From contig NC_089449.1 of assembly GCF_026210795.1 (NCBI RefSeq), positions 1,116,001 through 1,180,000 on the forward strand: 64,000 nucleotides of DNA, in the 5' to 3' direction. Shown here piece by piece: positions 1 through 64,000 of this stretch (the stretch's first letter is position 1; the number at the start of each line of letters is the position of its first letter). Source of the DNA: Rhizophagus irregularis (lineage: Eukaryota; Glomeromycota; Glomeromycetes; Glomerales; Glomeraceae). A program made the position numbers and the translations under genes. Below the pieces are notes generated by a model, which worked only from the letters and a program-made list of their open reading frames with translations, searched no databases and was not told the origin of the DNA.

Positions 1-388
1 AGTTGATCCAAGTTTTTTTCTGTTTTGTCACATGTCTTGCACGAGTTGACTTACTAACTAATTTACCTAACCCACTTGTTTCTTGAAGACACCAAATACA
101 AGTGCATAAAACAGCCATATTAAAAATGTATAAATTTTGACAAGATTTACTAGACTGTATAATATAATACTCAAATTTTTCATATTATTACCTTAGATCA
201 TATTTAAGCTTTTATATACTTTATTTGTGTCGATCAAATTTCAGAAACTTTATTAATTAAAACGCGTAAACGCGTAAATAAATTAAACTCGTATAAATCC
301 ACTATTTAAACTTTATAAATAAGCTCTTCAACTCTTTTTTCTTTAATTTTTTTCTATTTAATATTTCACGAAATTCTTTAAATTTACC
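1..388. other. AT-rich leader before first gene
   Basis: No coding signal is visible. The stretch is AT-rich and leads into the start codon at 389. Pyrimidine runs around 320-360 could belong to a fungal promoter or 5' leader, but no defined element can be called. Confidence 0.4.
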
Positions 389-1765
389 ATGTCCCAAAAT
401 AATATACAAATTGATAAACTTACTTGTGAGCAGCGTCAACAGTTCTTTCTTGCTCTATTTAATAATGAACCATCTCTCCTTAATGTACTAAATACTGAGC
501 AACGACAGAAATTATATACAGCACTGATGACAATTGACCCCTCACTTAAATCTCTAAATGCACATAGCACTATATATGGGACTACAAATGAACAAGCATG
601 TTTTAAATTATTTTTACAAATATTTCGTAATTGTTGTAATTGTTGTGTAGTAGTAATACATGTATTTGTTTCAGTTTCCAAAAGGATCAGCAATGAATCC
701 AATCAAGATTCAGGAATTTAAACAAATTAAAAATGATTTTCAATGGCACGAACTTTTGAAGTTAGATAAAGATCAATATTTAAATTTTCGAGTAAATACA
801 GTATATTATTACTTGTTTATTAGTAATGCACCAGTTGTCTGATTCAAATTAATTTATTACAGAATGATCTTCGAAATAGAGCAGCTTCCAGGCTTTCACG
901 TGGTGAATCAGTATCTCGTCAGCAAAAAGGAAAAGTAGAAGAAGTTATTAGGGATGTAAGTATTTAATAATTAAATTTATATTTGCAGAAAGTAAATAAA
1001 CTAAAAATTCATTATTATTGTAGTTTAAAGAAGCAAACCCAACATTTCCAGTCTCTGAGGCTGATTTTATCCTTCGAGAATGGCTTGCTTTATATTGTAA
1101 TAGCATGGGTAAGTGTAAATTTGCCAAATTAAGTATAAACTTTATTTTTTTTTAAAAAAAAAAAATTTATTTTACAGTTGACCAGGCGAAAAAAAAGAAA
1201 ATTGCCGAAGCAAAGAAGCATGGTCTTCCACCACCACCACCAAAAAGAAAAAATGTCCAACCTCCTAAAAAGCATAATAGTATGGATAATAATAGAACAA
1301 CAACAACTGAAAGCTCACAAGATTCTGAGAGTACTTCAAGTAATTTATATAGTGTCTCACAGTTTTAGATCGATCGACAAGTACAATAATATTATTTTCA
1401 AAATAGGAGTTACTCCACCATCTTCTACTTCGTCTACTGATGCACCACTTGCAATAACTCCACAAGTTAACGCTCCTACTGCAACTGAAACAATGGTTTT
1501 CACTTTCTCTACCAATGAATCAAATGCTCCAGTTGTAACTAATATATCATCTACCTCCGAAGTCAATATTCCAGCTACAACTGAATTTGCTGTAGAAACT
1601 CCTGGTATTTTGGCAAGACATTTTATTTTCTCAACAAATTTATTGTACTCATGCATTATTCAATTTGCAGGTAAAAAAGGTAGAGGTAAAAGAAAAAAAG
1701 AAGTTTCCCAACAGAAACAAACATCAACTAGACAAACACGATCCAGCAAGAAATCTAAACAGTAG
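389..1765 (+). CDS. Seven-exon gene, basic C-terminus, unknown function
   Basis: Exons read as 389-~626, ~685-791, 863-955, 1024-1108, 1178-1339, 1407-1604 and 1671-1765. Introns from 792 onward have clean GT-AG ends and phases that join to one open frame ending in TAG at 1765. The first junction is less certain: the obvious acceptor at 674 puts exon 2 out of frame, while the AG at 684 (or 690) joins in phase. The product is about 325 aa. It has an N-terminal Gln-rich helical part, a middle containing RLSRGESVSRQQ, a Lys/Pro stretch (KKKKIAEAKK, then five prolines), a Ser/Thr-rich linker and a very basic tail (GKKGRGKRKKE, RSSKKSK). The basic tail suggests a nuclear or nucleic-acid-associated protein; this is inference. 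No family recognised. Confidence 0.7.
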
Positions 1766-1833
1766 AGTTGGAGTTATACAATGTAACCATTGTTTGGTTA
1801 ATAAATTAATAAGTAATTGGTATACTAAAGTAT

Positions 1834-2300
1834 TAGTGTTTTAACCGAATTTTATCCATTTCATTATAATAGGTTTTCGGCGCTTTATCTGGATTTTATC
1901 CATCTGAAAAATTTTCAGTGCTTTATCCGAATTTTATCCATTAATTATTGTAATAAAATTTCAGCATTTTATCCGAATTTTATCCATTTTATTATTGTAA
2001 TAAAATTTCAGCATTTTATCCGAATTTTATCCATTTTATTATTAAATAAAATTTCAGCATTTTATCCGTGTTTATCCATTTTATTAATAAGTAAATTTCC
2101 AGTGTTTTATCCGAATTTTATCCATTTTATTAATAAGTAAATTTCCAGTGTTTTATCCGAATTTTATCCATTTTATTATTAAGCAAATTTATTTTTTTTA
2201 TCCGTTTTATTTTAATAAATTTTCAGTATTTTATCCATTTTACTAATTTAAATAATTCAGTAAAGTTTTAGTAATTTATCCGAAACTTATCCATTTATTA
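1834..2300. repeat. Tandem repeat, 46-56 bp unit, TTTTATCCGAATTTTATCC
   Basis: About eight to nine degenerate copies of a unit with two TTTATCC motifs, followed by a TTATTA/AATAAA spacer and TTTCAG. The best copies are 46-47 bp apart. It starts about 70 bp after the stop of the preceding gene and may lie in its 3' flank. Copies decay towards 2300. Confidence 0.8.
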
Positions 2301-2369
2301 ATCGATGAATTTTCAATTATTTATCAGTTTATCATCAGTTTATTATCAGTTTTATTAATTAAACGATTT

Positions 2370-2504
2370 TATTTTTTTAACAGTAAAGTTTCCATATTAA
2401 TTCCGTGAATATGAGACCTTTATGGAAAAAAAACGGAAACTCTTGTTTATTAATGTAAACGGAATAAAAACGGAATTAAAAACGGAGTAATTTTTTTTAC
2501 AGGG
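2370..2504. repeat. Half element ending TTTTTTACAGGG
   Basis: A CGGAA/TTCCG-rich stretch (CCGTGAATATGAGACC, ACGGAATAAAAACGG) ends in TTTTTTTTACAGGG at 2503. The terminus and the internal CCGTG/ACGGA words resemble the element at 18760-18952. No matching left end is present here, so it looks like a truncated or strongly diverged copy. Confidence 0.4.
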
Positions 2505-3136
2505 CTTCATCAAAAATAGCTGAGATTTAATATACTATTATCTTGAATTAGTTGGTCAATTACTTGCACCTATATCTTCATGATCCTAATATGCTGTCAC
2601 TGCTTCATTATATGTAGAATAAAAAGAATATGTATAAAAATACAAAAATAATTATCATTATCTCCTGATCGGCACCATTTACACGATTATGCAAATGTAG
2701 TTATACCTACTGGGTAGCAAATTTTATATGTATTTATTTATCCGTTTCTAGCGTTTCTAGGAAATTTTGCAGTAAAAATTAACTATTGATTATACTATAA
2801 TGGACTGATTTGAAAATTGAGTAATTCGGAAAGATTTGCATTTTCCAAATGAGATTACTAATAAATTAAAAGAAAGTTTTTCTCAATATTATTTTCAGGT
2901 GTAATAGTAATAGTTCCGAAGCTTTTTAAAATTTAATTATTTTTTTAAAATCTTTTAAAATGAGAAAAAAAAACAAGCGAAAGAAAAATAAGATTCAACA
3001 ATAAATTATACTATATTATACTTACGATATACTATGAAACACTTACTATTGTGTAAATGGCAGGGGATAAGTAATACTTATATAATGTCTTGTTCCAATA
3101 TCTCTCCCATGACATAACTGTATACGTTATTATTAT

Positions 3137-3966
3137 TCATGTTATCTTAGTATAACTTGAGTTCTGATACCAATTTCTCCTGATTTCGTGCATCGCTACT
3201 TTTTTCTTATCCTTGACTCTTGCTGTGTTTGCAGATACATTTTCATTAATGATTTCACCTACATTCCTCCCTGAAGGTAAAATCCATTTTTTTGAATTGC
3301 TTGTAATAACCATGTCTTTCAATATAATACTTGTGAAAGTTTAAGGATATATATATACTTGTCAGGTATAGGTTGGATTGCCACAACCACTCAAATAACT
3401 ATATGATTAGATATTAATCTTTGCAATACCATTATTGTTGATATACATTTCTATAACTTCTTTAACATATATGGATGTTACTTGATATCTGTCGATATAA
3501 ATGTGCTTCTTGGCCTCGTCAGCCCATTGGAACTTTAAATAGATCTGAGCTTTGACTGGAAATGCACCGTTTTGGTGTGAAAGTGCTTCAAAATTGGCAT
3601 TTTTTCATTTCTTAGAGACACATGATAAAGAATCTGGACGCCTAAACAACTGACCCCTAATATGCCATAACATCAAATGGTGCCCTCTAGGTAAAATTAA
3701 TGTAAATGATGCAATTTAATATTCACTAACTCCAATTCCTCAAACTCCACACTGGTCTTACTGAGTTTTAGTTTTTGTTCCCAAAGTGCAATCCGCCTCT
3801 TCTCCAGTTCTATTTAAGAACTATTGTTTCTTCTGTTTGTTCTTATTGTTCTTGGAATTTCTGTTTAGTAACCTCTCTAAGTTCCATACCCTGACTTTAA
3901 CGTATTCCATTTAGTTCTACATTGTGTTCTGGTGGGCCTGAAGAGGAGATGCCTACATCTTATATC
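3137..3966 (-). pseudogene. Decayed gene remnant (minus strand)
   Basis: Read from 3966 downwards, the minus strand gives peptide pieces in changing frames. They are GISSSGPPEHNVELNGIR, then a stop, MELREVTKQKFQEQ, a stop, then after a frame change ELEKRRIALWEQKLKL, which has coiled-coil character. Further on come QWADEAKKHIYIDRYQ and EVIEMYINNNGIAKI, and finally KKWILPSGRNVGEIINE. The pieces resemble parts of lineage-expanded Rhizophagus proteins I remember, not a named Pfam family. In-frame stops and at least one frameshift show that the copy is dead. The exact boundaries are uncertain, and the last piece could belong to a different gene. Confidence 0.5.
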
Positions 3967-5737
3967 ACGCGCAATTTCATGCCATATATTCAATAGTATA
4001 ACTAAAACGTTAAGTATAGTATAACTTTTTATAAATAAAGGAAGTATTGAATACATAAATAATTTATAGGTTTAGTAGAACTGTGGTTCAGTTCTGGGTT
4101 ATTATAATCTAACATACACAATAACACTTTTTTTTGATGTGTAAGATTATTGATAAAAAACGGTGAAATTTTAAGCTTATGAGCACTAAGAAATAAAAAT
4201 TTCACTGTTGAAAAAAGGAAAAAAATAAAATATGTTTGAACCTTATTAAATGATTTTTTTAACTAACAATGATTTTTTTAACAATTAACTTGAATGATTT
4301 TTTTCATATGATTTTTTTTAACAATTAAATTATATGATTTTTTCTAAATGATTTTTTTATTATAAATTATCCGATGGATATAGAACTATATACAAAGAAT
4401 CCATTTAAAAATGTATGATTTTTTTTTAATTAATAATAAAAATACTTCAGTATATAAAATAAGTCATGCATTGTCTACTATTAATATAGCCTCTGGTGAT
4501 ACAAAAATAAAATTTTATTATCAAATAGTTAGTAATTAATAATAATAAAAAAAAAAATTCTTTAATCAATAAATACACTCGTTTGAATTTTCAGTACTAG
4601 TTGTTTATTTCTTATTTTCAAAGTGAATTAAGCTACAGTACAAATTACATAGACACTATAAATTAATTCCATCAAATTGTATGCACCGCCGGATGACGAT
4701 GTCACCTTGGTTACCAGTACTAGTTGTTCATTCCTCGGTAGCTTTTTTTTATTATCGACCAATGATCAGCTGATTCAGCTCACGTGATAATTATTGAAAC
4801 AGGTCCTAAATGAAAAAGCATTTTTTTATATTACAGTAAAAAAGTGTTTTTTTTTAATAAAAAAAACTAATTTTATTTTTTTTTAATAAAAAAAACTAAT
4901 TTTATTTTTTTGAAAAAAAAAACAGCCTATATAATCGCAATTAATCACGACTTTTTTTTAATCAATTATAAATTTAAAATAAAATTATTAAATTATGCAT
5001 AGATAAATATCGTCTAGAATAACAAGATCATATTGCGTACCATTAAAAAGTATTAATTATTACATATCCTTTTGTTCCTTTATCAATTAGAGAATAATAA
5101 AATATTAATAAAATATATGTATATATTATAGTAAACATTTAATTTACTATTTAATTGTTCATATTTAATATCAGGTAGACTACTAATATTTTTTACTTAA
5201 ATATGATTAAAATGATCTATTTAAGCAAAACTTAATAATAATTTGGCTATTTCAAACTAAAGTTTCGTAATGAAACAACGTAATATTAAAATATAAAGTC
5301 TTATATGTTATTTGCTAAATCGTTTCCCGTAATGATTGGAGACGGAGTTGCTAAATAAATACACGTTTATTTGGCGAAATATTTCACAAAATCCATAAAC
5401 TTATATAACATATTCGTCAAAGGACTAATAAAAAAAGGAAAGAAACCCCAACATTTTAATGAAAAAATTCCGATCTTGAATTTGCATTATACCGTATTCG
5501 CATTACATATATTAAAGTGAAAGAGCCATAAAATATGCTCTCAATAATTTTATATTTACAAAATTACATACGTTAATGATGTTTCATTATATTCCATGAA
5601 CTTTTTTATTATATATTAAAATATATTTAAAAGGTTTAAAAATTTTCTAGAATTATATAATATAAATATTGATAATATTGTATATTCTTTCAAAAATATT
5701 AAGATATTATTTAACTACATCCAACTATTATTATAAA
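3967..5737. other. Non-coding AT-rich interval with short repeats
   Basis: No gene seen. Around 4245-4430 the string ATGATTTTTTTAAC recurs several times with variations. At 4850-4920 an A/T tract is duplicated (TTTTTTTTAATAAAAAAAAC). The word CAGTACTAGTTGTT occurs near 4592 and 4715. A slightly more GC-rich patch lies at about 4680-4740. Confidence 0.5.
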
Positions 5738-7327
5738 TTACTCTGTTTTTGTCAACTTAAAATGTCCTTTTTCCAGCTTAATATTACATTCAACCTCTTT
5801 AATTCTCATTGCTTGATCTGATAAACTTTTTGAACAAGCATCATCCATATAATGTTCCCTAAATAAAGCTTGATAAAGTAGTCTCTGTGGTGTACAGATG
5901 AATTCAACAAGTATCCAGTTGGTATCATTTTTTAGAGAAAACAGACATATACAGGAAAAGATGAATAATGGGAATGTGATGACAATGGCATAAATCAAAA
6001 CAGCTGAAAGTGGAGCAAAAGTTTGTTCCTTAACCACTTCAAGTACATAACCATACCCTTCTCCATTTCCTTCCCCATTTGCTTCCCCATTTGCTTGTAC
6101 TGCACCACTACTAAATCCGGCAATTGTCGCTTGAGCCCATTGTTGTGCAAATGCGTTAGCAAATAATATGCTGTTTCCAGTATTATGTGCTATATCTTCA
6201 ACGTCATCTATCGCTCGGCTTATCATTTTACCTTCTGATGATGCAACACCGAGGGCAAATTGTTGTGAATTTGTCAGATTTCCCAGTGGTGATGATTTTA
6301 ACGATCCAAGGGTGACAACATATTCAACTGTTGAGGTTGTTAATTGACAATGTAATAAGATTGCAAGGAAACCATGAATTTCTTTTACAAATTCTGGATC
6401 GTATTCTGTCGTAGCTTCAATACCATAGCGTATAGTTACAATTGCATGTAGAGGATTTAATGTTGTAACTGTATTTGTAATCGGATCATTAATTTCACTT
6501 GTAACATTTACATCTGCTACTACAGCTTGTGTGTTTCCTGAGGCGTACCATAATGATTCTGGACAAGAATAATTTGTCATAGCACCATATCTCGCTTTTA
6601 AATTGCATATACTACTGATTGGTTCACAGGAAGGTTTTAATAAGATACCAGTTCCTGAATACGCATAACTTGTATTTGAAGGTGGAGCTTGCAAAAGATA
6701 AACTCCATCATTATTATTCCAAATTTGAAACGTATCACTCGTATTTCGATATATTTGTAATGCTTTACCTGGATTTGTCATTCCACGTTTAAATCTAGAA
6801 CAAGTATCAGTGTGGGATAAGGAACAATTAGTTGCTATATCTAATGACCTCGCGCTTGGAACCATTAATCCAGGAAGTTGTTGAGACTTTCCGACAGCAG
6901 TTAAATGGAGATACAAATCAGATAATGATACTGTATATTGCCAAACTAAGACTGAGGCAATAACAATAGCGAGTGTACGAGTTTTACCTGAGTTAAAGCA
7001 GGCTTTTAAAGTACATAATGGACCACGAGTTATAGATGCTTCTATTAATTGACTAATCATTGCACCAGACCCGGTCAACACTGGTATTTTATTTAAGACA
7101 AGCATTCCTGCTAAAATAGCCGGCATCATGAAACATGCAATAAAAGATACTACTCTTGTAGTCACATTTACGACGGTTAAAAATAAACCAACACGCAAAT
7201 TCCACACGACATCAAGTCCCATTATTTTGCTCCACATTCCCACAAAAATTGCAAATATCAATATCAAAGTGGAAGAAATCCAACCGAGAATGACACCTTG
7301 AAATATTGACGAACTTAAATATTTCAT
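5738..7327 (-). CDS. Fungal-type membrane protein with large ectodomain
   Basis: An uninterrupted 529-aa frame with the only suitable start at 7327. Hydrophobic segments lie at about residues 8-32, 46-78, 114-135 and 445-470. Between the third and fourth is a roughly 300-residue hydrophilic region with several N-glycosylation sequons (NCS, NTS, NYS, NVT, NLT) and spaced cysteines, so it is probably extracytoplasmic. A low-complexity NGEANGEGNGEGYGY stretch precedes the last helix, and a short charged tail follows. The topology of three N-terminal helices, large ectodomain and one C-terminal helix is shared with several uncharacterised fungal DUF families, for example DUF3176-like proteins; membership is inference. 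Function unknown. No introns, unlike most neighbours. Confidence 0.85.
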   Translation of the reverse strand: MKYLSSSIFQGVILGWISSTLILIFAIFVGMWSKIMGLDVVWNLRVGLFLTVVNVTTRVVSFIACFMMPAILAGMLVLNKIPVLTGSGAMISQLIEASITRGPLCTLKACFNSGKTRTLAIVIASVLVWQYTVSLSDLYLHLTAVGKSQQLPGLMVPSARSLDIATNCSLSHTDTCSRFKRGMTNPGKALQIYRNTSDTFQIWNNNDGVYLLQAPPSNTSYAYSGTGILLKPSCEPISSICNLKARYGAMTNYSCPESLWYASGNTQAVVADVNVTSEINDPITNTVTTLNPLHAIVTIRYGIEATTEYDPEFVKEIHGFLAILLHCQLTTSTVEYVVTLGSLKSSPLGNLTNSQQFALGVASSEGKMISRAIDDVEDIAHNTGNSILFANAFAQQWAQATIAGFSSGAVQANGEANGEGNGEGYGYVLEVVKEQTFAPLSAVLIYAIVITFPLFIFSCICLFSLKNDTNWILVEFICTPQRLLYQALFREHYMDDACSKSLSDQAMRIKEVECNIKLEKGHFKLTKTE

Positions 7328-8330
7328 ATTTTTTTTTCTTTCGTACGTTATAAAATCGGGATTTTTTGGTTGTCACGTTATCTGATAGAAAACTCTTAAT
7401 TGAAAACAGTTAATGTATAAAGAATGGGAAACATGGAGTATTTGTAAAAAAATTTTTTTTTTGTACACAAGTTGTCATATGAAATAAAAAAATATAAATA
7501 ACCTTTGTATCCCCCTAACACATAATATGTCTTATACATGTTTGTAATTAATTTTTTCTCGTGATTAGGTTAGTTAAAGGTTTAAAAATACTTTTTGAGT
7601 TTCATTTTTTTTTACTTCTTAAACTTAACGATATATATATATTATTACAGTTTCACTTTATTATTTGAATCAATTCTCTTTCTTTCCAATGAATAATTAC
7701 AATATTTCGCGCACCTTTTATCTATACGATTTTCTTTAACAAAAGTAAAGTTAATAAACATAATTTATCTTGTACGAACTTACAATGTAATCAGTACGAC
7801 AAGGTCATGTCGATCAAAATTTTTTTGTAGTCCATTTTAAGAAATGTGTGCGGATGCGTAAAAAGTTGCGTGCTTGAACACAAAATCAAACAAATCGAAC
7901 ATTTCTGCCATTTTAATAATGTTTTAAAACCAAACAAATAAAAAAATAGTTTAAGTGTTCAATTACAAAATAATCCAAATAAAGAAAAAAAATAAAGGAT
8001 TATATTTTTTTTTAATATGATACGTTCTAAAAAAAAAAAATTATTTTAAGATCAATGAATATATAATGTACATATTTAATTAATTCTTTGAAATTTTATA
8101 TAATGTAAATAAATAATTCTAATAATAGTTCTTAAAAAATATAATGTTTATATAATTTAATTTAAGGTAATAACCGAAAACAATGCAAAAAACAAAAAAA
8201 CGAATAAAATTATGAAAATAACGGTAAATTTTTTTAATGATAAACAATATTTATAATCAATTATAATAAATAATTCAAGTAAATTGACTGGATTGTACAA
8301 GTAATACCCCAATATTTTCTAAACATTTTT
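7328..8330. other. AT-rich intergenic, no feature seen
   Basis: Probably the 5' flank of the minus-strand membrane-protein gene. It contains homopolymer A/T runs and no convincing ORF, repeat or hairpin. Confidence 0.5.
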
Positions 8331-8339
8331 GCGCAGTGA

Positions 8340-8530
8340 TATGCATTAGAAGTTGGAAGCATATTTGGATTTCCCAAATCTTCCAATTCTAGTAATCTAG
8401 TACTACTTCCAATTATTGGAAGCCTTTCAATGCACATATGTATATTGAAAATTATTGAGAATAATAGAATTAGAATTGGAAGGAATTTGAAGGTCCAATT
8501 CCATAAAAAGTCATTGAAAGCTTTCAAATT
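8340..8530. repeat. Imperfect hairpin built on CTTCCAATTCTA
   Basis: CTTCCAATTCTA near 8385 is matched by TAGAATTGGAAG near 8466, with a smaller palindrome CCAATTATTGG between them. It could be a small foldback element. The ORFs over it on both strands look like by-products of the symmetry. Confidence 0.4.
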
Positions 8531-8640
8531 GCATCATACTTTTGTCGAATGCTTTTTCTATATGTTTATGAAATCCAAGAATTCAATCGAGTTTCGAATC
8601 GATATTAATTGGTTGCATGTTAAACTCGTTCATTTTATAG

Positions 8641-9316
8641 GGGATCCTCCCGAAATCCCGGCAACCATAATCCCGATGTGATAAAATCTTGACACTCCTA
8701 TTCCCGACTAAGACAATATCCCGAATGATTAAAATACTGAAAGAATTATATCCCGAATAGTCCAAAATCTGGAATTCAAAATTCCCGAAAGTTCAAGTTA
8801 CTGATGAGTCAAAATCCCGACACGATAAAGAAAAGAATTTTTTTTCATGTAACCATTTATGTAATAATATCGTAGTGATTGCACAATTGTTAATAATTTG
8901 CATAATTTGCCAAGGAGTTATTATGTCAATTACTACTGCGTGATCTCACTATATATTATACTGTAACATGTAAGTCATAAATCAAAATTGCAATCTTTAT
9001 CATTTAAATTGGAAAATTGGAAATAGTGCATATGTATTGTATATATGATTGTATTAATTGTCGCAAATTATATAATCAGTAGGAAATGATCTTCCTAGTA
9101 AACAAAAATCAAAGAGATACTCAAAATTATAATATTGTATCGGGATTTTGACTCATCAGTAACTTAAACTTTCAGGAAATTTAAATTCTGGATTTTAGAC
9201 CATTCGGGATATGATACTTTCGGGATTTTGATCGTTCAGTATATTGTCTCTGTCAGGAATACGTGCCTCGGGATTTTATCATATCGGGATTGTGCTTGTC
9301 GGGATTTCGTGGTAAA
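8641..9316. mobile_element. Foldback/MITE-like element with ~175-bp inverted arms
   Basis: The left arm (8641-8830) and right arm (9139-9316) are imperfect reverse complements, both dominated by ATCCCGA/TCGGGAT words. The left has GAAATCCCGGCAACCATAAT and the right, reverse-complemented, has GAAATCCCGACAAGCACAAT. The inner end pairs TACTGATGAGTCAAAATCCC with GGGATTTTGACTCATCAGTA. The loop of about 300 bp has no ORF. TTTATAG occurs at both edges (8634-8640, 9317-9323) and may be a target duplication, but it is AT-rich and the outermost bases of the arms pair poorly. Confidence 0.8.
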
Positions 9317-9323
9317 TTTATAG

Positions 9324-11161
9324 CAATCATGTGATATAAAGATCCGGTCAATTTTGTAGATCAAACACATGAACGAACGAAAATTTTTACATAATATTCC
9401 TTATAAACTCAATTAAATCTATTTAAGTCCGACCAATCAAGAAAAACAAGAAATAAAAACAATTCGCAGAAGTTCAGGTAATCCATATCGGCTGATTGGA
9501 AAAATCAAGCCAATTAATATTTAAGCTCAGTTGACTGAGTTGAGTATTTTATCAAAATTTTATCGGGTACGCTTGCTTAAGTTAACACGTTATAGTAATA
9601 ATTAAATAACTAAAAATTAGACGAAAAACAAAGAACCCTAGCAATACGAATCATAAAATGGTATAACCGAATGAATGAAGTTGTAGCTTATCCTCATATT
9701 TTAATTCAATAAATGGGAAAGTCTCATAGGGATTCGATTCCATGTATAGCAGAGACTTCGTTCCCTATTAATTATTTATTTTTTTATGTCAAAATCGCCT
9801 AATAATAATATGACACATGTTAAAATCAAGTGATCATAAGTACAAGTGATCATAAGTATAAGTTACTGAATTTAATGTTGGAAAAAATGTCTCACATTTT
9901 AAAACAAACCAATATACTTTATGTAAGAAAGAGTAAAAAGTAGAGGGTAGTCAAGGCTCCTTAATTCAAGATTTTCTTTATGTTAATTTAATTTTATAAG
10001 AAAGCATATCTTTAGCTTTTCATTTTCTCAGTTTATTTCATTAATTAATTATCTCCCCTCCCCCGCCCGCAGCATGGTGTTCCTGGACCCCCGTATATTC
10101 AACTATCTCCAACGGCGCACGTCTGTTGAAAAGTGCGCTACGCAAGCTTTCCAAACAGACTTTTGGCATAAAATCGCAACGGGATAGTACTAGACATCAC
10201 TAGACGCAATATCTTTTTGATTCCTTTCCCAGATAACATTTCGTCATTTTCGTGAACTTCTCCCACCTCTGAATTTTCGTCAATTTATGAAGATAAACGT
10301 TTGTATACCGCTCAATATTAAACATTTTATACAAGAATTAGTAAGTAGTAACATTACAATATATTATGCTACTCATCATCATAAACCGTCTTTCTATCGT
10401 ACTATAAGCTTAATAAGGAGAGCTGGAAAAGATCCCCGCCAAAATTTTAATGTTCAGTACAATGTCTAGGACATGTCCTGTCCAATATCCCGTCCAATAT
10501 CCCGTCCAAAAAATTGTTCAAGTTTATGATCATATCTCTGCCAATATTGATATGAAATTATTACTAATTGATTAGACGAATTAAATGGGATCAGAAGTTA
10601 CTAATTTAAGATCACGTGATTTTAATGTCCGGACATTGTTGAAATCTTTGGACATGTCCTGGACTATCCCGTCCCAATGACAACGGGTCGGTTTAGGATA
10701 TAAATAATTTTTAAAATTCCTTATTATTTATCATGAAACTTCATGTCATCATGAAGGAAAAGTATAATGAACATACATCATTCTGAGCGATCCCAACAAG
10801 CGCTTTTTTCATCTAAAAGACAGTATGCATCCTTCAAGTTAAGAAACAACATCCACTAAAACAAAAGGAGCGTTTGAAACGATGAAATTTCTTATTTATT
10901 GCATCATCAAATTAATAAATAATTATATTAGTTAATAGATAAAAATAATTAATGTTCTATTTTTTTATTAAAATATAATGCTAAATTTGGGGGATAAATT
11001 AATGATATTATCTACAATTATATCTATTAAACTATATTCAGATAATTAAAATTATTAGTAATTTTAGTTAAAATGATGTCATGTAATAAACCTAATCAAA
11101 TTTGGAACTAGATCGTGTTTTCGAGATCATGACATCATTTACATCATTTACAACATTTACA
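9324..11161. other. Intergenic; one GC-richer island
   Basis: No gene seen. 10050-10270 is less AT-rich than its surroundings (CCCGCCCGCAGC, GGCGCACGTC) and might be decayed foreign or transposon DNA, but no reading frame is recognisable. The repeat at 10468-10690 is listed separately. Confidence 0.4.
10468..10690. repeat. Repeat with paired GGACATGTCCTG...TATCCCGTCC
   Basis: GGACATGTCCTG followed by TATCCCGTCC occurs at 10471-10507 and again in direct orientation near 10652-10678. TATCCCGTCC is itself duplicated in the first copy. Between them, CTCTGCCAATATTGAT plus TTAGACGAATTAAATGG is a diverged copy of the palindromic module of 41.5-42.0 kb. Confidence 0.6.
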
Positions 11162-12153
11162 TCATACCACAGGATTATCTGGATTAGGATAAGAAACATT
11201 TTTATCATTTTGAGCATGAATTTTATCACGATGAGACCATAAATAAACTGAATGAATGGCTGTATGTAAGAATAATAAAGCCATGAACCAACCAATAGCC
11301 ATACTCGCAAGATAAGCACGACATTCTGTTAGTCTACCAGGTAAATCTTTGAATTCTTCCTTTATATCACAATTTAGTGAACCATCAAAGTATATCGGAT
11401 AAATATTTGTGAATCCTTTATAAAATAATTATAAAAATGTTTGTGATTTAACCCAAAAAAAAAAAAATCTAAAATTTAAGATTAATTTACTTACCGACTG
11501 CTAACCACAATAATAAAAAGAAGCTATAAATAGAAGATAATAAAAATAAGGTGTTAAGTGATATGCATAAAATGGTTACAGGCATAACTTGGATTGTAAA
11601 ACATACATGTCGACAAAGATAACCTTTCGATATGGCCCAGTTTTCCATCGACGTGTAAAAGTAATCAGACTATACACTATAAATTGATTTTATTTATTAT
11701 TATGTATTTATAAAAAGAAGAGATATAGAATTAATAAGATAAAATACTTACGAATATATATTAATGTAATTACAATGACTACATAATAAAAATATTTGAT
11801 TCCATGTCTTCTAATAATAATAATAATAATTTAGAAATAAAAAACAAAAACATAAAATTTCTTTAGATTTTATTTCATTTATTTACTTGTAAAAACTTTC
11901 AAACCAATCTTTCCAGGTAGCAGATTCTTCGAATGATATAGCATCCTTATAACGTTTAAAGAATACTAATTGAGTTATTTCTATAATAATTATTTTCCAA
12001 GTGATAAAAAAAAGAATAAATGCTATATCCAAGTGATAAAAAAAAAGAATAAATGCTATATAATAATTTCTTATTAATACCTAAACCAATTATACATAAT
12101 AAAGCCAAATATTGTGTAACTCTCAAACATAAGTAAAACCCTTTTTTAGTCAT
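11162..12153 (-). CDS. Tetraspan membrane protein, paralogue A (six exons)
   Basis: Exons 12153-12081, 11980-11887, 11810-11752, 11676-11607, 11523-11495 and 11415-11162 join with GT-AG introns of phases 1,2,1,2,1 to 192 codons plus TGA. Four hydrophobic segments are visible: the N-terminal helix (VTQYLALLCIIGLG), a second (FYYVVIVITLIY), a third (FFLLLWLAVG) and a C-terminal one (YLASMAIGWFMALLFL). A hydrophilic loop with SLNCD lies between the third and fourth. The architecture suggests a MARVEL-like four-helix protein, but no family motif is diagnostic. The long ORF at 11092-11319 is a shadow in another frame. Intron 1 contains a near-perfect tandem duplication. Exon order and phases match the two genes to the right. 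Confidence 0.8.
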
Positions 12154-13340
12154 TTTTTTTTAAATTATCTCGCAAAGAAAAAATAAAAAGTTTCGATGGT
12201 TCTTTTTTTTTATCAAAAGGATTCGACCCATTTATATACTGAATATCATTCACGTAAGAAATGAAAAATTTTCATTAAAAAAATGAAAAAGAATTGGCAA
12301 TATTAGTCGCCGTAACTATTTATAGTCATGGTTAGTTATATTGATACTTATTGTACTGTAGTTGAACACAATTTCTTAGCGTTATCATTACGCAAGTTTA
12401 ACGTTCAATCCTAAAGAGGAGTCAAGTAGAAAATCGACGTCAATTAGTATTAAAAATTAAGGTAAAAATTGCAAATCATCTACTAATTATGAATGGATCA
12501 TCTAATTCTTAGCCCAAAATCTTGCTTTTTTTGGTATTAACTGATAGTGTTATTTTTATATAAAGTTGATACTAAAATTAACTTATGATGCAATAGATTG
12601 TATTTTTGATTGTATTTTTTGTGTTTGAAAAGGGGCTTTGATTAAACGTTATTCATTTTTGGAAATATGAAACACTTGCAGATTATTTTCAAAATATTTG
12701 GAAAATTGAAAGTAAAAGTTGTTCCGATCGAAAGTTGAGATATTTCTTATTATGGCTTGATAATGACTTAATAATGTTCTTTTTATGCCGAAATTAATAT
12801 GTCGGTAGTTAATGAATCACATGACTTTTCGAAATTTTGTATTCCTTTATTTTCCTCCATTTTCAAATTACTGAAAAATGGTTTTTTTTTAATATGATTC
12901 CAAATGTCCAAATGTTCAAATGTCCATTACAAAACTCAAATATCTAAATATCTTTTTTATTTTGTTTTTATTTTGAAAGAAATTTCTAATTCCCAATTAT
13001 GGTATTTTAATTAATAGGAGGTTTACATATTTGATGAATTATAAATTTCGGTAAATTTATTTAAAGTTAGTATTACTGTTTACCCTTTTGATATACTACT
13101 TTTATTAACATACTGAAGCCACGTTATACTTGACACCGACATTTTTAATTACCGAGATTTTTAATTAAGTTTATTTTAGCCTTATTTAGTGTTTTACACC
13201 GAAGATTAACTCCGAATATTTAGATCACGTGATATTTTGGTTATGACATTGGTTTATTATTTCTTTTTAAAAAGAGCCTCAAAAGTCTCATTCTCATTAT
13301 TATATGAACGAAGTTTCATGTTTCATATTAATAAATATTA
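12154..13340. other. Intergenic between paralogues A and B
   Basis: No gene seen. It holds the upstream region of paralogue A, AT tracts and short words such as CCGACATTTTTAATTACCGA near 13136, which look repeat-derived. No complete element can be delimited. Confidence 0.4.
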
Positions 13341-13439
13341 ATTTCTTTTAATTAGGAATGGTTACTTTGGATGATTATTTTTTCACTACGAGAGATTTGT
13401 ACAAAGGAAGTAATATAGGTGAATATATTATAATAAAGA

Positions 13440-14235
13440 ATTCTAATCATTTATACCGAAGTGTAGATGGATATAAAGAATTTTATTACAATTTACTTAA
13501 TATAATCACATATTTAGTTTCAATTCCGAACTGTAGATGGATAAATCGTAAAGAATTTTATTATCGTTTATTCTAGTCATATATATACTGAACTTATAGA
13601 TGGATATAAAGAATTTTATTACAATTTACTAATTACTTAATATAATCACATTTTTAGTTTCTATGCCGAACTTGTAGACGGATAAATCGTGAAAAATTTT
13701 ATTATCGAGTCATATATTTTGTTTCAATGCGAATTTATAGATGGACAAATCGTAAAGAATTATTATCGTTTATTCTAGTCATATAATTAATTTCAATACC
13801 GAACTTATAGATGGATGTAAAGAATTTTATTACAATTTATTATAATCACATTTTTAGTTTCAATTTCGAACTGTAGATGGGATATAAAGAATTTTATTAC
13901 AATTTACTAATTACTTATTATAATCACATATTTAGTTTCTATGCCGAACTGTAGACGGATATAAAGAATTTTATTACAATTTACTAATTACTTAATACAA
14001 TCACATATTTAGTTTAATGCCGAACTTGTAGATGGATAAATCGTAAAGAATTTTATTATCGAGTCATATATTTAGTTTCTATGCCGAACTGTAGACGGAT
14101 GTAAAGAATTTTATTACAATTTACTAATTACTTATTATAATCACATATTTAGCTTCTATGCCGAACTGTAGATGGATACATTGTTAAAAAATTTTATTAC
14201 AATTTACAATAATTTATTCTAGTTTCAATTCCGAA
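13440..14235. repeat. Tandem repeat, 62-80 bp unit, ~12 copies
   Basis: The unit runs AAAGAATTTTATTACAAT, then TTACTTATTATAATCACATA, then TTTAGTTTCTATGCCGAAC, then TGTAGATGG. Copies of the CCGAAC word start near 13456, 13526, 13588, 13665, 13728, 13798, 13866, 13943, 14019, 14084, 14160 and 14231. Unit length varies through small deletions. A short plus-strand ORF at 13358-13576 runs into it and is not considered a gene. Confidence 0.85.
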
Positions 14236-14405
14236 CTACCGAAACTACCGAAACTACCGAAACCGCCGAAATTACCGAAACTGGAAAACCACCGAAACTG
14301 CCAAAAACTGTAAAAACTGCCGAAAACTACCAGAAATTACCGAAACTGTCAGAAATTACCGAAACTTCCAGAAATTGTCAAAACTACCAAAATTTTCAAA
14401 ACTAA
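14230..14405. repeat. Microsatellite-like CCGAAACTA tract
   Basis: A 9-mer, ACCGAAACT with variants (CTGCCGAAA, CTACCAGAA, CTGTCAGAA), is repeated and degenerates to the right. It begins where the previous tandem repeat ends and probably arose from its CCGAAC word. It ends just before the stop codon of paralogue B. Confidence 0.75.
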
Positions 14406-14433
14406 TTTACTTATTTATTTTATTGTTTTTTTT

Positions 14434-15532
14434 TTAAACATTCTCAACACTCCCATTATCATCATAATCATTATTAATTTTTGGTTCCTTTTTTTTATTC
14501 CTCCTAATACTCTTATTACTCTTCCTTTCAGTTTCTCTATCAGCTATTTCTTCCTTATGTATTCTTAAATACTTAAGTAATACATAAGTTGAAATTAACC
14601 AACTAATTGTCATAATTATACTAAAAAATTCGCTCGAGATAAACATTTTACACCTATAACCTTGAGGTCCCCAATTTGAATCATTACAATTTAAACTTGT
14701 TCCTGAGAATACTGGTTTTAAATTTGTAAGACCTGAAAAGATGATAGATATATCATATTATTACTACTATTATAATTATAATAATTTAATTGAAAAATTG
14801 AAAATATATAAAAAACTTACTGACTGTAAACCAAATTGCTAAATAAAAACTAAATAAATAAAATAAATAAAAATAAATTATTAAAAATATTAAAAAATCA
14901 TGTACAAGTAAAAAGGTAATTTATAAATTATAATACTTTACAGTTCATAATATTTGTCTCTAAATAAAATTGGTGATTTATTAAACCTTTTCCAAAAGAA
15001 TTCTATTCATAAATTAAAAAAAAAAAAGATTATGAATTTTTTAAAAATATATATATAACAAATTATAATAATAATGACTCACGTGGACCAAGCAAGGTTA
15101 ATATTATTACAATGTAATAAAATATTTTAATTCCATGAACACTAAAATGATTGAAAAAAAAAATAATTAAAAAAAATAAATTAACTTTAACTAAAAAAAA
15201 AATACTTTAACTAAAATAAATATATATTTAACTAAAACTTTAATATTTCACTTACATATTCATATCTTCAAAATAGACGGACCATGAAACATTGCCATCC
15301 GAGCTCAACGGTGCCGAATTATTTACATTAGGAAATGAGAATTGTTCCCTATTAGCACGAAATGCCAATAGTTGAGCTATTTCTATTATTAGAACATAAA
15401 CAAAATATATATATATAAATTTGCTAACTTTTTTTTTTAAAAAAAAAGAAAAAAAAATTTACCTAAACCGATTATTATCAATAAGATAATGAATTGAATA
15501 TACCTTGTAATTGTTAATAATTTGTAAAACAT
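14434..15532 (-). CDS. Tetraspan membrane protein, paralogue B (six exons)
   Basis: Exons 15532-15463, 15382-15256, 15141-15083, 15002-14942, 14849-14821 and 14732-14434 join to 214 codons plus stop. Intron phases are 1,2,1,2,1, the same as paralogue A. Aligning pieces include GEIAQLLAFRANRE with A's GEITQLVFFKRYK, VHGIKIFYYIVIILTLLG with RHGIKYFYYVVIVITLIY, and LTNLKPVFSGTSLNC with FTNIYPIYFDGSLNC. Four hydrophobic segments lie at about residues 3-24, 67-85, 106-118 and 150-172. The cytosolic-looking tail is long and charged (RETERKSNKSIRRNKKK). Exons 3 (59 bp) and 5 (29 bp) have the same length in A and B. Function unknown. Confidence 0.82.
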
Positions 15533-16341
15533 TTTATTCTAAAAATTATTGATAAATTATTTAATTTTATCGTAAAAAAATGTAAAATTGTATTCTTATA
15601 TAATTTTCCATAAATTATGAAACGGATTTCCCCGTATAATAAAATGATTTTTTTTTTTTAAAACAAACATGATTAACATGATTAACGAACGCCCTCTAAA
15701 TAAAAAAGTAGTTACCGCAATCATTTTCCATGTAGTAAAAAAAAAAAGCTTAGTCCCTTTTTTTTACCTTCTAAGGTCATTGTTACGTCATTTTATAAAT
15801 AACTTGCATAACAACCCTAAACTAATTTTAATTGGTCAGAAATTGTTACAAAACGACGGGATAAATTTGGCGGGAAGACGGAAGTACTACTGAAGTACGA
15901 CTGCGTAAAAAATTCTACTCCTTTTGAAAATATCAATGACAAAAAATATATATAAATAATAATAATTTTATAATAATCGTAACGACAAGGTTTGATGATC
16001 AGAACTTTCGACATTTCCTTCATTTCCTTTTCTTGATTTTTCCCACACAAAGTTATTTATATATTTGAATGATTTCCTTTTTCATTTATATTTACTGTAT
16101 ATAATTAAATTCTTTCGAGTTAAAGTATTGTACGAGATAAGGAGATAAAGGTTTGTTTGTAATTGTGTAAACGCCAAATAATTAAAACATTCCAATTAAA
16201 AGTACTCTAATTGTTTTACGTTCCGAGATCGACAAATTCGTGTTTCTAGAAATTTATAATTAATTTATGACGCAAAATTCCAAACGTTAACAAGTTTAAC
16301 CTCATTTTTATTAATTTTATACATATTGTCTCAAATTACAA
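15533..16341. other. Intergenic between paralogues B and C
   Basis: Upstream region of paralogue B. Short overlapping ORFs on both strands near 15670-16050 show no coding character. No repeat recognised. Confidence 0.4.
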
Positions 16342-17350
16342 TTATATACTAGTATATTCAACTTTGTTATTATTATTTAATAACTTTGATTTTAATTTTT
16401 CAAAATAATCAAACCAAATTTCATCCCAATCTAATAAACAAGCCCAACCTAACCAAAATAGTATGATCGGATTTAATAAAGCTAACATAATATCCAAAAG
16501 TCTTAATTTACATAACGTGAATAATAAATTTGAAATGATTGGATTCTTTGCCGTGTTACATTTCCATGGAAATTTTGCTAATGGTTCCGCGTTAAATATT
16601 ACCATCCTAATTGCCAAAGCGACTTTTTTTTTTTTTCAGGATAAAAATTAAATTTGTTAGTTTTGTAAGTTAAAATATAAATTTAAAAATGTATTAAAGA
16701 TATATTTACAATAATAAAACGACCAAAGAATTGCTAGTATTCTACAAAGATCGTAATTTAATAAATTTTAGTAAATAATTTTAGTCAAACTTTAATTCTT
16801 TATTTATATATACACATATATATATATGCTTACAAATAATGAGCTCCTATTTCATCACCGTTCTGTCTTGTGCTCTTCCATCCAAATTTGACAAATGAGT
16901 GAGCTAGAAATCAATAAAGTATTTTAAAATATTTCCCATATGATCACAATAACTTCATAGTCATTAACTTCATAGTCAATAACTTACCTGAATAACATAT
17001 CGCTCCTATAACTAAACAGAGGTATCTGAAATTTGATAGGATTTTATTAATAAAGTTTATTTATAGTTTGATAGTAATGTGCATAATTTCATTTTACTAT
17101 TTTTACTTACAATACAGAACTATCATCATTGATTTTATTTATATTCTTTTGACTATATGCTGGTGATTCAACTTCAATCAAATCCAAAAGTGCGAATAAT
17201 CTTATGTCTAAAATTCGATTAAAAATAACCAACGAATCAAAATTTATTTTCTAAAAATAATTCTTAAAATTGTAACCACATCAACTCACGTGTTATTCCG
17301 CACATTATAAGATAAATAATATATAAAACTCGAAGGAATAATACTATCAT
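16342..17350 (-). CDS. Tetraspan membrane protein, paralogue C (six exons)
   Basis: Exons 17350-17290, 17207-17111, 17025-16988, 16903-16834, 16741-16710 and 16622-16342 join in phases 1,2,1,2,1 to 192 codons plus stop. Identity to A and B is low, but exon number, phases, similar exon sizes (exon 4 is 70 bp as in A) and the helix pattern are shared: FLRVLYIIYLIMCGI, LCLVIGAICY, LILAILWSFYY and a last long hydrophobic stretch (LLDIMLALLNPIILFWLGW). Exon 3 is 21 bp shorter than in A and B. The acceptor of exon 6 follows a polypurine run rather than a polypyrimidine tract, which is unusual. Tail DWDEIWFDYF then a Lys/Asn-rich end. Function unknown. Confidence 0.72.
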
Positions 17351-17600
17351 TTTTTTTTTTGCTTCGTATTTTTTTAAAAAAGAGATTTTTTTTTATCGAG
17401 TAAGAACAAAAAGTAAGAGTCACAAATTGCTTAGACCAAGAGCAGCGCCGCATTTATTTCTTTAAATTTCTTATAACGTTTCACAGTATGATGATAGTCG
17501 ATTAACTTATTAGTATGCCGATGCCGATAACAAATTGTGATTTAAGCCACAATGAAATTATTAGGCAGCAGCAGGGTAAGAGCAGGTAAGTTAATAATTA

Positions 17601-17797
17601 TAGTCAACTCTCTATTAATGCACCCCCCCCCCCCCTTGGGACCACATAAAATTATGCATTTAAAGAGGGAGTGCATTATACTTTATACACAGTGAAATCA
17701 TTATGAATCATATAATTTTGGGACTGAACTAAAAGGTGCATGTGCGAAGGGTATATAATATAATGGGTGCATTTACGCATTTATAGAGAGTTGACTG
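17601..17797. mobile_element. MITE with TA duplication, CAGTCAACTCTC termini
   Basis: The left end TAGTCAACTCTCTATTAATG and the right end (reverse-complemented) CAGTCAACTCTCTATAAATG form inverted repeats of about 24 bp. TA dinucleotides flank both ends (17599-17600, 17798-17799), as expected for Tc1/mariner-pogo-type elements. A run of 14 C follows the left repeat. No coding capacity. Its ends are close to those of the larger element at 41303-42263. Confidence 0.85.
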
Positions 17798-18293
17798 TAC
17801 TGACTATACTTCTTTTATTGATTAAAATAGTTTGTTAGCATCGTTATTATGTATTAGATATGTAATAATAAAAAAAAGCGTAAATTTTCAAAAGCCGTAA
17901 ATTATAAAATCGACAATATAAAAAAATCTATGATCAAAAAAATATAATATGAAGAATTAATTAAATTTAAAATTAAAATTAAATTAATTGATATTTGATT
18001 TGATTTGATTAGAATAAATTGAGTATAGAAAAATTCTTTTAAATTTTTTTGCTTTATTTTTAGATTCAATTTCTTTTTTAGAATCAAAACAATATTCTAA
18101 ACCAACCGATTTAATTTAAAGACCATGACGTTATTAATATTTTATTTCAGGTATCGTAGTATAGAAAACAGCTACTATTTTTTTCCTATTATGTATGGTT
18201 TGTGCTTTTAGTCTCTTGAATAAAAAAGGCATAACTTCTATGAAGCAGATTGAATGATCATCAAAACACTTGCCAATATATTAAAATATGATT

Positions 18294-18525
18294 TACCGTC
18301 AAGCACTGCATAAAATACCTCCCTTTTGGGCGTACCCTCACTTTAAAAGATCCGGGTATTCTACTAGATATAAAAATTACCTTAATTCTGGTTACAAGCT
18401 TAATTCTGGTCAACATTATACTGTACCCCTCATATAATACCCGGCATCTCATGAAATACCCGTGGGTATTATTCAATTTTTTTAAATCAAGTATTTTGGG
18501 ATATTTCATGCAGTGCTAAACGGTA
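18294..18525. mobile_element. MITE with TACCGT...AGCACTGCAT inverted repeats
   Basis: The left TACCGTCAAGCACTGCATAA and the right, reverse-complemented, TACCGTTTAGCACTGCATGA begin inverted repeats of roughly 30 bp. The interior contains several TACCC/GGGTA words and no gene. Terminal TA suggests Tc1/mariner-type insertion. The element at 54341-54654 also begins TACCGT and has similar interior words. Confidence 0.8.
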
Positions 18526-18759
18526 GATTTAGAATACCTAACCTAATCCTAATATTTTCCTAATCGTACTCTTAATGATAATAGAGTAGCGGCTCCTTAC
18601 GAATTCGTGTCTCATTTATATTAAAAAATAAAAATTTCGTAATACTATATATTACATTTTAAAAAAATATTAATTACGCAATCTTTGATTACGTAGATCA
18701 CGTAAAGGTTTTAATTCGCATTTGACCTTTATTCGTACTTTTTAACAACGTAAATTATG

Positions 18760-18952
18760 CCCTGTAAAAAATCTGATCCGTGTTTTATCTTTCCATGTTT
18801 TTTCCGTGAATGTATCATTTTCATGGAATTTATAGCCTTAAATCATGGAAATTTTCATCTCGCTAACACGGATATCCGTATCATTTTCACGGAATTTTTA
18901 CGGAAGACACGGAGAAATAATGGAAATATTCGGATAAAAATTTTTTATAGGG
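18760..18952. mobile_element. Small inverted-repeat element, CCCTGTAAAAAAT ends
   Basis: The left CCCTGTAAAAAATCTGATCC pairs with the right, reverse-complemented, CCCTATAAAAAATTTTTATC. Internal CCGTG/CACGG and CATGGAA/TTCCATG words are also symmetric. A plus-strand ORF of 85 codons across it is a by-product. A flanking ATG on each side may be a 3-bp duplication. Confidence 0.65.
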
Positions 18953-19880
18953 ATGTAAATACTGTAATTTTCATAAATAATTACGTAAAAATGTACTTTT
19001 TTTTTGATTTTTAATTAAAAAACATATCGTAAATTTATACATATAATATTAATTTTTTCATAAAATTATTTATGCGAAAATAAGAAATTTTTTTTTAAAA
19101 GAGGTTTGCTAACTTGTCCCCTGGGTTAAATATAAACCTGGGTTAAATCATCCGCCCTAAAAATTTATATTTTACGTGATTTTTTTTTGCCAATCATTTT
19201 TTTTTTTTAAAAAAAATTTCATAAAAATCATTTCATTATGGGAGCATTAATGATCAAGTTTTCTTACATTTTTGACAATTGTCTCTTACAGTCTTACATT
19301 TTGATTGTGACCATAATTTACATTTTTTTTTTTGGAAATTTGGGCAAAATTACGACTTTACTAAAACATACCATCATTGGTGCTCAACACCATAGTATGT
19401 GTTTTCACAAAATTATGGCCTAAATCAAAGAAGTTGCTCTAATTAAAATTACTCAGCATCCTCAAAACTGGTCAGAAAAAAGGTTTAATTAGTACTATTC
19501 TTATTTTTTTATGCTGCAAATATTGCAAAATAAAAAAAAATTGAAAAACTTAGAAAATATAAGTGAAATATATGCTACAGCATTAATTATTGTAATGTGA
19601 AATATAATTATTACATTATTAGTATCAATTTAACCAGATTATTTATAAAATTAACATTATTAAATTTTAATTTGTATACTGTATATTTGCATTAATAAAT
19701 TCATTATTGTAACATTAAAATTTTAACTCATTAAAAAAAATCCTTAATTAATAATTTTTATTATATAACTTGATATAGTTTTGATTTACATAGTTAACAG
19801 CGCACCCCAATTATACGTGCACACACATTTAAATATTCGCAAAAAAAATTTTAATTCAATTTCAGAAAAACTTTAATTTC
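18953..19880. other. Intergenic, AT-rich
   Basis: No gene called. 19230-19470 has short frames in several phases but nothing recognisable. The doublet CTGGGTTAAA at 19120-19150 is a minor direct repeat. Confidence 0.4.
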
Positions 19881-19894
19881 TCTTATTCGACATG

Positions 19895-20560
19895 AAAAGT
19901 TGACACAATAATTATCTCAATGATTTCTACTGAGCTACTTGATTTTATATCTAACATATTTACAGGAATTCACGACTCTATCACCTTTGATGGTATCAAT
20001 ATAATTGCAGTAGGAAATCTCGCTCAACTTCCCTCCATCACCGGCCAAACCGTCTTCCGTGCTACAAATTGAATCTATTTTATCTGTTATCCCTAAATCT
20101 CCTTAACATCAACATGATAACATGACATTCTACCAACTTTTAGAGAGGTACGGATAAACGATAAACAATATCTCCTCACAAATAAGAACACCAAACCACA
20201 ATCAACACACTACCACCCACATCATCGGATTTAAAGAAACTACCTAATAAATCAACACATTACCATCCACATCACCGGATTTAAGAAAACTGCCTAATAA
20301 AATCAACCCACTTATCTATAACTTGCTTCCTATTCCCCCAACCAGTTCCTGCAACAAAACTTCTTTGTGCTCATTGTCCATAAGACCCAAGGATTGAAAG
20401 AAGATCACCCTGGCAACATTTTCTCCTCACGTCACCCTCGGTGAGTATTCCATGTGGGATAATGTCAGTATATCTCATCTCGATAGGTCAGCGTTTATAG
20501 TTGACCCTAACGCATACCATACTACCAACCTACACATAATGTGCAAGATATGGTCGTTAG
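19895..20560 (+). pseudogene. Helitron/Pif1-type helicase remnant
   Basis: Around 19900-20070 the plus strand reads VDTIIISMISTELLDFI, then IHDSITFDGINIIAVGNLAQ, then LPSITGQTVFRAT. This is the Walker-B and sensor region of Pif1-like helicases (IDE.SM...LLD.I, then GD.AQLPP in intact relatives). At 20350-20400 a second piece contains FFVLIVHKTQGL, the late Pif1 motif before the LSR box, followed by stops. Between them two 60-bp-type duplications (ATCAACACACTACC...CACATCATCGGAT) interrupt the frame. The canonical DE of Walker B reads TI, GD reads GN, and stops occur throughout, so this is dead. Such helicases come from Helitron transposons or lineage-expanded Pif1 genes; the sequence does not distinguish them. 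Confidence 0.75.
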
Positions 20561-22900
20561 AAGATAATAAAATCATTTGTGTATTTTATTTGATTTTATC
20601 GAATTTTATTATCTTGAGGTAAAAGAAAGAAAAGCAGAATTTCCTTTTATTAAGAATAAAAATTCACATCACTAACCCCTTGTACCACCACGAAACGGTG
20701 CTGCGCAGCTGCGGTAGGTAACTCCTGTCGATTATTTTTGATTTTTTTCTTAAAAAAAAAAACAATCATCATCATACTCAAGCTTTTCTATTAAATAATA
20801 ATACACGAAAATGCTTTTAAACACAGCGAACTTGTACTTAAGCTTTCTATTAAATAATAATACATAAAAATACTTTTAAACACAGCAAGCTAATATACTC
20901 TTTCTAATTTCTATTCCCCCGTTAACGTGGAATACTTTCACGTATGCCTGTACAAGAATGGGCTTGCGACAAAAATCTTAAAGTATTATTGTGCAGACAA
21001 AGATATTGGAGAAGTTTTATGTAATATCAAGAAAGACCTAAAAATAATTTTCACGATTCTGTAAAACTCTAAATTTTAAAAAATTTGCAGGTACTGTATG
21101 TACAGATAGAGGCTGTGGGTAAATCGTGAAAGTATTGAACAGTACGATCCGGGAAAGTGCAATTCAAGTGAAAAAGCAATGTTTAAGATCTGTTGATTCT
21201 GAAGGAGGAGGAACCAATTACATGTCTTCCTTAAACAGTCATAAAACTTCACACTTTAATAATAGGTGATAGTGGACTTGTTCTAGATTGATGTGAGTAA
21301 CTATGTGCAAACTTTCTTTGGTTACATTTTGATTAACTCACATCATCTTATTTATTTCATTTTTTTTAGAAGTGGAAGAGAAACGCTAAGAGAAATAAAT
21401 GGACAAAACAAATGGCCAAAAATAAACTCAGTAATGAATCAACCACATTCAAAATCACCTTATAAAAAAAGAATTATACCGTTGCGATGTTGCACAAATT
21501 GTAAACGCATTGCTAACTTGGAATCAGATTTACGTACACAATCAACTAATAATCTAAATGGAATGAAATTTGTGAATGGCAAGACAGATATAATGCCATT
21601 GTTATAAATTACTTAAAGCTGAACGGCATCTTACTCAAGCTCGGCAGATCCTTTCAGAACTTTCTTCTAAAGCTAAAGCACTGAAGAAAATTTACCGGCT
21701 AGTTTTTAATCCTCACCGTTCGCCCATTCTATATATATTGTTCGTAATTTCGGTATAAATTATACCATGTATAAGTTAAACTTCGTATAAATTAAAGTAT
21801 AAGTTATAAGGTACACCGTTACACCGCTGATCACTGGATATGAGTGAGGAGGAGTCGGAAGACTATAATACATACGAAGGTGCATGTTTTGGAAAGGTCA
21901 CTTACTAATGACACTAATAATTTTATCATAATCTATGAATACAGTATTATTTTATATAGTTTTTTTTGGGCAAACTAAATCACATGATTCAATATTATTC
22001 AACGGGTTTGCCTAAAATTATCTTGATAGAAGTTACACAAACTCCCAATCTCGATATTTAAAGAGAAAAAAAGATTAAATAACAATGGTTCATTTGACGT
22101 CTGATTGGGAGTATAATACTGCAATAACTGCATAGTAATGCACTCTTACATTGTTCTCTACATGAAACTCATTGTAATTTTTTTCCATTAATGGATAATT
22201 AAATAAACGCCGAAATAGGCGAATTAGGATTAAAAATCTCATCAATTTATTTATTGCTAATTTCTTTGTTTCCGACTTTCCGCTCATTGATACAGTAGAT
22301 GAATGCCATATGAAGTTTTTAGTTGCATCTTTGGCATAAAGCATGGAATCTTTAATGAACTAATAAACGCAGCAGCATTAACGTCATTTATATCATCATC
22401 ATCCTCCTGTTATTCTACAATTAATTTGGTCTGTGCACAAATGAAATGTCACATCGTGTTGCGCACAAAAAATATCAATAATTAAAAAAAAAAAAATTAA
22501 AAAATTCCCAGAGTTTTTACAAATCTAGGTCAATTGTTTTGTTATGAGGTGATATTCTCATAACCAATATTTTTTAAACATGATTATTACCATATACAGT
22601 TTTATTAAAAATAATACAGTATAAAACGCCATCTAACCCTATTTATATAGTACCCAGGTATAACTGATATAATTATTTATGGGTAATCTAAGAAGGTAAA
22701 TTCTTTATTCTGAAAATTTCAGGTCCTTGAATAAGACCCCTTAAAAACAATACAATGAAATTTGATAATCATTCAAGGGTTTCATAATAATTATTCTTAA
22801 TTAACACCTGGTTTCTTATACATGGAATTTTATGATTATAAATTCGGGGAAGTATCAGGAAATAATGTCAATCAAACTATTAAAATATTAATGATTTACA
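20561..22900. other. Intergenic with gene-like scraps
   Basis: A direct duplication of about 65 bp lies at 20776-20900 (AAGCTTTTCTATTAAATAAT and copy). 21366-21700 carries short frames, including a Cys-containing piece RCCTNCKRIANLESDL and, in another frame, ERHLTQARQILSELSSKAK, which may be coding relics but are too broken to call. 22090-22485 has overlapping ORFs on both strands with no recognisable family. Confidence 0.35.
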
Positions 22901-24290
22901 TTCATTAGGAAATGATCATTTTTTTTGCGGAGTTATGCGATATGAAACTTTAATCTTTTAAATTTGGCGGGAGAATAAATAAGTATTTATATATATATTC
23001 ATATGATTTTTTTTATTGTTATGAAGAAAAAAAATATTTTTTATTTTTATTTTAAAATATAAATTTATTTTCTTTTTTTACTGTAAATGTACTGTAATGT
23101 GTTTTTTTTTTATAAGTGTGTCAAAATAAACATTTTTTAAATAAATCATTAAAGCATAATGACAAAATTCACAATGAATAATGGAAAAGTCAAAGATTTA
23201 CGATCTCTTTGGTTGGTCGATTAGGGTAAACAAGGTTTATCTGTGTAATGAACAACAAGTTTTTTTTTTTTTTTCCACTAATTTAATACAATACAGCTTA
23301 TAACGTATCGTCACACATTAACAATTTCCGGAAATTTATTAGATCAACGTAAAAAAATTACTTTTTTTATAAATAAATGATAAAAAAAAAAATTTTTTTC
23401 AACCTTTTTTAAAAAAAAATTTTTTTTTCTTGTTTTATAAAAAAAGGATGCAGATTTTTTGACAAAAAAAAATACATAGAGTAAAAATAAAAAGTAAAAA
23501 TTGTTTGAAAATTACTTATATATATATATATTGTAAAAAACAATTTTTTTTTTTTTGCTTTTTTTTCATTGTTGTAAAAGAAACCCTTTGCGAAATTTTT
23601 TTTTTTTTTCGTCGATTTTTTTTTTATTTTTCCTACCCCAGAATCCCCAGAATCCCCAGAATCCCTTGAGAAAAAAATTCTCCCCTCATGCTTGTACTTG
23701 AAGTACTCTTAAAATTAAATTAATTTATTATTTTATTTAACTATCATCTTTTCTTTATTTGGCGAGTCCAAATAATAAAAATAAAATAAAATCAAAATAA
23801 AATAAAATAAAATAAAAAAAGATAAACCGATATTCATTAAAAAAAAAAATATTAACAAATATTGGTGGAAAAAAAAATTTATATTACATCATATATTAGA
23901 AAATTTAGATTGTTATAGAATTTTCTTTTTTTTCTTTTTATTCTTATTTTATTTTATTTTATTTTTTTTTTCATTTTGTTTATCGAGGTAGGAAAAAATA
24001 TTTACAAATATATTTAAAAATATATTTAAAATTTTAAATATATTAAAATTTTTTAGATATTATACATATATACATTTGATTATAGAATATTTGGTTTTTT
24101 CTTTAAATACAATCCCATCAATTTTATTTATTACGACCATCATATTTTTTTCTTTACGACGAAAAAAAAAAATTTTTTCCGATATAAAAATTAGAAGACT
24201 CTTTAATTCCTTAGGTTTTCTTTTACATCCAAAAAAAATTATTTTGTAGTTTACTCGGTTTCTTTTTCTAATTCTTCTTCTTTCAAACGA
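22900..24290. other. Extremely AT-rich low-complexity block
   Basis: Long T and A runs, AAAATAAAAT-type repeats and a triplicated CCCCAGAAT near 23637-23662. No gene. It lies directly upstream of the acidic-repeat gene and may include its promoter. Confidence 0.5.
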
Positions 24291-24302
24291 ATATATTTAA
24301 TC

Positions 24303-25580
24303 ATGTCTACTAAAGAGCAAAAACAACAAGAACAAACATCGACAATATCCACAACAGAAGAAATTCTAAATGAACAAAATGAGCAAAACGAAGACTATGA
24401 CGATGAACAACACGAAGACAATGAACAATATGAAGACGATGAACAATATGAAGACGATGAACAACATGAAGACGATGAACAACATGAAGACGATGAACAA
24501 CACGAAGATAATGAACAATACGATGACAATGAATACGAAGTCGATGAACAACATGAACAGCATGAACAACATGAAGTCGATGAACAAAATGTAGACAGTG
24601 AACAAGATGAAGATAACGAAGAACAACAAAGAGTACAATCCGATGACAATGAAGTACAAAATGTACAAGAAGAAGAAGCGCATCCTGATTTATATCAAAC
24701 TGTGGCTTCTTCTTCAACTGCTGAATCATCAAATCACACCTTACGTGATGATAATGTGGATCATCCTCCTGTTATACCACGTCCTAATAAACAGACAACT
24801 GGTAGAATTTCAGATCGGTATACATTTTCATTTTCAGCTGATTTAATATCACAGGTATGAATTAGTGTTATAGACTAGTAAATAAATAAATATATATCTA
24901 TATATATACTTATTTATTGGCTTTTTTTTTCTTATAGTTTGATAAATATCGAGCACATATGCGAGAAAGTATACGGCAGGAAATAGAAACAAAGGCAAGT
25001 ATCTAAGGGGAATCATTCACTGTGTAAATATTTTACATGGAAATTACATGGAAATGACGCATCATGAGAATCATGAGAATCATGAGACGCCACATCCATG
25101 ATTTAACATATAACCAAATCTAATATACTTTTTATACTTTTCCAGATAGTAGTAGAAGAACCTGAAAATACTGAAGAAGTATTTAGTGTACATCAAGTTC
25201 AGCATGAACCTGCAGGTTCCATGCATTCAAATACACAACATTCACGAGAACCGTCAATAAAAGATAGATCAACAAATAATACACCAAAATCTATACAAAC
25301 AAGATCTTCAAGTAAAACGAATCGGTTTAAAAAATATTTTGGAATCTCATATTTACGTGAAAAGTTATCAAAACATCATAATCCAAATCATAGTGTGCAA
25401 AATACTACTACAACTACGACAACTACAACTTTATCAGATCTTGCTACCTTATCATCTGATATTGATCAACATCATCAACCACCAACTGATTCTGAAATTA
25501 CTAATAATGAAAGAAAATCAAAAGGATCAAAAGCAAAGAAATATATATTAAAAATTAGCAATCTTTTCTCAAGAAAATAA
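24303..25580 (+). CDS. Acidic DEQHED-repeat protein, three exons
   Basis: Exons 24303-24854, 24938-24998 and 25150-25580 give about 347 aa. Residues about 30-100 are a tandem hexapeptide of the type DEQHED, DEQYED or NEQYED encoded by an 18-bp repeat. The middle has the short helical exon FDKYRAHMRESIRQEIETK. The C-terminal third is Ser/Thr-rich and basic (RFKKYFGISYLREKLSKH, KAKKYILKISNLFSRK). Intron 2 can be read as canonical GT-AG (24999-25149) or, one codon differently, with a GC donor at 24995 and acceptor at 25145; both keep the frame. No family recognised. The acidic and basic halves suggest an intrinsically disordered scaffold. Copy number of the hexapeptide is probably polymorphic. 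Confidence 0.75.
24400..24600 (+). repeat. 18-bp coding minisatellite (DEQHED)
   Basis: GATGAACAACATGAAGAC and variants recur in frame inside exon 1 of the host gene. The five other reading frames also stay open, which explains several spurious overlapping ORFs on both strands. Confidence 0.85.
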
Positions 25581-28500
25581 GTATGATATAATTAATGTTA
25601 GTTGTAGAAAAGTATATATATTATTATATTATATTATACAATATATATTTTTATATATATATGTTTATTTTTATTTTTATTTTTAGATTTTAATTTTATA
25701 TATTTTTGAAATTTTGCCCTTATTTATACTTTGTAAAAAAATTCATATAAATTTATTTATTTAGAAAGAAAATTGTGAATATTTATTTAACTTATTTTAT
25801 TTATTTATTTATTTCGCAATTTTCATTATTTTATATTATGTATTATTATTACTATGTTTATTATTATTATTTATTATTTACTTCCTTTAATTTTATTTAG
25901 ACCTGTTGAACAGGAATTTTTTTCATTAGTTTCGAAACGCAGCCTTTCCTTCCCTTAATTCACGTTTCAAAAACACAAAAAATCCTTTTACCACAAACAA
26001 AATTAAGCTCTTTTTTTTTAATAAAATTAAAAAAAAAAATTATTATTACCATTAGAAATAATTTTTGAACTATGAATGCAGTACTTTCAAAGCTGTAAAA
26101 CTAATTCGATCTATGACTGTGCTTTAGATGCGCCATCAATGTAACTATTTGGATGTTATTTTCTAGATAAACTTTCCATATCTTGATGATATCTTGATGA
26201 AATTCTTAGGAAAAATCTCTCATTGGTCCATAAACAACTTGCTAAGGTTTACGATCACCTACAGATAAAACATCAAATTTTAAAAGGATAGCCGAATATA
26301 TGAATTAACTGTAAGTTATTAATAATCTGACAATTTAATTACTGTACCATTAATAGTAACTTGGTCACTCTGCTTATTCCAATTCTAATAATAAAATCGT
26401 ATGTCTTCTTTGAAATGCAACGTCTGCCGCTTTAAAAGATGGCAGGAAAGTTACACAATGCAAAATTATATGAAATAAAAAAGGTAATATGTATTTTTGG
26501 TGACAGTATCAGCACAATTTTATTAAAACATTTTACAAATTATGGAAATGATCACAATATCACAGAATATATTGAAAATAAGCTTTCTTTAAGGTTCGGC
26601 TAATTTTTTTTGATTATAAAATCAAAAAATCCATAGGAATTCCCGTTGGTTTATTCATTATGACGATTAAATTTAGGGGTTATGTAAACAAAGAATCGGA
26701 TTGGTTCGAATAAATTGTTCATTTTTTGATTAATTCTTTTTTTTTTTCCTAAATCAGTAATCGATATATGTTATAATAAGTTTTTTGATTACATTTATTA
26801 CATTTCTGTATTTGTAACTTTTTCTATATAATTCTATCATTCTGATGTAAATAATTAAAAATTTCAATATTACAGTCTAAATGATGTAAAACTAAAGTAA
26901 AAGTTTTCAATTTAGGAGAAGAAATGACCTTTAAAATATTTTAGGAATAATTTGAATAGATGATATAGAAATTGATGTATAAAGTTCTTTTAAATTCAGG
27001 TTAATTTTTTGCAATATTCTTATGGGCCTTTTCTGAATCAATTTCATAATACCAACTTTAATGATTCCAGACTTCCATTAATATTTTGTCAATTGATTCA
27101 AATTTACAGGAATATCTAAATAAATATATTAATTAATACACTGTATTATAAGTTAGCTGTAAATTGTATTGTACATTAGCTGTTAGTCTAATTTTACCTT
27201 CAGTAATCTTTATAAGTAATTTATCATTTGTTAATAATAAATTATTTCTTAATGCTTTCAATAATTTTAGATAAATTCATAAAACTTGAATTTTTAAATA
27301 TTCCTAAATCTAGATAAATAAACCTTCATTATATTCTAATTTATTACCTGAATTAAAATTTTTAATTCATAAACATTTTCAGTATATTAAAAATTTAGTG
27401 TTTTAGGCTTAATTTGAAATTTTAAATTATTACAATTCTTAATTAATATTAATTAATAATAATTTAAAAAATTATTAATTGATTTTTTTGTAAAATTTTT
27501 AGTGTTATGATCACAATTATAATTTTTTTGATTGATATATTATTAAAATTACAATAATACTATTATTATACCAAAATAATTACTGTATATCCTAAAAATT
27601 TTTAAATATAATTCTTCTTATTATTATTATCATTAAACAGGTAAGATTATTTCATTTTATTTTATTTAAAATATTATTTTTAGATTCTTCATTTAAAAAT
27701 GATAATATTAAATTGTAATTAATGATTTTTGATTTCTTTCTTTCTTGAATTATAGGATTCCATTCTTTTATAAAATTATTACTGCATTCACGCGCCAAAA
27801 TTTATTAACGAATAAACATTTATATAATTCTTTATTATTTGCTATATTTTTTATATTAGATTAAGATATTTAATAATATCTTTGAAGAATTTCTGATGGT
27901 ATGCGCGATGACATTTGTTTCCTTTTTTTAAAAGAGAAAAAGAAAAAAGAGACTTAAGTAAATATCAGGCAATAAAGTGGCTTAAAAGGAATGATGGAAT
28001 GGTAATGTTAAATGAACGAGATAAAAATTGTTTACGAAATATTCCGAATTTTAACGTTGCGGCGCAGACTTAGATCTTAACCGGTCAAATAGTAGTCAAT
28101 TTAGCATCAAAGTATTAAGGATAATAGATAGTATGTTGTTTTACAGTAGAAAGCATCTGTAGAAAGATCTCTAGAATATGATATGCATCTACTGATTTAT
28201 CCCTAAAGTCCATCTTCATATTTTCTTGCAGGTAAAATGTATAGAATATGAAAATTAGGATTTTGTTTGTATGAATGTATATTTATTTTTGATATTGAGT
28301 AAATAACAGATAGACAAATCATTTGATATAATAAATACTATGTAAAGAATTGCATATAAAATGTTAACGTAGTAGTCAGCACATAACCAGCTTCAGAATA
28401 AACCACTTGATTACACGAATCAATTCAAAAAAACAAAAAATTTATTTTATTACTCATCTTGAAGTGAAATATATTTCTCGTAAAATCATTATTAATAATA

Positions 28501-29387
28501 TTGAGCATTTTCTTTTCAATGTAGGAAAAGAGTGAAAAAAATGTAAATTACCTGATTTGTTTTGTTTTCAAGGATCAATGTGGCTAAACCATCGTGTGAA
28601 TAACGATACATATATGTCATGTGGCAGCACACTCTTAGGTAAACAATGAGTAACCATTGTTCTAATTATTCATTTATCGTGCTACTTTAGTTAAAAAGAA
28701 TAATCTTTTAGTCAAGAGCCACTTAAAGTTATAACACAACGAAATATTTTAAATAACGCGGCAAAGAAAGAAAATAAACAAACATCTATATATATCTTCA
28801 ATAAATATATACCAATTGCTTAATTTGTATTAGTAACATGCTCAATGTCACAATGACCCTGGAAACTTTTTTGTAATATTATATATACAATCAATTGAGA
28901 GTAAACATCTTAATAAAAGATTACATAATTGAAATATTACTTAAATATCGACCTAATATCGACCTCTACGCAGCATACTCTATTCAGGTGGTAAAATTAG
29001 GAATCAGGTTTCCCTTTTGTTTGCCCAAATTTAGTTACAACGATCACGCAAACGATTATCATCGCATATCTACTTAAAAAAATCAAATGAGTTTCTTTAA
29101 TTTGATATCATTTTATTCTTTGAATCACCAGAGAATATAAATGAATGAAAGTAAAATTTGTCTATATCAAGTAAAAAAAATGAGTTTAAAACTTAAATTG
29201 GAAAATCTTGATAAGAAGCAGATATGTTTACAAACATAACCAGGTAAATTAGAACAAAATTTTTTAACTTTTTTTTTTCAAACAACTTAATTATTGAGTT
29301 CGATAAAAAATTCATTTTATTTTATTGTTGTTTTTTAAAAAAAAAATAGTTAAATTTTAAAACTGGCGAAGTTTATGAATATCAATT
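25581..29387. other. Long AT-rich intergenic interval
   Basis: No gene, tRNA or structured repeat recognised. 25590-25880 has TATA/ATTT microsatellite runs downstream of the preceding gene. The small ORF at 28895-29077 lacks coding features. The last few hundred bases are the presumed promoter of the large gene starting at 29388. Confidence 0.45.
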
Positions 29388-32300
29388 ATGGGAGCAAAAG
29401 TCGGAAAATTATTAGTTGCTGTTAGTTGCATTGGTATGTAACGCTAAAATTGCTTATTGCTTTCAATGTTTATTATTTTTTAATGAAATTTATTATACTT
29501 TTATTAATTTTCTTATTTTAGTTGGCGGTTTGGTTATAATTCCGTTCATCACCGTTCCTACACATAAAAACGTGTTAACAATTGGTAATTCTATCTTTAT
29601 TGGAGCTGGTGCTGCTGAAATTTTTGCTTGTCTCTTTGGAAAACAGTCATGGGGTGAATTCTGGAAAAAACTGGGTATATGGGCATTAATTGGTTTCATT
29701 ACAACTTGTGCAAGCTTCATCGCCATTAATTGCGTAAAGCAGCTCAATCTAGTTGCTACTCGATTAGAGAATCACTTTTCGAATGCCTCAAAACATGACA
29801 TTTCAGCCTTATTAAGTGCCGGTTCAGCAATTTTCAGCACAGGTGTCACAAATTTAATTGAAGGGGGACCAATTGTAGCTTCAGCATTCTTTGGTGGTCT
29901 ATTAACCTATGGAATATTATATGGATCTGGAAATTTTTATGAGAAAACTATCGGATATATAAAAAAATTGTGTCAGATAACCATAAAACACAAGAATAAA
30001 GTCGCTCTCTATAATATTACCAATTTTCTCGAGTTTACCCCAATTGAAACCAAACTTTATAAAGGTTCTGATGGTGAAAATAGTACTATGCCGAGTACTC
30101 AAACTGCTAATGTTGTCGACGTCTTGGAATCACGTTCTTGGAACGAAGGAGCAAGAATTTATTCTACGAGAGATTCTATTGAAACTTTTAGATCTCAATC
30201 TGAAAGATATAATTATCCCAAAATTACCTCTGAATTTGGTGACGAGGTTGACTCTACTTTAACGAACACAACAGTTCCTGAATATGTGTATTCTTACGCT
30301 TATTCAGATACCAATATGTCAATCGCTTCTTCTTCATCAAATGCTCCTTTGATTAATCACACCCGAGCTACAAATGAAAATTTTCTTTCTCCTCAGTCCA
30401 ATTGGTCTGTTATGAGTAGCCAAAATAATCAAGACACGATTATGACCAACGAGTTTAATCAATCTAATCAATCTGAAAAGAACACACGTTTATCGGTCAA
30501 ACTCCACCCAATAATATGCTGGAATATGGATGAACAAAAATATTTCTTTTCCAATCCGAGTTTATTTTCAACTTTTTCTAATAATGTCAAAGTTGTGGGA
30601 TTCATCGGAACAAAAAAGTCTGGGCGTACTACAGCCATTCACAGCCTCTTATTTGAATTGGGATATTACCTAACTGAAGAACAACTAGCAAAATCTTTAT
30701 TGCCAGTCGGTGTGATGATGTACGTTCTAAAAGAACATGATTTGATACTTCTGGATTGTTGTGATATTGCAGATTCTGTTACAGCTAAAGCTGGTAATCT
30801 TGTAAGGATAATTTAACCCTTTTGTATATTATTTCAATTTTAAGATATTCCTTAATAACTGACGTGTTCTTTTTGATAGCTCTCAGGGTATCTACTTGAA
30901 TTCTTTACTTACATGGCTTCCAGTCATCTGGTTATTCATACTGCAATTCCTCAAGAAACAGAAAGTGATCAGTCCATGTTTTCGGAACAACTTACTAGTT
31001 ATATTCATTCTAAAGCCAAGTTACTGTTACTATGGGCCAGCACAATTCAAACGCGTGGACCATCAATGCTTACAGTTTTAGTGCGCGGCTCTAAACAACA
31101 ATGTGAAACGTTAGATATATCCAGAATCAATTTGTTTTCTTCTCAGACCAATATAATGAATCCTAATAATGATGATAAAATTATATTCACTCGAGGATTT
31201 CAAAACTCGAAAGCATTTGCCTGGCAATATATTCCCGAAGAAATTATTACCGCACGCACTCTTACAAATGACAATTTTGCAGTTTTTTCAACAATTTTAA
31301 AACGTATTAAAGATGAAACTGAACTTCACGGACTTTCTTTCTCTAATGGAATTCAAATGAATTGGCAGTACCTCTTTACTAAAATCATGTCAAATAGCAT
31401 CCTTTCACAAAGCGTCTCTGACCTTATCAATTATGATATAGTTCAAGTTGATGATGAAAAAACGGGTGGTTTGATTCAAGAATATATTAACTCAGTAAAT
31501 AGGCTCGTTGAAAACGTAAGAACAAATATAAAAGTATTTCATTACTTCATTGAAATGTTTTATACATAATATAACTTCTTATTAATTTTAATTTAGTCTG
31601 CAATTCAAGGTTCAGTATTGGCGACCAAATATAAAACGTTATGTGAAGATTTTAAGAGGCGAATGGATATTGAAAAGAACAAGCCTGATGATGAAAAAGA
31701 TCCTATTATTGGCCTCAAAATAAATATTGAAATTGCAAAATGTCTTCTTGAAAGGTAATGAGGGTAATCAAATTTTTTTTTTAAGTCGCTAATATTAGCA
31801 AAACATTCTAAATATTGTGTCTTGATTAGTTCGATATCAGAAACTGATTTACAAACAAAAGACAATTTGATTTCTTGGGGACTTCATGGTTTAACATTGA
31901 TTCAGAATCGTTCATTAAAGATCTATGAACACACATGGATAAAGCTTTGTATCAAGACGTATAATATACTCGATCTCCTGAACACGCCTATTTATAATAC
32001 CTATTGGCACTGCTGGAATTTTCTGTCATTCGTCAGCTCTTGTGGTTTCAAATTAGAACTTCTTAAGTGGCAAATATTGGAACGTGCATTGTACTGCCTT
32101 AAAACATCATCCAACAGACCTCGATTTCATTTTCATGTTCTCAATTGTTTTCTCAACTTTGTTGAGACTGAACCCTATCTTCCAGTGAGAATTTGCCTCC
32201 CACCTAGTGATGAGAACAACCAAACTTCATTAAATGAGGATCAATATTACCGACTTGAACGGACAGTTTATTACGGAATTACCGAATACTCAAAAAAGTG

Positions 32301-33954
32301 CGTTCGCGAAGCTGCAGAGCAACAACAGTCAACGAACATGGAAAAATATTTAGAGGAGATTAAGGATATTGTTAGCAAACAATTCAAAGTCTTGTCAAAT
32401 TACATGTCACTTTCATCAGTAACGCCAGAATCTTTCTCAGCCCTAGATGAGCATCAACAATTTACTATTGTTGGTACTGCTTTAGCACGCTTGAACACCG
32501 ATATTGCTTTTTATATCTCTAAGCATATCTTTGGCGGTGATAAATTAATTGATCTCTTTTTCCCAGATTCTCCTATTGAGGTATTACAGGACTACCATGA
32601 AACAGTTCGTGATTGCAGATGGTTGTTTTTACAACGAATTGCCAGCCTTCAAGATGATGAATGCACTCGCAACCTAATTGAAAGTACTCTTCACCGGGTT
32701 GTTAATTTTTTAAAAAAATTTCCACGCAATGAAGCATCAGATTCATACGCAATTCTCTACGTAAATACCTTAGTTTTTGCTGAATGTATCATGCAAAAAC
32801 GCCGACGAACTGCGGAACAAAGGAAAAAGGAAACCTTACCATCCAGACAACAAATGACCATGAGTGACTTCAATATAAAGAAAAGAAAGGTTGAAGATGA
32901 AGGAGATTTTGGTGTGGTCCGTATGGCATTACTCTCACAGAAATGTCTCAAACCTGTCTTAAAAGAACTTTTGCGTGGTCTGAAATCTCAAGATTTTCAG
33001 ACCTACCTTAAATCAAACAAAGTCCGACGTTATGCATTATATATCGACAACTTATTGTTTGCTCCACATAATTCTCATATTTTTGCTTTATCTTTAGATG
33101 AGATTTCCATTAATGATCGAAACTTGCTTCGAGTAATGGTCTTTCAAGCGATAGATATTTGCATAAAAGCTTTCTGGAAACGTCATTTAGGAAAGGAGGA
33201 ACTTGCTGCTGCAACAACTCAATTATCAATTATTCATAATACACGAGCACTTATAAGATTGTTGAATCGAATTTATTGGATGATAGCCAAAAATAAGGAA
33301 TTTGAAAGTATCAGAGGTCCCTCTATTATTTTTGGTTCACAAGATTACATAACATCTGGTTCTATTCATTCGCTTATTTCCTCTGATAACACACTTTCCT
33401 CAGAAATTCTGGCAGACGATATGATTCAACGTATTGGCCCTAAAAATTGGCTAAACCTTGTAACCCTAACTTCCATTCCACATATCTTATCTTATAATAT
33501 TTCCAAAATTGATCCCGATAATTCCTTAAACCTTCTTGAGACTGTACTTGATGTGAAAAGTGATGCATTAATTCTTCTTTGGAATCTTGCGGAATGTAGT
33601 GATGTCTCACTCAAAGGATCAAAAAATGTTATGACCACCAATAATTTCCGACCGACGAATGTGGTTTGCGAATTCTCTGACGCATCATCCTTTGATGAGA
33701 ATGGAATTAACAGGGTTAAATTTCTTGTTGATCGTGTTGTTAGTAAGGTAGATAGTAATAATATAGTTGACGTTTCTGAAATTACCAATCAAGAATTGCA
33801 TAATCGACTCGAATCTGGAAAGACGCGAGCTATTAAGTTGAAAAAGCAGGCAGAAATCTCCGAGAATATTGAAAAACAAATGGAAGAACAAAGATTAAAA
33901 CCCAATATTCAAGCAATGACAGAGGCTAGATTAAAGAGATTTAGTAATAATTAG
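29388..33954 (+). CDS. Large membrane-anchored P-loop protein, SMG9-like G region
   Basis: Exons 29388-29433, 29522-30801, 30880-31515, 31597-31754 and 31830-33954 join in phase to 1,414 codons; the true start ATGGGAGCAAAAGTCGG lies in exon 1. Residues about 6-150 contain four to five hydrophobic segments. Residues 160-360 are a Ser/Asn-rich linker. At about 372-390, VVGFIGTKKSGRTTAIHSLL resembles a Walker A but has Arg where GxxxxGK[ST] requires Lys. At about 420, DLILLDCCDIADS fits a Walker-B strand, followed by a hydrophobic strand ending SSHLVIHTA. The spacing recalls the degenerate G domain of SMG9 (nonsense-mediated decay), but SMG9 has no membrane anchor. The C-terminal 900 residues are mostly helical, with a basic KKRK patch near 1056 and a coiled-coil tail. 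Nucleotide hydrolysis is doubtful. Confidence 0.85.
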
Positions 33955-36900
33955 TTTCTTGAGCACAATATTAGTTAATTTCATTTTTTTATGAATTAAA
34001 ATAATTACGTCATTAATTTGTTTTATGTAATCTGGCAAATTTCACAAAATATATGGACGGATATTACAAAAATTACAGTCGGTAGAAATTTTTCATAATT
34101 GAAGTTGCGCCACATGATCGGCATAATTTAATATGAATAAAAATTGTATTTTTTTTTAAAAAAATGAAATGGATCAACATATTTTTTTATTGCTACGATA
34201 AGACATTATAATAAAAGATGAATTATGAAATTCACATATACTAGATGATGTTCTATAATAATAAATTAAAGTTTAATATACGTGATTTTCACAAATTAAT
34301 TTTTTTTCCCATAAATTAATTTCCGCTACTTCCGCAACAACAAATCTGCACGCCTTCGAAGTTTGCTTCGACACTGAAAGGGATAGCTCGACATTTAACG
34401 ACCGATATTTACGACGGCCAATTATTAAAAACATCGAAGAAATCATATCACAATTTGTGATACGAAACTTGGCCTAATGCTGAACCTGGAATGGTTCCAA
34501 CCTTACGAAATTTTCGTTGTGTTATTATATAATAATACGCTGTAAATGATTATAGTGGAAACAGAAGCAGTAATAATTTAGAAGTAAAAGTAAATTACTA
34601 AGAGAAAGATAAAGTACAAGTGACTACTTTTGCTTTTCTCACTATTATTAATTTTACCTATAGAAAGTAGATATTTAATTATAAACAAGTTTTGAAGTCC
34701 ATTGATTCAACTGTCAAACATTTCAGTCATTGATTGAACGAATCCCTTTGCAAATATCGGGAAAAGCACGGTCTGAATAACATACAAGAATACATGTAGC
34801 ATTGCTTTTATATCGTTCATGGCTGGAACATGATTTTCATATTCTTAATTGATGAATATGATTTGGAATTTGATGATGAAACAACACTCAACCTCACCTT
34901 TGAAAAATATGGGTGTCGGATTACGGAAGACCTTTAAGAAGAAATGCTTGGCATAATATTTTTATCAGTTGATGAACACAGTAATTGACGCGGTGAATAA
35001 TCGACCACCGGCATGATCAGAGATGTATTCAAGACGAGAAAGACGAAATCGACAAGAGAATACACTCGACGATGTTCCCCCGTACATTACTGACGATGAA
35101 GGCACATCATGAAGATTACGTAAAACTTACATGAACATAAATGAACATATGATCTGAATTACTGAGAACAACGGGTTTTTCCTAACGTAGCTGGGTATAG
35201 ATACTCTTGATTTTGGAAGGTTGGGCTACGGTAAATCATTTGTGAATCACGATTTCTATAGCAAAATTCATAAAATGTAACCAAGAACATCAAAAGCAGG
35301 ATGAGTAACATCAGCACCCATCTTAAAATCTTAAAATTTTAATCTAAATACTTTTTAAAATATTTTGTTATAATAAATTCATGCACAATATGCTTAATTT
35401 GCATGTTATGCGCTGACTATCAACAAGGAAATCTTTAGCGCGGCAGAAGGTAGTACCTGTTGGAACTGATGTATGTTCTAGATCAGTTTTTTTTGTATGA
35501 GACAACACAAGGATATAGATTTTAAGGCAATTAGATGAGACAAACTTCATAACCAAATAGTTAACCTTTCTAAAATCCTTAAATATCAATAGTGATATAT
35601 AACAACATTACAACTTTTAAGATTAGAATTAGGGTGTCCATCTAATAATATCTAATTATAAGATTGGTAATTATGATGATAACTGAAAGGCTACATATGT
35701 AGGGTTCGACGTGGCGAACTGATGGAGGTTCCAGATAATGCAAAAAATTTTCATTCTGGAGATTCTTTCTTCTTCTTATAATATTATACCTTCTTCTTCT
35801 GATTCTTCATTCATTTCAAATTTAAACAAACTTTTTATAGAACTTATTTTGCCTGATAGTTTACACAATGATTTAATTGATAGTCCTGAATATGAAAGTC
35901 AAAGGGTTAGAATTTGTTACATATCATAAGAATAGTGTAAATAATGTAACACAGTTTCATTAGTTTCATTTCTACTAAAGTGATATCGAAATACAAATTA
36001 ATAAATTTTTAGATACGAAATTGATCTTTAATTAACTATTATAAATCAAAAGTTTCAGAAATTAATCTTTGGCAAAAGAATGAAAAATGAAATGATCCCT
36101 AAATTAAATATACTACACTTTAAAAGTTTTGATAATATTAAATTTTTTTTTACAATTTTGTGTCAGTATTACAAATTGTAAAATCTGTGCCAAATGCCAA
36201 TATTACAAATTGGTAAAACTTAAAATTAAAGAAAAATTTGTGGATATTCTTTCCATTTTTGCTTTTTAGCAGTACTCTTCTATGCGGTGAATCAGCAATA
36301 CAGGATTTTCTCCTTTTTTTTTCGTTTTTTTTCTGGACCGTCTTTGATCGGGTCGATATCTATCTTTAATCTTGTTCGATTTCGTGTGTGCTTTCGTCAA
36401 ATGTAAGCTTTATTTTCGGGTGTAATTTTTGGTAATTGATCAGTATATCCTCATTGATCCGTAAACAAGCTTTAACTAAACTAGATCGCAGTCGTAATTG
36501 TTTTCGAGCTTAAGCGCTCAGAAGGATGTCCCTTTGACATCTATAATATCTTCATATTTAAGGTAAAAATTTTTTCGACTATTTCAACACTTTTTTTTGT
36601 CATTTTAAAGCGAATTGCCATGAAGTTCAAAGTAATAAAGGCAATTAAGACCTAATATTGGACACATGAAAATTCATAGCTATAAAATAGAGAGAATTAC
36701 CAAATGAATATGTCATATTAAAATTCTTAAATGGTAATAATTAAGTTTGAATACATACTATCTCTTTTTAAACTGTATTTCTTTCCAGTTAAATAATCCT
36801 TAAAAAATTTCTTCAGCCCAAGTCCTTGAATTCCATCGTTTACGTAATTCCATCTTATCATGATCCTCGAGTTTTAAGAATTATACTATTTCTTCACGAA

Positions 36901-37896
36901 TAATATAATGTAATTCTTAAAAGTCTTCCCTTTTAAATTCCAAATCCGTTGTCCCAAAATTGTGGTTCAGCATCGCAAGATGAGATTTTGGACAAGAAAT
37001 CATATATGTTGGGAAATTGATGAACTTCTCCCCATATGTAAACTCTTTCTCAGTCTCTCTTAAGATAAAAGATTCGTATTATATCGATATTATGATATTT
37101 TGGAAATGATATTTTGGAATTCCGCACGAGATCGCTCAACAAAGGTCCATTTTGCCGAAAGTATGAGGTTGAAAAGTTTAAATACGTCTTCTGAATTTCA
37201 ATACAAATATTATGAGTAATATGTATTAAATGTAAAATCTTCTGATCCTTCCCAAATTTTTATTGTAATATATTTGAAAGTAATTATTTGACCAATTATT
37301 GCTGGTGTACGTAACTAGATCTTGTATAATTATTTCTAATTATGAATTAAAATTATAAAGATATTTTAAAATAATCCATTTTCTTCTTTTCTCCGTTCCT
37401 TTGATGATGATCTAAAAAAAATACTAATTTTTTTTATTCATTATATTCATCTGAATTTTCAAGGATTTTTACGGTGATGAAAATTGGAGAAGACGAGGTC
37501 CATTTTGTATTAAAGACGCGGTGTAATGGTGCAAAACTTATTTGTTATTGCTTCAAGGAAAAGCAATTAATTTGAGTCACTCATTTTAAACAGCCGGTTA
37601 TAAATTGTGGCGAGGGTTCAAAAATTCCGAAGCATTCTTACAAATAAATATAACGTGGTCAGCATTATTTTTACGATAATATAATTATATTCTATGTTAA
37701 ATTTATTTTGGGTTTTAAGAAATTCGTGCCTAACGTTTGTATTACCGGGAATTTTATCATGTGATTAAATAAAGATTTCCCTTTTATGTAATACAGAATT
37801 TTAGTATTTCTGATTTATATAATTTATATATATAGCGAATTAATTTTTTCACAAAAATATTTAATTTAATAATTTCGTTGTTTCGAGATCGAAAAA
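33955..37896. other. Intergenic interval with short ORF scraps
   Basis: No convincing gene. Short ORFs at 35368-35589 (-) and 35738-35929 (+) have no recognisable domain; the latter is Ser-rich and could be a fragment of a lost gene. No inverted-repeat element was recognised. The last 300 bp form the upstream region of WBP11. Confidence 0.45.
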
Positions 37897-39957
37897 ATGG
37901 TCAAAAAGAAGAGTGGAAGGATACTTAACCCCGCGGACGCTCATCGTAAGTTATTAATATTCTTTCGATATTTATGATTTCATTACCAATTAATTTGTTT
38001 TCAAATATTAGGCAAAGCGATGCGGCAGAAGGAAATCAAAAAGGTTTGTAATAATTGTAATATGTTAATTTGTTAATTAATTGTATAACCAACAATTTTA
38101 TTTACTTATACAGAATAAGGCCGAAAGAAAACGAGTTAGAACACTTGTAATGGTACATAAAGATACATCAAAACTTGAAGAAGAGATAGTCCGATACAAA
38201 GCGCTCGGTTTGTTATCTTAAAATTTATTCTTTATTGGTATATTTTTAGTTTTCTTTTTAAGAACAAAGGATGATTTCTAACAAACTAATTGATTTTTTT
38301 TTTAGACAGAGAAAAGAGATTGGATAAAAATGGAAAAGCTAAATTAAAAGATTTAGAAGATAAATTTAAAAAGATATTAGAGACTAAAAAGGTAGCTTAT
38401 TATTGGAATCATTTTTTTTTTTCCTGAATTAATTTGTTGAATATTTACAATTAAAATCATCTCTAATAATTTAGGCTCATGGAGTAAATTTACAAAAGTA
38501 CGAATTGTTTTTTGTGATCATATTTAATTCTTTGTTAAAATATTAAATCAATTTTATAATAACAATTTTAGAGAGAAAGAGAAGCCTACAACGAAAGAAC
38601 ATGTTCCCGTATATTTTCACCCAACCTTAAATCCTTCTGGATTACCGCCACCCGGTGTTGGTGTCAAATGTAATTTATATAATTTATATATAAGTTCACT
38701 TATGATTATGTTTATTATAATTAGTCATTTACTCATTATGACATTTATTTTAGCTGAGGAAGAGAAAGAAGATTCTTCCGAGGCAGACGATAGTGGAAGT
38801 GGAGATTCTGATAATGATTCTGAAGCTGGTGTGTATTCTTTTATTATTGATTTATTATTATTATTATTATTTAACCGATCTAATTAACGAATTTACGTCA
38901 GAAGATAAACAGGAATCAGATGATGATATCCCATTACCTCCAGGTGCTCCACCCGCAAAAGAATCTGATGACGAATTACCTGAACTACCTCCGGGTCCAC
39001 CCCCTAAAAAAGAAGAATCTGATGATGATGAATTACCAGATTTACCTCCTGGTCCACCACCAAATTCTAACATATCATCATATTCACATTCTTCAGCTAT
39101 GGCGAGGCCATCCCCGTCTCATCCACCATTCGGATTCAATCATCAAGGCTCACCATTTCCCCCACCACCCGGTACCTTTGTATTTAATAGTCCTTTAGCG
39201 TCACAGAGCCAAAGACAAAATGTAAGACCACCACCTCCTCCAGCATTTGTATCTGGTATAGGTAAGTCAAAGTATTTATTATATTATATGGGAGAAATGT
39301 AAAATAATCTAATATTTTAACCCGTTAGGTCCGAATCCGTTCTCATCGCCGCCACCAGCGCCAATGCATTCATTACAAAGTCAAGGTTATCCTGTGAGAC
39401 CTATGGATATACCGCATCCTAGACCTCCACCCTTTAGTTCACAAGTTTCTCATTACGGACCACCACCTCAGATACCAAATAGTAATAACAACATATCTTC
39501 ACGAACATTTTCACATCAATCAATATCAAACAATACGAAAACTATTAATAGTCAGTATAATAAAGCTGCAGCAAATGCTGCGACTGCTACACCAGTTATA
39601 CAGGCTGCACCTCAAGTTAGAAATCTTCAAAAGGAATTGACAACTCTCGTACCAACTGCTTTACTAAGGAAGAAGGCGGCCGCTAGTAAACCTAAAGTAG
39701 CAAGACCTATTGTCAACGCAGCACCCAATATTGATGATGGTTTAATAGATGAATTGTCAACTATTACACCTACTAAAAGATCTGCTTCTACTGCAATACC
39801 TTTATTACAAGATCAACAAAAATCATCAGAAGTAGATTCTTCACAATTAAAAGGAGGAATTACATCAAGTAGTGCACCTTCACCTGCAAAGAAAGCAAAG
39901 AAAAAGAAAGCCGATGAATATGAGAAATTTATGGCGGAGATGCAAGATTTATTGTAA
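37897..39957 (+). CDS. WBP11: WBP11 orthologue (spliceosome-associated), nine exons
   Basis: Exons 37897-37945, 38012-38043, 38114-38207, 38306-38391, 38475-38497, 38572-38669, 38754-38828, 38902-39261 and 39329-39957 join to 481 codons. The order of parts is that of WW-domain-binding protein 11. First a basic N-terminus (KKKSGRILNPADAHRKAMRQ, KEIKKNKAERKRVR) matches the Wbp11 domain. Then comes a coiled stretch (DREKRLDKNGKAKLKDLED), an acidic Ser/Asp region, and Pro-rich PPGPPP blocks that bind WW/PQBP1-type domains. The closing segment has VPTALLRKK and ends DEYEKFMAEMQDLL, as in animal and fungal relatives. WBP11 acts in the nucleus in pre-mRNA splicing. It is shorter than human WBP11 mainly in the Pro-rich region. 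Confidence 0.93.
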
Positions 39958-40982
39958 ATTGATTGTGTCTGATTTTTTTTTTTGTGAATTAATAAAAGGA
40001 TATAATAATGAATTATGGTTGAAGATCATTAAAAAATAGTATCACGTGATTCATCGTGTGTATTTTGCAAAACGTTCTCTATATTCTCTATATTGCTCTT
40101 TTAACCTTTTAGCTACAAGTTTACTTATTATTTAAATAAAACCTTCTTTAACAAATCTCGGCGGTAGTTTTATTAGAAACATCGCGTTGCGTCATCAAAA
40201 AAAAATTATGGATAATACCTGTATATAACTCCCGATTGAATTCTTGCAATTTTTGGCCACCAAGAGTGTCATCATGAGTGAGATATAATCTTTCTGCTAA
40301 GTGCTAACTGGTAGAGACTAGGGAGCCAGAGAGTTCCTATTAGTTTACCAGTTTCTGATCAGCTTGGGTGCTAAGTTATTATGTTTCAATTTTAGCCAGT
40401 TTGTGCTAAAGACTTCAAATACATACCATTAAAATGTAATACATGTTTCCATTTTATAGCCCAAAATTGTATAGCCAGTTTGTGTTAATGAAGGTAAAAA
40501 ATTGTATCTGAGACTTTTACCATTATTTTTATACCACCTTTAAGTATATATTTAGAATGATAGGGGCTTCTTCCATTATTTTATATAAAAATTATACCTT
40601 CAGATGTGTCATTTTTTTTATACCAGGAAAATAAGGAATATTTCAATAATGCTCAATAATGTATATGGTATTACTGACATTAATCCGTTACTTGAAGATG
40701 ATGATGGGAAGTCTGTTTTGTTTTTAGATAGCTTGGTATTCTTTTTGAATGGTGCAAACTTACACAAGACATGTATATTTTAGATATTAATGAAATAGAA
40801 GGTTTTGCAAACATTCTTTACCATCCAGAAAAGAAGTGTATTATAGTAAAAGTAAAATAACTGCATTTTTATATATATAAAGCTTCTTCTTTCTTTTTAA
40901 CTATGTTTTGTAATAAAGCTTACATCTTTTATTTTTTGTCTTGAATAAGTTTTAATTTACCTGTTAGATTAGAAATATGGGT
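39958..40982. other. Intergenic 3' of WBP11
   Basis: No gene. AGCCAGTTTGTG recurs at about 40394 and 40474 in similar contexts, a decayed direct repeat of about 80 bp. The rest is AT-rich. Confidence 0.4.
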
Positions 40983-41131
40983 GCTTTGCAGTAGAAAGTG
41001 ATGAAACTACTAAAAAAAATAAAAAATGAGTTAATATAAAATCTGAACAAATTATAGCATTTAGAATATTTTTGGTACATAAAAGAAAATTTGAATTTTT
41101 TTAGTAGTTTTGTTTTTTTCTACTGCAAAGC
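40983..41131. mobile_element. Small foldback element, GCTTTGCAGTAGAAA ends
   Basis: GCTTTGCAGTAGAAA at the left and TTTCTACTGCAAAGC at the right are perfect inverted repeats. They extend inward through AAACTACTAAAAAAA and its complement TTTTTTTAGTAGTTT for about 35 bp. It is about 150 bp with no coding content. No clear target duplication. Confidence 0.75.
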
Positions 41132-41302
41132 GTTCATATAGCCTATATGATAGTTATATATATATTTTTTGCTATATATAAGAAGATTTCTTTACACTTT
41201 GGATTTTAAATGTAATATAAAAATTATTATAATAAATAAAAAACAAACATATTATAATGCATAAAAAATGAAACCCAATTTAGTTAGACAAACTTTATTA
41301 TA

Positions 41303-42263
41303 CAGTCAACTCTCTTTATAGTCACACATTTGGGACAGTCCATATTTGGTGATTATAAAGAGATGTGACTATATAAAAAATTTCTTATATTTGTATATCA
41401 TAATTCCGGCCAAAAATTAACATAATTTTGGCCAGAATTATACTTAAAACTTTATTGTATCGTAACTTCGCCAATATTAATCGTAGAGAAATGATCTTAC
41501 CGCCATTCGATTCGTCTTGATGAGACGGTTCTAATGGTATAAAATAAGTCGAAATCCAATCACTAGATTAATTTCCGAAATTAAAAAAATATTAATGGTT
41601 TTTGTGTAATAACTCTGCCAATATTGATCCTAGAAAGACGATCTTACTACCATTCGATTCGTCTTGATGAGACGAATCTAATGGTATAAGATACATCGAA
41701 ATCCAATCACTAGATCAATTTCCGAAATTAAAAAATATTAAATGGTTTTTAAGTAATAACTCCGTCAATATTGATCACAGAGAGATGAGCTTACCACCAT
41801 TCGATTCGTCTCGATGAGGTGATTCCAACGAGCTATAAATCGTCTTTTTACAATCACTAGGTACCGAGAAATCTAGCAAAATGTTAAATGGCGCAGTAAA
41901 CGTAAATCAAGAAATATTATAATGCCGATGTTTAACATTTTGTTGAATAACTCGTCAGCCAGTTATCGGAAAAGGATAAAACTACCACCATTCGATTCGT
42001 CTCAGTGAGACGATTCTAACAAGCTATGATACATCTTTGTACGATTATTAGATGCCAAGTTATTTAATATATTCTTTATATAACTGTGATTATAAACGGT
42101 TCTTTTTAATATAAGATTTTTGAAGATAGGTGTGATAGTGACTATAGATAGATTGTGACTATATAGGATAGTTTTTAATAATAAAGTGTTTTGAACATTC
42201 AACTGGTGTGACTATATAGTAGAATGTGACTATAACGGGAGTGACTATAGAGGGAGTTGACTG
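41303..42263. mobile_element. TA-flanked non-autonomous element with internal modules
   Basis: The left CAGTCAACTCTCTTTATAGT and the right, reverse-complemented, CAGTCAACTCCCTCTATAGT are terminal inverted repeats flanked by TA (41301-41302, 42264-42265). Subterminal GTGACTATA words recur several times at both ends. The interior has no transposase; it contains four copies of a palindromic module (41504, 41651, 41798, 41987). About 960 bp. The terminal CAGTCAACTC matches the smaller element at 17601-17797. Confidence 0.85.
41460..42050. repeat. Tandem array with CATTCGATTCGTCTYGATGAGAC modules
   Basis: Each unit carries GCCAATATTGATC, then a short spacer with GATCTTACYACC, then ATTCGATTCGTCTTGATGAG, in which CGTCT...AGACG is a dyad. 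It continues with TCTAATGGTATAA. Unit starts at 41504, 41651, 41798 and 41987 give spacings of 147, 147 and 189 bp. The third and fourth units are more diverged. Confidence 0.85.
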
Positions 42264-42265
42264 TA

Positions 42266-43430
42266 TTAAGAAAAAATAGAGTTTCTGATGAATGATAATT
42301 TTTATGTAAAATATTCAAAAGCTTGTTAATATATATAAAAAGATATGAATTTCTATTACTAGTATATGATTTATTAACCATTTATATTCTAGTTGGAATT
42401 CATAGTAACTATGATTATTCTTAATCTTTTCAACCAATTCTGATAAGCTTGGCAATTTGCATATAATAATATTATTTTTTCAAGTAAATTGATATTATTT
42501 GAAATTTTATTAGGATATTTAATCTGAACTAACATAAAAATATCTAAGTATTCATCTTTTGATCTCCATATAGTTTTCAGTATTCACTTTGATATCTTTT
42601 AAATCACATCTCCATTAGTTTTCAAGGAAACAGATGTTGATTGTTTCTTTTTTAGATTAAAATTAATTGTTTTTTTCTTTTTTAATAGGAGCTGAAATTA
42701 TTATACCTAGTGATACCTGGCTAAACTCTTTTTACCAAAAATTTTGGTTTTGTTACCAACCAGTTTCGGTTTCGTCATTGACTAAACTATATAGTAATAA
42801 TTTTTAAATTTAAATTTTAATTATATAAAATTATAGTTTTATTATAAAAATATATGAAATTATATTATATATATAATAGTTTTATAAATTCCTTTAAAAA
42901 ATATTATATTTTAATATAAATTTATTATTATTTTTTTTTATAAGTAATTATTATAATTAAAAATCCATGGAAATCTATAAAAAATCCATGGAAATACTAT
43001 GGAATATTGAATTTTGGCATTTTGTTTTTTAATTTTAAATGTCTAAACTATTTCAATTTAGTCAAATGACTAAATATTTCAGTTTCGCCCAGAATCTCTA
43101 ATTATACCAAACACAATAATTATAATTTTTTCCTAGTTCATCAACTTCCAAGAGACATTGATCATTACTGAATGACTTTTGCAACTGCTTATTATTATTA
43201 TCTATTGATAAATTTGTTTGAAATATCAAAAAAAAATTTTATCTGACTCAGAAATATGAATTTTATTTTTCTTATCTTGAGATTTTTCTTTGGAAAAAAG
43301 AAGTTAATCATATAAAGATAATTGAAAGTATTTTATAAAGTAATTATCATAATTATAGTTCCATTCACTTTTGCATTTATTGATTGTAAATTGGAGCTGT
43401 TGAAAACTTGATTGTTTTTGATATATTTTA
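42266..43430. other. AT-rich interval before AAA-ATPase remnant
   Basis: No gene. Near 42960-43005 the word AAAATCCATGGAAAT is directly repeated. GTTTCG/CAGTTTCG words near 42765 and 43080 are similar to repeat debris elsewhere in the window. Confidence 0.4.
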
Positions 43431-43433
43431 AAG

Positions 43434-44665
43434 AATAGGTATCAATATTTGGAAAAAACTCTCCTCGTTAGTATTTCCTGTGTTGCTAAGTCAGAATATT
43501 TATCTGGACTTAATAACTTGAAAGTATTCCCAATGCATAACAAAAAGTTTGTGGATTATTTCAGATTTACTGAAAATGAAATCTTTATTCTCCTTCAATA
43601 TAACGATAAAGACAACCAGTTGGATGATGTTATTAGGCAATAGTATTATGGATATAAGGCTGGAAATGAAATTCATTTGTACAATTTCTGGTCAATCAAT
43701 TCTTATTTGGATGAGGAAACTTTAAAGGCATAATGGATAGATACAAATAAGCCTTGCGTTAGATTTGGAATTGTTTAATAATATTGTTGTAATATGGTTG
43801 AAATCATAACAGAAGGTACCGTAACTATTAAAAAATTACTTTGGCACTCAACTGAAGACTTTAGAGAAAAGACATTAACATTACTTCAAAAAGGTACAAT
43901 TGATGTAAAGATCTTGAAAGACATTGATTACAACACACTATCTCCTCATGCAAATAATGTAATATGGACTCTACTATACTACGGTGATTATTTTACCATA
44001 AACGAAAATGAAAATCTACGCATTCCAAATACAAAGGTTTTTACAAAATGGAAAGGATGGTTAAATAATAAAGTTTTATCTAATCCAGATTTAAATTTTT
44101 CATATGCATTTAAAAGCAACTGATTAGCAAAAATTAAAAAAAAGATGAAGTAATTGTCAAAAAACTTGGTATTTTTGTTTGAAAAGTTATTAAAGCCATT
44201 ATTATAGCACAAAATATTTCCTTTAAGAATTTATATATACAATGCTGGAGATGCTTTTACAATGCAATCTCACAAAATTTGAGGAGGAACTTCCAACAAT
44301 AATAAAGGAATTTCTTTCATATTTTGATATTACAGATAAAACAGTAGAAGCTAATTATCATTAGTTCATGGTTGGCATATTTTCACCAATGTGATATTAT
44401 AATTATGAGTTAACGTCAAATAGAAAAGCTGGCAATAGACATTTTGATATCAGAATTATACCAATCACAGAAGATGTAATTTATCTGATATCGGCAATTT
44501 TGGAAATTAAAGTATGCAAAAAGAACAAAAATAGTGATGAATATGAATATGTTGATGAGTTATCCAGTGATGAAGAAATCAAATATGGAAATGAAAATGA
44601 AATAAAACGTGAGCTTCAGAAGAACTTGATTCCATTTACAACTTTTTTCAAGCTGATAGAATAGG
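43434..44665 (+). pseudogene. AAA-ATPase-like / PD-(D/E)XK nuclease gene, dead
   Basis: Recognisable pieces are LLVSISCVAKSEYLSGLNNL and KVFPMHNKKFVDYFRFTENE, the end of the AAA-ATPase-like domain (PF09820 type). After in-frame stops come YYGYKAGNEIHLYNFWSINS, then STEDFREKTLTLLQKG and VIWTLLYYGDYFTINENENL. The C-terminal nuclease half (PF08011/PDDEXK type) has RKAGNRHFDIRIIPITEDV and a later AILEIKV, fitting the D...ExK signature. Stops interrupt it at least near 43641, 43730, 43777, 44121 and 44362, and the N-terminal P-loop part is missing. The family is common in bacteria and, as I recall, expanded in Rhizophagus. The copy is a decayed 5'-truncated gene. Confidence 0.8.
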
Positions 44666-44947
44666 AAAAAACTTATATATAAAAGTATAAAAGTAATTTA
44701 TTTCTAATTGTAATTCTATTAAGGTTGTAATTTTATCTTATTTATCTTACTTATTTTATTTCTTTCAATTTGACAGTGGAGAAAAAGAGGATATATATGA
44801 CAAATTGCAAAGTTTACTTAAAGAGCAACTTCCCAAATAGTAGTTTTAAGAAAAAGTAGCATGTGTTATATATAGTAATGAATACTATCCTGATGTTAGT
44901 TCATAGCAACAAAAAACTATCATATAAACAATAGAGATTTCCATTTA

Positions 44948-47900
44948 GGCCGCTCCAACAAATAGTTTCGTTTAACATCACATGACATGAAAAAAATAGA
45001 GGGGGGCGGGGGTAAAATTTTGTACATATTAAATTTTAAACACATATATAAAGTCACGTTATTTTATTAGATGTAATGATTGTAACGTTAAATTTGCGAT
45101 ATTGTATTACAATCGACCACTTGTATCAACACTTAATTTATATTATTAACATGTGAACAAATCGTATTTTCTTTTTCTTTTTTCTTTGTTCGATAAACTT
45201 TTCTTTTTCTTTCGTGTAGTATCAGTAAATAAAACTGCAGAACTGACGATACTTTTTTTGGAAATTATATACATCAAATGTTGTATTTGTTTGTAACAGC
45301 CTATGAAAATGGCATATCTTTAGTAAAATCAGCAGTGGTTGGTATTAAAGAGTCCGGAAATTTTGAAGATTTATTAAAAGAGGCACTTTCAAATGAACTT
45401 ATTTTAGAAGATAAGCTGGTAAAAGTTGATCTTCAATGTAATGATTCTTCAGCTTGGCATCCTGTATTAAATGGCCTTACCGAAAATTTAGAAGCATGTT
45501 TTCAATTGAAGGCGCAGCATGTACGTTTTACAATATCTCATAGTATATCAATTCCCGATGAGTTATCTAATGAAGGATCTTCAGCATTTAATTTCATGAT
45601 GACACAACAACGCCTAAAAAAACTTCCACCACTTTACAACTCCCAATTTCGTAATGATTTGCTCTATAATGATTTTTTAAAAATTTTGCAAGAAAGGAAA
45701 CTGGGATGGCTGAATGATAATCATTTAACTATTGGGCATTCTTTTATCCGCAGAGTTACCGATTTAGTATGGTATTTAGATCCTCATCTTGGCAAATTAG
45801 AAAAACGCGGCTTGAAACTACCAAAAATTATAGCCAAACTTCCTGTATATGCTTCTGAAAGTCATTATAATCTCTATCATGATACTACGAAGCATAAAAA
45901 AATTGAAATATCACGAGAAAAACTTGAGTCATTTGTTAAAGCTTTAATTTTATCTATTCAACAACCTTGGACACGCCTATTACATTGGGAAGAAGTAATT
46001 AAAGATATTGATGATCTGATAAAAATAGCTCAAGAATATGCCAACTATCTTCAAGGGGTTAATAATAGAATGCGTACTATACATACGAGTCTGGTTCCTG
46101 TAAGAAATGGGCGGGATGATATTACAGTTGAGAATATTGAAGCTGTTGACTTATATCCATCTCAATATGAGTTTTTAGCACAGCTTCTTCGTGAATCCAA
46201 TGATTATGATCTTCTAAATATAGATCATTTGCTTCCTCCCAAGCCACAAAATATATATCTCTTTTTTCAAAATATTTGTGCTGATGTATCCTTCACGCTA
46301 TATCGTTATTATCATGGCAATTATCTCGGTACATTAAATTTTGTATGGAAAATTCCTTCTTTGGATAAATGTGACAAGACAAAAGAAGCAAAAAATATTT
46401 CTGCAGCATACGACCAAATCCCAATCTATTGTACAAGACAAATGCGAAAAAATGTGATAAATAAGGTTTTTTTCTTTTTTTTTTGTTTATATTTCAGTTA
46501 AAATATTTCTTTTGAAAATATTGAAAATACTAAATATACACCAACCTTTTTATAGTATTCTTTAATAGTTAAAGCATCACGCTCAATTCTGCAAGTACTT
46601 TATCAAGATTTAACAGGAGATGTATCAACACCAGATAATGAAATTAATAAGAAAACACATGAACGGATAAAATTGATGCTAGATACCCAAGATCCTGATA
46701 TTATTATAGATCTTCGTAAGATTATTAATGAAAAAGGCACAAAATTTGATGTCTTTTGGAACGAAATGCAAGATTACTTTAATGAGGTAATGATTATTAA
46801 TTTAAATACTATTTTTGTATTTATATCTTATATAATTTATATCAAGATCATCTCAAATTTTAAAAAGGTTACGCCTGCAGTGCATGATCGACGACATACC
46901 TCAACTTTATATATGCCAATTGCCATCTCAGTTAAGGATCTGGTGCAAATCATAATTGAACGATTAGAAAATAAATATGGCATCATACCAAATGATATTG
47001 AAATACCTTCAACTGAATGGGTGCGATTACAATTTTGGCCAAAAACAGAATTTTCAGAAAATCGGTATACAGGCAGGTTTCAAATTCGATATATGATTCA
47101 AGCTCGTCAAATACGCAAGTCTCATATTGATTCACATTACTGTTCTGCACTTTGGAGATATTTACGTGAATTTGCTATTAAATTTAAAGAGTATACAACA
47201 TTAATTTGTGCTGGATTGATGACAAACATAAAGTTCCTATTGGAGAATCAGTTGCTACTTCAACAGGAGTGAGAAATAAATCAGCATTAACTACTATAGA
47301 TGGAATACTTAATTCTTGTGATCATGATTTTACAAAATTATCTTTGACCCCTTCGGCATCTTTATTTGTTGACATTCCAAATAGTATATCAGATTCATTT
47401 TACCAGGGTCAAGTATATATAGCATATAAAGATACAATTTTTCAACCAAGTTCTGCTATACGACATGCAACAGAATTCTATAATAATTATTCTATTCAAT
47501 ATCAAGATAATATTAACAAACCTAAAATTTTACTTTTATATACTGATGGTGGTCCAGATCGCGATGCACGTATGGATCTGTTCAAATATCATTGATAGCC
47601 TTGTTTTTAAAAGGTAACTTTGATTTCTTAGCTGCTGTACGAACTGCCTCCTTACCACAGTTGGGCCAATCCAGCTGAACGTATAATGTCAATATTAAAT
47701 CTTGCTTTGCAAGGTGTTGCTTTGAAGCGAGAAGATATGAGTGGATTATCAGAACAAGCTTTTGAAAAGCTTAAAACTTTATCTGAAATCCGTGAAGGAG
47801 CTAATTCTAATTCACATTTAAAAGAAGAGCTTATTAAATCAATTAAAATTACTCAAGAATTCCTTGAAAATCGTACTTCACGACTTTCTTTACATGATTT

Positions 47901-49118
47901 AAAATTCAAAATCGCTTCTCCTGCCATAGAAACTGAAATTGATTCTTTATTTGAGGTATTTTTTATATTAATATTTGCTTAAATTTATTTTTGTTAATCA
48001 TTAATATTATAATAGTCTATATTAACAGCTGAAAGTCAGCTTACAATTAATGATACAACGCTAGTAGAATTAAGAAAATTTCATAAATTAAAGGAATTTA
48101 TTGATACGCATTGTCAAATTAGACAATATTCATTTCAGGTATGTCAAATAGAGTAAAATGCACTTATATATATTCATTGTATTCGAAATTTATCACAAAA
48201 CTCTAATTTCTGCAGATTAAGAAATGCAATAATAGTGAATGTACTATCTGTTTACCAGTTGAATTACCAATTGAAGTATTTGATGAATTGCATTTTTTGC
48301 CTGATCCTGAACCATCTATTGGTAAGAATTATACAACCTTTTTGCATAAAGTGCTCAAAATTCTAATTATGTTTTTGGGCATTTTTATTTTAGCTGATTC
48401 TAATCATTATAAGGATTTTCCAAGTATATATGGGACTCAAACATCTGAAAACTTTCGTCCAAGTAAAGCAGGACAACTAGAAGCTGATAATTTACCCCAG
48501 GGCATTTTCAATAATAATCGTGTTCGCGAATTCGTTGAATGTGATTTTTGTGGAAAAATTCGATGCATTTATAGTATGAGTGCTTTAAAAAAAGAGCAGA
48601 TATCCACATTACAGCTCAAAATAAATGATAATGATTTTACTTGTGGAATTGAAGAATGGATGCCACCTTCACATGAGCTGAAAGGTATTGTTTTTATTCG
48701 TCAATCTCTTAGCTGTGATTCTCCAATTGAAAGTGGTTATTATTCAAATCGCCTAAAAAAACCTCCTATTTGTTATTATTGTGGTAAAAATAATTCATTG
48801 GTGGAGGCAACTGACGATTTACTTCATGGATATCAATCTGTATATCCACTTTGTTCTAATTGTCAACTTTCAGGTCATTCTTTTCATACTTGGGGTAAGA
48901 AAAAAGTTAGTGAATTAACAAGAAAAAGGAAAAGAGAATAATTTTTGTATTATATAATCTTTTAATAAATAATTTGTTAAGTAAAATGATTGTTATTTTA
49001 TCTTTATTATCGTATTTTTATAAAATCACGTGATATACAAAATGTACATTTAAATCTGAATTTTTTGAAATAATGAGGGGGGGGTTGATGTTAAACGAGA
49101 CTATTTGTTGGAACGGCC
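44948..49118 (+). mobile_element. 4.17-kb DNA transposon, 33-bp TIRs, TTA duplication
   Basis: The left end GGCCGCTCCAACAAATAGTT continues to TCGTTTAACATCA. The right end, reverse-complemented, is GGCCGTTCCAACAAATAGTC continuing in the same way, a 33-bp inverted repeat with two mismatches. TTA lies immediately outside both ends (44945-44947, 49119-49121). TTA duplication and GGCC-type ends are typical of PIF/Harbinger elements, but the encoded protein does not look like their transposase. The element contains one multi-exon gene on the plus strand, G-rich tracts near both ends (45000, 49077), and nothing else. Confidence 0.9.
45278..48941 (+). pseudogene. DDE-type transposase-like gene, frameshifted
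   Basis: Exons run 45278-46465, 46556-46786, 46868-~47985 and then small exons to 48941. The N-terminal 400 residues are helical with no known domain. The middle carries three blocks fitting an RNase-H-fold DDE triad: IDDKHKVPIG near 47215, LLYTDGGPD near 47536-47559 and HSWANPAERIMSIL near 47656-47695. The C-terminus has CxxC pairs (CTIC, CDFCGKIRC, CYYCGKN, CSNCQ) that could form zinc ribbons, and a basic end RKRKRE. Frame breaks occur near 47213, between the GGPD block and 47590, and near 47650, each separating pieces that belong together. This copy is therefore inactive. As I recall, the family is abundant in Rhizophagus; its superfamily is unknown to me. Confidence 0.78.
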
Positions 49119-49246
49119 TTATTTATAACTGTTCGTCATCTCAAATATAGATCAAGATAAATATTAATTTAATGTAATTGGTTTTGTTTTTTAGTAATAC
49201 ATATATTAAAAACAATATTATAGGTGACGTATAACATAATTAGCAA

Positions 49247-49650
49247 GTGTTAGAAAAAATCTGGTCAAGCAAATGTTATTGTTGTAAAACCAAATTTATT
49301 ATAATTGTCCTTTCTTATGGCAAGGAGCCTTATTATCAGAATTCAAACTCTGAATCTGATTCAAAAGAAGTTGGTATACCATTAAATTCTTATCTATCAC
49401 TAGCATCATATATTGGATATTGGCCATCAAATGAGACATTTGATAGAATTTCTTGGTATGATATAGTATGAAATCAACATCTATCAATTGGATATGGTGT
49501 TTGTATATATTTCAATGATATTCTTAAATATTTAATAGAAGATGATAATGATTACGAAATCTGAGAGGCATTAGCACAGATAATAAAGAAAAGATATTAC
49601 ACTGGTATAAGAACTACAAAATTGGTTGATATTTTAAGTCTGAGTTATTA
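49247..49650 (+). pseudogene. Gene fragment with in-frame stops, family unknown
   Basis: One frame reads SLASYIGYWPSNETFDRISW, a stop, then NQHLSIGYGVCIYFNDILKY, a stop, and EALAQIIKKRYYTGIRTTKL. The composition and continuity across three stops indicate a decayed gene rather than chance. It begins just outside the right end of the DNA transposon. It may be the remains of a gene the transposon landed beside; the left side (44.8-44.9 kb) does not obviously continue it. No domain recognised. Confidence 0.5.
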
Positions 49651-49940
49651 AGAATATTCTTATTGAAGTACTAATAAATTTTTGCACCTTATAACATTCT
49701 TTTTTTTTTACTATACCTACCAATTTATACATTAAAATTTACAATTTCTCGTTAAATGCTGAGAAAGAGAACATTACTGCTGGATCTGTTATTTACCAAG
49801 AATTGAAGACAATCCCTGAATATTTCAAAATAAGCTGAAAAGTATTACCAAGCAGGCTGTGGTATTTGTGAGAAATCAATATGAACAAGGTTCTTCATAC
49901 TACCATACTACTCTTCTCAAAATTCTATCAAAGGTAAGAT

Positions 49941-50184
49941 AGGATCCCACTTATTTATAATAAAGGTCACTGTAACTATAAGGTAAATCACTAAGAAAAA
50001 AATTTTGATGATTTTACTATAAATAGATAAATTATATCTAAAAAATAAAATGGTACATTTCATTATTATGATTTTTTTTCCTTTTAAATCAATTAACCAA
50101 TAATATTAAGAATTAGAGTAAGATAAAATTACTAGTAAATTTGAAATTTTTTCCAGAGATCTTTATTAGAAGTAAGCGAATCCT
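49941..50184. mobile_element. 244-bp inverted-repeat element, ~8-bp duplication
   Basis: The left AGGATCCCACTTATTTATAA and the right, reverse-complemented, AGGATTCGCTTACTTCTAAT are related inverted termini followed by AAAGGTC/AAAGATC. Flanks GGTAAGAT (49933-49940) and GGTAAAAT (50185-50192) match at 7 of 8 positions and look like an 8-bp target duplication. The interior has GGTAAA words and no ORF. It is a short relative of the element at 51815-53182. Confidence 0.75.
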
Positions 50185-50192
50185 GGTAAAAT

Positions 50193-51390
50193 ATAAAACT
50201 TTGAGTAAATAGAGAATTTATTTGAATGATGAATAATGCAGACAGTGATACCATTCTGAAAAAGAAAGCATAATAGACTAAATATCCTATTAGCCCACTC
50301 ACAGGATTTTTTTCTCAGCAGTATGAAGGGTAGTTAGGCTATAAGTATATACTTAATTCAATGTAGTTATTTCAGTATCACATAAAGTCTTTATTTGAAT
50401 ATTAGAATAGCTAACCATATAAGAATAGAGCTTTATTTTAATCTGACAGCACATATACTTTTGAGGTACCTATTATAAAGGTACCATACTGTATTAAAAT
50501 TATAAAATATAAACAACATAACTTTTTAATGCAAGATTAATAATAGTTATGAACTATTTATTTGTTTTCTATCACTGCATATTTTGTGTAAATATAACTG
50601 ACAACTACTTTATATTATCCAGAATATTAGTTACTTAAATAAATGAAGAAGCTAATATTGAAATAATTAATAGTATAAAAAGTAGTAGTCTATAGCATAG
50701 CGAACATCCCTTATATTGTCACATTATTACCGATCATTCGCTGATCATTTATTAATCATCTTTTCAATATTGTCACATAAAAAAAATACTATCTGGTTAA
50801 TATATAAAGCTGAAATGATGTTTGATTTGACAATTTTGAGGGTAAAATTGATCAATATTAACAGAAATTATATCAATACATGTAAATTTTTATAATTAAT
50901 AAATAAAATGAAAATTCAAATTTTATAATCTTGAGATCCAGTAAATATATTCTAATGAATTATATATTATTAGATTGGTCTCAGTGAGAGGATTCGAATG
51001 GTAGTAAAATCATTACCATCAGATCCATATTGGCGAAGTTATTGCATTTTAAAATTTTGTACTAAATTAAATAGTAATATTATTAGTATTAATAATTGCA
51101 AATATTAATTTGGCCATAACTTTTGTGTTACCTAAAATTATGCTGTGTTACTTCAGCCATTAATTTTAAAGACATTAATCTATAACTCATAAAAATTTCA
51201 AGTTTTGCCCGAATTTCTGTGGCTTTGCCCAAAGCTTCAAAATCTAATTAGGAGATGATCGGCATATATTAATTAATTGAAAAATTTGGCCTAAAACTAA
51301 CTTTAGCATTACATTTTATTTGGCACAAAATTTTTATATTAAACTGTTAATACTTTAAACTATTAAATAAAATAATTTAATGTAATTTTT
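50193..51390. other. Intergenic, AT-rich, one palindromic module
   Basis: No gene. A reverse-orientation copy of the recurrent module lies at about 50971-51050: GATTGGTCTCAGTGAGAGGA, then ATGGTAGTAAAATCATTACC and CATATTGGCGAAGTTATTGC. Confidence 0.5.
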
Positions 51391-51620
51391 TTACACACTA
51401 CCTACAACATCATTGTCATCGACTTCAGCTTGCTCACCCTTGACAGGCGTAGATAACTCTCTCAGCAGGCCCTGGAATCTTTCTTGTTCACGGATAATTC
51501 TTGGGGAGGTTTGTCTTGACAAATTTCTTCTTAATTGGGTTTCATTTTCTTGTATGCTAACATCATCTGCACTATCTGGTTCCTGGGACTTCTTCACCAG
51601 CCATCTTAATTCTCTGGATT
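51391..51620 (-). CDS. Possible terminal exon of an unknown gene
   Basis: After a TTTCTAG acceptor at about 51623 the minus strand is open as KSRELRWLVKKSQEPDSADD, then VSIQENETQLRRNLSRQTSP, and ends QAEVDDNDVVGSV before a stop at 51391. Composition is richer in GC than the surroundings and highly charged, and looks coding. No start or upstream exon could be assigned, so it may be a gene or transposon fragment. Confidence 0.4.
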
Positions 51621-51806
51621 TCTAGAAACAAATAAAAGTTTGATGAGATACCCCTGCTATTTGGTCAGCACCCTAATTGCTCTGCATTAGTATACATGGC
51701 CTCTAAACGATCAAAAATAATAGTATAAAGAATTGATACCAATCACTCACATGGAAGAATATTTGGTTGCATTAAGTGTTTTAACTTTTATTTGTAATAC
51801 ATTGAT

Positions 51807-51814
51807 GCTGGGCG
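51807..51814. repeat. Target duplication GCTGGGCG (left)
   Basis: Perfect 8-bp match to 53183-53190. The word is GC-rich in an AT-rich background, so chance is unlikely. Confidence 0.9.
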
Positions 51815-53182
51815 AGGACCCCGCTTACTTCTAATAGAGGTCTCCGAAAATATAAGGTAAAATTTATATTAAAAAAAAATTTTAGGTCTCTTAATAGATA
51901 AAGGTAAAATTATATATATGACAAATAAAGGTCTCCGGATATGTAAGGTAAAGTTAAAATAGGTTTCCGGTTTTATAAGGTAAAATCAAATATAAGTTTA
52001 CAAATGTTTCGGTAAATAATAAGGTAAAATTGTATATAAAATTTAATATTTACCTTATATATACTAATTTGAAATATTGTACAACAATTATTACAATATT
52101 TGGTAATATACGTTTTATAATTTTTTCTCAAAATAAAAAATTTATTCTCTTCTTTAAAACCATTTTATATTTTTATTTTATTTGCATTAGCACTATCTTT
52201 TTGAAAATTATTACAAAAATTAGCTTTTAAAATATAAAAATTCGTACAGCAATTAGCAACTTCAGAATTTAATTTCAGTACTTTGGTTAAATCAAATCAT
52301 ATTTTACTATCTAAGAAAGTTGTTTAGTAAGGTCGAACTACTTATATTTGAATTTTTATAGCAGTTGGAGTAATATTTATTGAATACGAGCATTTTTTTA
52401 TTTTAATATTAACTTAAAATTTACGTTTTTTGTTTATTAAATTCGGAGCGTAATTTGGGCATTTTAGTCAAATGAAATCACCTTTTTAAGCTTAAGTAAT
52501 ATTGTTCGGCGAGGTCGAAACTACCTGAATATTAATTTTCATAAGAATTAGTTTAATATTTACGGAATACGAGCAATTTTCGCACTTTTAATTTTTTTTT
52601 ATTTTCCCGATCAGTGATTATAGGGCGTAATTTAGGCACTTTGGTCAAATGAAATCACTTTTTCATGCTTAAGTAAAGTTGTTCGGCAAGGTCGAAAATA
52701 TTTAGATAAATATTTTCATAGCAGTTGGATTAATACTTATGGGGTACGAGCATTTTTTCATAATAATACCAATTACGAATTTATTTTTTTTAAAAAAAAA
52801 TTAATTAGATTTTTTTAAAGAAAGTAAGTGAATAATAGTTTCGAAGTAAAGTTAAAGATGTGTGTCTTTAAGATTTTTTTATAGTATTTTTGTAATTCAA
52901 AGTACTTTTTTTACTAATAAAAGTTATTTATCTTTAAAGAATAAGAATTAAACTTAGTAAAAATAAAAAATTTTTAAAATTTATTGTAATGATTATAAAA
53001 TATTTTGTTTATTTAATATTTAAAAAAAATTTAGGTCTCTGAAAATCTAAGGTAAAATTTAATATAATTTTAAAAGGTCACTATATATATATGGTAAAAT
53101 TATGAGATAAGAAAGGTTGGTAAAATTACTAGTAAATCTGAAATTTTGCCCGGAGACCTTTATTAGAAGTAAGCGGGGTCCT
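51815..53182. mobile_element. 1.37-kb non-autonomous element, 8-bp duplication
   Basis: The left AGGACCCCGCTTACTTCTAA and the right, reverse-complemented, give the same sequence, and the repeats extend through TARAGGTCTCCG to about 32 bp with very few mismatches. Both sides are flanked by the 8-bp direct repeat GCTGGGCG. The interior has no transposase. It has repeated AAGGTAAAAT/AGGTCTC words near the ends and two or three copies of a 180-200-bp unit (TTTGGTCAAATGAAATCAC, AAGTTGTTCGGCAAGGTCGA) at about 52280-52760. The 8-bp duplication points to hAT, P, Merlin or similar; the TIR is not diagnostic. Confidence 0.92.
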
Positions 53183-53190
53183 GCTGGGCG
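53183..53190. repeat. Target duplication GCTGGGCG (right)
   Basis: Right-hand partner of 51807-51814. Confidence 0.9.
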
Positions 53191-54340
53191 CCTTCATAAA
53201 TTCAAAGCCAAAAAAGAAAGTATAAATTATTCATCTTTTTCTGAATTACATGAAAAATACGATTAGCTTGTGATCCTGAGTCGTTCATTGAAATGTGTAG
53301 TCACAACCAGAATACTCCTATGTAATGTCTCATCCAAAATTTTTTTCACTGGCACTTACGTGTATATGCAAAACACCTTGGTAAATGTATGCGCTAGAAA
53401 AAAAAAATATAATATGTGTGTTTTTCAGATATTAACTCAGGTGATTGATCCTCACGTCCATTTCAGTAATTCCCGTACATTTATTCTTTCCCATCTCTAT
53501 AATAGAGAACAAAAATAAGGAAGACCTTGAAAAACGATTAATATGTAACCAGCTCAAGAGCGAGAGAACTCTGTGATGAAAATTGTTCTTGGTATATAGC
53601 ATTACAAAAATCCGCATATACTGTAGTTATTCTGGAACATTTTAAAGAGATAGGACTTATTAAAATTTAACGATAAGAGTAGTCAATTACATGCATATAC
53701 ATTGTTAAATACAATACACATCCCACATACTGTACACATGTATAAAATATCTCTAAAAGCTCAATACAAGTATTTTTCAACATCATATATGATTATCTTT
53801 TTCACTAAATTAATAAAATTATGGTACAAGTAATATTCACGATTCAAAATATTTTTTATCATTTCTGCCAGATCGAATTGGAGAATTATCAAGATTACTA
53901 TCTTCATTTGCGTCTTTAATACCGATTTTGTATCTATCTTTATTTGGTATAAATGGATACGCTGGAAGACTTTCAGAAAGTTTTGATGATTCAAACAAAT
54001 TATCATTATGTTCATCTCTCAGCTAAAATATTGTGTTAGAAGTTTCCAATAATCCACACTGTGTACAAGAGACTGGTAAGGTAATGACGAAGTATTACAA
54101 AATAATTATAAGCCATATACAACATACTGTATCTTGAGATCCCAAAGGAGGACAACGAAATCGAAAATATGTTTACAATGTTCTTCATAACAAATTGGTA
54201 CAATTGACTTACATGATCGTTCGTATTGCAAAATACCGCAGGACGGGTTATACATTTGCCATAATTCAATACGATCCTCTATAAAATGCAGGAAGTTAAA
54301 TAAAAAATTATTGAAAAATAAGAAAAAATTTTTTTAAAAA

Positions 54341-54654
54341 TACCGTATATCGCAGGCCATAGTACCCCCTATGCATAGTACCTCCCTTGAAAAATTTCAT
54401 AGAATTGTATAATACCCGAGGGGATATTTTACAATTATCTCGTTATCTAGTGATCAGATTTGAGCCATCTTTCTTTGTTTGATAGCTCTCATTGAGCTCT
54501 TCAAAATAAAAAAAAGATCGTTCAAATTGGACTAGTAGATCGTGAGATATTCGCAAAAAATGGAATTTTTAGGCTTTGTTTAATACCTGGGGTACAGGGT
54601 CAAACCCTGATTTTTGCAAGATACCCAGGGTACTGTGGCCCGCTATATACAGTA
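54341..54654. mobile_element. MITE with TACCGTATATCGC termini
   Basis: The left TACCGTATATCGCAGGCCAT and the right, reverse-complemented, TACTGTATATAGCGGGCCAC form inverted repeats of about 30 bp continuing AGTACCC. Interior palindromes use TACCC/GGGTA words. It lies inside the fragmented minus-strand gene. Terminal TA suggests a TA-target element, and it shares TACCGT and interior words with 18294-18525. Confidence 0.85.
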
Positions 54655-56680
54655 CTTTCCATAGGTGTATAACGAAAAAACTCTTAACTTCGAAAAAGTT
54701 TCAGGAGAACCATCCCGAAACTGCTTACCAATTTCTTCCAACATATAAGAGTTACCAATCGGTAGCTTACAACATCCATCCCAAGTAGAACGAGGAATAT
54801 CTTTATGCCCATATCCTCCACTCATTTTTAAGTGGCCTACTTCCATTAATAATTTTCTTAATTTTACGGTAAAGACACCATTAGATTTTTGCTCATAAGA
54901 GTTGGTACATTTTCGTCGACTTCTACAAGATTTAACTGATGATAAAATGACTTTCCCCTTAAATAAAACTATGTCAGTATACAATATTTATCAAACATCA
55001 AACATCAAGTATCACCCCAAATAAAAGCTACTTACATATGATAATATAAACGATCTTCTAAGCTGACAAGTATTTTTTTTAAGCAAAGATGTATCAGATA
55101 ACCTCTGTAATCAGCCTCTGAAACATCTAGCTGTTGCATAACAGAATCTTCTATAAAAATATATTTATGGAATAAAGATAAAACTTTCGTGAAAAAAAGC
55201 AGTGAATGGATCTTCAGGATCTAATATTGAACACGTTATCTTAATATTTTCCAAAATAAGATCTTCTTCACTAGAATTCTGGCTAGTAATATCTTTCAGG
55301 AGATGAGCTTTTAATTTGTCTCTTTTGAACTTTATTATTTCAAGTTCCAAAGATTTTAATGATTTTATTTTCAAAAGTTCAATAATATCTTTTGGAGGAC
55401 TTGTATACTTGGGCGTTTAGTAAAGCTCTGTATCTCGATATACTCTTCATTACTTAACCTTGCTATCTTGAAACAACTACTGAACCAGATTTTAATGTCC
55501 AACAATTCCAAGAATCATAATTAAAAGACCATTCAAAATAAGGAATCATAATTTCATTAGTTTTTTTAAATACTAATTCTGGGTCAATCTTTATGCCCTC
55601 TTCATAATTCGGCAATCCTCCATAAAAGATAGAGTGCTGATTGAATTCCAAAAATTTAGGTGACTCAATAATAAGGTTATCTGGCCGTCGCAGTGATTAT
55701 TGTAGTGATTGTTGTCATCGTGGTGTAACGGACTCAATTATATTGCCTTTTTAATACTCGTTCTTCTTCAGCATCACTTGCATTTTCCCTTTTCCCTAGG
55801 GTATTTGCATTTCGCAACAGGTCTTGATCTTCTTGATCATAACTTTGCGCACTGAGATCACTCGACTCTTGTACAGCTTCGGAAATAACTTGACCATTCT
55901 TGAGAAGAGAAGAGATAAAAGAAATAAATATATAACTGAGACAAAATACGATTTATGTTGACATAATGATATCAACAAACCTCAACTCCATCCATTATTT
56001 CTCCCCTAAGATCTTATTTCCTTTCAGAGTCATATTCAATGGTTGATGTTATGTTTGTTGCATTGCGCAAATCTTCAATTGCTATTCTGTCTGTACGATG
56101 CTTCTAATAGGATTGTCAGTAAGACTATTATAATGTTTTATTCTCCTAGGTTTAACTCTTCAACTTATCGATGTGTGAAACTCCTTTTTTTCATTCTTTA
56201 GTTCAATTTCATCAATAAAACATTTTATATTGGCTGAAAAGAATGACTTATCATAATTTGTCAGAATTTTCTTCACTTTCTTCTTGGCAAACTCGTGTAC
56301 ATAGCATTTGCCACCTAAACTTTGTAGTAACAAATACATATCATCTTTGAAAGTATTGATTGTATCTGAAAATAATGGTTCAGATTTTGACTCTATGTAT
56401 CGCAGGGCATTAATAATCAACCATTCCTTCTGTGGGTTATGATCAAAGTAATCATTCAGTAGTGATTCAAACTTAATTCTTACATTTACAGAAAGAAACA
56501 CGCACTCATTTAATACGCATAATATATATATTAGATATTTAATTGGCTGATTGTTAAGTCCGGAGTACAAGTATAACTAAATGAACTAATTGTATCACAT
56601 TGCATAGTCATACATAGTCCTTCATTTCGCTCCAGATTAACAAGACGTGTTATTATTCGAAAACTCTTTCACGCGCATTC

Positions 56681-56920
56681 CCTACTGGCGTATGGCCATT
56701 ATTTCCTACGTTAGATGTTTGGTGCTGGTCTGCAGAATTTCTTTGAGCATGCGTGTTCAAGGCATTATCCTGCATGTTAGTGTCCAGGTTTGTGTTGTGT
56801 ATACCTACTGGCATACGGCAATTACTTCCTGTGTCAGATGTTTGGAAGCATTCTGCAGGAATTTCCTTTTGCATGCGTGCTTAAGGCATTACTCTGCATG
56901 ATGTTTTCCAGTATACCGTG
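56681..56920 (-). repeat. 123-bp in-frame tandem duplication (41 aa)
   Basis: CCTACTGGCGTATGGCCATT at 56681 is repeated as CCTACTGGCATACGGCAATT at 56804, a period of 123 bp, i.e. 41 codons. On the minus strand the repeat codes for pieces such as QTSDTGSNCRMPVG and QTSNVGNNGHTPVG. The right-hand copy has one extra C (TTCCTGCAG versus TTCTGCAG) that shifts the frame. Confidence 0.75.
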
Positions 56921-57195
56921 ACTGAAATGCCAACCTTTACAAAAAATCAAAGAAAAGTTACAATATTTTATCTTACAGATCTTTCGTCTCGTGAAATTGA
57001 ATTTATTGCTTGAACAGCCACAGTTAAAAAAATACAAGAAATTCAATACTCAAAGTGTACAAAACTTTATTAATAATTTCAGATTAGTAGCAAATTGGGA
57101 AAATGATAGAGGATTGCATAGAAATATATGATGCTATTAAAGAGGGAGAGAGTACACAGATCTTAGGCCATTTAATGCAAGTCCCAAGCATCAAG

Positions 57196-57632
57196 TTATT
57201 TCTTTGCTCTCTCAGGCATTTTGTAAATTTCTATACTATTTGATTTTTTCCTATTACTAATACTAACTACGAGATTCTCACCACCATACTCTAGAATACC
57301 GAAATAAATTTTCACACCTATATTTACAGAAGTTTTGTCTAAGGCAAAAAAAAAATAATACAAGATAACATTACCAATTTACACTTACCATCACAATTCA
57401 TTTTCGCATAATTCCATTCCGCCTTATATACAAGGAATTGATTGCTTGATTTTTTTTGAGTTATCTCTGGAACGATACTGCGCAAAGTTTCAAGAATTTG
57501 GCACGTGAATATGCTTATGCCAGAAAAATTATTTGATATACTGCGCCAGACTTTTGCTGTGCCGTTGGCGTGATAATGGTCAGTGATTTTCTCGGCAAAG
57601 CTGATATATAACAAAAAGAGCAATATGTCCAT
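57196..57632 (-). CDS. Two-exon gene, 128 aa, possibly secreted, unknown
   Basis: Exon 1 57632-57389 and exon 2 57338-57196 join in phase 1 through a 50-bp GT-AG intron and stay open to TAA. The N-terminus MDILLFLLYISFA followed by EKITDHYH looks like a signal peptide or short anchor, but it is brief. The core reads AKVWRSISNNFSGISIFTCQ, ETLRSIVPEITQKKSSNQF and VKIYFGILEYGGENLVVSIS, with a charged tail ending PERAKK. No family recognised. It lies upstream of the fragmented gene on the same strand and might once have been part of it, although it is complete by itself. Confidence 0.65.
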
Positions 57633-58719
57633 TTTATTTTAGAACATCTATAGAGGCGGAGAAATTGATTAACATCGTGATGTCATGTTTCAAGAAGCTA
57701 GCCGAGCAATAAAACCAATATACCTTACAGAATATACTCGTTTGTTTGATTGGATGATAATATCAATGATGTAAATTATGGTAAGTTTAAATGTTTCACT
57801 TATTTTTTCATTTTTTTATTTGCACAAGGTGGATAAATGGATTCACTAACAGGGACATCACCATTTTATATAATTCACAGGATCGATTTTGTTATACACT
57901 TTTCATATCGGCAGATTTGTTTCTTTTTGCATAATGCTAAATTTTGAATGATTTTCATAATATCCGTCACCCAAAACTGGTTTGTAATGTCATGAAATCA
58001 CCTGATTGAATATCACTTGACTAAATAATAAGTCAAGTAAAAATTTACATTTGCAAAACTTAAATTATTTAACATAAAATAGACATAAAAAAACCCATTT
58101 CATTAACAAAAAACCTATTTCTAACCTGCATAGTATTTTTAATGTGTATTATTAGAAAGTAAGTATGTTTTAATAAAACAAAAAGTAAAATAAAAATTTA
58201 TATAAACACAATAGCTATGAATATTTATAAAAGTATTCTAAGACTCATTTAATATTTAAAAATTTTTTTTTTTATAATAACTTTCATAAAATTGTCCATT
58301 TTTTGCATTTTTCAAAACATATTATTAATTCTTATTTATCTTGCTGTAGACAAAATAGGAACTTTTATATTCAAACAAATTGTAAGCATATGTATTATTG
58401 ATTTTTACACAAAAAAGATTTAGAAGCTATTGTATAAAGTGAGATTCCATAACAGATATTATCAGTATTGCTAAGAATAATATTTATTATATTTTGGCTT
58501 AAAAGAACTATTTATCAAATTTATCAAATTATTGTATTAATAAAACCAAATAAAATTTTTTTAATGTTCGTCTCAGGTCCTACTGCGCCATATGTAATAA
58601 TTTGTATAACAAAAGTACCTTAAAATAAACATGTTAATTAGAGGTGAACAAATTTGCCGATATGTGAGAAAATTACGTTAATATGATTGCATTACAAAAA
58701 TTTGATCAACCGCCTCTCC
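57633..58719. other. AT-rich intergenic, nothing recognised
   Basis: No ORF, repeat or hairpin that stands out. Confidence 0.5.
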
Positions 58720-58727
58720 TTAACTTA

Positions 58728-58904
58728 TATACATGCCACCCAAATTATTTTGGACTGCTGTAATTATAAGTAAAATCCCAAATTCAATTATGGCATCCCA
58801 AATTATTTTGGCACTTTACATAGTAAATTATATATAAACCGAATGAATTATGACATCCCAAATTATAATTATGGCATCCCAAAATAATTTGGGCAGCATG
58901 TATA
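58728..58904. mobile_element. 177-bp MITE, perfect 8-bp duplication TTAACTTA
   Basis: The left TATACATGCCACCCAAATTA and the right, reverse-complemented, TATACATGCTGCCCAAATTA begin 26-bp inverted repeats with two mismatches, ending TTTTGG. TTAACTTA flanks both sides (58720-58727, 58905-58912). Internal copies of GGCATCCCAAATTA and related words make the interior partly self-similar. No ORF. Confidence 0.9.
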
Positions 58905-58912
58905 TTAACTTA

Positions 58913-59494
58913 ATACTATCCATATGTAAGGATCATCAAGAGGCCCTTTTTTAATAATAATATACGTAATAATTTTGAGAATATGCAAAAAAGTTTGAGA
59001 ATAAAAGTCCCTGGATCTTCGCTGGCAATCTTATTGCCCAATAATTTGCTGATCCAGATTTCCTAAATTACCCTGTATATACGCTCAAGCAATAAAAAAT
59101 TAGTATGTACAGTCTAAAAATTATTACAATCGCTACGAGAAAAATAATTGACTACATTTCGCGGATCACTTAGTGGCCTAAATGTTTTTTATTTGCAATA
59201 CATTAAGCTAAAATAAATTACATGATGCGGGACTGACTTTGAGTATATGATGCCATTTTATGATTATACATGATTATTTTTTCGAATGATATTTCTTTAT
59301 TCTAGCTTTTTTTTATTTATACCGTGTCATATAATAATCGTGAAGACTCTTCTCACTTCCAGCCAATAGAAATATGTGATCTACCGGCTAAGATTCCAAT
59401 GACATATACAGCACAATGTATGTGGGTTTGGAAAAAAGAAACAACTAAAAGCTCAGCAAGAATTTTACCAAATGTCTTCTGCACATTTCAGGAT
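58913..59494. other. Intergenic, no feature seen
   Basis: AT-rich sequence without a convincing frame or repeat. Confidence 0.45.
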
Positions 59495-60035
59495 CTATAA
59501 TCCCACACCCATGGTATAACTGAGGTGATTGATCTCACATGACTGGTCTAAGCCACAATCGCGAATTGCTTGAAGTGAAGCAAGTAAGACAATATTCTGT
59601 TCCGTACCATTCTCCATGTAATCCATAATTCCCATATTTTCTATCGCAAATAGGAAATGGTGAGCTCCATGGCTGAGGTGATGCAAAATTATAATTATCA
59701 ATCCCTCTAAAACTATTTTAAAATTTCAAGTATGAGAAGTGCTCTAAAATGGATTTGATAATTAATTCTGGATCAGGTTTGGCTTTGAAGATGATAGGCC
59801 CTTTTTCTTCATATTGCTCAGAAAAAGATAAACTGGATACTTTATTTTCTGACTTCGAATTTATGACTTCTGATATATGTACTTCTGATAATTGCCATGG
59901 CTTATGCCCAGTTTCTTTTTTATATTTTTTGTATAAGCTGGACCGAATCTTATCTGTCAAAATGCTTGGTAACCCACTTAATTTGGCATGCCAATCCAGA
60001 TATTTGGAGGTTAGTATTTTATCAGTCTTGAACAT
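59495..60035 (-). pseudogene. Minus-strand gene fragment(s), unknown family
   Basis: From 60035 the frame gives KYLDWHAKLSGLPSILTDKI, then SSLYKKYKKETGHKPWQLSE and KPDPELIIKSILEHFSYLKF, with a stop at 59718. A further open piece follows at 59701-59495 (SHGAHHFLFAIENMGIMD, SCEINHLSYTMGVGL). The segments resemble the N-terminal parts of Rhizophagus-expanded proteins that, in my memory, end with a CPLC-type zinc motif like that at 62717-63019. No start context or introns could be established. Treated as a partial or broken gene. Confidence 0.45.
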
Positions 60036-60145
60036 ATCTTAATTTTATATGATTGTGAGCTAATTTAAATCACTTTTTTCTTATATAGACCTATTCATTC
60101 GAAAAAAAGATTAAAATTCCCAGATAGATTATTATCCAAAGAGTT

Positions 60146-60153
60146 ATCCAGAC
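60146..60153. repeat. Target duplication ATCCAGAC (left)
   Basis: Perfect match to 62691-62698 on the other side of the nested palindromic element. The match extends by TA if the element's first two bases are counted. Confidence 0.85.
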
Positions 60154-60299
60154 TAGAGTTCCAAATGGGTCAGGTCAAGTCAGGTTAATTGATAAACCTG
60201 ACCTGAAATTTTTTTTCAGGTCAGGTCAGGTCAGGTTATATCAGGTTGTCTGTTTGACCTAACCTGACCTGAAACCTGAAAAATTTCAGGACTATTTTT

Positions 60300-60555
60300 A
60301 TTAAAGTATTGGAAAAAAACGGTACAAAACTTTTTTTTTTTAATATAATATTATGGAAAAAAAAACGTTTTTGCAACGTTTTTTATTAAAATATTGAAAA
60401 AAATATTGCAAAATGTTTTTATTAATATAACATTATGAAAAAAATGTTTTTGCAATGTTATTATTGAAATATCAAAAAAAAAAATGTTACGAAACATTTT
60501 TTTAATATAATATTATAAAAAAAATGTTTTCGCAACGTTTTTTCTCGAAATATTG
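60300..60555. repeat. Tandem hairpin repeat AACGTTTTTGCAACGTTTT
   Basis: About three to four units of roughly 75-85 bp, each with GAAAAAAACGTTTTTGCAAC followed by GTTTTTTATTAAAATATTG and variants. Part of the left arm of the nested element. A shorter AACGTTTTTTAATTGAAATA counterpart lies at 62205-62230. Confidence 0.75.
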
Positions 60556-60874
60556 TGATTCAATATTTTTATATTAAAATCATATAAAAAAGTGAATCCC
60601 AATACTGCAATTCACTTTTTTTATATAGAATTAATATAAAAAAGAGAGTTGCGATATCGCAATTTACTTTTATTATATAAAATCAATATAAAAAAGTGAA
60701 TCGCAATACCACAACTAGAGCTCCGCAACCTGACCTGACAGATCGGGTGACCCGACGGGTTGACCCGAAATATTCAGGTCAGGTCATCAATTTACGACCT
60801 CGACACGGCGGGTCGGGCCGGGCTAGTAGTCGGTACCCGATTCCCGACCCGTTGACCCGACATATATTTGGGTC

Positions 60875-62110
60875 AAATAAATTAAAAACACCGAAACTAA
60901 TAGTTCTGGAGTTTTTACATGTAAAATCAAAAGGAAAAATGCCGGAACTAATGATTCCGGCGTTTTTACATGTAAAATTGAAAAAAACGCCGAAACTAAT
61001 AGTTTCGGCATTTTTACATGTAAAATCAAAATGAAAAATGCCGGAACTAATGATTCCGGCGTTTTTACATGTAAAATTGAAAAAAAAATGCCGAAACTAT
61101 CAGTTTCAGCGTTTTTACATGTAAAATCAATATGAAAAACGCCGGAACTAATGATTCCGGCATTTTTACACGTAAAATTCAAAAAAAACGCCTGAAACTA
61201 ATAGTTTCAGCATTTTTACACGTAAAATCAAAATGAAAAATGCCGTTTTAACTTTAATGATTCTACGTTTTTACCACATAAAATTCAAAAAAATGCCGAA
61301 ACTATCAGTTTCGGCGTTTTTACTATGTAAAATCAGTATGAAAAAGCCGGAATTAATGATTCCGGCGTTTTTATGTAAAATCAAATGAAAAATGCGGAAC
61401 TAATGATTCCGGCGTTTTATGTAAAATCAAAGCGGAAACTATCAGTTTCGGCGTTTTTTATGTAAAATCAATATGAAAAACGCCGGAACTAATGATTCGG
61501 CCGGTTTTTATATAAAATTGAAAAAAAAAATGCCGGAACTATCAGTTTGCTTTTGACATGTAAAATCAATATGAAAAATGCCGGAACTAATGATTCCGGC
61601 ATTTTTACATGTAAAATTAAAAAAAAATGCCTAGTCGCGTTTTAATGAAAATCAATAAGAACGTATCAGTTTAAGGCGTTTTTACATGTAAAATCAATCA
61701 TGAAAAACGCCAGAACTAGCATCGCGTTTTACATGTAAAATCAAATGAAAAATGCCGGAATAATGATTCCGGCGCTTTTACATGTAGAATCAAAAAAAAT
61801 GCCGAAACTATCAGTTTCGGCGTTTTTACATGTAAAATCAATATGAAAAATGCCGGAACTAATGATTCGGCGTTTTACATGTAAAATTGAAAAAAAACGC
61901 CGGAACTATCAGTTTCGGCGTTTTTTTATGTAAAATCAATATGAAAAACGCCGGAACTAATGATTCCGGCGTTTTTACATGTAAAATCAAAATGAAAAAC
62001 GCCGGAACTAATGATTCCGGCATTTTTACATCTAAGATCGAAACAAAAATGCTGAAACAAATAGTTTCGGCGTTTTTATATATAAAAACAAAAGTAAAAT
62101 GCCGGGACCC
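60875..62110. repeat. Palindromic satellite, ~50-bp monomers in A/B dimers
   Basis: Two hairpin monomers alternate: A with CGGAACTAATGATTCCGG and B with CGAAACTATCAGTTTCGG (or AATAGT in place of ATCAGT). They are separated by the palindromic linker TTTTTACATGTAAAAT and an A-rich spacer. Successive A monomers start at 60941, 61040 and 61141, a dimer period of about 100 bp. Roughly two dozen monomers are present; those at 61370-61760 carry small deletions. Each arm keeps pairing despite substitutions. Long ORFs on both strands here (for example 60823-61182) are translations of the repeat, not genes. Confidence 0.9.
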
Positions 62111-62690
62111 GACGTTTTTTCAATAAAAATTAAAAAAAATCTTTTTTTTTAATTAAAAACGTCGAACCTGACGTTTTTTGTATAATTAATAAATAAAACG
62201 TTACATAACGTTTTTTAATTGAAATATTTAATAATAAAACTTCGGGTAACCTGAGTTACCCGAAGTGACATGAATACTTTGGCAATGCATTGGACGGCCA
62301 GGTCGGTCAGAACGGTTTACCCGTGAATTCGACCTGACCTGAAAAAATTCTCTTGCCGCAACCTAGGTAACCCGACCCGAACCTCCCGTAATCTGCAGGC
62401 TTTTTGTCTAACCACAACTCACTTTTTTTATATAGAATCTATATAAAAAAGTGAATCGCAATACTGCAACTCACTTTTATTATATAAAATCAATATAAAA
62501 AAGTGAATCTCAATACTGCAACTCACTTTTATTATATAGTAGAATCAATAGTTTCAGGTCAACAGGTCAATCAGGTCAGATCAATCTTCATATCTGACCT
62601 GAATTTTTTTCAAAAATCTCATACTTGACCTGAATTTCAGGTCAGGTCAGGTCAGGTTATTTGAATTTGGCTGACCTGTTCAGAGCTTTA

Positions 62691-62698
62691 ATCCAGAC
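62691..62698. repeat. Target duplication ATCCAGAC (right)
   Basis: Right-hand partner of 60146-60153. Confidence 0.85.
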
Positions 62699-62716
62699 TA
62701 TTGTAAAGCAATGAGA

Positions 62717-63019
62717 CTATGCAATTATCTCAATTTCGCGCTGTTCACATTTAATAAAATAGGATCCAGCTTTATATCTACCTTCTATGCTTTCATTATC
62801 ATCATGGCCTAACTTGCATAATGGGCATGATGTCTTATCAGTAATTCCATAATAATTGAAATTTTCACTACTAAATTCTCTATATAAATTAGGATATTGA
62901 TCCAATGTCTTGTTGCAAAAATAGGATCGGTCATAAGTTGACTTAGATTGACTGGAGGAAGATACAGATAATACATTTGCTGATGTACTTACCTCAACCT
63001 TAATCTGATCGTTCCCCAT
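62717..63019 (-). CDS. 100-aa protein with CPLC-x3-H zinc-like motif
   Basis: An open frame of 100 codons from ATG at 63019. The first 30 residues are Ser-rich and charged. The C-terminal half reads YPNLYREFSSENFNYYGITD, then TSCPLCKLGHDDNES, then RYKAGSYFIKCEQREIEIIA. CPLC, the following His and the later Cys (FIKCEQ) could bind one zinc ion. Similar C-terminal domains occur, as I recall, in many Rhizophagus proteins of unknown role. It may be the 3' part of a larger gene whose upstream exons are not visible. It ends just outside the nested palindromic element. Confidence 0.55.
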   Translation of the reverse strand: MGNDQIKVEVSTSANVLSVSSSSQSKSTYDRSYFCNKTLDQYPNLYREFSSENFNYYGITDKTSCPLCKLGHDDNESIEGRYKAGSYFIKCEQREIEIIA

Positions 63020-64000
63020 GAATCAGTTTTTTATTAAAGCCATATGTAAAATTGCTTGTCTAAACCTCTTCAAAATCCTACGATTAGTTTTCATTAAAAT
63101 TTTGTGTAAAATTGCTTGTCTAAACCTCTTCAAAAATCCTACGATTAGTTTTGTCAAAATTTTACTATAGATTTATTATAGTTTCGGCAGAGTTTCGGTA
63201 GTTTCAGCATTTATAATAAGTTTCAGCAGTTTCGCTTTTCTCCAAAGTTTCACCAGTTTTTTAATATAACTTTAATATAGTTTTGGCAGAATTTTGCTTT
63301 TCAGCAAAACGCCATCTTGCCTAAACCCCTAGGTTTTGGCAAGCAACCTTAGTCATATGGCTCTGATGATCACTAGTATATTTTTTACTTAATCTATGAC
63401 ATTTTGGATTTGTGCATTAGTCAGTTTTAAAATCTCAGTTGCGCTATATAAGACTAGCTTAATTTTATCTAGTCCAATCCCATTTTTCCCAAATAACATA
63501 AGATGTTTTTTAGCCCTATAAGTAAAGCTCCTAACGGTTCGGGCTAAACCGGGAAACTGATCCAAAACTGGCTCAAAATTCAGTTCAGTTTGATTCGAGT
63601 ATTAGAACTGAAAAACTGGCGGTTCAATTCAGTTTAATCTGATTTTTTATAAAAATGCGAAAAATCGAATAGCCGTTCATCTAGTGATCATACAAAGTCG
63701 AGCTATATATCATTAGATTCGTCTCAACGAGACGCGTTAAATGGTGGTAAGATCATGTCTCTAGCATTGATAGATCACACGTTAATCTGCTCTAAATGAT
63801 TTATTAATAATTGGAATTATCAAGCTATCTATCAATCCTATAGACATGATCTTAGCGTAATTCGACGTGTCTCAGTGTGATAAATCCAATAAATATAAAT
63901 TTGTCTGTATGACCACTGGATGGCAAATAATGTTAAGTTTCACATTTTTTTAAAATTTTTGAGCATTAAAAATTAAAAATTCTGATATATGAATTTATTA
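63020..64000. other. Repeat-rich interval at window end
   Basis: A 59-bp direct duplication lies at 63046-63150 (TGTAAAATTGCTTGTCTAAA and copy). 63180-63300 is a degenerate GTTTCGGCAG/GTTTCAGCA repeat, and 63530-63640 has CAAAACTGG/AATTCAGTT words. Two inverted copies of the palindromic module lie at about 63705-63770 and 63830-63895. No gene seen. Confidence 0.5.

Follow-up and report, generated by a model that had tools for sequence, protein, structure and literature searches.

The 64-kb stretch of Rhizophagus irregularis DNA that was analysed here, called the window below, contains a 2537-bp block in which different repeats are stacked in mirror order around a satellite, and the question is how such a block came about. 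The initial annotation described it as a nested palindromic element, delivered as one insertion. The block starts with TAGAG, ends with CTTTA and is flanked by two copies of the 8-bp sequence ATCCAGAC; the letters of the window confirm the duplication and the ends of this ~2.54-kb block exactly where they were first placed. From the outside to the centre, and on both sides, the layers are GACCTG/CAGGTC motifs, AGTGAATCGCAAT units, GACCCG motifs and a 51/101-bp satellite (Table 1). GACCTG/CAGGTC is outermost on each side, with some copies further inward too. The mirror order of the four layers therefore stands as first described, but the large palindrome does not. Exact copies of AGTGAATCGCAAT are found twice, at 60695 and 62450, in the same orientation, and an exact reverse-complement copy was not found anywhere in the 64-kb window, which means that the block has no single big inverted repeat despite the mirrored layers. 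The pairing is chiefly inside the individual repeat units, and the left and right arms match each other because the units themselves are palindromic. The longest open reading frames inside the block are at most 119 aa, no transposase gene was seen among these short frames in either of the two elements described below, and the two frames beside the block gave no Pfam family.

Table 1. Features of the block, with positions in the window; A is the outer and B the inner element.
Feature	Position	Strand	Basis
Target duplication of A, left (ATCCAGAC)	60146..60153	+	duplication and unoccupied paralogues
Outer element A, non-autonomous, hAT-like, nested B included	60154..62690	+	family copies and duplications
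A left terminus, TIR TAGAGTTCCAAA (family form TAGAG[CT]TCCGAA), subterminal GACCTG/CAGGTC	60154..60290	+	sequence and family copies
A-layer hairpin array, 40/80 bp, AACGTT...AACGTT hairpins	60335..60543	+	DNA folding, z -2.5
A-layer 52-bp hairpin array (AGTGAATCGCAAT...), left part, split by B	60558..60715	+	DNA folding, z -8.2
Target duplication of B, left (ACCACAAC)	60708..60715	+	exact repeat
Inner element B, 1695 bp, nested in A	60716..62410	+	duplication and family copies
B left terminus, TIR TAGAGCTCCGCA, subterminal GACC(C/T)G	60716..60880	+	family copies
B core, 51-bp hairpin satellite, 24 units extracted	60880..62078	+	DNA folding, z -4.8
B right part, AACGTT-type hairpins (by eye), GACCCG; end CTTTTTGTCTA instead of TIR TGCGGAGCTCTA	62106..62410	+	family comparison
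Target duplication of B, right (ACCACAAC)	62411..62418	+	exact repeat
A-layer 52-bp hairpin array, right part	62415..62538	+	DNA folding, z -7.8
A right terminus, GACCTG/CAGGTC, TIR ...CAGAGCTTTA (family form TTCGGAGCTCTA)	62551..62690	+	family copies
Target duplication of A, right (ATCCAGAC)	62691..62698	+	duplication

A search for other loci with the ends of the block had been proposed, and such loci exist. Our genome searches covered 146,748,485 bases in 32 contigs. The left 200 bp of A gave 385 first-look candidates, and the 40 that were scored, the window's own included, all had 95–100% identity over nearly the full query; the right end gave 194 candidates, 40 of them scored. Twenty copies were fetched and 19 have both ends, L020 being without a right end in its stretch. 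These 19 copies, the window copy not counted, are 696–1182 bp long, and 15 of them have perfect 8-bp duplications, as has the window copy; the duplication is absent in L006, L013, L017 and L019. The TIR of the family is TAGAG(C/T)TCCGAA/TTCGGAGCTCTA, with a few copies deviating at one end. The 12-bp end pattern TAGAGCTCCGNA, which is shared by A, B and others, occurs 376 times in the genome as compared to 7 times for the reversed control. A is a high-copy hAT-like family. The centre of the four copies that were inspected holds a variable count of 52-bp units and no B, and the lengths of the other copies make them too short to contain the inner element. Non-array DNA, perhaps captured or inserted, was observed in the array region of the A copy L009 (~510–705) and of the B copy L038 (~200–940, both in element coordinates).

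The other comparison proposed was that with an empty site. The joined flanks of A match several loci continuously over the junction, the best with 93% (C19:3040849-3041037) and 91% (C21:1266636-1266825). The target site is single and unduplicated in all five paralogous loci that were aligned. It has the form ATCCAGAC in L043, ACCCAGAC in L041 and L042, and TCCCAGAC in L044 and L045, and in the last two loci a part of the left flank is missing. The unoccupied sites are thus paralogues of a repeated host locus, and not alleles. Scanning the whole window for other pairs of duplication and TIR was uninformative, with 5 pairs as compared to 4, 2 and 2 in shuffled controls. A stretch of 177 bp at 58728–58904, with the duplication TTAACTTA and inverted ends matching in 12/14 positions (TATACATGCCACCC), is maybe a MITE, the scan controls having given 2–4 chance hits.

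A second duplication is found inside the block. An end with TAGAGCTCCG starts at 60716, and exact copies of ACCACAAC bracket the element that begins there. The left end of this element, B, gave 144 candidates in the genome and the right end 64, and 40 were scored for each. The 8-bp duplication is perfect in 17 of the 20 B copies fetched and matches in 7/8 positions in L024, and there is none in L023 and L036. The TIR is mostly TAGAGCTCCGCA, in some copies TAGAGCTCCGAA, and a few copies, including that in the window, deviate at one end. Perfect copies are 722–1779 bp long, and the length varies chiefly with the number of 51-bp units. The B family is found alone, without A, elsewhere in the genome, and the uninterrupted 52-bp units of the A copies are unoccupied B sites. 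Together, the second duplication and the separate B family imply that the layers are a B nested in an A, and that the window copy of A is so long because B landed inside it with its own perfect duplication. Judging from these sequence comparisons, it is almost certain that the block results from two successive cut-and-paste insertions, one of the hAT family A and then one of family B within A. Points that weigh against this are the altered right end of B in the window, the four A and three B copies whose duplication is absent or imperfect, the missing transposase gene for B and C, and the paralogous nature of the unoccupied sites.

Could the block instead be one composite fold-back element, with layers made by fold-back replication, that was inserted once? 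The mirror order of the layers and the perfect outer duplication would agree with this, but the duplication inside the block would not, nor would the fact that each of the two families has copies lacking the other. The AGTGAATCGCAAT copies are also direct and not inverted, and nesting is seen again at L058, an A element within an A element with the inner duplication GTTTTCGC and no outer one. We reject a fold-back or single-insertion origin on the inner duplication and the separate families, and consider its probability to be negligible. The delivery as one insertion claimed by the initial annotation is contradicted on the same grounds. Of the two sources that it offered for the layers, successive insertions are borne out by the inner duplication and by the copies of each family without the other, and fold-back replication is not needed. 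For family B, the duplications support the idea of the initial annotation that so large a satellite travels within a transposon.

Something can also be said about the order of events in the nested pair. The right end of B in the window is noncanonical, CTTTTTGTCTA, with a perfect duplication adjoining it, and it was probably damaged after the insertion. At 62384–62410 the canonical right TIR of B is lost and other bases lie between CCCGT and TCTA, possibly a repair scar at a transposon end. Among 115 matches to the 52-bp units of A, the second CpG site is CG in 60, TG in 49 and CA in 3. The ACCACAAC duplication in the window has the CA form on both sides, which suggests that the change from CG to CA is probably older than the insertion of B.

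The hAT-type insertion with an 8-bp duplication, as first proposed, is supported by the duplications, the shared ends and the unoccupied paralogues. The TIRs are short, within 10–25 bp, in A (TAGAG(C/T)TCCGAA), in B (TAGAGCTCCGCA/TAGAGCTCCGAA) and in a third family, C (TAGTGCTCTACA), described below. Members of the Ac/Hermes group prefer T at position 2 and A at position 7 of the target, often G-T...A-C. In 46 duplications (16 from A, 18 from B, 4 from C and 8 from other elements), read on both strands, G1/C8 is found in 38/92 as compared to 14% expected, and T2/A7 in 51/92 as compared to the 36% expected from base composition. The bias over these duplications resembles the preference of that group. 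Neither A nor B showed a transposase gene among its listed short frames, and to that extent the elements might belong to a different superfamily, such as P or Merlin, that also makes 8-bp duplications. Such an origin is very improbable, since the short TIRs start with TAGAG, the duplications are biased to G1 and T2, resembling the hAT target preference, and L054, which has the same TIR as A, encodes a hAT domain. Helentrons and Helitrons are not known to duplicate their target, and membership there was rejected on the perfect 8-bp duplications of A and B. Foldback membership was rejected too: instead of long TIRs made of tandem repeats there are TIRs of ~12 bp accompanied by short motifs, and the arrays lie internally, in direct order. 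As for MITEs, the copy number is high (the 376 exact TAGAGCTCCGNA ends), and with 0.7–1.9 kb the elements are longer than is usual for MITEs.

Seven loci with long hAT frames (L046–L052) were fetched in the search for an autonomous partner. Two of them, L048 and L049, combine TAGAGCTTT ends with 8-bp duplications; L048 contains an open hAT frame of 732 aa and L049 one of 731 aa, the latter matching the Hermes transposase with E 2.5e-18. Their subterminal motifs are of ATCC type, so that they look like cousins and were rejected as partners. The nearest to an autonomous partner of A appears to be L054 (C1:1469432-1473332), a 3901-bp element with A's 12-bp TIR at both ends and a perfect duplication, whose right end has 84% identity to the left end of A over 73 aligned columns. 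The frames of L054 resemble hAT transposase; one of the seven pieces scanned, the last, passes the Pfam cut-off (Dimer_Tnp_hAT, E 9.6e-6), the others gave weak or no hits, and as read the gene is either broken or split by introns. Three further loci were examined: the matching end of L053 is merely 104 bp of an A right end, L056 is an A copy plus other A-like pieces beside a hAT fragment, and both were rejected; L055 has no frame of 90 aa or more. For B and C, no transposase gene was found between ends that match theirs across the subterminal repeats, the TIR type alone being shared. A genome-wide search with the hAT dimerisation domain yielded 836 first-look candidates, and all 150 that were scored were above the cut-off, which points to a large hAT load.

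The arrays of the block are predicted to be tandem DNA hairpins, where each unit folds on itself. Eight stretches were folded as DNA, and five of them had z values of -4.1 to -6.7, one -3.6 and one -2.1, while a 52-mer cut across the hairpin had -1.7. We also picked 24 of the 85 tandem-array rows of the window, some of them overlapping, and folded no more than their first 110 bases. The z values of the four arrays in the block are those of Table 1, as compared to -2.1 to +1.7 for the other 20 rows; the 40-bp array, with -2.5, is barely past the best array outside the block. The four arrays are built from three different unit sequences, and all are hairpins. Among the other tandem arrays of the window, those at 1909–2330 (46/91 bp) and 13453–14199 (63–140 bp) are not hairpin-rich.

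To describe the variation in the hairpins we used 448 units of the 51-bp array from 23 B and 6 C loci. The eight stem columns that make up four CpG sites have transitions in 699/3555 cells, and five hand-picked non-CpG C/G columns, with columns 26, 38, 10 and 11 excluded, have them in 15/2151, that is, ~28 times more in the CpG columns than in the non-CpG columns compared. Of the excluded columns, 26 and 38 distinguish two types of unit, with variation in about half of all units, and the C/T and A/G variation of the spacer columns 10 and 11 would agree with a further decayed CpG. The CpG pairs 21-43, 22-42, 24-40 and 25-39 are without covariation, 153–400 of 500 shuffles being as good, while the pair 26-38 covaries (0/500 shuffles) and the pair 18-46 does so weakly (9/500). 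The pair 26-38 tells the two types of unit apart, and its covariation may go back to one old event. Since the stem variation lies mostly at CpG and is uncompensated, bar one covarying pair, it suggests methylation decay. In the available text of Dallaire et al. (PMC8647823) the transposons of R. irregularis are described as generally highly CpG-methylated, with low levels in older, short and expressed ones and in many recently expanded hAT copies. The CpG columns can be viewed as an internal clock, which might reveal how old many of the arrays are and how they were methylated in the past. The motif GACCTG of the A termini (60154–60290 and 62551–62690) differs from GACCCG of the B left terminus (60716–60880) by a CpG-to-TpG transition, and in the window copy the CpG count is 0 in both A termini and 16 in the B left terminus.

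Selection might also maintain the hairpins, if they served as precursors of small RNAs, as silencing signals or as enhancers of transposition. All four arrays of the block are hairpins in spite of their three unit sequences, two more hAT families carry such units as judged by eye, and R. irregularis both methylates its transposons and produces small RNAs at transposon loci (available text of PMC8647823). Against this, the stem changes at CpG sites are uncompensated; of 13 pairs one covaries strongly and one weakly, and for the 349 distinct units a covariation-based case for selection finds no support at the CpG pairs. We regard selection as unlikely. The published methylation and small-RNA data for R. 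irregularis make it testable, with no further sequencing, whether hairpin arrays attract silencing.

The 51-bp array is not confined to family B. Two core queries, each with 40 scored of ~210 candidates, gave at least 57 distinct loci (39, and 18 more). Eight core loci were without a B end in the scored lists. After fetching, L066 and L068 turned out to have B ends, and the six others belong to a separate family, C, with the TIR TAGTGCTCTACA, subterminal GCTCGAGC/CAAGCC and B's 51-bp array. The C loci fetched were twelve (L061–L065, L067, L069–L073 and L080, the last through blast). Their duplications are perfect in L062, L069, L070 and L072 and match in 7/8 positions in L064 and L065, and for the other six a single end was recognised in the sequence fetched. 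All 57 array loci among the matches listed could be placed in a family, 36 in B and 21 in C, through a matching end no more than 2.6 kb away or, in five cases, by fetching. At C15:4432517 and C15:4437796 (L080) a C copy may have its right end ~5 kb apart from its core and left end, perhaps split by an insertion.

The arrays of B and C are closely similar. With CpG columns masked, 65/113 C units share the hairpin sequence with B, and a diagnostic unit variant, AA(C/T)AAATAGT, occurs once, as the last unit, in 16/18 B and 6/6 C copies, being absent in L033 and L039. This common last unit and the identity of the cores imply that the two arrays are homologous blocks with the same right border, and the repeat cargo appears to be common to different transposon families in R. 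irregularis. B and C might have inherited the array from one ancestor, with the ends and subterminal motifs later turned over wholly and with no transfer. The shared part indeed runs past the array towards an AACGTT hairpin, and the B copies of a second subtype have right borders nearer to those of C. An AACGTT hairpin of ~31 bp in the right part of B also matches the left part of C (21/108 pairs at E 1e-5, 73/108 at E 1e-3), so that more than the array is common to both. Common descent fits less well with the flanks, which have a median identity of 90.8–94.5% in B-B and C-C comparisons and give no blast hit even at E 0.01 between corresponding sides of B and C (left-left and right-right, 0/108 pairs each), while the array cores are almost as alike between the families (median 84.2%) as within B (86.7%) and C (86.0%). 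We see such a descent as possible, though short of probable.

Hairpin arrays were met in further carriers as well. Family D, with four loci fetched, has the ends TAAAGCTC(T/C)GCATGAGCC and, by eye, an array of AACGTT hairpins; the duplication is perfect in L077 (ATGTCTAC) and 7/8 in L076, L074 has one end and L075 none. L057 (104–2495; C1:5557103-5559494) is 2392 bp long, with the perfect duplication CGCCAGAC and B-like ends, and its array differs from that of B in having GCCGTTTTGGC units, hairpins by eye. A 262-aa frame in L057 has sub-cut-off matches to a BED finger (E 0.001) and DUF659 (E 1.4e-5), and this segment looks like a further nested transposon piece. Tentatively, hairpin satellites could be interchangeable hAT cargo. 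Recombination, or template switching at the hairpins, would then carry blocks from one end family to another and give a single satellite the use of several transposases, and hAT families would repeatedly gain arrays of the same form from different sequences, with a hairpin of 25–36 bases, an A-run/T-run base and a period of ~40–52 bp.

The ends, duplications, unoccupied paralogous sites, copy families, nesting and unit structure, as well as the B array in family C, are observed directly. The history that they suggest for the block would be as follows. A family A hAT element without a transposase gene, and with a short 52-bp hairpin array, would have entered a repeated gene-like host locus and duplicated ATCCAGAC. 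A family B element with its cargo of 51-bp hairpins would then have entered a 52-bp unit of A and duplicated ACCACAAC. Both were most likely mobilised in trans by hAT transposases recognising the TAGAGCTCCG ends and the subterminal GACC(C/T)G motifs. The arrays would grow through duplication of units or dimers, by slippage or gap repair at the hairpins, CpG methylation would cause the C-to-T decay, and recombination, not a gradual exchange of the ends, would have brought the array block from one family into another.

As compared to other non-autonomous hAT elements and hAT MITEs, of which Mar is reportedly another example, the interior here is a hairpin array of variable length and not the remnant of a deleted transposase gene, in copies of 0.7–1.9 kb. 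The BuT2 MITEs are similar in their 8-bp duplications, 12-bp TIRs and short copies that share ends with coding elements (available text of PMC3942097). Tetris, a foldback element, has tandem repeats in a non-autonomous DNA transposon and a link to satellites, but its repeats lie within the TIRs (PMC4079207), whereas here the TIRs are ~12 bp and the arrays internal. The coral CMITEs are different-TIR MITE families with a conserved interior, one new element being born by insertion; they are of piggyBac type, and the available text does not describe the shared interior as a hairpin satellite (PMC2872659). In the open-access literature searched we found no hAT families with hairpin satellites, nor A, B or C described in R. 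irregularis. What appears to be new here is the set of hAT families carrying hairpin satellites; satellite arrays inside non-autonomous DNA transposons were known already. The families illustrate how cut-and-paste transposons disperse satellite DNA, and a satellite changing carriers is suggested. MITEs and Helentrons that contain tandem repeats are well known, and Xenopus Xstir and miDNA4, oyster CgHINE and Drosophila DINE are alike in having a satellite-like array with a varying number of units in a non-autonomous DNA transposon, with one array type occurring across different Helitron elements (available texts of PMC9659126 and PMC12628747, the last point from PMC12628747). Unlike these tandem-repeat MITEs and Helentrons, the carrier here is a hAT, each unit is a hairpin, and one block with the same terminal unit is found in two families with distinct ends.
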